The notes under the pieces were generated by a model. That model did no database searches, was not told where the DNA came from, and saw nothing but the letters and a program-made list of their open reading frames with translations. The position numbers and the translations under genes were made by a program. Positions 1 to 40,895 of a DNA stretch of 40,895 bases are shown here, piece after piece. The first letter of the stretch is position 1, and the number at the start of each line of letters is the position of its first letter. The stretch is from the IMG/VR virus record IMGVR_UViG_3300025159_000113, positions 1 to 40,895 of that record; one strand, written 5' to 3'. Source of the stretch: a virus.

Positions 1-107
1 CAAAGCTTAAGATAAGGATAGTTTTTTTTTTTTTTTTGTGAATATGTCGCCCAATAAGGAGCCTTGAAAGCTCCCCCCCCCAGTTAATTAAATCTTGTGT
101 GTTCATT
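1..107. other. Window edge with homopolymer runs and a short hairpin
   Basis: This stretch has no gene. It contains a run of 16 T (22-37), a short inverted repeat GGAGC/GCTCC (about 59-75) and a run of 9 C (73-81). It lies just downstream of the leftward gene at 108-302, so the GGAGC/GCTCC hairpin could end that transcript, but on the minus strand no U-tract follows it directly. The long homopolymers could also be assembly artefacts. Confidence 0.4.
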
Positions 108-302
108 TTATTTGCAAATTTCAGGATATAAATCTTCAACACATGCCTGATGCGAATTTTGAGCGTTTATTACTTTCACATCACTTGCTTTAATTGTTGC
201 ATCTAATTGTTGAAATCTTGCAACTGCATTTACTTTTTTGTAAGCTTTAATTTGAGTGAAAGTTCCGTTTACACTTGCTGAGAATACTTTTGAATTTTTC
301 AT
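108..302 (-). CDS. Small hypothetical protein, 64 aa
   Basis: I do not recognise this protein. It is basic at the N-terminus (MKNSKVF), has no clear membrane segment, and carries two cysteines near the C-terminus. The ATG at 302 follows an A/T-rich leader typical of Bacteroidota genes. It is separated from the next leftward gene (658-978) by a terminator at about 601-636 and 300 bases of non-coding DNA, so it probably has its own promoter; a weak match (TTG, about 20 bases, TTATTTTT) lies near 340-375. The alternative is that it is a chance reading frame, but the start context and the absence of a better frame support it. Confidence 0.55.
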   Translation of the reverse strand: MKNSKVFSASVNGTFTQIKAYKKVNAVARFQQLDATIKASDVKVINAQNSHQACVEDLYPEICK

Positions 303-497
303 TGTAGTAATTTTTATTTGTTTTGTATCTTATTGATGAAGTAAAAATAACGCATTTGTGTGATACGTGCAAGCATTTTTATAATTATTTTTCATGTTGT
401 ACAACATTTTTATAAAACCACCAACTTTTTACTATATAAATAATAGTCCTACTATGTTTATAGTAATGAAAATCACCACATTTAAACACGGTTAAAT

Positions 498-560
498 TGA
501 TACGGTTTTTAAGCCCTCATCTACTTTTGTATTTTGCCGTGTGATACGGTTTTTATGCCC
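498..560. repeat. Pair of 19-bp direct repeats
   Basis: TGATACGGTTTTTAWGCCC occurs at 498-516 and again at 542-560 with one mismatch, 44 bases apart start to start. The surrounding 303-657 stretch has no gene. The repeats lie between the terminator of the 658-978 gene and the start of the 108-302 gene, so they could be a paired protein-binding site or remnants of a duplicated leader. Confidence 0.6.
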
Positions 561-600
561 GTGTGACTATTATCTACCCTGGGCAGTGTAAATATACCAG

Positions 601-636
601 AAATAAAAAAAGCTACCCAAAATTGGATAGCTTTAA
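601..636 (-). terminator. Intrinsic terminator after the 658-978 gene
   Basis: On the minus strand a hairpin with arms AAAGCTATCC and GGGTAGCTTT (one U-G pair, loop AATTTT) is followed by a run of T. It sits about 20 bases beyond the stop codon of the leftward 106-aa gene. Confidence 0.75.
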
Positions 637-657
637 AACAATGAAAAAAGCAAATTA

Positions 658-978
658 TTAATCAAGCAAATAATAAACGCCTTTATAAATAAACTCGGTT
701 TTACCCGACTTTGGATGTGTGCCTGTGTATGTAATACAGTTAGCCAATTCACCGGAATCAAAATATAGATATTCATTGGCTTCAATGTTTTCAATTATAG
801 GTTCATCGTTATCCTCATAATAACGCATTGTCATTTCATAATCTTCTGGATACTCAAAATTATCAACAGATTCAACGGATAGTAAAAAATTTCTATGTTC
901 ATTTATTGCCCGTTCTTTTGCGTGTTCTACCAACTCACTGAAAGAATACAGCCTTACTCTAATATCAACAGTTTTCAT
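658..978 (-). CDS. Hypothetical protein with an ELxxxAKxRAIxEHR motif, 106 aa
   Basis: Function unknown. The N-terminal half has the pattern Phe-Ser-Glu-Leu-Val-Glu-His-Ala-Lys-Glu-Arg-Ala-Ile (residues 13-25), which recurs in small proteins of Firmicutes and Bacteroidota phages of the form 'fsELseeAKekAIe.hr'. I recall the pattern but cannot name the function. The protein is acidic and soluble. The ATG at 978 follows an A-rich leader, and a good promoter (TATATTTG at 1009-1016, TTTG at 1037-1040) lies directly upstream. An intrinsic terminator follows, so this is probably a single-gene transcript. Its leader resembles those of the genes at 1957-2052 and 2122-2379. Confidence 0.8.
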   Translation of the reverse strand: MKTVDIRVRLYSFSELVEHAKERAINEHRNFLLSVESVDNFEYPEDYEMTMRYYEDNDEPIIENIEANEYLYFDSGELANCITYTGTHPKSGKTEFIYKGVYYLLD

Positions 979-1008
979 AATATTTTAATTTTTGTGATTA
1001 ATAATAGA

Positions 1009-1040
1009 CAAATATAAATACTATAAACAACATAAACAAA
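1009..1040 (-). promoter_or_regulatory. Bacteroidota-type promoter for the 658-978 gene
   Basis: On the minus strand, TTTG (1040-1037) and TATATTTG (1016-1009) are separated by 20 bases. It partly overlaps the divergent plus-strand promoter for the GIY-YIG gene, so the two transcripts may compete. Confidence 0.65.
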
Positions 1041-1054
1041 CAAAACAAAATTAT

Positions 1055-1083
1055 TTTGTAAAAAATATTATAATGTAACTTTG
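1055..1083 (+). promoter_or_regulatory. Promoter for the GIY-YIG nuclease gene
   Basis: TTTG (1055-1058) and TAACTTTG (1076-1083) are spaced 17 bases apart. Transcription would start near 1090, 18 bases before the ATG at 1108. This argues against a TTG start at 1081, which lies inside the promoter. Confidence 0.6.
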
Positions 1084-1107
1084 CATGGTTACACTAATAT
1101 AATAATT

Positions 1108-1674
1108 ATGAATAAAAGAGTATTACCAGTTAATCAGTGTGTTTATGTTATATACAACAAAGAGTATGATATAACCAAAATAGGAATAAGCCAGAACCCC
1201 GAAACAAGATTAATAGAATTAGAAACGGGTGCGGGGTGTGAATTAGTTATTAAACATCAAACAATGCCATTAATGAATGCAAGACAAATAGAAAAACTAT
1301 GCCACAAACATTTTAAACCTCATCATAAACGCGGTGAATGGTTTTACATAGACCCGGCGCGTGTGATTGAATATATTAAAACCCTTACTTTACACTATGA
1401 CGAAATAACTAATATGTACATGAATAATAAAACCATTACAGAAATAGCAGATAAATATGACGTAACAAGACAGGCTATAATTAAAAGACTAAAAGAATAC
1501 GGAATACACAAAGAACACAAGCCAATAAAACTACCCGAACACAAGGAATCAATTATTGATATTACTAATTATTCGCGTGTGGATAAAAATATCTATAAAG
1601 ACGAACAAGGGAATACTATACAAATACAATATAAAAATGGTGCGTTCTACAAAATAGCTGAAGTAGTAAATTAA
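1108..1674 (+). CDS. GIY-YIG (MUG113/T5orf172-like) endonuclease with HTH, 188 aa
   Basis: Likely DNA nuclease, probably a free-standing homing enzyme. Residues about 9-75 match the MUG113/T5orf172 branch of GIY-YIG: a VYVIYN strand, KIGIS followed by R, then E-L-E-T and a late K-R-G-E-W-F motif. In this family the Tyr, Arg and Glu form the active site. Residues about 110-130 (TITEIADKYDVTRQAIIKRL) form a helix-turn-helix, a usual DNA-binding add-on in phage nucleases. I chose the ATG at 1108 because the TTG at 1081 lies inside the promoter. The gene is a lone rightward gene in a leftward region, as expected of a mobile gene. The alternative is a regulatory protein with a decayed nuclease. 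Confidence 0.8.
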   Translation: MNKRVLPVNQCVYVIYNKEYDITKIGISQNPETRLIELETGAGCELVIKHQTMPLMNARQIEKLCHKHFKPHHKRGEWFYIDPARVIEYIKTLTLHYDEITNMYMNNKTITEIADKYDVTRQAIIKRLKEYGIHKEHKPIKLPEHKESIIDITNYSRVDKNIYKDEQGNTIQIQYKNGAFYKIAEVVN

Positions 1675-1903
1675 ACTAAAAATTAACGTGCTTAAAGTAC
1701 ATTTAATTAAAAAACTTTTCTTTTCTCTAAAAATATATATAATTACTCAATAAAATCGGTAGTTTCAATAATTGCGTGTCTTATAATTGCTATTATGATA
1801 AACAGAAATGTACTCTTTGACTGAACACTGATAAATAATGCTTTCCCAGACTTCACCACATTGTTTTAAATCAACTATCTTTTTGAATGTGTGCAGTTAT
1901 AAG
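1675..1903. other. Non-coding stretch
   Basis: No gene seen here. Just after the GIY-YIG stop there is an imperfect inverted repeat (AATTAA...TTTAATT, about 1682-1710) followed by A and T tracts, which may act as a weak terminator. The rest is AT-rich without a recognisable signal. Confidence 0.4.
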
Positions 1904-1933
1904 CATAAAAAAGCCCGTCGTTAAACGGGCTTT
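1904..1933 (-). terminator. Intrinsic terminator after the 31-aa membrane protein
   Basis: A perfect 9-bp stem, AAAGCCCGT (1910-1918) and ACGGGCTTT (1925-1933), is followed on the minus strand by a U-tract (CTTTTTT). It sits about 25 bases beyond the stop of the leftward gene at 1957-2052. Confidence 0.85.
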
Positions 1934-1956
1934 AAATCAATCAGTGTGAAATTGCT

Positions 1957-2052
1957 TTATGAGATGGATATAATCAGACACACGGCTAAGAACCAACCCG
2001 ACACAACTGCCACGATAATTGTTGAAATAACTGTATTAACTTTTGTTTTCAT
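1957..2052 (-). CDS. 31-aa single-pass membrane protein
   Basis: This microprotein starts MKTKVNTVIS, then has one hydrophobic stretch of about 20 residues (IIVAVVSGWFLAVCLIIS) ending at the stop. The short lysine-containing N-terminus suggests an N-in orientation. The ATG has an A/T-rich leader that shares the word TCTATTAATCAATTAAA with the leaders of the neighbouring small genes. A strong intrinsic terminator follows, which supports a real transcription unit. Function unknown; small phage membrane proteins include holins and superinfection-exclusion factors, but nothing here decides between these. Confidence 0.6.
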   Translation of the reverse strand: MKTKVNTVISTIIVAVVSGWFLAVCLIISIS

Positions 2053-2088
2053 AATGATAAATATTTAATTGATTAATAGATAAATTAA

Positions 2089-2110
2089 CACGGTTTAAGG
2101 CTGAACCGTG
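2089..2110 (-). terminator. Possible weak terminator hairpin
   Basis: CACGGTT (2089-2095) and AACCGTG (2104-2110) form a 7-bp stem between the stop of the 85-aa gene and the leader of the 31-aa gene. The downstream tract on the minus strand (TAATTTATCT) is only partly U-rich, so this may be a terminator or an operator. Confidence 0.35.
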
Positions 2111-2121
2111 AACCAGGTAAA

Positions 2122-2379
2122 CTAATTATAAACTACCTTGGATAAACCGTTCTTTGCGATTATTTCGTCAAATTCAGCACAAAGACCGTTGTCTTGATAT
2201 ATTAATCCAAGTAACCGAATGAATTGAATATTGTTAATTGTCGGTTTTCGACCTGCCTGAACACAAAGCATTGTTTTAGCTTGTTTCCAACCAGGGGCTA
2301 AATGTTGTTTGAACTTATAATAAGTAATTGCATCAAGTAATAAAGACTTTATTGTCAGTCTGTTAAATGTTGTTTCCAT
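2122..2379 (-). CDS. Hypothetical protein, 85 aa
   Basis: I do not recognise this protein. It is basic and mostly helical in appearance, and its C-terminal half (NNIQFIRLLGLIYQDNGLCAEFDEIIAKNGL) could be a small helical domain. No membrane segment or catalytic motif is visible. The ATG at 2379 follows a promoter (TAGCTTTG at 2412-2419, TTG at 2440-2442) and a leader very like that of the 658-978 gene. A possible hairpin follows its stop, so it is probably a single-gene unit. Confidence 0.7.
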   Translation of the reverse strand: METTFNRLTIKSLLLDAITYYKFKQHLAPGWKQAKTMLCVQAGRKPTINNIQFIRLLGLIYQDNGLCAEFDEIIAKNGLSKVVYN

Positions 2380-2411
2380 AATATATACTTTTTAATTGAT
2401 TAATAATAGAA

Positions 2412-2442
2412 CAAAGCTACAACTAATAATTGAATAAAACAA
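2412..2442 (-). promoter_or_regulatory. Promoter for the 2122-2379 gene
   Basis: On the minus strand, TTG (2442-2440), 20 bases, then TAGCTTTG (2419-2412). It is followed by the leader CTATTATTAATCAATTAAAA, shared with two neighbouring genes. Confidence 0.6.
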
Positions 2443-2674
2443 TAGCTATCTGAATTTATTTTAATCACACGGCACAAACAACACAGTTTTAAATATCTGT
2501 TCTAACACGTCAAACAAGCGATTTAAACTACTTTCTTTGTCTGAAGATAGTAACACAGTGAAACTGCTTTATTTTGTAATATGAATTGAAAATTGAAACT
2601 AAAGTCGATGGTACGGTTCGCAGTTTTCGTTTCTTATTTGTTTGTAGTTCAGTGAATTAATAGTGCAGGGTACA
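2443..2674. other. Non-coding stretch
   Basis: No gene seen on either strand. A 5-bp inverted repeat (TAGTG/CACTA, about 2660-2676) overlaps the stop codon of the HNH gene and could be a weak terminator. Otherwise I see nothing recognisable. Confidence 0.35.
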
Positions 2675-3532
2675 CTAACCTAATCGTTCGTTCTCAGAGG
2701 AATTACTGTATCTGTCGTACTGAGTTACTTCTGTTGATTTTATATAATTAAATATCTGGAGATGGTCGAAGTCTATCCTTCCGTATATCATGTGAAAGTT
2801 ATCGTGACAGTTTTTGCACAGTAGTATTCCGTTAGATAATGTAAGTGCTAATTCTGGTTTTGTGTTTATTGGTATTATGTGGTGTGATGCTGTATTCTGT
2901 TTAGGGAATGTGTTTTTGCATTTTTGGCACACACCGTTGAACCTGTCATATACCAATCTACTAAACTTTGATAGTTTTCTGCTTATTCTGTCCCTATATG
3001 ATGGTTCTTTATATTCACCGTTTTCTATTTTATCCTTTATTCTTTTTTTAGCAGACCTTTTGCCTTGTTCTATTTTGTGCTGTTGAAATTCCTTATCACA
3101 TAGTTTTCTTCCTGCTTTTAGTACTGATGCCGTAAGTTCACACGGCTCACCGCATTTGCATACGCATTTATATTTAGCTACTGGTCTTCCTTTTGGTGGT
3201 TTATGCCAACCTATATGTTCTAACACGGTAAATCTTCCTATTTTTTGTCCTGAAAGGTTTTTAAATCTTTTTGGCGTAACGAATTTTGTTTTCTTAGTTG
3301 ATACTTGTGTGTTTGAGGTATTATGGCTTATTGGGCATATTGGATTAGATAGGAATTTATTAAGTTCAAGTCTTGACACACCGCCGCATTCATGGCACTT
3401 TATTATTACAGAGTAGTACTCTGGCATCCTAAGTATTTCGGTTATCTCACAACTTCCGTATATTTTACCAACGTACTCTAATCGTTTCTGTTCAAGTCTT
3501 ACTAATTTTATACGAGATAATTCTTGTGTCAT
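2675..3532 (-). CDS. HNH endonuclease with zinc-binding repeats, 285 aa
   Basis: Likely homing-type nuclease. Two related N-terminal modules, about residues 20-52 (VGKIYGSCEITEI, then KCHECG) and 95-130 (GQKIGRFTVLEHIG, then YKCVCKCG), have the G-x-x-x-G-x-x-x-V pattern followed by a CxxC or CxCxC knuckle that precedes HNH domains in phage homing enzymes. The HNH core is near residues 195-248: CQKC, then SHHIIP, then LSNGILLCKNCHDNFH, giving the paired CxxC zinc ligands and the catalytic His. The ATG at 3532 is well placed. It heads no obvious operon; about 20 bases separate it from the next gene upstream. Target and host gene are unknown. Confidence 0.88.
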   Translation of the reverse strand: MTQELSRIKLVRLEQKRLEYVGKIYGSCEITEILRMPEYYSVIIKCHECGGVSRLELNKFLSNPICPISHNTSNTQVSTKKTKFVTPKRFKNLSGQKIGRFTVLEHIGWHKPPKGRPVAKYKCVCKCGEPCELTASVLKAGRKLCDKEFQQHKIEQGKRSAKKRIKDKIENGEYKEPSYRDRISRKLSKFSRLVYDRFNGVCQKCKNTFPKQNTASHHIIPINTKPELALTLSNGILLCKNCHDNFHMIYGRIDFDHLQIFNYIKSTEVTQYDRYSNSSENERLG

Positions 3533-3551
3533 TGTTTATATGTAATTATGG

Positions 3552-3761
3552 TTACACACGCGGCTCAGTCTTTATTTTCACGACAAATGAGTTAAAATCA
3601 TGTATTATGAATGTTTTTTCAGACAGGGATAGGGTATGTAGTTTATATACTTTATTATCTTCTGTCAATAGTTTTATTAGGGCTTCGCTTACTGGTTCTG
3701 TTCCTGAGCCGTCTCTTTTTATTCTACTGATAAAGACAAGGTTTTTTGCTTTTTTTCTCAT
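3552..3761 (-). CDS. Hypothetical basic protein, 69 aa
   Basis: I do not recognise this protein. It is rich in Lys and Arg (MRKKAKNL at the start) and looks like a small beta/alpha domain. The ATG at 3761 lies 16 bases after the stop of the next gene upstream, consistent with co-transcription in the long leftward operon. No motif is visible. Confidence 0.55.
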   Translation of the reverse strand: MRKKAKNLVFISRIKRDGSGTEPVSEALIKLLTEDNKVYKLHTLSLSEKTFIIHDFNSFVVKIKTEPRV

Positions 3762-3777
3762 ATTCTATTCACCCCGT

Positions 3778-4017
3778 TCAGTCTATAAGGTTAATCACGT
3801 CGGTTATTGATTGCCTATTCACAAATCCTGTTTCACCACCCTCGTCACATTCTGTTTCTGCTTTATTTGATGCAAGTTCGATAGTTTGTTTACACGCCTC
3901 TACGCAGATTTCTTTAATCATTTGCATAGATATGTCGAAGTCTCTTTGAAACTCGTGTGCATCTTTACACCCGTATGCTTCGAGTATTATTTCTTCTAAG
4001 TTTATTCTGTCTTTCAT
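3778..4017 (-). CDS. Hypothetical protein, 79 aa
   Basis: I do not recognise this protein. It is acidic and helical: an N-terminal helix (INLEEIILEAYG), then a Cys-containing helix (IKEICVEACKQTIELA). I chose the ATG at 4017 over an in-frame GTG at 4026 because the ATG has the usual A/T-rich context; the GTG would add three residues. It lies about 20 bases after the preceding gene in the leftward operon. Confidence 0.7.
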   Translation of the reverse strand: MKDRINLEEIILEAYGCKDAHEFQRDFDISMQMIKEICVEACKQTIELASNKAETECDEGGETGFVNRQSITDVINLID

Positions 4018-4035
4018 ATTATTCACACGGTTAAT

Positions 4036-4311
4036 CTATCTCATTCCATTTGCGTATTGCCAAGTAACTACATATCCTTGTTTAAATGCGTGCGCACCGA
4101 GTTCTATATCACGGTCTGAATAGTTACGAAGTTTAGAGTTTTTGGTTAATTTCTTTATTTCGTTGTCTATCCATTCCTCTTGTGGTAGTATATCCTTAAT
4201 CACACGGCTGAACGCTTCTTTAGCGAGTTCTATTATTTTACCACGCGAGTAGTTATCTCTGTCAGCGTAGATTTCTGACATGATTTGATTAAACTGGTCT
4301 TGTGCTGTCAT
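4036..4311 (-). CDS. Hypothetical protein, 91 aa
   Basis: I do not recognise this protein. It is helical and charged; the C-terminal part (NYSDRDIELGAHAFKQGYVVTWQYANGMR) looks like a compact helix pair. The frame is open for a further 60 codons upstream, but that extension lies inside the preceding gene. The ATG at 4311 (MTAQDQFNQ) gives a typical 23-base overlap with the 4289-4573 gene. It is probably translationally coupled to it. Confidence 0.75.
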   Translation of the reverse strand: MTAQDQFNQIMSEIYADRDNYSRGKIIELAKEAFSRVIKDILPQEEWIDNEIKKLTKNSKLRNYSDRDIELGAHAFKQGYVVTWQYANGMR

Positions 4312-4573
4312 TGTTTCTTTCTTTAATGAATATTTCAAAAAGTTGTTTGGTTGGAATTGGTTTCTTATCATCATGTCTGAAATGTTTCCATCCGTATTCT
4401 TTCGCAAAGTCTGCGAACTCACAAAACACAGGTTCGAGTTCTGATATGTCGAATTGTGTTCCGTACTTAAATTGATTAATTGCAAATTCATCGTGTTGTC
4501 TCATCCAATCTGGATTATATTCACAATTATCTTTTGCTTCCTGTTCAATCTTTTCTTTCGGTATTAGTTCCAT
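4289..4573 (-). CDS. Hypothetical acidic protein, 94 aa
   Basis: I do not recognise this protein. It is acidic and soluble, with many aromatic residues (NPDWMRQHDEF, EYGWKHF). It is the first gene after a probable promoter (TACCTTTG at 4601-4608) and overlaps the start of the next gene. The Bacteroidota-style leader before the ATG at 4573 supports the start. No membrane segment or cysteine cluster is present. Confidence 0.75.
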   Translation of the reverse strand: MELIPKEKIEQEAKDNCEYNPDWMRQHDEFAINQFKYGTQFDISELEPVFCEFADFAKEYGWKHFRHDDKKPIPTKQLFEIFIKERNNDSTRPV

Positions 4574-4600
4574 GATTATTAATTATTATTTTACACCACG

Positions 4601-4608
4601 CAAAGGTA
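4601..4608 (-). promoter_or_regulatory. Internal promoter -7 box
   Basis: On the minus strand TACCTTTG lies about 28 bases before the ATG at 4573 and just beyond the stop of the methyltransferase gene. The -33 region is weak (TTTA), so this is a modest candidate. Confidence 0.45.
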
Positions 4609-4620
4609 GTGATAAAAACG

Positions 4621-5313
4621 TTATATAAGCCTCCTTAAATGTCTTTTTATTTTCTTCAGTATTGTATCACGCTGCTGAGTTTCGTGGAATGAAGGCACAC
4701 CCGACGTAACCCTGCCCGTGTTTATGTTGTTACCCTTTTTGAAGATTACTATGCTGTCGAAGAAGTGTATTGATTCACACGGAAAATAAGCAGGCTTGTA
4801 ATGTACAGAATTAAGTTCGTCTATTTTACTCTTAGCGTATTCAATAAATGTTCCTTTTCTTTTTACACCACCGCCAAACTCACGCCAATAAGAAGTGTGT
4901 GTGTCTTCCACAAGGTATATGTGGTCAACGATGCTGTACATAACGTCAAAGGCTGTTATCTGCTGTATCATTGTGTGTCCACCATCGTCAATGAGAATAT
5001 CAACGTGTACAAGTTCTTTAGCAACTTCTGACATGAAATTGGTGTCAGACTGTGAGCCTATGAAGATTTTTATTCTGTCTTCCTCAAATGTTTTACAGAT
5101 AGGGTTAATGTCTATACCGAATATCTCTGCTTTATCACCGAAATAGTGCTTCCACATTTGCAGGCTACCACCATGAGAAACGCCTATTTCAAGTATTCTG
5201 ACGGGTGTGTTGCGGAACTGTGAGAAGTACTCTTCGTATATATCGAAGTAGTGATTCCACTTGTCTATTTTACGTTTGGTGTTGTTGTAGAAGTATTCTT
5301 TTATGTCGTTCAT
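4621..5313 (-). CDS. SAM-dependent methyltransferase (CmcI/MycE-like), 230 aa
   Basis: Class I methyltransferase fold. Motif I is ILEIGVSHGGSLQMW (about residues 40-54), the acidic end of beta-2 is IFGIDINP, and motif IV-like VDILIDDGGHT (about 104-114) supplies the Asp/His pair typical of the cephalosporin hydroxylase/macrocin O-methyltransferase group, whose known members methylate sugar hydroxyls with a metal ion. A role in methylating a glycan on the virion or host surface is inferred, and the glycosyltransferase at 9210-9995 supports it. The start overlaps the previous gene by four bases (ATGA). The stop codon lies in the TATATAACG word that recurs at gene ends here. Confidence 0.82.
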   Translation of the reverse strand: MNDIKEYFYNNTKRKIDKWNHYFDIYEEYFSQFRNTPVRILEIGVSHGGSLQMWKHYFGDKAEIFGIDINPICKTFEEDRIKIFIGSQSDTNFMSEVAKELVHVDILIDDGGHTMIQQITAFDVMYSIVDHIYLVEDTHTSYWREFGGGVKRKGTFIEYAKSKIDELNSVHYKPAYFPCESIHFFDSIVIFKKGNNINTGRVTSGVPSFHETQQRDTILKKIKRHLRRLI

Positions 5314-5582
5314 AACTTCCCTATTTCTTTTTTAACTAATTCTAACTGCACGATTTTATCAGCTACCGAATACACGTTTTCGCCTATAACGAGTTGTGTT
5401 GATTCACTGTATCTCTGATAGTCTTTTATCATGTTGTCTATTTCTATTGTAGCACACGCCTTAGCGTTTCTAATTACTTGTTTTGGGTATGCGTAGTTTG
5501 AATCTGTGGGTTCACACGCATTGCCCTTGACGTAAGGCACGTATTTCATTGTCATTGATATTGCTTCGCTCTTTGGTGTCAT
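5310..5582 (-). CDS. Hypothetical protein, 90 aa
   Basis: I do not recognise this protein. It has an N-terminal region rich in Pro, Tyr and Lys and a C-terminal helical half (YSVADKIVQLELVKKEIGKL). It overlaps the methyltransferase by ATGA and the YopX-like gene upstream by ATGA, so the three are probably translated as a coupled set. No catalytic motif is visible. Confidence 0.72.
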   Translation of the reverse strand: MTPKSEAISMTMKYVPYVKGNACEPTDSNYAYPKQVIRNAKACATIEIDNMIKDYQRYSESTQLVIGENVYSVADKIVQLELVKKEIGKL

Positions 5583-5806
5583 ATCTTAATTTCAATGTGA
5601 TTTAAAAAGTCATGTCTTAGTTCGTGTATGTCGGATAGATTATTATACACACCGTCTAATTCATACGCCCAACACGCAGAATCATCATTGTACACGATAG
5701 TGCTTTCAAAAGAAGGCAATAAGTATCCGTTGTGTGCTGTGTATATGAATTTATCGTTTTCATATAGCTGTATTCCGTTTTTATCTGTTACTCCCCTTGC
5801 TTTCAT
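5579..5806 (-). CDS. YopX-like protein, 75 aa
   Basis: The protein opens with ARGVTDKNGIQLYENDKFIYTA, close to the 'GlkDKNGkeIYEGDiv' signature of the YopX family, and ends with a short D-I-H-E-L segment where that family often has a final strand. YopX proteins are common in phages of Bacillota and Bacteroidota; their function is not known. At 75 aa it is shorter than typical members (about 110-140) and looks like the core barrel only. It is coupled to the next gene by an ATGA overlap. Confidence 0.7.
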   Translation of the reverse strand: MKARGVTDKNGIQLYENDKFIYTAHNGYLLPSFESTIVYNDDSACWAYELDGVYNNLSDIHELRHDFLNHIEIKI

Positions 5807-5817
5807 AAGTGTAATTA

Positions 5818-6087
5818 TTACTTCTGTTTATTCGATGAGGGTAATTTAAGTTTAAGTATTGAATCTTTATCCACTGTGGCGTATTCCATATAGTATTTCA
5901 CACACGCAGCTTCCGCAGCAGCTTCTATTGCTTCATTCCACACGGTATTACCCATATATTCAGCACACGCCATAAACCCTTCTATGTACCGTTCACGCAA
6001 TAGCTTCATAGTTGGCTTAGTTTCAAGTTCACTGTCAGCACACGCAATGCCTATGCTCTTTAGTTTTGCTACGTCTATTAGTTTCAT
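5818..6087 (-). CDS. Hypothetical protein, 89 aa
   Basis: I do not recognise this protein. Residues about 35-65 (GFMACAEYMGNTVWNEAIEAAAEAACVKYYM) form an Ala/Cys-rich helix, and the tail is Lys-rich. It starts in an ATGA overlap with the 52-aa gene upstream and ends 11 bases before the YopX-like gene, within the same leftward operon. Confidence 0.72.
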   Translation of the reverse strand: MKLIDVAKLKSIGIACADSELETKPTMKLLRERYIEGFMACAEYMGNTVWNEAIEAAAEAACVKYYMEYATVDKDSILKLKLPSSNKQK

Positions 6088-6242
6088 TGTATTTCAAATT
6101 TACCTTTATGCCACTGTATTTGCACCACCTCTCCTGTCTTCTTGTTAACATAAGTCTTTGGGACTTGTGTTTTGCGTTTTAGATAACTGTTGTATTCCAA
6201 CACAGGCTCGTATTGAGTTATATCTACTGATTCTTTTTTCAT
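6084..6242 (-). CDS. Short hypothetical protein, 52 aa
   Basis: A real-looking short gene: ATG at 6242, ATGA overlap with the next gene at 6087, and coding-like composition. The tail (KKTGEVVQIQWHKGKFEIQ) resembles a small beta-hairpin and is similar in pattern to the C-terminus of the GIY-YIG protein (GNTIQIQYKNGAFYKI). That similarity may reflect a common small phage module. Function unknown. Confidence 0.6.
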   Translation of the reverse strand: MKKESVDITQYEPVLEYNSYLKRKTQVPKTYVNKKTGEVVQIQWHKGKFEIQ

Positions 6243-6308
6243 AGCTTACATTTATACCCACTCAGGTACGATAATGCCTCACACGGCTCGTAGCGTACCC
6301 ACAAGGGA

Positions 6309-6428
6309 TTATTCTACCTCTACTTTAATCACACCCGAAATATCATATATGCTTTCTGCTATTTCTGCTTTTAAGTCTTCACGTTCCATGTCTTCGTATT
6401 CGACTGTTACTTTAAATGTTGTTTTCAT
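6309..6428 (-). CDS. Short hypothetical protein, 39 aa
   Basis: MKTTFKVTVEYEDMEREDL then a helix and a final strand (SGVIKVEVE) give a plausible small alpha/beta protein. The ATG at 6428 overlaps the end of the 134-aa gene by 17 bases, the same overlap style as other genes here. Function unknown. It is separated from the next gene by 66 bases in which I see nothing. Confidence 0.6.
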   Translation of the reverse strand: MKTTFKVTVEYEDMEREDLKAEIAESIYDISGVIKVEVE

Positions 6429-6816
6429 CTTTTATTATTTTAATTCTACCTTCTTTACTGTAAGTTAATCCCGGACTTGAATACACGTTCCACGTATCAC
6501 CTTTGCCAACAAGTTCCTCCCATATTGGTCTGTATATGTCGTATGCGATATTGGCATCTTCTGACAAATGTGGTGAACCTATACCGTATGATTCATTTAA
6601 TTGTAATCCTGTAAGCACAGATTTAAGTATGTTCAGTTGTTCTTCAACATGATTCCTTAAACTCCAAAATTGAGAATCTTTGTTTCTGTTTTCATATTCT
6701 TTCCATTCCATTGCATCGGGTATCTCCCATTGTCCTGCAAGGAATCTTGAATAGAACTCTAACCCTATTGCTACGATTTGGAGTTGTGTATCGTTAAATT
6801 CAATTGTATATTTCAC
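6412..6816 (-). CDS. Bacteroidota phage hypothetical protein (MKYTIE family), 134 aa
   Basis: The opening MKYTIEFNDTQLQIVAIGLEFYSRFLAGQWEIP matches a family I recall from Bacteroidota phages and genomes ('MKYTIeLtd.QL..Ia...E...RflaGQ'), for which no function is known. The start is GTG at 6816, chosen because the family begins exactly there; it overlaps the preceding gene by 17 bases. The protein is soluble, with a helical N-terminal half. Confidence 0.75.
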   Translation of the reverse strand: MKYTIEFNDTQLQIVAIGLEFYSRFLAGQWEIPDAMEWKEYENRNKDSQFWSLRNHVEEQLNILKSVLTGLQLNESYGIGSPHLSEDANIAYDIYRPIWEELVGKGDTWNVYSSPGLTYSKEGRIKIIKDENNI

Positions 6817-7030
6817 TTAATATTTTTTTTAGTTCTTTATAACTCAAAGCACACACAAATCTATCACCGGACGAGTATATCAGTGTCCTGTTGCCTTCGT
6901 ATGGAGAAACAGCGTCTATTGTTATAAACAGTGTTTTCTTTAGCTCACAATCGTCCAAGTCAACTTTTATTTCCAACTCTTCGAGCTTAGACGTTTCATC
7001 GGTGTTGTAGTAAATATCAAGTTCTATCAT
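6800..7030 (-). CDS. Hypothetical acidic protein, 76 aa
   Basis: I do not recognise this protein. It is acidic and beta-rich in appearance (IELDIYYNTDE, LFITIDAVSPYEG), with a C-terminal helix (YKELKKILSEIYN). The ATG at 7030 overlaps the 44-aa gene upstream by 14 bases, and its end overlaps the next gene, so it belongs to the coupled leftward operon. Confidence 0.7.
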   Translation of the reverse strand: MIELDIYYNTDETSKLEELEIKVDLDDCELKKTLFITIDAVSPYEGNRTLIYSSGDRFVCALSYKELKKILSEIYN

Positions 7031-7151
7031 ATCCTTCTATTTCAAAGTCAAAGTACATATTACCTTCTTTGTCCGAGTAGAAATGTTCTCTAACTGATTC
7101 GTCAGAAACTTCTTCCACTTCAATCCATTCGTCGTAGCATTTAATTTTCAT
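7017..7151 (-). CDS. Short hypothetical protein, 44 aa
   Basis: MKIKCYDEWIEVEEVSDES then a helix and an aromatic, acidic tail. It starts in a TAATG overlap with the preceding gene's stop and ends 14 bases inside the next gene, which is good evidence for a coupled real gene despite its length. Function unknown. Confidence 0.6.
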   Translation of the reverse strand: MKIKCYDEWIEVEEVSDESVREHFYSDKEGNMYFDFEIEGYDRT

Positions 7152-7339
7152 TAGAATAAATATTTAAGTAATAATTCGTGAATATAATCGCTGTCATCAT
7201 TTAGTTCGTTTAGTTCTTCTTCTGTCAGTGGCACACCACCACGTTCAGCATACGATACAAAGGCATCTGCTAAATCCGGGTAATCCCATCCATATACGTC
7301 TTGCCAAACTTCACTTCCTGAATCTATTTTTTCAACCAT
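7151..7339 (-). CDS. Hypothetical acidic protein, 62 aa
   Basis: I do not recognise this protein. It is strongly acidic, with ELNELNDDSDYIHELLLKYLF as a C-terminal helix. The ATG at 7339 overlaps the previous gene by 16 bases and its stop shares a base with the next ATG (TAATG). Very acidic small proteins from phages sometimes mimic DNA or inhibit host nucleases, but nothing specific supports that here. Confidence 0.65.
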   Translation of the reverse strand: MVEKIDSGSEVWQDVYGWDYPDLADAFVSYAERGGVPLTEEELNELNDDSDYIHELLLKYLF

Positions 7340-7473
7340 GACAATAATAATTTAAGTTCGTGTTTCCTAATCTCCATTTCAATCATCGTAGCCTTGTCGT
7401 TGTTCTCTTTTGCTTTTTCCTCAATTCCGTTTAACTCGAAGATACGCTTTCTTATTTTACTTCTTATTCCCAT
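7324..7473 (-). CDS. Short coiled-coil-like protein, 49 aa
   Basis: The sequence is one long charged helix (RKRIFELNGIEEKAKENNDKAT, then IEMEIRKHELKLLL). It could pair with another protein or with itself. It starts 13 bases after the membrane protein gene and overlaps the next gene by 16 bases. Function unknown. Confidence 0.55.
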   Translation of the reverse strand: MGIRSKIRKRIFELNGIEEKAKENNDKATMIEMEIRKHELKLLLSWLKK

Positions 7474-7485
7474 ATTTTTACAAAT

Positions 7486-7797
7486 TTAGTTATTACATCG
7501 CAATTCTACAACATTTTTTTCTATTCTATTCAATTTATCAAGTATTTCTACATACACAGGGTTGTTCAATGCGTTGTTCTCCATCTCACGCGACCTGATG
7601 CCGAACTTGGTGTCTAAATAGCCTATTACTATCAGTAGTATCACACCAACCACCACCCCTGCTACGATAACGAAGTACGACAACTTAATGTCAGAAAAGA
7701 ACAGTTTCATTATCATTAAAAGCTGTATGTACCCTAAGTAAGTCCGTGACCTGTCAAAGTATATCTTGTACTTGGCTATTTGTTGTGATAGTTTCAT
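7486..7797 (-). CDS. Small membrane protein, 103 aa
   Basis: One strong membrane segment (about residues 41-61, YFVIVAGVVVGVILLIVIGYL) and a weaker hydrophobic stretch before it (YIQLLMIMKLFF, about 23-34) suggest one or two passes. The C-terminal 40 residues are soluble and helical (VEILDKLNRIEKNV). The size and layout would fit a holin or spanin-like component, but no lysis enzyme is adjacent, so this is only a possibility. The following 49-aa coiled-coil gene may be a partner. Confidence 0.7.
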   Translation of the reverse strand: MKLSQQIAKYKIYFDRSRTYLGYIQLLMIMKLFFSDIKLSYFVIVAGVVVGVILLIVIGYLDTKFGIRSREMENNALNNPVYVEILDKLNRIEKNVVELRCNN

Positions 7798-7871
7798 GTG
7801 GTTGTAAATGAAATAATTAACATATAAATCGCCGTCATTTTATTGCACATATAACATAGTTATTGGTAAGG

Positions 7872-8147
7872 CTAAAGACGTTCAAACAAGTGAAAGACTA
7901 ATCTGCCATTTTGCATCTGAAACGTTCCAATATATTTTCTATCAATACCCATATCACAATGAACAGGATGCCCAGTTCCAAATACTTCAAAGCATCTTTC
8001 CTCTGTTGCTTGATTGGGATTTACTAAAGCCCATAAACAAGGCGTTTCATTTTGTGTTTGAACTGATAATAATTCAGCTTCTTGTGGCATACGAACAAAT
8101 TGTTTATCCGTAACGTCTAATTCAAATTTCCAAATTGTTTTTTTCAT
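7872..8147 (-). CDS. DUF7352-like protein, 91 aa
   Basis: The protein starts KTIWKFELDVTDKQFVRMPQEAELLSVQTQ and continues with CLWALVNPN, FEVFGTGHPV and YIGTFQMQNGRLVFHLFE. This pattern matches a widespread small beta-rich family (I recall it as DUF7352) found in phages and bacteria, with no known function. It is full length. It lies immediately downstream of the first attC-like inverted repeat, in a region where genes look like individually exchangeable cassettes. Confidence 0.75.
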   Translation of the reverse strand: MKKTIWKFELDVTDKQFVRMPQEAELLSVQTQNETPCLWALVNPNQATEERCFEVFGTGHPVHCDMGIDRKYIGTFQMQNGRLVFHLFERL

Positions 8148-8174
8148 TTCTATTTAAGTTTGTGAGAAGCCCTA

Positions 8175-8303
8175 CCTATAACAGCACATAGGCAATATGG
8201 CGGGTTCTCGGTTAATATTAAGTTTCGTTTTCAAATCAAGTTTAGTGGTTGCAGAAAGTTCAGCGTTCCAAAGTCCGCCACATTGCCTATGTGCAAACCG
8301 TTA
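8175..8303 (-). repeat. attC-like inverted-repeat element 1
   Basis: Arms of 20 bases at 8184-8203 and 8275-8294 pair with one mismatch; inner ends are GGCGGG...CCGCC, and outer ends are TATAAC...CGTTA. On the minus strand the element begins with the TAA stop codon of the 8301-8594 gene (TAACGG) and ends in GTTATAGG, followed by the next gene's leader. This layout (stop codon inside one end, long imperfect palindrome, next gene close behind) is that of an integron attC site, although the end motifs are not canonical RYYYAAC/GTTRRRY. A close relative lies at 10268-10397. Confidence 0.55.
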
Positions 8304-8594
8304 ACCGCAATGCTCAATACGGTTTTTAATTGCTTTCAGTAAGTTTTCAATATCAGGGCATCCCCATTTACCGGCCTCACCAGTTAATGCTGCATCTTTT
8401 CCTGTCAATAAAGGGTCTAACCATGTCGTTGGGATAACAGAAGCACAGCGGTTAACACAAGCTATATTTAATTGCTCTTTATGAGCATTTAATGAACTTG
8501 CCATTTTTGCACTGCACTCTTTTGAGCTTATTTCACCTTTAACGTAGGCTGATGATGCCTCAATCATTTTTTCCAATAAGTCGTAATCATTCAT
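8301..8594 (-). CDS. Hypothetical protein, 97 aa
   Basis: I do not recognise this protein. The N-terminal half is helical (YDLLEKMIEASSAYVKGEISSKECSAKM); the C-terminal half holds PLLTGKDAALTGEAGKWGCPDIENLLKAIKNRIEHCG. Its stop codon TAA is part of attC-like element 1. The only GGCC tetranucleotide I found in the window is inside this gene (8384-8387), which would fit recent arrival from another genome. Confidence 0.7.
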   Translation of the reverse strand: MNDYDLLEKMIEASSAYVKGEISSKECSAKMASSLNAHKEQLNIACVNRCASVIPTTWLDPLLTGKDAALTGEAGKWGCPDIENLLKAIKNRIEHCG

Positions 8595-8638
8595 AATATT
8601 TCGTTTTAATTTGTTCGCAACTAAACATAGCTAAACCG

Positions 8639-8845
8639 TTATCGGTCATTGCTGACAGCATATTCAAGCGGACTTTCTCCCTTTAATTTCTTTACTATTA
8701 AATCACAAGTATCTTGGTCATGCCATTGTTCATCTTGGTATTGTGCTGTTAGAAATCCGTCCCACACTATTTGTTGCAACGAACCGCTAACATTGTATAA
8801 CTGAACATTGCCAGCATCATCGGTAATTTTAATTTCTATTTTCAT
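8639..8845 (-). CDS. Hypothetical protein, 68 aa
   Basis: I do not recognise this protein. It begins MKIEIKITDDAGNVQLYNVSG, a likely beta-hairpin, followed by a W-rich helical part. I chose the ATG at 8845 over a TTG at 8863. The stop codon TAA lies in the word TAACGG, the same ending as two neighbouring genes, and only 44 bases separate it from the next ATG. It may be a cassette in the attC-like region. Confidence 0.65.
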   Translation of the reverse strand: MKIEIKITDDAGNVQLYNVSGSLQQIVWDGFLTAQYQDEQWHDQDTCDLIVKKLKGESPLEYAVSNDR

Positions 8846-8859
8846 ATCAACTTTTATTT

Positions 8860-8955
8860 TCAATTAAACATTTGTGCTGTAAATCCGCTACTGACAACAA
8901 GCACCAAAACGTTATATAACACCACAATTATTACAATCAGCCATCGTACACTCAC
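8860..8955 (-). CDS. Possible 31-aa membrane peptide (GTG start)
   Basis: From a GTG at 8955 the frame reads a short basic start, then a long hydrophobic segment (WLIVIIVVLYNVLVLVV) and a short tail, ending just before the next gene. A purine-rich AGGGAGG lies about 12 bases upstream. The same stretch also contains TATAACGTTTTGG, which resembles the ends of the attC-like elements, so it may instead be a degenerate repeat and not coding. Confidence 0.25.
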   Translation of the reverse strand: MSVRWLIVIIVVLYNVLVLVVSSGFTAQMFN

Positions 8956-8991
8956 GCCCGTTTACAGCCTCCCTACGGTACTTTAGTTTTT

Positions 8992-9213
8992 TTACTTAAA
9001 AATATCTTTAAAAATATTTAAGAAATCGTTATCCATTTCCTCCTTGCAGTCATGCACTATCAACACACCGAAATTTGGCATCTTGCTTTTCAGATAATCT
9101 TCAAATGACAATTGTGCGTGGAGTGTACTCATTTTGTTTTTCACACGCATCTTGCCACTCTTTATCACAACTCCTTGTGTGGTCTTTGCCGTGTATTCAA
9201 TTAGATAGTTCAT
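8992..9213 (-). CDS. Bacteroidota phage hypothetical protein, 73 aa
   Basis: The protein reads MNYLIEYTAKT...SGKMRVKNKMSTLHAQLSFEDYLKSKMPNFGVLIVHDCKEE. I recall this pattern (MRVKNKMS.LHA...LEdYLK...F..LIvH.CKE) from small proteins in Bacteroidota phages, with no assigned function. It starts in an ATGA overlap with the glycosyltransferase gene, so the two are probably co-translated. Confidence 0.7.
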   Translation of the reverse strand: MNYLIEYTAKTTQGVVIKSGKMRVKNKMSTLHAQLSFEDYLKSKMPNFGVLIVHDCKEEMDNDFLNIFKDIFK

Positions 9214-9995
9214 TTATTCCACCTTTTAAATATTATACTCACCATATCCCTTGTAAATTTATAAATCATGTAGGTAAACGTGGTTGGTTTACAACCATAC
9301 CTTCTAATATACCACAGCTTTATTTTCATGTATCCTAACACGAGTTTTAGCCTTTTTAAGCGACTTTCTGTCTTGGTAGCTGTTTCTGTACCCACACGGT
9401 ACGTTCCTGTGTAGAAATCGAAATATACCATTTTGGTGTGGCGTATAGCTTCAAGTAGTATCGGTAAATCCCACACGTTGAAGTCTAAAAACTTATCGAA
9501 GTCTATGTACTTGTCAAAGTAGTCTTTTTTTATCATTAACGTTTGTGCGTGAACACACGCCTTACCTTTCAGTACATTGTCGTAAGCCAATCCTGCCTCC
9601 AACACTTCAATCGGTGTGTCTGACTTAATTATTTTACCGTTATCAATGTATGCTCGTGAACACGTAAGGTCATGGTTAAACGCTGCCATCATTAGAAACT
9701 GAAACTTTAGTCCACGATTCTTGTAGTCATCACAATCACAAAAAGTAATGTAATCACCACTTACATTATCAAGTGCTACTTTGTAGGCGTTCAACATTCC
9801 GTAGTGCGGTGTGAATATCTTCTTAATTTTACTATCGGTGTATGAATTGATTATATCCACACTGCCATCTGTGCTTCCATCGTCAACGATTATTAACTCA
9901 TAGTCTATTCCGATTAAGTTGTTAATCACGCTGTCGATTGCGTGTTTTAGTGTTTCACACTTGTTGTAAGAAGTTGTTATTACTGATAGTTTCAT
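9210..9995 (-). CDS. Family 2 glycosyltransferase, 261 aa
   Basis: GT-A fold enzyme that would move a sugar from a nucleotide donor. Visible motifs are KLSVITTSYNKCETLKHAIDS at the N-terminus, LIIVDDGSTDGS (about residues 36-47), and the metal-binding DxD as YITFCDCDDYKN (about 85-95). The C-terminus is basic and aromatic (IKLWYIRRYG) and could be membrane-associated. I chose the ATG at 9995 over a TTG six bases upstream. With the CmcI/MycE-like methyltransferase at 4621-5313 it suggests glycan tailoring of the phage particle or host surface; the acceptor cannot be told. Confidence 0.88.
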   Translation of the reverse strand: MKLSVITTSYNKCETLKHAIDSVINNLIGIDYELIIVDDGSTDGSVDIINSYTDSKIKKIFTPHYGMLNAYKVALDNVSGDYITFCDCDDYKNRGLKFQFLMMAAFNHDLTCSRAYIDNGKIIKSDTPIEVLEAGLAYDNVLKGKACVHAQTLMIKKDYFDKYIDFDKFLDFNVWDLPILLEAIRHTKMVYFDFYTGTYRVGTETATKTESRLKRLKLVLGYMKIKLWYIRRYGCKPTTFTYMIYKFTRDMVSIIFKRWNK

Positions 9996-10058
9996 AATCA
10001 AACATTTACAAAGTTTTGTATAACAAAATATTCGTTTAGCAGATTGTTAGCGGAAACC

Positions 10059-10238
10059 CTAATCGACACACAACGAGATTTTAGCATCTGAGAAACTTGC
10101 ATTTTTATTAATTGATTTTATCCAATCATCAATCTCTTTAATGGTTGAATTTTCTTCAAACACTTTTGTAGTGTGAAAGTCTTTCCAAGTTTCTATTCCT
10201 ATTTGATGGCAAACTGTTACTATTACTGCTATTTTCAT
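10059..10238 (-). CDS. Hypothetical protein, 59 aa
   Basis: MKIAVIVTVCHQIGIETWKDFHTTKVF followed by a helical segment (STIKEIDDWIKSINK) gives a plausible small alpha/beta protein. It lies between attC-like element 2 (upstream on its strand) and a degenerate CTAACAATCTGC...GTTATAC sequence downstream. A promoter (TATCTTTG at 10415-10422) would give it a leader of about 170 nt that contains the whole of element 2. Function unknown. Confidence 0.62.
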   Translation of the reverse strand: MKIAVIVTVCHQIGIETWKDFHTTKVFEENSTIKEIDDWIKSINKNASFSDAKISLCVD

Positions 10239-10267
10239 TTTTATTTATGATTTATGAAGAAGGGCAT

Positions 10268-10397
10268 CCGCTAACAAGTGATATACAATATGGCGGGTGA
10301 CGTGCTTCGGTTAAATATTTTTACTAATTCAAACTGTGGTGCTTCGTATTGGGCTTTCTGCTGAAAGTCCGCCACATCGTATAGCACCATACGTTAC
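10268..10397 (-). repeat. attC-like inverted-repeat element 2
   Basis: Imperfect arms at 10278-10296 and 10369-10387 pair with a few mismatches; inner ends are GGCGGGT...AGTCCGCC, outer ends CCGCTAAC...CGTTACC. It shares with element 1 the words CAATATGGCGGGT, TTCGGTTAA and AAAGTCCGCCACAT, plus a downstream GCCCTTCTTC/GGGCTTCTC match. The outer arms differ in sequence between copies but keep their pairing, which is what integron attC sites do. Confidence 0.55.
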
Positions 10398-10414
10398 CAT
10401 AACTTTTTTTTCTG

Positions 10415-10422
10415 CAAAGATA
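10415..10422 (-). promoter_or_regulatory. Promoter -7 box upstream of attC-like element 2
   Basis: TATCTTTG on the minus strand. No clear TTTG lies at the right distance, so only the -7 box supports it. It would start a transcript near 10408 through element 2 into the 59-aa gene. Confidence 0.4.
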
Positions 10423-10488
10423 ATGAATAATTCGTATAAATGAGCATAATTTTTTATGTTTTACAACACATCGAGCAATATTTATTAC

Positions 10489-10496
10489 TATATTTG
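10489..10496 (+). promoter_or_regulatory. Promoter -7 box for the 10512-10901 gene
   Basis: TATATTTG lies 15 bases before the ATG at 10512, giving a very short leader. The -33 element is unclear. Confidence 0.5.
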
Positions 10497-10511
10497 TAGT
10501 AAAAAAAGATT

Positions 10512-10901
10512 ATGAATATTAGCGACACAAAACTTTTAGCAAAGTACGTTACAGAAACCACACCCGAAGAGGCGGAACGCTTAATTAAACTCTATGGCGA
10601 CCAACGGCAGGAACTCGGTATTGAACACGGTTGGAAAGGTTGCAGGAAACTGTGGGCGTGGGTGAATGAAAACCGTAGAAGGAAATTTAGAAAGTTCTTA
10701 CTCGAATATGACGTGGATAACGGTGCTGTTGAATTTGGTGAATTTTTAAAGTTCTTCTGTGCAATAGAAGATGAAATGGTGAAGTATTCACGTGATAGAA
10801 GTAAAGAAGTAGGAAAGTTTGCAAAGAATATGCAGAGTGCTATGTATGCTCACTTAGGAAATATTAAAATAGATAGGAGAAGTTTATTTCAGAAGAACTA
10901 A
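10512..10901 (+). CDS. Hypothetical protein, 129 aa
   Basis: I do not recognise this protein. It is mostly helical and rich in Arg and Lys (WVNENRRRKFRKFLLEY, then KYSRDRSKEVGKFAKNM), and may bind nucleic acid. It is one of only two rightward genes in the left arm, has its own promoter box, and ends overlapping the convergent methyltransferase gene by four bases, with no room for a terminator between them. It may be a separate insert. Confidence 0.75.
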   Translation: MNISDTKLLAKYVTETTPEEAERLIKLYGDQRQELGIEHGWKGCRKLWAWVNENRRRKFRKFLLEYDVDNGAVEFGEFLKFFCAIEDEMVKYSRDRSKEVGKFAKNMQSAMYAHLGNIKIDRRSLFQKN

Positions 10902-11551
10902 AATAGAGTTAACTGCCTTTTGTATTCGTTAAATCTGTTTACACCAGCATCGAAGTAATCTTTATCGATTTCACAGATGTCAAGGTCGAATCCTTCCATG
11001 TCGCAAGCTATTGCCGAACTCATGCTTCCTCCATGTGAATCAAATATCTTATCTCCTATCTTTGCGTAGTTTTGGAGTAGCCAACGGTATAGGGAGATTG
11101 GTTTTTGGGTTACATGAATCCTATATTCTGTTCCTTTGTCTTTATTGAATGATACTTTTTTTGCGTTTTTATCAAAAGAAGTTAAAGCCAATTCTACATT
11201 ACTCATGGAGTGCATACCATCCATATATGGTTTATGCCAAGCAATAAAGTTTCTACAATTTGGTAAATGCTCTATAAAGTAATTTCCACCCCAAACAATC
11301 CAATTATTAGATACCCTAAATAATTGTTCCCAATATTCTTTTGTTGGCGTTTTATCCCAATCAGCACCCTTATCCTGCCATTTTACAGACCAAGTGCCAC
11401 CATTTGTCAATTTGTTACCTAATCCATAGGGCGGGTCTGTAATGGCAATAGAAAAGTAATTATCAGGAATAGACCGCATAAATTCAATACAGTCACAGTT
11501 ATAAAAATTTATTGTATTATTTTCCGATTTACTTATATAGTCAGGAACCAT
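10898..11551 (-). CDS. DNA N6-adenine/N4-cytosine methyltransferase, 217 aa
   Basis: Methylates an exocyclic amino group in DNA using SAM. The catalytic motif IV is TDPPYG (D39-Y42) near the N-terminus, and the SAM-binding motif I comes late as FDSHGGSMSSAIACDMEGF (about residues 170-188), giving the beta-class order. HVTQKPISLYRWLLQNY (about 146-162) is the usual motif before motif I. At 217 aa it has a short target-recognition region. The ATG at 11551 overlaps the nuclease gene upstream by 19 bases. The pairing suggests a compact restriction-modification set; an orphan protective methyltransferase is the alternative. Specificity cannot be read from the sequence. Confidence 0.88.
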   Translation of the reverse strand: MVPDYISKSENNTINFYNCDCIEFMRSIPDNYFSIAITDPPYGLGNKLTNGGTWSVKWQDKGADWDKTPTKEYWEQLFRVSNNWIVWGGNYFIEHLPNCRNFIAWHKPYMDGMHSMSNVELALTSFDKNAKKVSFNKDKGTEYRIHVTQKPISLYRWLLQNYAKIGDKIFDSHGGSMSSAIACDMEGFDLDICEIDKDYFDAGVNRFNEYKRQLTLF

Positions 11552-12120
11552 GATTTATCTTTTTTAAATTCTGAAAAATACTTTGCATTTGTTTTAAAAG
11601 GTATGTAATTTGGTTGTAAATATTTACTTACAACAGCCTGTTGTATATTTAACATTCTCCCTATTTCTGATTTATTTTTTATGTTTTCATGTAGCTTTAT
11701 AGCCTGATTGTAATCCAATAATCCTTTTTCATCGTAATATTTACCACGCTCGCTATCAACTCTTATATTTATTGTTGTTGGCATTTCTTTATTTAATAAA
11801 TAACCAATACTTATGGTATCTAAACAAACCAAAGCGAATAAATCTATTTCGTTTTCATTGTAGCGTGTTTTGCCATTTGCTCCAGCCCTTTTAATACTGA
11901 AAATATATGCAGGTATTGGCGTGTTTCTTTGTTTAACTAAACGTGGTCTTTCTGTCGTTTTTACTTGAACCCTCAATAGTTTTTCTCCTGTGTCTAAAAG
12001 TACATCATAAGGTAGTCCTTGTTCACTTGGAAATGCTATAAATCCTTTTAAAATTAAATCAGCACAAACCAAATATTCTCCAGCTTTTCCGATTTGCAAT
12101 TGTTTTGAATCTCGTATCAT
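11533..12120 (-). CDS. PD-(D/E)XK endonuclease with C-terminal HTH, 195 aa
   Basis: Residues 11-57 hold the nuclease core: GKAGEYLVCADLILKG with E15, then GLPYDVLLDTG with D39, and RVQVKTTERP with Q52 and K54. This E...D...QxK arrangement is that of the group-I-intron-type PD-(D/E)XK family (I-Ssp6803I-like). Residues about 149-168 (NKSEIGRMLNIQQAVVSKYL) look like a helix-turn-helix. The gene has its own promoter with a palindromic ACATTAATGT next to the -7 box, and overlaps the DNA methyltransferase by 19 bases. I infer a restriction enzyme paired with that methyltransferase, possibly autoregulated; a homing enzyme is the alternative. Confidence 0.8.
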   Translation of the reverse strand: MIRDSKQLQIGKAGEYLVCADLILKGFIAFPSEQGLPYDVLLDTGEKLLRVQVKTTERPRLVKQRNTPIPAYIFSIKRAGANGKTRYNENEIDLFALVCLDTISIGYLLNKEMPTTINIRVDSERGKYYDEKGLLDYNQAIKLHENIKNKSEIGRMLNIQQAVVSKYLQPNYIPFKTNAKYFSEFKKDKSWFLTI

Positions 12121-12122
12121 TT

Positions 12123-12162
12123 ATTAATGTTTTAATTTATTACAAATATACATTAATGTTTT
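12123..12162 (-). promoter_or_regulatory. Promoter and candidate operator of the nuclease-methyltransferase pair
   Basis: On the minus strand the -7 box is TATATTTG (12150-12143). The palindrome ACATTAATGT (12150-12159) abuts it, and the 11-base word ATTAATGTTTT occurs on the plus strand at 12123-12133 and 12152-12162, on either side of the expected transcription start. This arrangement suits an autorepressor site. Confidence 0.55.
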
Positions 12163-12322
12163 GATACAACAATCGCCAAATCATAATACTTATCTGGCTT
12201 ACTTTTCATAAACCCCAAATTGTCAACATTGAAAAAGTTTATCATTTTTAATATCGTTATGTTTGCATAATATCACAAACGTTGATATTGAGCAAAATTA
12301 GTGATAGTTTGTTTCAATAAAG

Positions 12323-12652
12323 CTAAGCATTTCTTATCTTTATTTTCTTAAAGTCAGCCATCGTTTCCATTGGGAACTTCGATAGTTTTTTCACACGGAA
12401 CTGCCACGCAAATTCCATGAACTCATCCATCGTAAACTTCCTTTTTATCTCTTTGTGGTTTTTACAAATGAACTTCATCACGTCCTCATACCACCCAAGA
12501 TAACCAAAAGAATTATATACGTCGAAGTCGCAAAAAGTTTGTGTGGCAGACATCAGCGTGTAGTGCTGTTGAAGTAACACGTACTTGTTGGCAATCATAT
12601 CCACTTCCATTTGAAGCAGGATATTTTTCTGATTAATTTGCGCGTATGTCAC
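12323..12652 (-). CDS. Hypothetical protein, 109 aa
   Basis: I do not recognise this protein. It is helical, aromatic and basic toward the C-terminus (FRVKKLSKFPMETMADFKKIKI), with a possible coiled stretch at the start. The start is taken as GTG at 12652, which overlaps the preceding gene by 20 bases; an in-frame ATG 15 codons later (MEVDM) is an alternative. It is co-transcribed with the 86-aa gene. Confidence 0.68.
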   Translation of the reverse strand: MTYAQINQKNILLQMEVDMIANKYVLLQQHYTLMSATQTFCDFDVYNSFGYLGWYEDVMKFICKNHKEIKRKFTMDEFMEFAWQFRVKKLSKFPMETMADFKKIKIRNA

Positions 12653-12893
12653 TTGTAATGTTTTCTTCTTCGTAAATCAACACGGATGAATTGATAATGT
12701 CATACAACTCTTTATACTGTTCCATACACGTTATAAAGCCTGTGATTAGCGTGTGGTCAAGTCCTGTGTACCCAATACTCACGCTGTTACCTTTCATCCT
12801 AAAGTAGAAACACGATTCATCATCTATGTTCTTTATGTCGTTTACTAAGTTGTAAACTTCAATGTCGGTGTTGTATTTTTCGTCCTCTTTCAT
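12633..12893 (-). CDS. Hypothetical acidic protein, 86 aa
   Basis: I do not recognise this protein. It is acidic with a beta-strand centre (SCFYFRMKGNSVSIGYTG) and a helical C-terminus. TATCTTTG at 12905-12898 lies only five bases before the ATG at 12893, so if that is a promoter the mRNA would be nearly leaderless; no good -33 box accompanies it. It overlaps the next gene by 20 bases. Confidence 0.7.
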   Translation of the reverse strand: MKEDEKYNTDIEVYNLVNDIKNIDDESCFYFRMKGNSVSIGYTGLDHTLITGFITCMEQYKELYDIINSSVLIYEEENITSDIRAN

Positions 12894-13019
12894 GTCACAA
12901 AGATATGTATAAAGGTAATGATTTTTATTTTTGTTATTTTTTTCACACGTTTAACTCAGTATCCAATATTAAAGTTTGATTTTATTGCAATAATTTATTC
13001 GTTTACAAACTTGTTATGT

Positions 13020-13214
13020 TCAAGTTTGCTTACCACATTCTGAACATCTATACTCTATTATATCATTATCCATCCCCATAACTGGTTGTGGATTATGAAT
13101 AACGCAAACCTGAAACATAATACCATATAAAAGAAATAGCTTGTCAGCACATTCTTCTGGTGTTAATTCTCCTGTTTTAACTTTGCGTATTTCGTTAATT
13201 ATTTCTTCTTGCAT
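13020..13214 (-). CDS. Small zinc-ribbon-like protein, 64 aa
   Basis: A helical N-terminus (EEIINEIRKVKTGELTPEECADKLFLLYG) is followed by VCVIHNPQP and a C-terminal YRCSECGKQT. The CxxC plus the earlier Cys and His could make a single zinc site. Function unknown. It is related in layout to the next gene upstream (13252-13617), which also ends in a CxxC segment. Confidence 0.65.
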   Translation of the reverse strand: MQEEIINEIRKVKTGELTPEECADKLFLLYGIMFQVCVIHNPQPVMGMDNDIIEYRCSECGKQT

Positions 13215-13251
13215 AGTTACTTCTTTTATACTTTTTCGTTACCGGTAATGC

Positions 13252-13617
13252 TCAAATTGGCGAAAGGCTTTTTTTACAATCCATACAATACAAACCATCT
13301 TTATCTTCGCTTAATGAGCGATACGGGTGTTCGCACTCCCCGGTAACATCAGTCATAGCAAATAATTTTACTATGTCGTCTCTTAATTTGCCACATATCT
13401 CCCCTGTCATTTTTATGTAATCAAGGTTGTCGTTGTCAATTTTTACTTCACTTAATTTTAAGTGTACTTCTCTTTCGTTCATTGTATTATTTTTTAATTC
13501 TTCAATTCCTTTTTGTAAGTATTCGGCAACATTTACGCCTTCGCTTTCAAGATATTTCTCAGCGCCTTCAACTGTATCAATATCAAATTTTACATGTTTA
13601 TTTTCAACTATATTCAT
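13252..13617 (-). CDS. Hypothetical protein with C-terminal zinc-binding segment, 121 aa
   Basis: Mostly helical, charged N-terminal two thirds; the end holds CEHPYRSLSEDKDGLYCMDCKKSLSPI, whose C-x-H and CxxC pattern suits one zinc ion. The ATG at 13617 has an A/T-rich leader. A TAACG word follows the gene within a few bases of its TGA stop. Function unknown. Confidence 0.68.
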   Translation of the reverse strand: MNIVENKHVKFDIDTVEGAEKYLESEGVNVAEYLQKGIEELKNNTMNEREVHLKLSEVKIDNDNLDYIKMTGEICGKLRDDIVKLFAMTDVTGECEHPYRSLSEDKDGLYCMDCKKSLSPI

Positions 13618-13696
13618 TGTATAAAATTTTAATTTAACATTCGTTCTCGTCTTAAATTTCGTGGTGATTTATCGGTTCAGAACATACCACTATCCG

Positions 13697-14083
13697 TTAT
13701 AAGCCATTCTCAGACTCATATCGTTCAATAACATTTTTAGCATTAAAGTAATCTTTTTCTGTAACTTTTTTCTTAGGTACTTCAATTCGTTCCAAAAACT
13801 TAGTATCAAACTCTCGTACTACAATAATGTTATTACCTTCAATGTCCTTTACATTATTATCAAGTTTTATAGCGTATGTTTTATAGCAATCGTTTTTAAT
13901 TAAGTGCTTGGTTACATAAGTATATCCACCACTGCAAGTATGATAATAATGCTCATACCCATCGTTTTCAACAATAACACCAGTAACCTTCTTAAGTTTT
14001 TTCCACTTAACTTGTGGGTTAATTTCAACTGTTATTTCTCTAACCTGTACTTTAGCACCAATGTTTTTATTTATTCGTTTCAT
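13697..14083 (-). CDS. Hypothetical protein, 128 aa
   Basis: I do not recognise this protein. It is basic and beta-rich, with a central HYYHTCSGGYTYVTKHLIKNDCYKTYAI. The frame is open 17 codons upstream, but I chose the ATG at 14083 (MKRINKN) because the leader before it carries a TAACGGTTTG element like the attC-like ends and the usual A/T-rich start context. The stop codon TAA lies in the word TAACGG. It is the first leftward gene after the divergent centre, with a promoter at 14156-14163. Confidence 0.7.
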   Translation of the reverse strand: MKRINKNIGAKVQVREITVEINPQVKWKKLKKVTGVIVENDGYEHYYHTCSGGYTYVTKHLIKNDCYKTYAIKLDNNVKDIEGNNIIVVREFDTKFLERIEVPKKKVTEKDYFNAKNVIERYESENGL

Positions 14084-14155
14084 ATTTTTAAAATTAAATT
14101 CGAGTGTTCGTGCTGTGGCTTTCAAAACATACACAAACCGTTATAATTTTAACCG

Positions 14156-14163
14156 CAAAGATA
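14156..14163 (-). promoter_or_regulatory. Leftward promoter -7 box at the divergent centre
   Basis: TATCTTTG on the minus strand, about 70 bases before the ATG at 14083. The -33 position lacks a clear TTTG, although TTTGTG lies 12 bases upstream. It probably starts the leftward transcripts. Confidence 0.5.
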
Positions 14164-14179
14164 CGACAAATAACACAAA

Positions 14180-14350
14180 CTTATCCCGCAAAATACTATT
14201 TTTGCACCACGTTCCTAAAATATGTACCAAAATATGCAGTATATTGGCTAATTTGTCAATTATAACCAACTTTGGCTAATATTTTAGCATCTAAGTGCAA
14301 TATTATACACAAAGTATAGTATATTGCGCAAAATAGTTGACAAAATACTT
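14180..14350. repeat. AT-rich iterated repeats in the divergent region (possible origin)
   Basis: TTGGCTAAT occurs twice (about 14244 and 14272), AGTATATTG twice (about 14236 and 14319) and CAAAATACT twice (about 14191 and 14343). An inverted repeat GCAATATTATAC/GTATAGTATATTGC spans about 14297-14324. Iterated AT-rich words between divergent gene blocks, upstream of a helicase gene, suit a replication origin or a shared regulator site. No protein gene lies here. Confidence 0.4.
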
Positions 14351-14399
14351 GCACACTAAATTTATTTTAACTATCTTCGTGAAATAATTATGTATATAT

Positions 14400-14429
14400 T
14401 TTGGGGATAAAAATAAATTATTATCTTTG
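14400..14429 (+). promoter_or_regulatory. Promoter of candidate small RNA 1
   Basis: TTTG (14400-14403), 18 bases, then TATCTTTG (14422-14429), an almost ideal Bacteroidota promoter. A weaker tandem candidate (TTG, then TATCTTCG) lies about 55 bases upstream. Confidence 0.75.
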
Positions 14430-14435
14430 TCGCTA

Positions 14436-14537
14436 TGATAGGTATTAGATTATATAAGATTGGATTTTCAGGGGTTGTTTTCAACCTTAGTTCTATATGT
14501 ACTTATCATACTGCCGCCCGCTTTGGGCGGCTTTTTT
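14436..14537 (+). ncRNA. Candidate structured small RNA, about 100 nt
   Basis: A transcript starting near 14436 would end at the strong terminator at 14513-14537. Its 5' part (TATGATAGGTA) can pair with TACTTATCATA just before the terminator, closing a stem of 11 pairs with one G-U, and inside it GGTTG-TTTT-CAACC forms a hairpin. An ATG at the very start opens a frame of about 39 codons that runs through the terminator, so it is unlikely to be the purpose. No known RNA family is recognised. Confidence 0.55.
14513..14537 (+). terminator. Strong intrinsic terminator
   Basis: GCCGCCC (14513-14519) and GGGCGGC (14525-14531) with a 5-base loop, followed by six T. It ends the candidate small RNA 1 and isolates the helicase promoter at 14910. 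Confidence 0.9.
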
Positions 14538-14886
14538 CGTGGTGTCCACCATAACAACATCTACATATCAACTACTGGTAATGGTCTCTCAGTATAAACA
14601 AGGCTTAGAATCGAACAAAGGTGGTGGTTACTGATTTCCTTAAATCTTACACTTAAATGTCAAGTAGTTCGTTCGACGACTTATGAGCCTTGACAGCCTG
14701 CCGAGAACTCAAAACTCATTATACGAAGCAAGCGTGAATTTAAGTCACCTTCTTTGGGGGAGGGGGGTGACTTAACTTTCCACACCAACCTCCAATCTAA
14801 AATCTATTACCAAAGCAAGCGAAGAATTTTAAAGCATTAAAATTCAGTTAGTTACAAATATGTGTTATAAAACATATAAATTATAG
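14538..14886. other. Non-coding stretch with large stem-loops
   Basis: No protein gene. Two structures are visible. One is a large imperfect stem with arms CAAGGCT..TCGAAC (14599-14616) and GTTCGA..AGCCTTG (14671-14692). The other is a perfect 10-bp stem TTAAGTCACC/GGTGACTTAA (14740-14775) around a 16-base loop rich in G. The words AAGCAAGCGTGAATTT and AAGCAAGCGAAGAATTTT (about 14727 and 14814) are near repeats. Confidence 0.5.
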
Positions 14887-14917
14887 TTGCAATATAGTGT
14901 ATTATATATTATTTTTG
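14887..14917 (+). promoter_or_regulatory. Promoter of the helicase gene
   Basis: TTG (14887-14889), 20 bases, TATTTTTG (14910-14917), then the ATG at 14934. It starts the rightward block. Confidence 0.65.
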
Positions 14918-14933
14918 CAGTAAAATATTAATT

Positions 14934-16157
14934 ATGGAGAATTTTAAAAGTGTAATAGAAAACGAAGTAATTACAGAACCAAATTCAGATGGTACTTATA
15001 TATTAAGGGACTATCAGGAAAAAGCGTGTGATAGTGCTATAAACTTTTTTAGTGGTGCAAGAAAGAATCCTGCGTTAATGGTATTACCAACAGGTTCAGG
15101 TAAAAGTCTTATAATAGCAAATATTGTTAAAAACATACAAGGACACACGCTTGTATTCCAACCGTCTAAGGAAATTCTTGAACAAAACTTTAATAAACTA
15201 CTTAGTTACGACCAATTCATAGATGCGAGTATATTCAGTGCATCATTTAATTCAAAGCAAATATCAAAAGTAACTTATGCCACCATTGGTAGTGCCATAA
15301 ACAGAGTAAACGCATTTAAGCATTTTGACAACGTCATAATTGATGAGTGCCATTTTGTAAATGCAAAAGAAGGTATGTATAAAAGATTCCTTAGTAGCAT
15401 AGGAACTAAAAAGATATTAGGACTAACAGCAACACCATACCGAATGAATATAGATGGCTTTGGTGGTACTATGCTTAAATTCATCACACGGACACGACCT
15501 CGTGTATTCTATGATTTAATATATTACGCACAAATAGAAGAATTATCCAATAAAGGATATTTGGCAGATATTGAATATTTCAATGCCAATGTAGAGTTCA
15601 ATACAGATAAACTTGTTGTAAACTCTACCAAGATGGATTACACGGATGATTCTGTAAGAAAATACTATAAAGAAATATCTTTTGAGGAACAGATAGTAAA
15701 TTTAGCACAAAGGCTATTAAAAGCAGGAAGAAAGAACATATTAATATTTACAAAGTTCGTAGAAGAATCAAATTATGTGAAAGATAAGTTGGGTGATATT
15801 TGCGAAACAGTATCAGCACAAACTAAAAAAAATGATAGAGAACGAATATTAGCTGATTTTAGAAGTGGAAAGATAAAAATAGTAACCAATGTTGGTGTGT
15901 TGACAACAGGGTTTGACTTTCCTGAATTAGATACTATTTTACTTGCAAGACCAACACGGTCATTGGCATTGTATTATCAGATGATAGGTAGGGCAATGCG
16001 ACCACACAAAAACAAAGAAAGTGCTTATGTTGTTGATATGTGTAAAACATACAACAGGTTTGGGCGTGTGGAAGAACTTGCAATAGGAAACGATGGAGAT
16101 GTTCAGTGGTATTTTCATAGTGGTGGTAAAAGACTAACAAATGTGTATTTAGACTAA
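14934..16157 (+). CDS. Superfamily II DNA/RNA helicase (RadD/SSL2-like), 407 aa
   Basis: ATP-dependent helicase, probably for phage DNA replication or recombination. Motifs in order: Q-motif-like LRDYQEKA (about residue 24), Walker A PTGSGKS (about 52-58), the Walker B variant IIDECHF (DECH, about 135), motif III LTATPYR (about 163), then the second RecA domain with NILIFTKFVEES, VLTTGFDFPELD (motif V) and YQMIGRAMRP (motif VI with arginine finger). It ends soon after motif VI, so it is a minimal two-domain enzyme. It is first in the rightward block, followed at 5 bases by a small gene. Confidence 0.92.
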   Translation: MENFKSVIENEVITEPNSDGTYILRDYQEKACDSAINFFSGARKNPALMVLPTGSGKSLIIANIVKNIQGHTLVFQPSKEILEQNFNKLLSYDQFIDASIFSASFNSKQISKVTYATIGSAINRVNAFKHFDNVIIDECHFVNAKEGMYKRFLSSIGTKKILGLTATPYRMNIDGFGGTMLKFITRTRPRVFYDLIYYAQIEELSNKGYLADIEYFNANVEFNTDKLVVNSTKMDYTDDSVRKYYKEISFEEQIVNLAQRLLKAGRKNILIFTKFVEESNYVKDKLGDICETVSAQTKKNDRERILADFRSGKIKIVTNVGVLTTGFDFPELDTILLARPTRSLALYYQMIGRAMRPHKNKESAYVVDMCKTYNRFGRVEELAIGNDGDVQWYFHSGGKRLTNVYLD

Positions 16158-16162
16158 TCAAT

Positions 16163-16390
16163 ATGATAATTACAGAAGAAGAAAGAAATAATCTATTTGA
16201 CTTTAAGACATACGTTTTAGATGGACTTCGCATGGTGTATAAAGTAGAATCCAAAAAGAACGGCAGTTATTTAATCCACACAGCCAAGTTCGGTGTGATA
16301 GAGATGTATCCAAAGGCGAACAAGCTATTGTTTAGGAATAGTGACAGGTGGTTGAACGGTGCGATGGAGTGGTTGTGTAATAATTTATAA
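16163..16390 (+). CDS. Hypothetical protein, 75 aa
   Basis: I do not recognise this protein. Its layout (helix, then SYLIHTAKFGVIEMYPKANKLLFRNSDRW) resembles small phage proteins that end in 'ygvi.yyPkankl.i...n.W', a pattern I have seen downstream of helicase genes, but I can give no function. It is co-transcribed with the helicase, five bases after its stop. Confidence 0.75.
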   Translation: MIITEEERNNLFDFKTYVLDGLRMVYKVESKKNGSYLIHTAKFGVIEMYPKANKLLFRNSDRWLNGAMEWLCNNL

Positions 16391-16420
16391 ATTTTGTGTA
16401 CAACTAAGCGTTATTTGTTT

Positions 16421-16428
16421 TATCTTTG
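16421..16428 (+). promoter_or_regulatory. Promoter -7 box for the 16442-16702 gene
   Basis: TATCTTTG. A TTTG at 16393-16396 is a little far (24 bases) for a standard -33 box. Confidence 0.5.
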
Positions 16429-16441
16429 CGGAATAAAAACA

Positions 16442-16702
16442 ATGAGTATGTTTAAGAATATTTACTACAAGGACATAGACACGGCACTCGTTAACGGTAG
16501 CCTGTGTGTGTTGGAAGTACCGTACAATCATTATCACTCGGAACACGTGTTAGCGTATTACAAAGACGGAAACTTCTACGATGCTTATTCACTTGAAGAC
16601 CCAGACGTGGTGAATGAAGATTATATCAACATAACAGACATAGCAATAAGCTATCTGAATACAGGAAAGAACGTATTTAAAAAACAACAAATATTAAATT
16701 AG
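16442..16702 (+). CDS. Hypothetical protein, 86 aa
   Basis: I do not recognise this protein. It is acidic and aromatic (VPYNHYHSEHVLAYYKDGNFYDAYSLEDPD) and looks like a small alpha/beta domain. The frame is open upstream of 16442, but the promoter box at 16421 and the leader make the ATG at 16442 (MSMFKN) the likely start. It is followed after one base by the SSB-like gene. Confidence 0.72.
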   Translation: MSMFKNIYYKDIDTALVNGSLCVLEVPYNHYHSEHVLAYYKDGNFYDAYSLEDPDVVNEDYINITDIAISYLNTGKNVFKKQQILN

Positions 16703-16703
16703 T

Positions 16704-17081
16704 ATGGAAGAGATAGGAAAATTGATTAAGAAACTACCGATTGAATCAGGTGCAAAGAAAGACGGTTCTGGTGATTGGAGTAAAATGTCATTTGTAATTC
16801 AGGTGAAGGATTCAAAGTACCCAACTGAAATATGTTTTGACACGTTCAATTCAGAGTTGATACAGTTTATATCCGACACAAGTTTGGACACAGTGATTAA
16901 AGTAGCGTTTAGCATTAAGAGCAGGGAATACAATGGAAGATACTTTACAGGCGCAACAGCGTACAGTGCGGAGGTTGTGCGTGATATGGGCAACGAAGAA
17001 GTAAGAGTACCCAAGAACGAGTGGAACGATATTAAGAAAGATGCGTTACAGCCTGTGGAAGACGACCAACTACCTTTTTAA
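16704..17081 (+). CDS. DUF3127-like single-strand DNA-binding candidate, 125 aa
   Basis: The middle of the protein (GDWSKMSFVIQVKDSKYPTEICFDTFN, then VIKVAFSIKSREYNGRYFTGATAYSAEVV) follows the DUF3127 pattern, an OB-fold family common in Bacteroidota and their phages. It ends in an acidic tail, EDDQLPF, like the DDLPF/DDIPF tip by which SSB proteins hold replication partners. I infer single-strand DNA binding at the phage fork, alongside the helicase upstream. The stop at TTTTTAAAA may be read through by frameshifting into the next frame (see 17117-17206). Confidence 0.75.
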   Translation: MEEIGKLIKKLPIESGAKKDGSGDWSKMSFVIQVKDSKYPTEICFDTFNSELIQFISDTSLDTVIKVAFSIKSREYNGRYFTGATAYSAEVVRDMGNEEVRVPKNEWNDIKKDALQPVEDDQLPF

Positions 17082-17116
17082 AAGAGGAAGTAAGTCAGCC
17101 TGAACCAAAAGAGATT

Positions 17117-17206
17117 ATGTTAACACCTAAAGATGTTCTTGACGATTTCATGCAGTCGGAACACTTTAGGAAATTGATGGAAACGTTTAAACTTGAATTA
17201 GTATGA
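17117..17206 (+). CDS. 29-aa peptide or frameshifted extension of the SSB-like protein
   Basis: MLTPKDVLDDFMQSEHFRKLMETFKLELV reads as an amphipathic helix. It overlaps the next ATG by ATGA, as coupled genes do. The same frame is open back past the stop of the SSB-like gene, and at CCTTTTTAAAAG a -1 slip would join the two into a protein with a roughly 43-residue extension. A free-standing short gene is the simpler reading. Confidence 0.4.
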   Translation: MLTPKDVLDDFMQSEHFRKLMETFKLELV

Positions 17207-17856
17207 AAACAATTAAAATAGCCTTTTCTAAATTGATTGGACACGAATATGATTTGGAAATAAAAATGGCAGTTCTTGATTGGATGCTTAAAACAGGCAA
17301 TGGGTTTTCTCATCAATATGGGTGGTATAGGGACGGAATAAATAAATCTTTGTTCGGATATTCGGCAAATAACTACGACTGTAAATGTAAGTTACCAGAC
17401 AGCTCAACGGAATTAAATAATTATTTTGATGCTATTTTTGCACGTGCCGTTTATGGTAATGAGAATAAGCCACTTAAAGAATGGAGAGAAAAAGAATCTA
17501 TTTATCCATCCAAATATAGAATGTTAAAGTTTAATTTTGATTTTAAGTCGTTTTTAGAAAAAAGCACAATTGGATTAATTTTTGAAATACAAAGACTTGA
17601 CGGAAAATTTCTTAAAGATGAATTTGCTCATCCAGACTACAGCGGTAGAACAGAACCAAAGATTTTATCTATTTCTATATATACTATTGGACATGGGTGG
17701 ATTGTTGATTACACTTTTTCGTTTAAAGAATTTAATTATGAACCCGGTTGGACAGAAGGATTTATACAGGAAAAAGATGAATCTATACGTGTGTTCTTGA
17801 ATAGAGTTTTGTGTGAACTAAGCACAATGATACTTACAACCGAAAACTTAAAATAA
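17203..17856 (+). CDS. Hypothetical protein, 217 aa
   Basis: I do not recognise this protein. It is rich in aromatic and charged residues, with GFSHQYGWYRDGINKSLFGYSANNYDC near the start and IYTIGHGWIVDYTFSFKEFNYEPGW toward the end, and appears as an alpha/beta soluble protein. It lies directly before the three co-chaperonin-like genes, nine bases from the first, but shows no similarity to them. Overlapping ATGA at its start links it to the 29-aa frame. Confidence 0.72.
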   Translation: MKTIKIAFSKLIGHEYDLEIKMAVLDWMLKTGNGFSHQYGWYRDGINKSLFGYSANNYDCKCKLPDSSTELNNYFDAIFARAVYGNENKPLKEWREKESIYPSKYRMLKFNFDFKSFLEKSTIGLIFEIQRLDGKFLKDEFAHPDYSGRTEPKILSISIYTIGHGWIVDYTFSFKEFNYEPGWTEGFIQEKDESIRVFLNRVLCELSTMILTTENLK

Positions 17857-17865
17857 ACAAAAAAT

Positions 17866-18102
17866 ATGGTGACACCAAAAGGAAATAACATATTAGTAAC
17901 GTTAATCGAAGAAAATGTAAACACTTCGTTGATCATTCCTGAAACGGCAACAAAGAAAGACTTGCAGTGGGGCGTGTGTGTAAAAGGCAACGAAGAAGTA
18001 AAAACAGATTCAATGGTGCTATTCAACACAAAGGGGTGCTTTAGTAAAGATGGTAATTACATTGTAGGTACAAACAAAATACTTTATTGGCATGAACAAT
18101 AG
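17866..18102 (+). CDS. GroES-like co-chaperonin domain protein 1, 78 aa
   Basis: One Cpn10-type barrel: VTPKGNNILVTLIEE (first strands), a short mobile-loop position NTSLIIPETA, WGVCVKGNEEVKTDSMVLFNTKG (the G-x-V, D-x-V-x-F strands), then GNYIVGTNKILYW. The hydrophobic triplet LII fits the GroEL-contact motif, but the loop is shorter than in host GroES and lacks the usual Gly-Gly. At 78 aa it is shorter than host GroES (about 95). It is first of three such genes, overlapping the next by 11 bases. The only GATC I found in the window lies in its loop codons (17931-17934). Confidence 0.72.
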   Translation: MVTPKGNNILVTLIEENVNTSLIIPETATKKDLQWGVCVKGNEEVKTDSMVLFNTKGCFSKDGNYIVGTNKILYWHEQ

Positions 18103-18787
18103 CGCAGGAGCAAAACAATCCTACACTACAGACAAGTTACCGTCACAGATGATGAACAATAACGTTCTTATCAGGATAGACTTTAATCCGATGGAAGACG
18201 TTGTGTTAGACAGTGGAATAATATTGTCAGGAGTTGGCGGTGTGATGTGGAATGAATCAGCACACGTAGCAAGGTATGGCGTGGTGACTAAAATACCAAA
18301 AGTATTAAAGACACGCCCACAGTATCATTTTAACGGCTGTATGGAGTGGAAAACAACCATAGAGATAGAAGAAGGAGATACAGTATATTTCACTAAGATA
18401 GGCTCTGCAAATGCCGTGGAACTGATTGTGGGCGGTGTGTTGTATTACATAATGAACTACTCAGACTTGGTGTTTACAAAGCGTGGAAACAAAATGATAC
18501 CGTTAAACGGATATTGTTTAGTAGAAAAGGTGATGAAAGAAAGTGTGCAATCGAGCATAATAAAAACTTTGGATGCAGAGCAGGATAAGAGGTTGGGTGT
18601 GGTCGTGGTGAATGGAACAAATACAGAATACCACTACGGTTCAAAGCTGTATGATGCAGACGTGGAAGTAGGCGATGAAGTTGTGTTTGATGGTGGCTTT
18701 TGGACAGCGATAGAATACAGCCTGTTTAAGACGATAGATAGGGAATTGGGGTTTGTGCAGAAAATATTTATAGTGGGTGTGTTATGA
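18092..18787 (+). CDS. Double GroES-like protein, 231 aa
   Basis: Two consecutive Cpn10-like domains. Domain 1, about residues 20-130: NNNVLIRIDFNPMEDVVLDSGIILSG, ARYGVVTKIPK, EEGDTVYFTKIG, LYYIMNYSDLVFTK. Domain 2, about 133-228: MIPLNGYCLVEKVMKESVQSSIIKT, RLGVVVVNG, VEVGDEVVFDGG, and a final FVQKIFIV strand. Both keep the mobile-loop triplet (GIIL and SSII). Tandem domains in a co-chaperonin are known in chloroplast Cpn20 but I do not recall them in phages. It is coupled by overlap to both neighbours. I infer heptamer-like or mixed rings that redirect host GroEL toward phage proteins. Confidence 0.68.
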   Translation: MNNSAGAKQSYTTDKLPSQMMNNNVLIRIDFNPMEDVVLDSGIILSGVGGVMWNESAHVARYGVVTKIPKVLKTRPQYHFNGCMEWKTTIEIEEGDTVYFTKIGSANAVELIVGGVLYYIMNYSDLVFTKRGNKMIPLNGYCLVEKVMKESVQSSIIKTLDAEQDKRLGVVVVNGTNTEYHYGSKLYDADVEVGDEVVFDGGFWTAIEYSLFKTIDRELGFVQKIFIVGVL

Positions 18788-19029
18788 AAGGAAAAGTACC
18801 AAAAGGAAAGATACTTGTAAAGAGAATAGACAAGTTAACAAAGACTGCGGGTGGTGTGATAATACCCAATGCAGTAGAAGAAAGACAGAAGCGTGGTGAG
18901 GTGGTTATCGGTGGTGATGAAGTGTGTGTAGGAGATAGCGTAATCTTCACCACAAGGGGAACAGAGATAGAACTTGACGGAAGTAAATATTTGGTGATAG
19001 GGGAGAGGGAGGTGTTATACATAGAATAA
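18784..19029 (+). CDS. GroES-like co-chaperonin, 81 aa
   Basis: The clearest of the three: GKILVKRIDKLTKTAGGVIIPNAVEERQKRGEVV holds the first strands and a canonical mobile loop (KTAGGVIIP), followed by VCVGDSVIFTTRGTEIELDGSKYLVIGEREVLYIE. In host GroES the corresponding segments are the loop with G-G-I-V-L, the G-D-x-V-x-F strand and the final V-L-A strand. It is 81 aa against about 95, close to T4 gp31-type minimal proteins. It starts in an ATGA overlap with the double-domain gene and is followed by an intrinsic terminator, so the cluster is one transcription unit. Confidence 0.85.
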   Translation: MKGKVPKGKILVKRIDKLTKTAGGVIIPNAVEERQKRGEVVIGGDEVCVGDSVIFTTRGTEIELDGSKYLVIGEREVLYIE

Positions 19030-19051
19030 CTTTATTTAACTTATGAGTATT

Positions 19052-19082
19052 AAGCTGTATCATTCGTGGTGCAGCTTTTTTT
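19052..19082 (+). terminator. Intrinsic terminator after the co-chaperonin cluster
   Basis: AAGCTG (19052-19057) and CAGCTT (19072-19077) with a 14-base loop, then a T run to 19082. It ends the rightward early block just before the structural-module promoter. Confidence 0.75.
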
Positions 19083-19102
19083 ATGCCTAAATTTCAGCGT
19101 GT

Positions 19103-19110
19103 TATATTTG
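19103..19110 (+). promoter_or_regulatory. Promoter of the packaging/structural module
   Basis: TATATTTG with the preceding word CAGCGTGT, similar to AACGTGT before the 23384 box and AACGTTGC before the 30113 box. Its -33 region overlaps the T run of the terminator at 19052-19082. Confidence 0.6.
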
Positions 19111-19128
19111 TGTGCAACATAATACGAT

Positions 19129-19845
19129 ATGGATAGAGACATAAAATCACTTGACTGTTCAAAAATGTCTATTCACCCGAACTCACCACAGCTTGTGACG
19201 TTCTTGGAGAAAGAGATACCACAGTTAAAAATATTTACAGATTTCAAGGAAAAGACGTTCACCAAGTCGCAGGTGCTACGTTATATAGTATTAATGTACG
19301 ACCCGAACTCACCCATTCATCAAATGAACTCACTTGACTATTGGGGACAGAAATGGGAAGCGGCTGCGTATGCAGGATTTCCACAGACAAAGTCAAAGCA
19401 TGACGGGCAACAGAGGTTTGACGAGCGTGTGGTACAGATGGTGTTAGGAAAAAATAAAGACGTATTAGACATGATACTTCTTTATACAAAGTGGACAAAC
19501 AAAAAAGATTGGGACTACCTTGTGTATCTACAAGAGGCTATGGCAGGACACGTGCTGAGTGCTATGAAAGAAAAGCAGGACATTAAGTCAATCAAGGAGG
19601 TGAACACTTTGTGGCGTGAGAAAAATGCTATCGAAAAGAAAATGTCAAATCAGGCAGTACCGGAGACAGAGGATTTTGTGTCGAGATTCTATTATCAGAT
19701 TGAGCAGTCGAGACTCGCCATTAGACCGGAGGACTATGCTCACGCACTTGCCGATGGCGATGACTTAAGACTAGATTGCCCTTATGGGGTGAATTTTACT
19801 ATACAACAGCTTAGATTTGTAGGAGATAAATTGCCTGATGAGTAA
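19129..19845 (+). CDS. Possible small terminase subunit, 238 aa
   Basis: The protein precedes the large terminase and overlaps it by eight bases, the usual place of the small subunit that recognises the packaging site. I see no clear DNA-binding motif; it is mostly helical, with KSQVLRYIVLMYDPNSPI near the N-terminus and a charged helix (DIKSIKEVNTLWREKNAIEKKM) in the middle that could oligomerise. The position is the main evidence; another head-assembly protein is possible. The ATG at 19129 follows a good promoter. Confidence 0.5.
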   Translation: MDRDIKSLDCSKMSIHPNSPQLVTFLEKEIPQLKIFTDFKEKTFTKSQVLRYIVLMYDPNSPIHQMNSLDYWGQKWEAAAYAGFPQTKSKHDGQQRFDERVVQMVLGKNKDVLDMILLYTKWTNKKDWDYLVYLQEAMAGHVLSAMKEKQDIKSIKEVNTLWREKNAIEKKMSNQAVPETEDFVSRFYYQIEQSRLAIRPEDYAHALADGDDLRLDCPYGVNFTIQQLRFVGDKLPDE

Positions 19846-22800
19846 TCTAAAGGACTATATACCCGCTGACAAGTACGTGGTGTTAAATGATAATGACCCC
19901 GACTTGCGACCAATCGTGTTGAAACTACCCGAACCACCACCGTTGAAATACATTGATGGGTACGGTGATTATTACAAAGACCAACGATTTAAGAGATTGG
20001 AAGTGCCAAGAAGATTAATTGACTTGGAAGAAGAAGCGGTACAATCCGTTAAAGAGGAATTGGCTACCAATAAGAACAATGTTGTAACACTACTAAAAAT
20101 TCAGAAGAAGTTTTGGGAAATGCTTACCGAAAGGAATAAGGATTTTAAAAACGAAATAAATTTCATAAGAAAATTTTGGTGGCATAGAATGAATGGATAT
20201 TGGTTTTACAATATGGGTAAACCAACATACATTACAGGAAAGCACTTCTTTTATTTGAACGTGTGGAGAATGGATACCAACGAGGGTGAAGACAGACCCG
20301 GATATAGAGATAGAGATAGAAAAGAGTATCTGTTTGTTGATTATTGCTATACGTCAAACGAAACATTTGAAAAGATAGACAAAGACGGATTTGCCGTACC
20401 TAATGAAGACGGAACTTATTCTATGATTAACTTAGTGGATAGGATTGGCAACAAACACGTGCCAAGAAGAATATGCTATGGAAAGCATCAGGCAAAGAAC
20501 AGGCGTTCAGGAAATACAAATAAGTCAATTAGCAATGGAGTTGAGGTAATTACAAGGACGATAGGAACAGACGGTGGTGGTATTCAAAGTTATAGTAACG
20601 ATAACGCAGAAGAACATTTTAAGATGAAACTTCTTCCATCGTTTGATAAGTTTCCTATATGGATAAAACCGTTTACGTCTTCGGGTAGAACTTCTGATTC
20701 ACTAAAATTCGATGTAGGCAAAAACGAATACGCAGTTGATTCCTTACAAACAAAATTTGTGTATGCAACAACGGCATCAGAGAAGTATTTCGATGGTAAA
20801 AAGATGACATACCTACTTGTTGACGAAGCCGGAAAATGTTTTGGAAAAGGAACGGAAATAAGAATGTTTGATGGTTCTGTAAAGAATGTTGAAGATATAC
20901 GAGTTGGGGATGTTTTGATGGGGGATGATTCTTTGCCGAGAAATGTTTTAAGGTTAGCACGTGGTGTTGACGAAATGTATAAGATAATTCCAAATCAGGG
21001 GAAAGAGTGGACTTGTAACAGCGAGCATATATTATGTTTGAAGTCAAGTGATGGTAATGCCATACCCGGAGTTAGAGGTGGTGATTATTTTAAGAAAACC
21101 ATAAAGGAATATCTTAAAATGAAACCAAGACACAAACTTGCATCTGTTATGTATAAGAAACCAGTCAAATACACAGAGAACAAGCACGTAGTAGAACCTT
21201 ATTTTTTGGGATTGTGGCTTGGTGATGGGTATCATGGTGGTGTTAATATTACGAATATAGACATTGAAATAATTGATTATTTAAAAGAGTTTTCATCATT
21301 AAACGATACTCAAATGGTTAGGGATGAAATAACATATCATCTATCCAGAAAATCAGAATATACATATTTTTTTAATAATGGTGTAGAAGAACTTGTGTTT
21401 TATTCAGTAGGAGAAATAGCGTCATATTTTGATACTACTATTAGTTCTATAAATTGGACTATAAAAACAAAAGACAATTATCGTGGTTACGAGATAATTA
21501 AACAAAAGAATTTTAGCTTAATAGAAGAATTAAGAAAGATAGGTGTTATAGGTAACAAACATATTCCAAAAGATTACCTTTTTGATTCAGAAGAAAACAG
21601 ACTTAGTTTATTAGCGGGATTAATTGATTCGGATGGATACGCATATACAGGCAATAGAACAGGATATGAAGTAACACAAAAAAGAAAAGTTCTTGCCGAA
21701 AATATAAGAAGACTTGCACTTGATTTGGGATTTAGTTGTTCTATGTATCCAAAGATTGCAAGAATGAAAAGAGAAGACGGAAGTGTTTATGAATGTGAGG
21801 TATTTCGTGTTTCTATATATGGACTTGATTTGTGGAGAATACCGTGTAAGGTAAACAGGAAAAGATACGAAAGAAAGCCGCATCATCCAAATACGAGAAA
21901 TCCGTTACATACAGGATTTTCGGTAGAGAGTATTGGCGTTGGTGATTATTACGGATTTGTTATAGACGGAAACAGAAGATTTTTATTGGAAGACAATACG
22001 GTAGCGCACAATACTTCCAATGTCAGTGTATTAAAACGCCATGACGTAAATAAGAACTGTTGCGCACAAGGAAATGGAAGAATCATATTTGGATACTTAG
22101 ACTATCCATCAACGAGTGATGAATTAACGGATGGTAGTTTTGATTACAGGTTCTTGGCAAATACGTCAAACTTTTATCAAAGGATAAAGTCAAGCGGACA
22201 AACATTTTCTGGACTATTTAGGTTGTTTATACCCGCAACAGAGGGTCTTGACGGGTTTATTGACAGCTATGGATTTTCGGTTAAAGATACGATATTGGAC
22301 TATCAGAGAGAAGAAGGATTCACACAGACAGCACTTGAATTTTTACAGGGCAAAAGAGACGTGTTACTTCAGCGTGGTGATTCAGAATCCATGAGAGCAT
22401 ATAGGGAAGAAAAGAAATTGTTCCCTATTAAGTATGCAGACTGTTGGTTAGGAGAAGCAGGTTCAATAGGATTTCCACTTGAAAGGATAGATGAAAGGCT
22501 TGCTGAATTAAGGAGAGAAGACAAAACAGTGCGTGGTGATTTAGTGTGGGTAAACGGGTTTGGAAGCGATGTTGAATTTGTACACGATGAAGAAAATGGT
22601 AGGTTTAGGATAAGTGAATTTCCAAGTCCTGCCGTATCTAATAAAAGAATACAGATAAGCACATATAGTTCCATAAAGGGAAAACATATTCCAATGTGGC
22701 GACCACAGTATCCAAACAAGTACGTGTTAGGGTGCGACCCGTTTAAGTTCGGAACAAAACAGGATTCACGGACAGGTGCTTCACTTGGCAAGAAAAGTAG

Positions 22801-23350
22801 GTTGTCTGACGGTGGTATAGCTATACTACTTAAATACGACCCATCAGTTGATGGCGGTAAGGAAATAAAAGATTGGGACACATATAAGTTTGTGTTGTCT
22901 TACAGACATAGACCCGCAAATTCAAATGAGTTTAACGAAGATACGTTAAAGGCAGCGATATATTTTGGGGCGATGGTGTACCCTGAAACAAACTTAGATG
23001 AAACGCTTAGATATTTTATCGAAAAAGAATATGGAGCATATCTTCTTTACGACATAGACTTAAAGACAGGAAGATACAAGGAAAAAGCGGGGTGTGATTC
23101 GTTGGAAAGGTCTAAGCAATTGCTATTCAGTAGAACAAGGGACTACCTTGAAAACAGGTGTCACGTGGAAGCATTTGCTGAATATCTACAAGAATGTAAG
23201 GAGATTACTGGAATGGAGATGATGAGACACTATGATAGGTTAACAGCACATGGTATGTGTCTAATGGGTGCAGAAACTCCATACGCAGAAGAAATGCTAA
23301 GCGATAATTCTGATTCGTATAACGCAGAGGACTATTGGAATTTTGCATAA
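19838..23350 (+). CDS. terL: Terminase large subunit interrupted by an intein, 1170 aa precursor
   Basis: ATP-driven DNA packaging motor and headful nuclease. The extein has a deviant Walker A, RRSGNTNKS (residues 222-230), and Walker B TYLLVDE (about 324-330). The intein begins right after this at C334 and ends at N725, before T726. The C-terminal nuclease domain starts near YVLGCDPFKFG and continues with LLYDIDLKTG. Without the 392-residue intein the protein is 778 aa, typical of terminases of this phage type. It overlaps the small-terminase candidate by eight bases. Splicing is required for function, because the insertion splits the ATPase active site. Confidence 0.92.
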   Translation: MSNLKDYIPADKYVVLNDNDPDLRPIVLKLPEPPPLKYIDGYGDYYKDQRFKRLEVPRRLIDLEEEAVQSVKEELATNKNNVVTLLKIQKKFWEMLTERNKDFKNEINFIRKFWWHRMNGYWFYNMGKPTYITGKHFFYLNVWRMDTNEGEDRPGYRDRDRKEYLFVDYCYTSNETFEKIDKDGFAVPNEDGTYSMINLVDRIGNKHVPRRICYGKHQAKNRRSGNTNKSISNGVEVITRTIGTDGGGIQSYSNDNAEEHFKMKLLPSFDKFPIWIKPFTSSGRTSDSLKFDVGKNEYAVDSLQTKFVYATTASEKYFDGKKMTYLLVDEAGKCFGKGTEIRMFDGSVKNVEDIRVGDVLMGDDSLPRNVLRLARGVDEMYKIIPNQGKEWTCNSEHILCLKSSDGNAIPGVRGGDYFKKTIKEYLKMKPRHKLASVMYKKPVKYTENKHVVEPYFLGLWLGDGYHGGVNITNIDIEIIDYLKEFSSLNDTQMVRDEITYHLSRKSEYTYFFNNGVEELVFYSVGEIASYFDTTISSINWTIKTKDNYRGYEIIKQKNFSLIEELRKIGVIGNKHIPKDYLFDSEENRLSLLAGLIDSDGYAYTGNRTGYEVTQKRKVLAENIRRLALDLGFSCSMYPKIARMKREDGSVYECEVFRVSIYGLDLWRIPCKVNRKRYERKPHHPNTRNPLHTGFSVESIGVGDYYGFVIDGNRRFLLEDNTVAHNTSNVSVLKRHDVNKNCCAQGNGRIIFGYLDYPSTSDELTDGSFDYRFLANTSNFYQRIKSSGQTFSGLFRLFIPATEGLDGFIDSYGFSVKDTILDYQREEGFTQTALEFLQGKRDVLLQRGDSESMRAYREEKKLFPIKYADCWLGEAGSIGFPLERIDERLAELRREDKTVRGDLVWVNGFGSDVEFVHDEENGRFRISEFPSPAVSNKRIQISTYSSIKGKHIPMWRPQYPNKYVLGCDPFKFGTKQDSRTGASLGKKSRLSDGGIAILLKYDPSVDGGKEIKDWDTYKFVLSYRHRPANSNEFNEDTLKAAIYFGAMVYPETNLDETLRYFIEKEYGAYLLYDIDLKTGRYKEKAGCDSLERSKQLLFSRTRDYLENRCHVEAFAEYLQECKEITGMEMMRHYDRLTAHGMCLMGAETPYAEEMLSDNSDSYNAEDYWNFA
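20837..22012 (+). mobile_element. Intein with LAGLIDADG homing endonuclease in terL
   Basis: A 392-residue intein. Block A is CFGKGTEIRMFDGSVKNVEDIRVGD with the catalytic first Cys; block B is TCNSEHILCL (TxxH). The endonuclease insert has two dodecapeptide motifs, LGLWLGDG (near 21204) and LLAGLIDSDG (near 21610). Block F is YYGFVIDGNRRFLLEDN and block G is VAHN, with Thr as the first C-extein residue. All splicing residues appear intact (C1, TxxH, H-N, +1 Thr), so it is probably active both in splicing and homing. Confidence 0.92.
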
Positions 23351-23361
23351 AGTATCAATTT

Positions 23362-23391
23362 TTATGTTAAAAAATCAACGTGTTATCTTTG
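23362..23391 (+). promoter_or_regulatory. Promoter of the portal gene
   Basis: TTATG (23361-23366 region), then AACGTGT and TATCTTTG (23384-23391). The extended word is shared with the promoters at 19103 and 30113 and may mark a phage late-promoter class. Confidence 0.65.
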
Positions 23392-23407
23392 TTAAAAATA
23401 TTTTGAA

Positions 23408-25819
23408 ATGATTTACAAAGGCGATGAATATTCTAAGGGCAAAAAGTACGTTATGCCCAACCGTGATAACGACCAGATAAGTCCTGCCGAAAAGGATAAA
23501 CCCGCATACAATCTACAAATGGCACAAGCTATTTATAAAGAGTTTTGCAGGGGTGGAACATACGTTGATTATGCGTCCTATTCGGATGTGGATATTAACA
23601 GGAGTTATGCACACGGAAATCAGCCACAGAGTATTTACGAAAACGCCTATTACGGAACAGACAACACAAGCACCGTGTCTGAAAAGATAGACGATGCAGC
23701 CGTAAAAAACAAGAAAAGAAAAGCGGGTGATAACCTGAATTTCACAATACAATCACCCGCACCGAAGATGATGGATTCGCTTATAGGCAAACTGTCAGAA
23801 CTGATAAACATGGTATCCGTTGACCCGACAGACAAGTATAGCGGTGCAGTAAAGGAAACAGCAAAGTGGGGGGCGTGGGCAGACAAACAATATCGGAATG
23901 AACTAAACACGCTAAAAGCCTTAATGGTGCTTCCACAACAGGAACAAGGATTCGTGCCTGAAAACCTTGAAGAACTGAATCTGTACGAAGCAGAGGGTGG
24001 TTTTAAACCGTCCTACGCAACAGTAATGGAGCAACTGCTGAAGTATGCCTTTGAGCAGTCAGCATGGGATGAGGTGATAGTAGAAAAGGTACTTGCAGAT
24101 TTGGTAACAGTAGGATTTGCAGCAGTCAGGGACGTGTATAATCCAATTACAGGACAAACCAAAGTAGAATACATAAATGCTAAGACAGCGGGTGTGCAAT
24201 ATGTAGATGAAGAATCATACAGAAATCCCGACTATGGATTCTTTATTAAATTAGTAAAGCTGTCAGATTTAAAACAAAAAGGCTTTACAGAAGAAGAATT
24301 AAAAAGTGTAGCAAAGAAATTCTCAGGAGATTTTGGTAACGATAAATACGAAGACCCCAACTCAATAAACAAAGGAGCAGAATATGGCTTTGCAGAACAG
24401 ACAGACAAGTTTGTAGTACCCGTGTTCGTGGTGAATTGGATAGATGTAGATTACAAACAGGAAGTATCACACACGAACAGGTATGGAAAAAAGAGAACAA
24501 GGGAATACGATGGAAAAGCCAAGTTAGGCAAGAACGATGAATTATTAAAAACAAGAATAAAAACAGTCCGTGAGGCACATTGGATAATCGACACAGAGTT
24601 AATGTACGATTATGGCAGAATGAAGCACCAATGCAGGGACGGATTGTCAGAACCCGTGTTACCTATCCACATGGTAAAGGTATTTGGAAGACCAATCATT
24701 CCAAGACTAATCCCCGTGTTAGACTTATACATGAACAGTTGGATGAAGTTCCAACAGGGAATCAGGATGAGTACAATCAATGGGTTAGCTATTGACATGG
24801 CAATTATTAACAACATTAATTTGGGTGGCAGAAAGATGAACCCAAAGGACGTGTTAAAAGCATACAGGGAAACAGGAACATTATTCTTTAGTTCAGAAAA
24901 CACACAAGGCAGACACACGGTTCAGAACACACGCCCGATAGAAAAGTTAGATGGTGGGGCAGGTGCGGTGTTACAGGAACAGGTAACGGCAATGGATTGG
25001 GCGTTAAGACAGATAGAAGAACTGACAGGTATAAATCCTTTGTCAATGGGTTCATCACCCGATAGCGGAACAGGCAAGGCGGTGAATGAATATTCTATCA
25101 TGGGGACGAGTGATATATTAAAGAATATCGTTAAAAAAGCAAACATACTAAAATCCGATGTAGCACGAAATATGTGTCTGAGGATACAATATACCGTAAA
25201 GGATGAGAAAGTGGCTGCAAAGGCTTATGAAGACGTTGTAGGGGCATCTAATCTTGAACTGTTGCGCATAGCAGAGGGGCATGACGTGAAGTACGGAATA
25301 AGGACACACGCACGACCAACACAGAAAGACATAGCAGAGCTAAAAGAAATGATAGCACTATCATTGAAGAACGGGCGTGATGGCAAGGTAGGAATAACAG
25401 AAGCAGACTATGTTAGGTTCAATTCGATGATAAATGCGGGTGAAAGTCTAAAGAGAATAGCAATGTTACTTGGTGCAGCTAATAAAAAAGCAAAAAGAGA
25501 AGCAGAAGAAGCAGCAGCAAGGGCAAACCAACAGACCATGCAGGGTGCGCAACAGCTTGAACAAATGAAAGCACAGAACAAGCAACAGGAGTTCATGCTT
25601 AAAACACAGTCTGAAATTGCCAATGAAAAGACTAAGGGGACTAATCAAATTCTGAACGAAGCAGTCAAAAAAGGAGAGATGACAGCAATGCAGGCGTTAA
25701 TGGTACTGAACGGTGTTCCAATACCACGTGGACAGCAGCAACAGCAAGCACCACAACAGCAAGCACCGTCAGCACCCGTGAGCGAATCACCGATACCTGT
25801 TGAGGGACAGGCTATTTAA
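23408..25819 (+). CDS. Portal protein, 803 aa
   Basis: The dodecameric DNA portal at the head vertex. Evidence is position (after the terminase, before scaffold and capsid), size, and a long helical middle with KVLADLVTVGFAAVRDVYNPITGQTKVEYINAKTAGVQYVDEESYRNPDYGFFI, a pattern of portal wing domains, followed by MNSWMKFQQGIRMSTINGLAIDM and a long helical C-terminal region. The last 100 residues are Q/A-rich (with QQQQQAPQQQAPSAP) and probably disordered; the DNA there holds a 14-base direct repeat. Large portals of this size occur in crAss-like and related podoviruses. Confidence 0.8.
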   Translation: MIYKGDEYSKGKKYVMPNRDNDQISPAEKDKPAYNLQMAQAIYKEFCRGGTYVDYASYSDVDINRSYAHGNQPQSIYENAYYGTDNTSTVSEKIDDAAVKNKKRKAGDNLNFTIQSPAPKMMDSLIGKLSELINMVSVDPTDKYSGAVKETAKWGAWADKQYRNELNTLKALMVLPQQEQGFVPENLEELNLYEAEGGFKPSYATVMEQLLKYAFEQSAWDEVIVEKVLADLVTVGFAAVRDVYNPITGQTKVEYINAKTAGVQYVDEESYRNPDYGFFIKLVKLSDLKQKGFTEEELKSVAKKFSGDFGNDKYEDPNSINKGAEYGFAEQTDKFVVPVFVVNWIDVDYKQEVSHTNRYGKKRTREYDGKAKLGKNDELLKTRIKTVREAHWIIDTELMYDYGRMKHQCRDGLSEPVLPIHMVKVFGRPIIPRLIPVLDLYMNSWMKFQQGIRMSTINGLAIDMAIINNINLGGRKMNPKDVLKAYRETGTLFFSSENTQGRHTVQNTRPIEKLDGGAGAVLQEQVTAMDWALRQIEELTGINPLSMGSSPDSGTGKAVNEYSIMGTSDILKNIVKKANILKSDVARNMCLRIQYTVKDEKVAAKAYEDVVGASNLELLRIAEGHDVKYGIRTHARPTQKDIAELKEMIALSLKNGRDGKVGITEADYVRFNSMINAGESLKRIAMLLGAANKKAKREAEEAAARANQQTMQGAQQLEQMKAQNKQQEFMLKTQSEIANEKTKGTNQILNEAVKKGEMTAMQALMVLNGVPIPRGQQQQQAPQQQAPSAPVSESPIPVEGQAI

Positions 25820-25848
25820 TTTGGTGTATTTTATTTAACATATATTTG
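25820..25848 (+). promoter_or_regulatory. Promoter of the scaffold-capsid genes
   Basis: TTTG (25820-25823), 17 bases, TATATTTG (25841-25848), then a 20-base leader to the ATG at 25869. Confidence 0.65.
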
Positions 25849-25868
25849 CGAACAACAAAAAATATATA

Positions 25869-26924
25869 ATGGATTATAATGAGATTTTAGCGACAGTAAA
25901 AGCAGAGGAAGCCCCCGTGGTGGATGCACCTGTTGTAGATGTAAAAACAGAAGAAGTAAAAGATGTAAAAGAACCCGTAAAAGAAGAAGTGAAAACAGAC
26001 GAGTTTTCGTTTGATTCTTTTAAGAGTTATGCAAAGGCAAAGTACGAAAAAGACATAAATTCTGAAGAAGATTTGGTGTCGTATTTTGAGAAAGCAAAAA
26101 AGGCAGACGAGTTGACCCAAGAAGTAGATGGTCTAACGCAAAAAGTTAGCGAGCTAACAAATTTAGCGTCAAAAGGCATAAGCGGAAGGGAATGGTTTGC
26201 GAGTGATGATGAATTTATCAGGCAGCAGTTTTTAACAAAGCGAGCTGGTGAGTACAGTGAGCAGGCGATGAAATTGCTTGTGAATTTAAGTCCTGAAAAA
26301 GTTAAGAATCTTGACCATGTAGAAGCCATTAAACTAAGTATGATGGTCGAAAATCCAGACTTGGAGAAATCTGAAGTCGATGAACTGATTGCTGAAGAGT
26401 ATGGATTAAACGAAGACGATGAACTTAGTGGTGCTGCAAAGGCGAAGATTAAAGTTAACGGCAACAATGCCAAGAAGACATTAGCGAAACTCTATGATGG
26501 AATCGAAATACCAAAGGCGGTAGATTGGGAATCAGGTAGGGCAGCGTTAAAGAGTGCGTGGGAAAGTCCTTTAAAAGACTTAGTAGATGGCATAACAGAG
26601 TTAAAGTTAACAGAAGAATTTTCGTTCAATGTATCCCCAGAAATGAAAGCGGGTATGGTAGAAGAGGCGTTAAACGAAGTCCTGTCAAGTCAGACAAAAG
26701 TCAGCGAAGAAGCTGCGGGTGTGATTGCAGGAAAAGTACGCAGCAAGATACTGGAAAAGAATTTTGACAAGATTGTGAAAGTCCTTACAGATGAAATCAG
26801 TGAGAGAGAAAAAGAGAGATGGAGAAAGGAAGTTCACAACGACACAGGAGTTAATAACGATTCACGGGCAGAAGGGGCGAGCGACGGTGTTATGACTGGT
26901 GCTGAGTGGATGAAAAGTTTATAG
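25869..26924 (+). CDS. Scaffolding protein candidate, 351 aa
   Basis: Acidic and highly helical: an N-terminal region of V-E-K-P repeats (residues 10-45), a predicted coiled coil (KADELTQEVDGLTQKVSELTNLAS, about 80-100), and charged helices to the C-terminus. Its place between portal and major capsid genes and its composition are those of a phage scaffold, which is expelled after procapsid assembly. No protease motif is seen. It has its own promoter and lies 25 bases before the capsid gene. Confidence 0.7.
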   Translation: MDYNEILATVKAEEAPVVDAPVVDVKTEEVKDVKEPVKEEVKTDEFSFDSFKSYAKAKYEKDINSEEDLVSYFEKAKKADELTQEVDGLTQKVSELTNLASKGISGREWFASDDEFIRQQFLTKRAGEYSEQAMKLLVNLSPEKVKNLDHVEAIKLSMMVENPDLEKSEVDELIAEEYGLNEDDELSGAAKAKIKVNGNNAKKTLAKLYDGIEIPKAVDWESGRAALKSAWESPLKDLVDGITELKLTEEFSFNVSPEMKAGMVEEALNEVLSSQTKVSEEAAGVIAGKVRSKILEKNFDKIVKVLTDEISEREKERWRKEVHNDTGVNNDSRAEGASDGVMTGAEWMKSL

Positions 26925-26949
26925 TAGTAATTAAAAAAGAAAAAAGAAA

Positions 26950-28359
26950 ATGGCTTATAGAGAGAGTACATCACAAGCAGGGTGGGCAGGGCAACTTGTA
27001 ACCACTTGGGATGTTGCATTTGAAGAACAAGCCTTCGCAGAATTGCAAAGCAGATATGGCGATGGCTTTAAGGTGTTGAACTTCCTCAACATGGCGGGAG
27101 CAGAAATGAATGTTGGCAGCAACAACATTACTATCTTGGAAGAATCAGTACCAGAACGTCCGGTAACTGTAACAGTGGCACAGGCATTGTCAGCACCGAT
27201 AGACCCCGTACTTACATTCTCATCTGCTGATAACAGCGATGACTATGTGCGTGAAGGAATGTCGTTATTGATTCCTGCGCAGTATGTAACAGGACAGGAT
27301 TATGATTTAGAGTTGCGTATTTGGGACGACAACGGAACATGGAAAGGTAAATCTTTCAGCTTAACAGCAACAATCGACACAGCTATTACTTCAAAAGAAC
27401 TTATTCTGACAGCAAGTTCTTACGGTGAAGGAGCAGACGGTATTGACCCGATGACAGGTGGTTTGTATGAAAGAAACACCAACGGTCGTATTTTGAAAGA
27501 ATCGTGTGCTATCGAAGGAGGTCGTGTGTTTGAACAAGTATTCCAAGCAGTAAAAACTAAATACGGTACAAATGCCTTATTTAGCAAAGAACAGATGGAT
27601 GCAACATTCCGTTTGGATTCACAGAAAGACGCTTTCCTTTTAACAGGTAACGCCAACACCAACGTAGCAAACTTAAAAACAGTTTCTATCACAGGTGGAA
27701 GCAACGTAGTACGTTCAACAAAAGGTTTAGTGCCTATTATGAAAGAGTTGGCACAGGAATTAACTTGGACAACCGACTTCGACATGGACAAATTCAAAGC
27801 CGTAAAAGGTTATTTGGAAGCAGTAGGTGTTATGAACCGTGAAGTTGACTTCTTGGGAGGCACAGACCTTATTCAGTCTATTGAAGATGCAAATATTGAG
27901 TGGCTGGCAGCTAATTCAACAGGACATTCGTTATACGAAACAATGCGTTCAGTTGGGTTCTATGCAAAAGAAGTTAATATCACTGGTATTAAATTCAATT
28001 TGATGGAGCTTAGCTCATTCTCAAATCCGAATAAATTTGGTGCTTCTGAATACGGATACAGAAACATGGGATTCCTTATGCCAAAAGGTATGCACAACGT
28101 AACCATGAGTGGTCATGGAAGTCCTGATGAAAAAATGAAACTTCCACACTTAACATTAGGTTATGCTGTTAATCAGGGTGAAAACCGCAGATATACAGTA
28201 ACCAGCGTGAAAGGTAATATTGACTTCCCGTCAGGAAGTGCAGCAGCAAACTCTTTTGATGGTGTTAAATTCGACTTCAAAACACACATTGTACCTATTT
28301 TCAATAATATCCACAAGACCATATTAGTAACCCAAGACCTCTCAGGTGGAGGTGCATAA
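26950..28359 (+). CDS. Major capsid protein, 469 aa
   Basis: Expected HK97-fold shell protein. The call rests on position after the scaffold, size, and codon use: this gene uses more C-ending codons (AAC, TTC, GGT) than its neighbours, as highly expressed genes do. It begins MAYRESTSQAGWAGQLVTTWD and contains an axial/E-loop-like beta-rich region followed by FLGGTDLIQSIEDANIEWLA, a likely spine helix. No cleavage site is obvious. It would be the natural client of the co-chaperonin-like proteins upstream. Confidence 0.8.
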   Translation: MAYRESTSQAGWAGQLVTTWDVAFEEQAFAELQSRYGDGFKVLNFLNMAGAEMNVGSNNITILEESVPERPVTVTVAQALSAPIDPVLTFSSADNSDDYVREGMSLLIPAQYVTGQDYDLELRIWDDNGTWKGKSFSLTATIDTAITSKELILTASSYGEGADGIDPMTGGLYERNTNGRILKESCAIEGGRVFEQVFQAVKTKYGTNALFSKEQMDATFRLDSQKDAFLLTGNANTNVANLKTVSITGGSNVVRSTKGLVPIMKELAQELTWTTDFDMDKFKAVKGYLEAVGVMNREVDFLGGTDLIQSIEDANIEWLAANSTGHSLYETMRSVGFYAKEVNITGIKFNLMELSSFSNPNKFGASEYGYRNMGFLMPKGMHNVTMSGHGSPDEKMKLPHLTLGYAVNQGENRRYTVTSVKGNIDFPSGSAAANSFDGVKFDFKTHIVPIFNNIHKTILVTQDLSGGGA

Positions 28360-28360
28360 C

Positions 28361-28367
28361 AGGAGGG
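28361..28367 (+). promoter_or_regulatory. Strong Shine-Dalgarno sequence before the signal-peptide gene
   Basis: AGGAGGG seven bases before the ATG at 28375. Shine-Dalgarno sites are rare in Bacteroidota, and the other genes in this window mostly lack them, so this gene may be under different translational control. Confidence 0.6.
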
Positions 28368-28374
28368 TAGTAAA

Positions 28375-28854
28375 ATGAAAAGAGTATTAATATTCATCGT
28401 TTCAGTATTGTTCGCAGTTGTAAGCTACGGACAGAATCTCACCGTAGACGGTATTGCAGGTTCTTATGACTTCAAGTTTGACGTTAAAAAGAACATAACA
28501 TACAGTTTTTTCTACGGAAGTGAAACTGCTGACACCCTGATTAAAAGTCAGACGTGGAACAGAGATTATGTAATTGATAACTTGTTTGATGCAGTAAAGC
28601 ATGAATGGAGAGTAGCACTTGATAGTATCAGTGGAACACCAGTTGCAACAGTAACATTGGAAGGTAAATTTACCACAGCAGATACTTACGCTACACTTGC
28701 AACAGCAACATGGCATGGAACAAGCGCAGATACAGTAATTGCATTAGCCAATAGTACGGCAAAAAACTATCGTATTCTCAACTTAAAGGTTGTTACAAGT
28801 TCAGCAACACAAAAGATACAGATAGAACGTGTCGAGGGAGGCATTTACAAATAG
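28375..28854 (+). CDS. Secreted-type beta-rich protein after the capsid gene, 159 aa
   Basis: The N-terminus is a Sec signal peptide: MKR, then a hydrophobic core (VLIFIVSVLFAVV), then SYG with Gln next, a cleavage context common in Bacteroidota exported proteins. The mature part is beta-rich, with many Thr and Ala (VATVTLEGKFTTADTYATLATATWHG), like a decoration or fibre domain. It lies 15 bases after the capsid gene and before an intrinsic terminator, so it is made with the virion proteins. A head decoration protein would not need export; the signal suggests a host-envelope role, for example superinfection exclusion. Function unknown. Confidence 0.75.
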   Translation: MKRVLIFIVSVLFAVVSYGQNLTVDGIAGSYDFKFDVKKNITYSFFYGSETADTLIKSQTWNRDYVIDNLFDAVKHEWRVALDSISGTPVATVTLEGKFTTADTYATLATATWHGTSADTVIALANSTAKNYRILNLKVVTSSATQKIQIERVEGGIYK

Positions 28855-28861
28855 AAAACTT

Positions 28862-28890
28862 GGGGGTGGTGATTAAGCCGCCCCCTTTTA
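28862..28890 (+). terminator. Intrinsic terminator after the capsid block
   Basis: GGGGGTGG (28862-28869) pairs with CCGCCCCC (28878-28885) including one U-G pair, followed by TTTT. It lies eight bases after the stop of the signal-peptide gene. Confidence 0.85.
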
Positions 28891-28902
28891 AATAACAGAG
28901 AT

Positions 28903-29928
28903 ATGATATTTTATAATGGAGAAATGGTTGACTACAAGAAAAAGGATACCGAGTTAGCCAAAGAGATTAGTAAAACAATTGCGGAGTTTAAGTTAAACAA
29001 CTTCGGCAAGGACAAAAAAGGATTTTGTCAATTAAGGTATCCGAATGGAGTAAGAGTAAAAAACATTTCAGGAAAATACGAGCCAAAGAAGCAGTTTTTC
29101 CTTGACTTGGTGAGTTGGGATGGTTTGTGGCGGTGGAGTGATGCGAAGCCACGTAACGGCAAGTTCAGGTATCAAAATGGGAACCACCTAAAGATTAGCG
29201 ACCCTTATATGTTTGAGGAAAAGGATGCAGAGTTGGTGTGGTTCTTACAAACACACTGTCCACAGGTAAAAAGTGGCAAAGTATATTTTGAAGACTTCGA
29301 AGCCAAAGCAGAAAAAGAAGCAAAAGAATTAGTAGAAGACCTTGACATTAGGCATGCTATTTACAGCAAGAAATCACCCGTATCGCAAGACATTCCATTA
29401 TTGAGGCAGGTAGCAGAGGTGTTTGGAATAGAAGACGTGAATAAGTTGGGTGTATTTGAATTAAGAAATGCGCTATACCACAAAATCACAAACGGAGAGG
29501 CGAGTGGTAGCAAGTATGTAAACTTTCAACGATTTGAGGAACTTACCGACAATAAGGGTAAGATGCGTGCAGCAACTACAATCAGGAAAGCAATAAACGA
29601 AGAATCACTACGGTACAACAAGAAAGACAAATCATGGTGGAGTTGTGCAGCGGGTGAGGACATAGAATGTTTACTGACATTAAAACCCAATGAGGTAGCA
29701 GACAAAGAGGGTGTGTTACTTGAAAAGGTAATAGAAGATAAATCATTCAGAGCAATTGTGTATGCAGAACTTGGAATAACGGGGTATGCAACAAAAGACG
29801 AAGTGAAAGACTTAGGTTACACTGCGTTGGCAAAGATATGCAAACTTGAAGGGATAGAGGTAAAGACGACAGATAAGTTGGCAGACCTTGTTGACAAGTA
29901 TTGTGAGAAGTTTAATATAGGTTCTTAA
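28903..29928 (+). CDS. Hypothetical structural-module protein, 341 aa
   Basis: I do not recognise this protein. The first third is basic and aromatic; the middle is a charged helix (EDFEAKAEKEAKELVEDLDIRHAIY); two later segments (LLRQVAEVFGIEDVNKLGVFELRNALYHKI and ALAKICKLEGIEVKTTDKLADLVDKY) resemble small helix-extended-helix or SAP-like modules that often bind nucleic acid. An internal or head-completion role is possible from position. It ends 25 bases before an intrinsic terminator. Confidence 0.7.
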   Translation: MIFYNGEMVDYKKKDTELAKEISKTIAEFKLNNFGKDKKGFCQLRYPNGVRVKNISGKYEPKKQFFLDLVSWDGLWRWSDAKPRNGKFRYQNGNHLKISDPYMFEEKDAELVWFLQTHCPQVKSGKVYFEDFEAKAEKEAKELVEDLDIRHAIYSKKSPVSQDIPLLRQVAEVFGIEDVNKLGVFELRNALYHKITNGEASGSKYVNFQRFEELTDNKGKMRAATTIRKAINEESLRYNKKDKSWWSCAAGEDIECLLTLKPNEVADKEGVLLEKVIEDKSFRAIVYAELGITGYATKDEVKDLGYTALAKICKLEGIEVKTTDKLADLVDKYCEKFNIGS

Positions 29929-29952
29929 TCTGTATATACTTTGTTGTTTTAA

Positions 29953-29979
29953 AAGTCCTGCTTCGGTGGGGCTTTTTTT
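29953..29979 (+). terminator. Intrinsic terminator with UUCG loop
   Basis: AAGTCCTGC and GTGGGGCTT (with three G-U pairs) around a TTCG tetraloop, followed by a run of T, just after the 341-aa gene. Confidence 0.85.
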
Positions 29980-29990
29980 ATTTAAAAAAG

Positions 29991-30022
29991 TTTGGTGGAT
30001 TGCGAATTAATACTTACCTTTG
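29991..30022 (+). promoter_or_regulatory. Promoter of candidate small RNA 2
   Basis: TTTG (29991-29994), 20 bases, TACCTTTG (30015-30022). It starts transcription near 30029, about 65 bases before a strong terminator. Confidence 0.65.
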
Positions 30023-30028
30023 TTGCGT

Positions 30029-30092
30029 TGGATTCATACATAATAATTGGTTAATGGTTTTGGGGGGTTGCCGTTGGGTAGCCCCTTTTTTT
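30029..30092 (+). ncRNA. Candidate small RNA 2, about 65 nt
   Basis: The unit has a good promoter and a strong terminator but no complete gene between them. The body (30029-30063) is unstructured and AU-rich, so the RNA would be a short single-stranded 5' part plus the terminator hairpin, the form of an antisense sRNA. A frame from ATG 30053 runs through the terminator and is probably chance. It resembles candidate RNA 1 in layout, but I see no convincing sequence match. Confidence 0.5.
30064..30092 (+). terminator. Intrinsic terminator before the connector genes
   Basis: GGGGTTGCC (30064-30072) pairs with GGTAGCCCC (30077-30085) including two G-U pairs, loop GTTG, then seven T. The T run overlaps the -33 box of the next promoter. 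Confidence 0.88.
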
Positions 30093-30120
30093 GTGCTTAA
30101 TTTTAACGTTGCTATCTTTG
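30090..30120 (+). promoter_or_regulatory. Promoter of the connector/tail genes
   Basis: TTTG (30090-30093), exactly 19 bases, TATCTTTG (30113-30120), then the ATG at 30137. This is the most canonical promoter in the window. Confidence 0.78.
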
Positions 30121-30136
30121 TTGAAAATAGCGATAA

Positions 30137-30823
30137 ATGTTCACAAACGGAGATATTATAAACATAGTAAACCTGATACGCAACAAAGACGTAGAGGGCA
30201 AGGACATAAATGCTGATGAGTGGAGCAGCTTAATAACGGCAAACAGTCAGAATCTATTTGCATCATTGCTTGGTGTGCCTAATTTGTATCAGGTAAACAT
30301 GGCAGTAGAAAGGCGTGGTGCAGAAGTGTCAAGGGTCGTGAGTGAAAAGCTACGACCATTCTATGTGAGAGAAAGTGCAAATGTAGTTGGTGGTGCAGTA
30401 GATTTAAGCACAAAAGATATAGGATACCTTTTGGCAGTAGAACCAACGACAATCACAGGTAGGGGATTTGATGAATTAGAACCGTCAGAGGTAGCAGACA
30501 GGCTTGGCGACCCCGTAGTAGCACCAACGTTAAAAGACCCATGTTTAGAGTATTCGACAGCGGGTGATTCGATATTGGTGTATCCTTCGTCAATGGCATC
30601 GGTAACACTTAAGTACTATAAATTCCCAACAGATGCAGTAGTAGTATTCACCACCGACAATCAGACTTTATTACAGACTTATGATGAAGGTAACAGCACA
30701 GAAACGGGGTGGAAGAAAAACGAACTACTTAAAATCGCTTATATGTGTTTGCGTGATTTGGGTGTGAATATGAAAGAATCAGACGTAATAGCTTACTCAC
30801 AAAATTTAGTAACAAATGAATAA
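30137..30823 (+). CDS. Head-tail connector candidate 1, 228 aa
   Basis: I do not recognise the sequence. Position after the capsid block, size, and a mixed helical/beta character (VERRGAEVSRVVSEKLRPFYV, then DSILVYPSSMASVTLKYYKFPTDAVVVF, then a C-terminal helix) suit one of the ring proteins that sit under the portal in podoviruses. It overlaps the next gene by eight bases. It is the first of a run of four tightly overlapping tail genes. Confidence 0.55.
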   Translation: MFTNGDIINIVNLIRNKDVEGKDINADEWSSLITANSQNLFASLLGVPNLYQVNMAVERRGAEVSRVVSEKLRPFYVRESANVVGGAVDLSTKDIGYLLAVEPTTITGRGFDELEPSEVADRLGDPVVAPTLKDPCLEYSTAGDSILVYPSSMASVTLKYYKFPTDAVVVFTTDNQTLLQTYDEGNSTETGWKKNELLKIAYMCLRDLGVNMKESDVIAYSQNLVTNE

Positions 30824-31427
30824 GGCAGCATTAATAAGTTTCGTGAGAACGGCTCTCTTAAAAAGAGAAGCAGTAGGTGATGACCAAAAGAAGTTACACT
30901 ATCAGAGGGTGGCACAGGCTGTTGGATATGCCTTTGATACGATATTATCACAGATAAAGTTAACACCAGAAGGAAAGTCACAGATAGAATCTTTTTATGT
31001 TAAGCACTACTACAATCAACCTGTATCAGAATCAAACGGATTAAGATACTTCGGGGTGTCAGATGATGTAGCACCCGTAGGCAATGGCGTGTGGTATGTA
31101 CAACCTACGGGTGGTGGAATAAGTTTGCCGTACTCACAACGACCAAACATATCAGTAATAAGAAGTTTGCCTGTTGGCGGTGTGATGAATCAAACCTTTT
31201 GGAGATTTGGAAACATAGCCACCAAGAAGCAAATTATACTTGAAAACATAGGAGATAGTCCAAGTGCAGACATAAGAAAAGTGGATTACGGAATAGTAAG
31301 GGCGTTTAGCAGTTATAGTGATGACGAACAGGTAGTAATTCCAGACGGAAGAAGCGACCTTTTAATACAATTGGCAAGTACATGGCTACAAGCAACTCCA
31401 ACGGATAACGCTAATAATAATATTTAA
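30816..31427 (+). CDS. Head-tail connector candidate 2, 203 aa
   Basis: I do not recognise the sequence. The N-terminal third is helical (FVRTALLKREAVGDDQKKLHYQRVAQAVGYAFDTILSQI); the rest is beta-rich, with YVQPTGGGISLPYSQRPNISV. The size, position and TAATG overlap with the next gene suggest a ring/connector or tail-assembly role. Confidence 0.55.
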   Translation: MNKAALISFVRTALLKREAVGDDQKKLHYQRVAQAVGYAFDTILSQIKLTPEGKSQIESFYVKHYYNQPVSESNGLRYFGVSDDVAPVGNGVWYVQPTGGGISLPYSQRPNISVIRSLPVGGVMNQTFWRFGNIATKKQIILENIGDSPSADIRKVDYGIVRAFSSYSDDEQVVIPDGRSDLLIQLASTWLQATPTDNANNNI

Positions 31428-32158
31428 TGAAAGCATATTACACAGCAGAACAGATAATAAATGAAGCATTAGTAGGCATTGGAGATGCAGAAAGAAGAAA
31501 CTACCAAGTAGCCGCTATGTACTTTATGAGAGGGTACAGGGACTTTGCGTTGTTCAATTCGGTGCAGTTTAAAGAAAGTTGGTTAACGATAAACACACAG
31601 AACAGAACGGTAAAATTACCCGAAGATTGCTTGCACGTGGACAAGTTGGGGTTAATTATAAACGGAGAGATATTTACTTTCACAGAAAGTACAGATATGC
31701 CAACACCGTCAGACCCATTGAACAGCGATTTGTTGTCAGACAGGAGAGAAGACGGAAATATAGTAAGAATACCCACAACAGGATATGGTGCAAAAGGTTC
31801 AAACCTTGAATACTATTTCCATGTGGACATGAGAAAAAGACGTATAATCCTCAATCGTTTATTCGTGGATAAAACACGATTGGCAGACAGCAGCGAGGTG
31901 TTGTTAAGATATGTGTCCAACAACGTAGAAAACCTTGTAGAAGCCATTATAGACGGTGATTCAGCCAATATGTTAATATCCTATGTGGAGTGGAAGCTAA
32001 TATCATCACGCCCTGATTTGTATGACAGGGGATACAGGGCAGAAAAGAAAATGCAGTTTGAGGAAGACGAAAGGAAATACAGGCTGTTATCATTGCCGAG
32101 TGTGCAGGAATTATTAGATGCAATGTATGAAACTTCAGGACAGGGGGTAAGATTATGA
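31427..32158 (+). CDS. Tail adaptor-like protein, 243 aa
   Basis: The N-terminus (YTAEQIINEALVGIGDAERRNYQVAAMYFMRGYRDFALF) and the C-terminal helix pair (SYVEWKLISSRPDLYDRGYRAEKKMQFEEDERKYR) follow the layout of podovirus adaptor or tubular-A proteins, which insert helices under the portal. I am not sure of the family. It shares its first base with the stop of the previous gene and overlaps the 1098-aa tail gene by four bases. Confidence 0.55.
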   Translation: MKAYYTAEQIINEALVGIGDAERRNYQVAAMYFMRGYRDFALFNSVQFKESWLTINTQNRTVKLPEDCLHVDKLGLIINGEIFTFTESTDMPTPSDPLNSDLLSDRREDGNIVRIPTTGYGAKGSNLEYYFHVDMRKRRIILNRLFVDKTRLADSSEVLLRYVSNNVENLVEAIIDGDSANMLISYVEWKLISSRPDLYDRGYRAEKKMQFEEDERKYRLLSLPSVQELLDAMYETSGQGVRL

Positions 32159-35100
32159 AAGTAATATTGCCATTAAACGGGGCGGTCAACAAGGATAAAA
32201 ACCAACTATACATAGATTCGGAGAAAGGTGAAGTAGTATCACGCAAAAATTGCAGGGTAACTTCAACAGAGGGTGGCAGAGTAGGTGTTAACTGTTCTAT
32301 CCGAAGCATGGAACTTGTGGCTACATTGTTCCCCGTTGACGGTGTGAGTAAGATAATAGGATTCGTAGAAGACAAGGAAAGAGATGGTTCGTTGTTCTTT
32401 GTGTACAACAGTGTAGGACACCATGCCATATACAAGTTCTATAATGACTTTGCAAGCACCATGAACTTTGCAGATGGCGTGTTGAACTTTCAGGAAGACG
32501 AAATAATAGATGCTACTATTTTGGGTGATTACTGTGTGTTTGCAAGCGACTACAACCCACCACGAAAACTAAATGTACTTTTAGATGACGTGGCAGTAGC
32601 AGCGTTAGATTCATACGATATACAGTTAGCGGTGCGTCCACCGAGTAGTAAACCCACAACAAGCATAGGAAGCAATTCATTAAGAAAAGTAAACAAACTT
32701 GTAGGAAAGACATTTCAATTTGCAAGTATGTATATCTACGATGATTATACATATTCAGTACTAAGTCCATATTCAGATTTAGCAGTATCAAGTTCCGTGT
32801 TTGCAGCAGAGAGCAATACCTACGAAGATAATAACATAGGAAACTACGTACAGGTAGGATACGACTTAGGCACAGACAATGTGCGTGCAGTAAGGCTACT
32901 TGCAAGAGAAGGAAACACAGGCGATTGGTTTATAGTTGAAGAATACGAAAAGAATGGAGAAACAGAATATGCAATCAGAACCTATCCGTTTTACAATGAT
33001 GTTGCGAGACAGGGGCTTGCTGAAAAAGCAGCGTTGGACTTATATAGTGACGTGCCACGTACAGCGAGGACGGCATTGGCGGTGCAGAACCGTATCGGAC
33101 TTGGGCGTGTAAAAAAAGGATATAATAAAACCAAGCCAAATGTAGATTATTCCATAACATACGAAACAGTAGTTCCGGGAGCAGAGTTTGATACATTAGC
33201 AGTATCAGATGGCGTAATAGAAGGCTTAGTACCTGAAAATGGATATTACTATGTAGATATAACAATACCGTCAGATGTAGCAGAAGGAGAAATCATCTCA
33301 ATAAATTTATTCAACAGGTTTCTTGAATTACGTGATTTCGTACCGGAAGTATCGTTTGAGTGGAATTATTTATTTACATACACCGTAGCAGCCTTAGAAG
33401 ATGCAGACACCGTGTGTACATCTATTCAATATGACTTTAAATACAGAGACATCTATTCTATAATAGACCCTGTGTATTATGGAAATATTAATACATGGCA
33501 GCTAAACGCAACTAAATTAGGAGGAGGAGTAGTAAGGCTTGAAATATTAGGAGTACACGATTCTACGAGGATAACAGCTACTAACATAGTAGAAAGCACA
33601 TCAACAAGAGAGACAGTCCCAAGTGGCGTATCCACATTTAAAAGCGGAAGCTATTATAATGTAGGCGTATTATTTTATGATGAATTTAGCAGGACAAGCG
33701 GTGTGTTAATGCCACAATCAGTATATGTACCACACGCAGGGGAAAGAGCCTATACAGATGCTTTCGACAGGGCAAGGATAGCCTTTACAATACCTGTGGC
33801 GACAACGGGAGTACCATCATGGGCTAAGTATTATAGATTTGCAGTAACAGAATCAGTGAACTTTGCCGGCGTGTATCCATTTGTGTCGGGACAAGTAGAA
33901 ACAGTAACAGTAGATGGGCAAGAAGTATATGCTATAAATATGCCGTCAAATCTACAATACGAATTTGAAAAAGGAGATTACCTGCAATTAGAAGTAGATT
34001 CAGGCGTAGCGATAACAAGCACAATAGTAAAGAATATTATAGGCACACGGACAACCGTAGAAATAAGCGGAACAGACACAGCAGGATATTGGTTACTTAT
34101 ACCCAAAGGAGAAGAATTAGCAGCCGACTATGAAGAAAAGCTCGTGTACATATACCGTACTAAAAATACAGTACAAGACCTAATATACTTTGAAGATTCC
34201 AACACCTACAACATTACAAACGGAGTAATGCAAACACTAACAGGATATGTAGGTGGAGAAGATGCGTGGTACGTAACAAGGAAATTTGAGTGGACAGGAG
34301 GAGATTCCACTAAAGTAGTAGAAGACTTTTATATAAACGTAGATGATGCGTTACGAGCTTACTCAAAAGGGCGTGTAGTAGTAGAATTTGACACATTAGG
34401 AGAAATAACCCTACAAGATTTCGTGTGGAGTTTTAATTACTTAGATAACACAAAAATCAACGGAATATCCACATTCAATTCACTAAACAGAAAACAGTTA
34501 GACGAAAAAGACGGACAGATACAAAGGATAAGATTAGTTGGGGACGTGATAAAAGTCATTCAGGACAATAAGGAAACGTCAATGTATGTAGGCAAGGCAC
34601 AGATAAGTGATGCTTCTGGAAACCTACAACTTGTAAAATCCAACGACTTTATCGGTGCGACAAACCCAAGTGAAGACGAATGGGGTTCACGCTATCCGCT
34701 TTCAATAGTAGTAGTAGGCAGAGATATGTTCTATTGGGATGGTGATTTGGGTGAGGTGATAATGTCATCACCCAACGGACAGCACCCTATTTCGAGATAC
34801 GGAATGAAGTCAGAGTTCCTTGCACTGAAAGATGAATCACCTACCCGTGTGTTTAGTTACTTCGACAAAAAGAACGGAGAATATGTAATAACATTTGAGT
34901 TTCCGAGTTACGCAAGAAGTTTAAGCTACAAAAAAGATGCATACGGGTGGAACATGGATTATTTAGACCTGACAGACGGTAACGGAGATGCAGCAGAGTT
35001 CTACGGTGTGATAGGAAATCAGAATTATTCATTCCTAAAAGAAAGCATATACAAACACGAAGCAGGAAGCTCATATAACGTGTTCTTAGGCGATTCTAAG

Positions 35101-35451
35101 CCTTTTTCGGTTAAGGGTGTTATAAATGCCTTTCCCAACGAAGAAAAGTGCCTGAGAGCCTTAAAAACGGATTCCAACAGAGGGCTGAATACGATAATAA
35201 CTTCACCAATTACGAATACACGTACATTGGGGCAAAAGACAGTATTATATCCTTCGACATATAAGGTAAAAGACGGTGGATACTTTTCATCCGTGTTTAA
35301 GAATATCCTAACTACATTGGGTGAAAACTTAGGGTTAATCCACACAGGAACAGATATAACAGGAAAATATATAGAAGTTGAATTTACAGATAGCGGTTCA
35401 ACGGAGTGTCAATTGAGGCTCGTGACGGCTAATATATCTGTAAACAAGTAG
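32155..35451 (+). CDS. Tail nozzle/stabilization-like protein, 1098 aa
   Basis: A large, beta-rich protein beginning VILPLNGAVNKDKNQLYIDSEKGEVVSRKNCRV, typical of the 'stabilization' or tubular-B proteins of crAss-like and T7-like podoviruses, in which an N-terminal part contributes a beta-propeller-like platform. Further segments such as FQFASMYIYDDYTYSVLSPYSDLAV and DMFYWDGDLGEVIMSSPNGQHPISRYG fit repeated propeller blades. I infer the distal tail tube/nozzle. It is the longest tail protein in the window and uses ATGA coupling with the adaptor gene. Confidence 0.7.
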   Translation: MKVILPLNGAVNKDKNQLYIDSEKGEVVSRKNCRVTSTEGGRVGVNCSIRSMELVATLFPVDGVSKIIGFVEDKERDGSLFFVYNSVGHHAIYKFYNDFASTMNFADGVLNFQEDEIIDATILGDYCVFASDYNPPRKLNVLLDDVAVAALDSYDIQLAVRPPSSKPTTSIGSNSLRKVNKLVGKTFQFASMYIYDDYTYSVLSPYSDLAVSSSVFAAESNTYEDNNIGNYVQVGYDLGTDNVRAVRLLAREGNTGDWFIVEEYEKNGETEYAIRTYPFYNDVARQGLAEKAALDLYSDVPRTARTALAVQNRIGLGRVKKGYNKTKPNVDYSITYETVVPGAEFDTLAVSDGVIEGLVPENGYYYVDITIPSDVAEGEIISINLFNRFLELRDFVPEVSFEWNYLFTYTVAALEDADTVCTSIQYDFKYRDIYSIIDPVYYGNINTWQLNATKLGGGVVRLEILGVHDSTRITATNIVESTSTRETVPSGVSTFKSGSYYNVGVLFYDEFSRTSGVLMPQSVYVPHAGERAYTDAFDRARIAFTIPVATTGVPSWAKYYRFAVTESVNFAGVYPFVSGQVETVTVDGQEVYAINMPSNLQYEFEKGDYLQLEVDSGVAITSTIVKNIIGTRTTVEISGTDTAGYWLLIPKGEELAADYEEKLVYIYRTKNTVQDLIYFEDSNTYNITNGVMQTLTGYVGGEDAWYVTRKFEWTGGDSTKVVEDFYINVDDALRAYSKGRVVVEFDTLGEITLQDFVWSFNYLDNTKINGISTFNSLNRKQLDEKDGQIQRIRLVGDVIKVIQDNKETSMYVGKAQISDASGNLQLVKSNDFIGATNPSEDEWGSRYPLSIVVVGRDMFYWDGDLGEVIMSSPNGQHPISRYGMKSEFLALKDESPTRVFSYFDKKNGEYVITFEFPSYARSLSYKKDAYGWNMDYLDLTDGNGDAAEFYGVIGNQNYSFLKESIYKHEAGSSYNVFLGDSKPFSVKGVINAFPNEEKCLRALKTDSNRGLNTIITSPITNTRTLGQKTVLYPSTYKVKDGGYFSSVFKNILTTLGENLGLIHTGTDITGKYIEVEFTDSGSTECQLRLVTANISVNK

Positions 35452-35457
35452 AAATGT

Positions 35458-35465
35458 TAACTTTG
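35458..35465 (+). promoter_or_regulatory. Possible promoter -7 box before the GNAT-like gene
   Basis: TAACTTTG. No clear -33 box. If used, transcription would begin near 35471, making the ATG at 35472 leaderless and the in-frame ATG at 35481 a better start. Confidence 0.4.
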
Positions 35466-35471
35466 TGGTAA

Positions 35472-35894
35472 ATGATAAAGATGGTTCACGGTGATGGTAT
35501 AAGGAGCTTAATAAAAGATGTTTTCGGTACAGACGAAGACCTTTATTTGCGCAGGCAACATTCTGACAATAAGACATTGGATGGGTTGGTAGATTACACG
35601 ATTGAATCACTGTATAAAGACATACCCGGCGTGGAAATATATTCGTATGGAGATGACTACGGATTTTTTGCTGTAAACAGGGATGAGAAGATACTAAGGT
35701 CATTTGGGATAAAAAAGCAACACAGGGATAAAAAAGAATTGTTTTGGCAATCATTAGAGGAGGTATTGGGCAAAGAATATTATTCGGGGGTGTGGAAAGA
35801 AAACATTAACGCCATAAGATTTTTTGAATCTAACGGTGGTAAACTGATAGCGGAACAAGACGGTGGGTTAGTATATATATTTAATAAAAAATAG
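35472..35894 (+). CDS. GNAT-like internal protein, 140 aa
   Basis: The C-terminal part (EVLGKEYYSGVWKENINAIRFFESNGGKLIAEQDG) has the 'v...N..ai.fy...GG' end of an N-acetyltransferase fold, with the N-terminal half as its alpha/beta start. In T7-like phages a degenerate GNAT-like protein (gp13) lies at this point and helps deliver internal proteins. The Ac-CoA loop is not obvious, so catalysis is doubtful. The start may be the ATG at 35481 rather than 35472. It is followed by two internal-protein candidates. Confidence 0.6.
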   Translation: MIKMVHGDGIRSLIKDVFGTDEDLYLRRQHSDNKTLDGLVDYTIESLYKDIPGVEIYSYGDDYGFFAVNRDEKILRSFGIKKQHRDKKELFWQSLEEVLGKEYYSGVWKENINAIRFFESNGGKLIAEQDGGLVYIFNKK

Positions 35895-35896
35895 TT

Positions 35897-36511
35897 ATGC
35901 CATTAGGAGGATTAATAATAGGAGGGGTAGCAGGGGCAACGCAGCTTGGCGTGGGCATTGTAGATAAGATAAAAGGCAAGAGAGAATACGACAAGGCGCA
36001 ATCCTTTTTTGAAAAAAACAAATTTGCCATACCAGAATCAGCAAAAGCATCTCTTAACAACGCACAGAGGCAGGCAAGCGGGTTGACATTGCCGGGTGAA
36101 GACATTACAAGGGCAAGGATGCAGGAAGCCACGAGTGGCGCAGTTGGTTCGGCACAAAATGCGGCAACAAGTTCAGCAGATTTATTGAGCGTGTTGGGAA
36201 ATGTTTACGGACAACAGCAACAGGGAGAACAAGACCTTATGTATCAGGGTGCACAGAGGTACGACCGAAATCAGGATATGTTGCGTGGTGAAATGAACAG
36301 AATGGCAGATTGGGAACAACAGAAGTGGCAATATAACTCATTGATGCCATATCAGCAAATGTTGGGCAGGGCAGCGGCGTTTAGCGACAGGGGTAGTGAG
36401 GGTATAGGAATGGGACTAAAAGCACTTGGTCAAACGGGTGCAAACTACTCAATGGTTAAGGGTGCAGAAAGTTCACAGGCAGATTTTATGAAATTAATGG
36501 GGTTAGTATAA
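35897..36511 (+). CDS. Internal virion protein candidate, 204 aa
   Basis: The N-terminus has a Gly/Ile-rich hydrophobic segment (LGGLIIGGVAGATQLGVGIV, about residues 3-22); the rest is helical and rich in Gln, Ala and Met (SVLGNVYGQQQQGEQDLMYQGAQRYDRNQDML). This is the pattern of T7 gp14-type ejected proteins, which cross the outer membrane as the infection channel opens. It overlaps the next gene by one base. Confidence 0.6.
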   Translation: MPLGGLIIGGVAGATQLGVGIVDKIKGKREYDKAQSFFEKNKFAIPESAKASLNNAQRQASGLTLPGEDITRARMQEATSGAVGSAQNAATSSADLLSVLGNVYGQQQQGEQDLMYQGAQRYDRNQDMLRGEMNRMADWEQQKWQYNSLMPYQQMLGRAAAFSDRGSEGIGMGLKALGQTGANYSMVKGAESSQADFMKLMGLV

Positions 36512-38064
36512 TGGCAGAAGGATACGGAATAGGAATGAGTGCAAAACCGATAGATTTCGTATCGGGTGCTATGGCGTTTAATCAGGCGGCAGCAGATGAG
36601 AAGTTGCGTCAGATAAAGGAGAACAAGGAACAAGTTTCTGATAATTACAAAAAAGTATTAGAAGCATCGTCCATAAAGTTACTACCTGAACTAACGGGCA
36701 AGGTGCGTGACAGGTATCAGAAGGAAATAGAAGATTACCGTACCGACATAATGAATAAATTCAAGGAGAGTAATGGTAAGTTGACCATGCAGCAGCAGCG
36801 TGAAATCCAAGACGGCTTTATAGACAAACAGCAGAGTATGCTGTATGATATTAATGGGTTAAAGAAAATAGAAGAAGCGCAAAAACTAAGGTTAGACCCA
36901 CGGTATGACGGTGTTTACGATAATAGGATTATTGACGAGGCGATTATAGAAGCACAGAAAAACATAGAAGAAGGTCGTGGTATAGGAAGTGATTTTACAG
37001 CCAAGATTGCGAGTGCATTAATACCACAATCCAATAGTAATTATTTTGCAAAGCACTATGGTAATTTAGTAAAAGGTCTTAATACAGAGGTTAGTGCAGC
37101 GTTGCGTGGTGGAATATTGACAAGCACACAGAAAAGTGGATTAAGTGTAGAAGACCAAGAAAGTTATGATAAGGCAAATTGGGCTGTTGAAAATGCACTT
37201 GAAACAAATCCTTTCTATAAAAACCAGTTTACTGATGCCAACGGAAATGTAAATACAGAGGCAAGGGCGCGTGTGAGAAAAGAAATTGTAGATTCTATAA
37301 GTCCAATAGATACACAGCAGACACAGGCAAGGTATCAGAGTTCGGGTGGTCGTGGTTCTAATCCATACAGTAGCATGATTGACTATACACCAAAATCATT
37401 TAAGTATGGTGATAAAACCTATGACAACTTCGTTCAGATTAGGGGTGATAAGTCGCAAACAGACAGAAATTTTTTTATTGACAACGCTGTTAACTTGGAT
37501 ACAGGTGAAAAATCCCAACTAACAGAAGATAATGCCAAGATTGTTGGATTTGATGTAAACAAAGGCGTTCTGTTGTTAAAGGGCAAGGGTGGTATAGCAT
37601 TAAAAGCAGGAAAACCAGTGTTTATAGATGAAGAAAAATCACCCGCTAAAATGGATGGTGTATGGAAGGGTAAAACAGAAAACGAAATGACACCTGCTTG
37701 GCAAGAAACTATTGTGCGTGGTGGATACGAAGGAACTAAAGACATAGAAGGTGTTGAGAATGTTTCTATGAATAAAGACGACAATGGGAATATAGTTGTA
37801 ACAGGAACGGTTCTTGTTGATAAAAAACTCCCGTTTACAGGCAATGAAAAAATAAAGGTTAAAAAAGTGTTTAAGACATTCACAGACCCATTAGCAGAGG
37901 CAACGTATGAAGCTCAATTATATGAAAATAAAGAAGCAGCAACACCATTTCTAAGAACGATGGCTGTTAACGGCAAACCACTTGAAAAATATTTCGATGA
38001 ATATAAGCCGGGTGAACAGAAACCTGCTGAAAACAAAACAACAACTAATAAGTACGGCATATAA
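36511..38064 (+). CDS. Internal virion protein candidate, 517 aa
   Basis: Helical N-terminal half (DEKLRQIKENKEQVSDNYKKVLEASSIKLLPELTGKVRDRYQKEIEDYR) and a C-terminal half with beta-like, Gly/Lys-rich segments. I do not recognise it. Position and composition suit an ejected core/cargo protein. It shares a base with the previous stop and with the next start (TAATG), so three internal proteins are translated in series. Confidence 0.6.
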   Translation: MAEGYGIGMSAKPIDFVSGAMAFNQAAADEKLRQIKENKEQVSDNYKKVLEASSIKLLPELTGKVRDRYQKEIEDYRTDIMNKFKESNGKLTMQQQREIQDGFIDKQQSMLYDINGLKKIEEAQKLRLDPRYDGVYDNRIIDEAIIEAQKNIEEGRGIGSDFTAKIASALIPQSNSNYFAKHYGNLVKGLNTEVSAALRGGILTSTQKSGLSVEDQESYDKANWAVENALETNPFYKNQFTDANGNVNTEARARVRKEIVDSISPIDTQQTQARYQSSGGRGSNPYSSMIDYTPKSFKYGDKTYDNFVQIRGDKSQTDRNFFIDNAVNLDTGEKSQLTEDNAKIVGFDVNKGVLLLKGKGGIALKAGKPVFIDEEKSPAKMDGVWKGKTENEMTPAWQETIVRGGYEGTKDIEGVENVSMNKDDNGNIVVTGTVLVDKKLPFTGNEKIKVKKVFKTFTDPLAEATYEAQLYENKEAATPFLRTMAVNGKPLEKYFDEYKPGEQKPAENKTTTNKYGI

Positions 38065-40895
38065 TGGAAGAATACAGAAAAAAGGTTTATTCAGCACTGA
38101 AGGGTGAACTCGGTGATAGTTTTACTAAAACAGAATCCGAATTTGATTCCTTATTGGATAACGATAGCGAATATGCCAAAAAAGTATATAGTGCATTAAA
38201 GGGTGAGTTGGGTGATTCTTTTGACAAAACGGAAGATGATTTTTACAGTTTAGTAAAAAAAAAAGAAGTTGGCGAAAAAGTTTCAGAATCTTTGGCAGAA
38301 CCTATTACTACGGGCGAGAAAGCTAATTTAGTTTCCACACCCGACCAAGAGTTTATTTCACAGGATGAATTTGAACGTAGGAATTGGTTTTCACCTAAAG
38401 CGGGTGATGAATTATCTTTTAAAGAAAAAGAAACACCAAAGAAAAACTACCTAAACATATTTAATCAGAAAGACGATTACCGTGTGGCAGATGCGAGTGG
38501 TTCAACCGTGTCTATGTTAAGTAATGTAAAAGAAAACATACTTCAAACACAAGCACCACTTGACTATCTTATTGACGTTGCAGATATAAAGAACAGGATA
38601 GATGCAATACCTAAATACTTCCCTGAACACGCAGGACAAGCAGAGGAACTAAAAACATTGTTGGCAAATGCTAATCCAAAAAACATAAGTGAAGTTCGTG
38701 ATGCGATAGACCAAATAGAAAAAGAAACGTTTAAGCCTACTGTTGGTTTATACGGTGTAGCAGAAACACCATACCAAAGAGAGGTGATAAACAACCCAAC
38801 TATTCGTGCTGCAAAAAGATTGCGTGAAGATACCAATAAGCTAAGAGAAACATTCTCACAGACAGGCGTAAGGGATGGTATAGTTGATTCGTATTTAGAT
38901 ATATCGTCAAACATATCAAAAGGTTCTGTTGAGGGTTTAAAAGACTATGTAAAAGGCTACACCGAACTTCGTGCTGAATTAGCAAAGAACGAGGGTGTGG
39001 GAAAGCTAACAGAAAAGCTACAAGACGGAAACACAGAAACATTAGATTCAAACGATAAGTTACTGTTAAATGTGTTGGCACAAAACGATGCAGCACACAC
39101 AACATTAGACAAGAAGATACCTACCTCTTATAAAATCGGTGAAGCAATGGGAACTTCACTTGGTTTTATGTCTGAATATATCCTTACAGCAGGGTTGGTA
39201 GAAGGCATTGGGGCGGGTGTTAAAGCCACAAGCAAACTTGGTAGGATAGGAATGGGTGCTACTGTCAAATTGGCACAGGCAGGTGTTCAGACAGCAGCTA
39301 TGCCTGCAATGTGGCAAAAAACAGCCATAAACGTTTCCAATGGCGATAATTTTGGTGAAGCATTGTTAAATTCATATTGGGATACAGCAGCAGAAAACCT
39401 ATCGGAGAGAATATTCATGGGTAACCCAATTGCGGGTGGTGCGGGGAAAAAGACAGCCAACATATTACAAAGAGCAGGCATTAACTTTAAAGCAGACAAG
39501 GGTGCGTTGGGTGTGTTTAAGAACGTGTTGGAAGAATCAGCAGAAGAAAAGATAGGAGAGATATTTACAGCACCAAAAGACTATGATAGCTTTAAAGAGT
39601 TTTGGAAAGGCTATACCGATTTAGAACAAAACAAAATAATGCTTGGTTCAGTAGGATTGATGGTGGGTGCTATGGGTTCAGCAACATTAGCGGGAAATTC
39701 AATAGCAAAAAAGCAAAACGACATAAGGGTAAAACGACTTGAAAAACTTGTACCGTCAGACATACGTTCAGAGATAGACGTGGTGTTTGATAGCAAGGAC
39801 TTAACAACAGAAGAACAAATAGATTTAATTAATGGTATATTAACCGATAAACTCAACTCAAAGGAAATAGAAGGTGATATACCTACCGTTGTGGGTAATG
39901 CAAAGAAATACGCACAATATAAGCTAAGCCAACTAACAGCAGAATCAACAGATGAAACAGCCGTTGTAGAGAATGGTGAAATGACTATTGGCGAAGTGGA
40001 AGAAGCAGGCAACAGTCAGGAAAAAATAGACTACCTGAATGAGCAGGGTGTGAAAATACCTGACGGCACAACAGGGGAACAGTTAGATAAGCTGTATGAA
40101 GAACCCAAAATCGAAAGTAAACAAGGCGGTAGAGAAACGTCAAAAGGAAGTGAAAAGGGAACAGGCAAAGAGGCAAAGGCAGGCAAAGCGGAGGTAGAGT
40201 TCAAGCCGTTTGCGGACGTGGTATTAAAGAGTAAGACAAAGAAAGAAGCCTTTGACAAAGTAAGTAAAATCAAGAATGTAAGTGCTGAAGTAAGCGATGC
40301 GTTCAGGAAGAAATACGACCCCGAAGAAAAGCTGACACCACGACAAGCGTTTGATAAATTTTATGATGAAATTAAGCCCACAGACACGCAAATTAAGCCC
40401 GTAGAGCCACTATCTCCTAAAAAAGGTGTAAGTGTACCAACAGAGGGTAAAGTGGGTGAAAAAGGGGTGAAAACGAGAATAGCGAAACCAAAGATAGAAG
40501 AACCTGATTTCTCAAAGAAACCATTAAAAGTAGAAAGCGGTAAGTCTGTAATATCGGCGGGAAATGTTTCTGCATCGGATGTTAAAAGCGTGGTAAATGG
40601 TGTAATTAAGAAAGGCTTAAAAGACAATAAAGGAAACATTCAAAAAGCAAAACAATTTCCAAAGGAAGCGGCAGATGCTATGATGCGTGGATTATTTGGT
40701 AGTTCTGCGAGTGTTGGAAGTCTTTCTTTGAAAGACCAATTAGATAAGATTAATTTTAGACCTGATAATTATAAATATTCCAAAAATGACTTAAATCAAG
40801 CACATTATGATGGCATAAAAATGCTTATTGATATGGGGTTTGAAACAACTGATGAAGTGTGGTCTTATTTTTCTAAGATAGGAGTAGTTGATAGA
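38064..40895 (+). CDS. Giant internal (cargo) protein, partial, at least 944 aa
   Basis: The frame is open without a stop from ATG 38064 to the window edge, so the 3' end is missing. The N-terminus has two near-identical repeats of about 36 residues (KKVYSALKGELGDSF twice, residues 6-20 and 42-56), of a type I recall at the start of large phage polyvalent proteins. Two hydrophobic helical regions (about residues 360-420, ILTAGLVEGIGAGV and KLGRIGMGATVKLA; and 527-547, IMLGSVGLMVGAMGSATLAG) could enter membranes. A Lys/Glu-rich low-complexity linker follows near residues 690-830. This fits a large ejected protein that carries or forms the DNA-entry conduit, possibly with an enzyme domain beyond the window. 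Confidence 0.7.
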   Translation, partial: MEEYRKKVYSALKGELGDSFTKTESEFDSLLDNDSEYAKKVYSALKGELGDSFDKTEDDFYSLVKKKEVGEKVSESLAEPITTGEKANLVSTPDQEFISQDEFERRNWFSPKAGDELSFKEKETPKKNYLNIFNQKDDYRVADASGSTVSMLSNVKENILQTQAPLDYLIDVADIKNRIDAIPKYFPEHAGQAEELKTLLANANPKNISEVRDAIDQIEKETFKPTVGLYGVAETPYQREVINNPTIRAAKRLREDTNKLRETFSQTGVRDGIVDSYLDISSNISKGSVEGLKDYVKGYTELRAELAKNEGVGKLTEKLQDGNTETLDSNDKLLLNVLAQNDAAHTTLDKKIPTSYKIGEAMGTSLGFMSEYILTAGLVEGIGAGVKATSKLGRIGMGATVKLAQAGVQTAAMPAMWQKTAINVSNGDNFGEALLNSYWDTAAENLSERIFMGNPIAGGAGKKTANILQRAGINFKADKGALGVFKNVLEESAEEKIGEIFTAPKDYDSFKEFWKGYTDLEQNKIMLGSVGLMVGAMGSATLAGNSIAKKQNDIRVKRLEKLVPSDIRSEIDVVFDSKDLTTEEQIDLINGILTDKLNSKEIEGDIPTVVGNAKKYAQYKLSQLTAESTDETAVVENGEMTIGEVEEAGNSQEKIDYLNEQGVKIPDGTTGEQLDKLYEEPKIESKQGGRETSKGSEKGTGKEAKAGKAEVEFKPFADVVLKSKTKKEAFDKVSKIKNVSAEVSDAFRKKYDPEEKLTPRQAFDKFYDEIKPTDTQIKPVEPLSPKKGVSVPTEGKVGEKGVKTRIAKPKIEEPDFSKKPLKVESGKSVISAGNVSASDVKSVVNGVIKKGLKDNKGNIQKAKQFPKEAADAMMRGLFGSSASVGSLSLKDQLDKINFRPDNYKYSKNDLNQAHYDGIKMLIDMGFETTDEVWSYFSKIGVVDR

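Follow-up and report, generated by a model that had tools for sequence, protein, structure and literature searches.

What a phage would gain from three adjacent genes that together specify four domains of the GroES (Cpn10) type is the question posed by a short locus in the window, by which we mean the whole 40,895-nucleotide stretch analysed here (IMG/VR virus record IMGVR_UViG_3300025159_000113). To our knowledge, the phage lids described in print are single-domain GroES substitutes. The three open reading frames, at 17866-18102, 18092-18787 and 18784-19029 on the + strand, were found exactly where an earlier note had placed them, downstream of genes for a helicase and a single-strand-binding protein, and the features to which we refer are as follows:

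17866..18102, + strand: P0001, 78-aa Cpn10-like single, loop TSLIIPE, no roof loop (by likeness to P0003 and predicted model)
18092..18787, + strand: P0002, 231-aa double Cpn10 protein (Pfam 36.1 bits, two stretches)
18784..19029, + strand: P0003, 81-aa single Cpn10, loop GGVIIP, no roof loop (Pfam 46.8 bits)
19052-19077, + strand: intrinsic terminator behind the three genes (11-pair stem and T run)
19129..19845, + strand: 238-aa protein between array and terminase (position only)
19838..23350, + strand: large terminase subunit with an intein at about residues 334-737 (phrog_6681, E 4.5e-56)
23408..25819, + strand: portal protein (phrog_6547, E 6.6e-40)

We read the array, as the earlier note did, as four Cpn10-type domains in three genes with a two-domain gene in the middle, an assignment that is firm for two of the genes and good for that of the 78-aa protein. 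Against a curated cut-off of 21.1 bits, the Pfam Cpn10 family (PF00166) scores the 81-aa protein at 46.8 bits, the 231-aa protein at 36.1 bits over two stretches and the 78-aa protein at 14.2 bits; profile searches, proposed earlier as a check on the last two, thus recover the double and leave the 78-aa protein below the cut-off (E 0.045 for 24,736 families, with Cpn10 the sole family listed). A six-frame search of the whole window with the Pfam model finds Cpn10 in two places, 18808-19017 and 18494-18697, and when the window's 395 stop-to-stop frames (minimum length 40 aa) were searched with a profile built from six phage GroES proteins, one of them the 81-aa protein, just three were listed at E <=10, namely these three genes. 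Together these searches rule out chance or a wrong frame as the origin of the array.

The Cpn10 assignment of the 81-aa protein is made by sequence only, with phmmer matches in the PDB to Cpn20 (1.2e-12) and GroES (5.8e-12); tblastn finds it in 144 records of the phage collection, all below 60% identity, the best row being 38%. The 78-aa and 81-aa proteins share 33% identity (E 4e-7; 29.6 bits, where the best of 5000 shuffles reaches 22.3 bits). When the 81-aa protein is left out of the phage GroES profile, the 78-aa protein drops to fifth rank, with two unrelated frames ahead of it (5.9 bits, E 0.36), while shuffles of it reach 10.1 bits; because this profile misses it, its assignment rests on Pfam, on the likeness to the 81-aa protein and on a predicted model (pLDDT 82.7, pTM 0.72), the fold of which was partly fed in by an alignment of 10 rows including Cpn10 proteins. 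Foldseek places 1p3h_B first for this model (E 2.8e-3, probability 1.00), followed by GroES, gp31 and 7ekq_Q, and VIA gives Z 9.3 to 1p3h_A (rmsd 4.5, 72 residues) and Z 8.3 to GroES 3nx6. We accordingly describe the protein as probably Cpn10-like, from its likeness to its neighbour and its predicted fold, rather than as a Pfam member.

For the 231-aa protein the Pfam match, the profile and a low-confidence model (pLDDT 56.7, from a 25-row alignment) agree on two Cpn10 domains joined head-to-tail. The phage GroES profile reaches it at E 2.6e-5 through residues 91-128 and 151-200, each of which is weak alone (0.095 and 0.058). Foldseek ranks 7ekq_R, a Cpn20, first for the model (E 0.048, probability 0.75), a GroES second and 7ekq_Q, chaperonin 23, third (E 0.28, probability 0.28), the two 7ekq matches spanning 194-205 columns; in VIA, 7ekq_R has Z 6.5 (rmsd 5.4) over 155 residues across both domains, and the first domain alone Z 5.0-5.6 to the best Cpn10s. 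Such Z values could by themselves be reached by common arrangements, and they agree with the sequence matches. The structures ranking below the Cpn10s are mostly dehydrogenases, plus DegP; the first domain of these dehydrogenases is itself GroES-like. The expectation that structure models of the 78-aa and 231-aa proteins would match Cpn10 folds is thus borne out, at low confidence for the larger protein. With the double as query, tblastn in the phage collection returned no match.

The arrangement itself appears sound. Genes 2 and 3 overlap by 4 bases as had been described; the 11-base overlap of genes 1 and 2 exists only if gene 2 starts at 18092, and its true start may be at M20 or M21 (18149, 18152), giving a protein of about 211 aa and no overlap, since the doubles of relatives begin at the first strand. 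The terminator that had been said to close the array holds by pattern and by folding (-15.4 kcal/mol, compared with -7.25 for shuffled sequences; z -3.69). Three further contigs agree, which makes an assembly slip unlikely: the 81-aa and double genes are 100% identical in them, and the 78-aa gene is also in place there. When the double, the portal and the 81-aa protein were searched against viral_contigs, these identical contigs were the only close relatives. In a tree of 37 domains, which has long branches and took in 10 of 28 split doubles (28 of 29 could be split), the 81-aa protein groups with two phage single GroES proteins, while the 78-aa protein and each half of the double stand apart on long branches; on such a tree, duplication of one domain is no more than a possible origin of the array.

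We then looked at more distant phages. A tblastn search with the portal found 84 phage records, all below 60% identity, including phages of Cellulophaga, Tenacibaculum, Maribacter and Flavobacterium; the named relatives infect Flavobacteriia, and the six that we read are 60-79 kb long. In five of these six (phi46:3, Calle_1, Panino, MW202828 and an elemo phage) a double of 180-200 aa lies upstream of the terminase, matches phrog_13932 'co-chaperonin GroES' and is annotated as co-chaperonin GroES or hypothetical; Pfam Cpn10 was found in two of the five. The contrast case is the complete Tenacibaculum phage Gundel_1, in which neither a Cpn10 nor a double at the terminase was found. A scan seeded with the five named doubles gave at least 575 confirmed relatives, of which 80 loci were kept; 78 of the resulting 85 doubles (these 80 plus the five named) have the terminase downstream, and for the other 7 the contig ends no more than 2.4 kb away. 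A scan seeded with the terminase, which counters the start from the double, kept 80 loci of at least 545 confirmed, of which 26 were too short to tell, their sequence reaching at most about 0.5 kb beyond the terminase on the upstream side; in all 54 testable loci the double is upstream, 5 of these doubles being cut by the contig end. Some bias remains, because Gundel_1 was not among the sources of the terminase profile, which was made from the window and the five phages with a double. With this reservation, phages related to that of the window commonly carry a double-Cpn10 gene immediately before the large terminase; the window phage itself represents a deep branch, because its terminase is only 24-30% identical to the 80 kept terminases. 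Among bacterial genomes, 10 loci of the double family were found, all in records titled MAG and under mixed organism names, and we read them as putative phage contigs in bins.

The window differs from these relatives in the company its double keeps. Two genes stand there between the double and the terminase, and two single Cpn10 genes flank the double, whereas the upstream neighbour in relatives is mostly an unrelated small protein. No single Cpn10 was found beside the double around the 85 doubles or in the 54 testable terminase loci, and singles in relatives' loci, where seen, lie about 2.6 to 7.4 kb upstream of it; over 3,955 open reading frames of 106 loci, the phage GroES profile listed only single GroES proteins, doubles and the 78-aa protein. 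The three-gene order, for which the earlier note had suggested looking in related phages, was hence not seen there, and single-double-single occurs in no other phage among those examined. The same note knew of no described phage with such a set, a view supported in part: it agrees with what was seen for this order, but the five double-bearing named relatives each also carry a single GroES elsewhere and so have three domains.

Several observations concern the neighbours of the doubles and of the array. In many relatives a small protein (IRKIS-G-DYKN-AMHY-VGQ) is encoded directly upstream of the double (for instance at L012:4965-5177, L013:5651-5875 and L014:9376-9597), and 56 of 78 same-strand upstream neighbours are 70-79 aa long. 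We considered this gene as a counterpart of the 78-aa gene and rejected it: Cpn10 was listed for none of five such proteins, and hhalign of 47 distinct upstream neighbours of 65-90 aa against phage GroES gave a probability of 1.2%. The profile of the small protein likewise listed no window frame. In the window, the 238-aa protein has no Pfam family above cut-off (best E 0.039) and none listed in PHROGs, and to call it the small terminase subunit would be a guess. Within the terminase intein, of about 400 residues, Hom_end_hint (1.7e-23) is found together with homing endonuclease domains; relatives have genes of terminase size that encode 735-880 aa. The position of a 469-aa protein at 26950 would suit the major capsid protein; we do not claim the protein as such, its matches being one of 42 residues to that of Calle_1 (E 5e-4) and one at E 0.036 to another.

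The loops of the four domains bear on function: GroES is described as contacting GroEL through a mobile loop and as closing the dome with a roof loop (PMC4242682). Of the hydrophobic triplets that had been read in every loop of the array, LII (78-aa protein), IIL (first domain of the double) and VII (81-aa protein) are of the GroEL type; the fourth, given as SII, is not a full triplet, the loops of the double being SGIIL and SSIIK, the latter with two hydrophobic residues. Where GroES has its roof hairpin, alignments with the 81-aa protein leave a gap of 12 residues; the 78-aa protein, compared with the 81-aa one, has no extra loop at this position, and the double has, by eye, about 20 and 15 residues at the two roof-loop places. 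Among 48 distinct terminase-found doubles outside the first sample, the triplet is present in the first loop of 46 and in the second loop of 3; in the first sample the corresponding counts were 17 and 2 of 29. The two halves of the relatives' doubles thus seem to have parted in function, and half of the double may not touch GroEL, since the second loop so rarely keeps its triplet. An HHN motif after the first GD strand, for which we know of no counterpart in GroES, was considered as a hallmark of the double and given up: the first sample has it in 84 of its 85 doubles, a count partly asked for by a scan pattern containing [HD][HV]N, but in only 35 of 49 terminase-found doubles, and the double of the window lacks it as do the other 14.

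The chaperonin partner was sought in the same genomes. GroEL was found in four of ten records (Calle_1, Panino, MW202828 and the elemo phage), but neither in phi46:3 or Gundel_1 nor in the window or its three copies, which reach 53 kb at most; the window and its copies cover only part of this phage's genome, and a GroEL gene may lie beyond the sequence available. Fifteen contigs picked for holding a double include nine with GroEL, and the same nine have a single GroES over the cut-off. Every one of the 13 GroEL-bearing records has its single GroES no more than 0.6 kb away from GroEL and separate from the double. A double followed by the terminase is likewise present in each of the 13, although nine of them had been selected for containing a double. 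The complete genome of Cellulophaga phage phi46:3, with a single and a double Cpn10 and no GroEL found, offers a precedent for lids without a GroEL of their own, which would use host GroEL or act otherwise.

Known systems resemble the array in different respects. The phrog_13932 doubles of phi46:3, Calle_1, the Maribacter phage Panino and the Flavobacterium elemo phages share with the window's double two Cpn10-type halves and a place upstream of the large terminase and portal. Between them hhalign gives a weak colinear match (E 3e-4, probability 38-39%), a PHROGs search with the 231-aa protein listed the single GroES phrog_3188 alone and did not match phrog_13932, and a profile of 29 relatives' doubles listed no window frame at E <=10. 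T4 gp31 and RB49 CocO are phage-coded Cpn10 proteins, each a single-domain gene. They have little sequence likeness to the window proteins, yet gp31 shares with the window's singles the absence of a roof loop, a feature thought to help a large client (PMC6318259); gp31 is described as serving the major capsid protein together with host GroEL (PMC6318259, PMC3012670). Marine Bacteroidota phages with GroEL-GroES pairs are related phages, and two of their single GroES proteins are those that group with the 81-aa protein; unlike them, the window and its three copies yielded no GroEL. A 'chaperonin cpn10' is given among the core genes of Pervagoviridae (PMC8776804), and GroEL or GroES homologs are reported in such phages (PMC5332604, PMC11590407).

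In composition the array is much like the lids of chloroplasts, where Cpn20 and Cpn23 act with Cpn10 and Cpn11, a double with roofless singles in one system, and the chloroplast double is also the best structural match of the window's low-confidence model. Chloroplast Cpn20 is described as two Cpn10 units joined head-to-tail that mix with Cpn10, and in Arabidopsis Cpn10(1) and Cpn10(2) lack the roof loop that Cpn20 has (PMC4242682). That system is cellular and plastid-based, and mixing, demonstrated there by experiment, is for the window proteins an extrapolation.

Based on these features, we propose that the array is an operon of phage co-chaperonins that would serve as GroEL lids for head proteins, possibly in mixed rings, a reading that we hold to be about evenly balanced against all others. 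The Cpn10 proteins would cap GroEL so that large head proteins could fold during assembly: capping is suggested by the Cpn10 family and the kept first loop, head proteins as clients by the position of the array next to head genes, and the host's GroEL as partner by the failure to see a phage GroEL in the window. Given the chloroplast precedent, single and double subunits might mix in one seven-domain ring, like Cpn10 and Cpn20, and the singles, roofless like T4 gp31, would open its dome. Among the ideas raised by the earlier note, mixed rings appear plausible by analogy with chloroplasts, as does switching GroEL from one set of clients to another; for a capsid chamber made of these domains, no evidence was found. 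A more specific version, that these phages independently evolved a chloroplast-like asymmetric lid of single and double Cpn10s tuned for a bulky head client, with the double as hallmark of a large group, we put forward only tentatively as possible but on balance unlikely. Three doubles and one single would make up seven domains, and with the second loops dead four working loops would be left; GroEL reportedly needs at least four of seven (cited in PMC4242682). This count probably fits the relatives better than the window, the second loop of which is half kept.

The strongest competing explanation, which we think somewhat unlikely, is that the singles are ordinary GroES substitutes forming homo-heptamers and that the double is a Cpn10 fold reused in head assembly or packaging, without mixing. 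Such reuse would explain both the place beside the terminase and the lost second loop, which lacks the triplet in 45 of 48 doubles, and it accords with the position of the double at the terminase while the single adjoins GroEL in 13 of 13 GroEL records, as well as with the HHN motif of 35 in 49. It is harder to reconcile with the triplet kept by the first loop in 46 of 48, with the three genes of the window sitting together and their double keeping SGIIL, and with the annotation of Calle_1, in which the double is a co-chaperonin and not structural although its neighbours are virion proteins, a point of annotation only. The improved loop count and the weakened HHN motif lean towards the lid reading, and the failed match of the double profile leans the other way.

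It is also conceivable, at a rather low probability, that the lids are redundant, each protein forming a ring of its own, heptameric for the singles and tetrameric for the double, with the rings alternating or handling different clients; homo-oligomers of Arabidopsis Cpn20 and of Cpn10(2) are described as functional in vitro (PMC4242682), and Plasmodium Cpn20 alone as replacing GroES in E. coli (PMC3542282), while three adjoining genes before one terminator suggest, weakly, joint use. Quite improbable in our view is that the proteins jam host GroEL or act as caps or blockers on a different ring machine, in the manner of the chloroplast Cpn11/20/23 complex, which is reported to bind the ClpP protease core (PMC8889267). 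The best structural match of the double, 7ekq_R, does come from an entry titled CrClpP; however, its first rank may merely reflect that 7ekq is a double of known structure, and the window holds no clue to a ring target other than GroEL.

Plastid double co-chaperonins, phage GroES and phage GroEL were already known, and in the open-licence literature we recognised no report of a double-domain phage lid, of its place at the terminase or of the three-gene set. What is new here is that a double-Cpn10 gene beside the terminase is common in related phages, and that the window carries a single-double-single array. The double-Cpn10 gene, which sits beside the terminase in a large phage group, has so far been annotated plainly as 'GroES' or left unnamed. 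Should our preferred reading of lids in mixed rings be true, these phages would offer a simple bacterial system in which to ask why chloroplasts retain both kinds of lid, double and single; if instead the double does not bind GroEL, head assembly would have put the Cpn10 fold to a new use.
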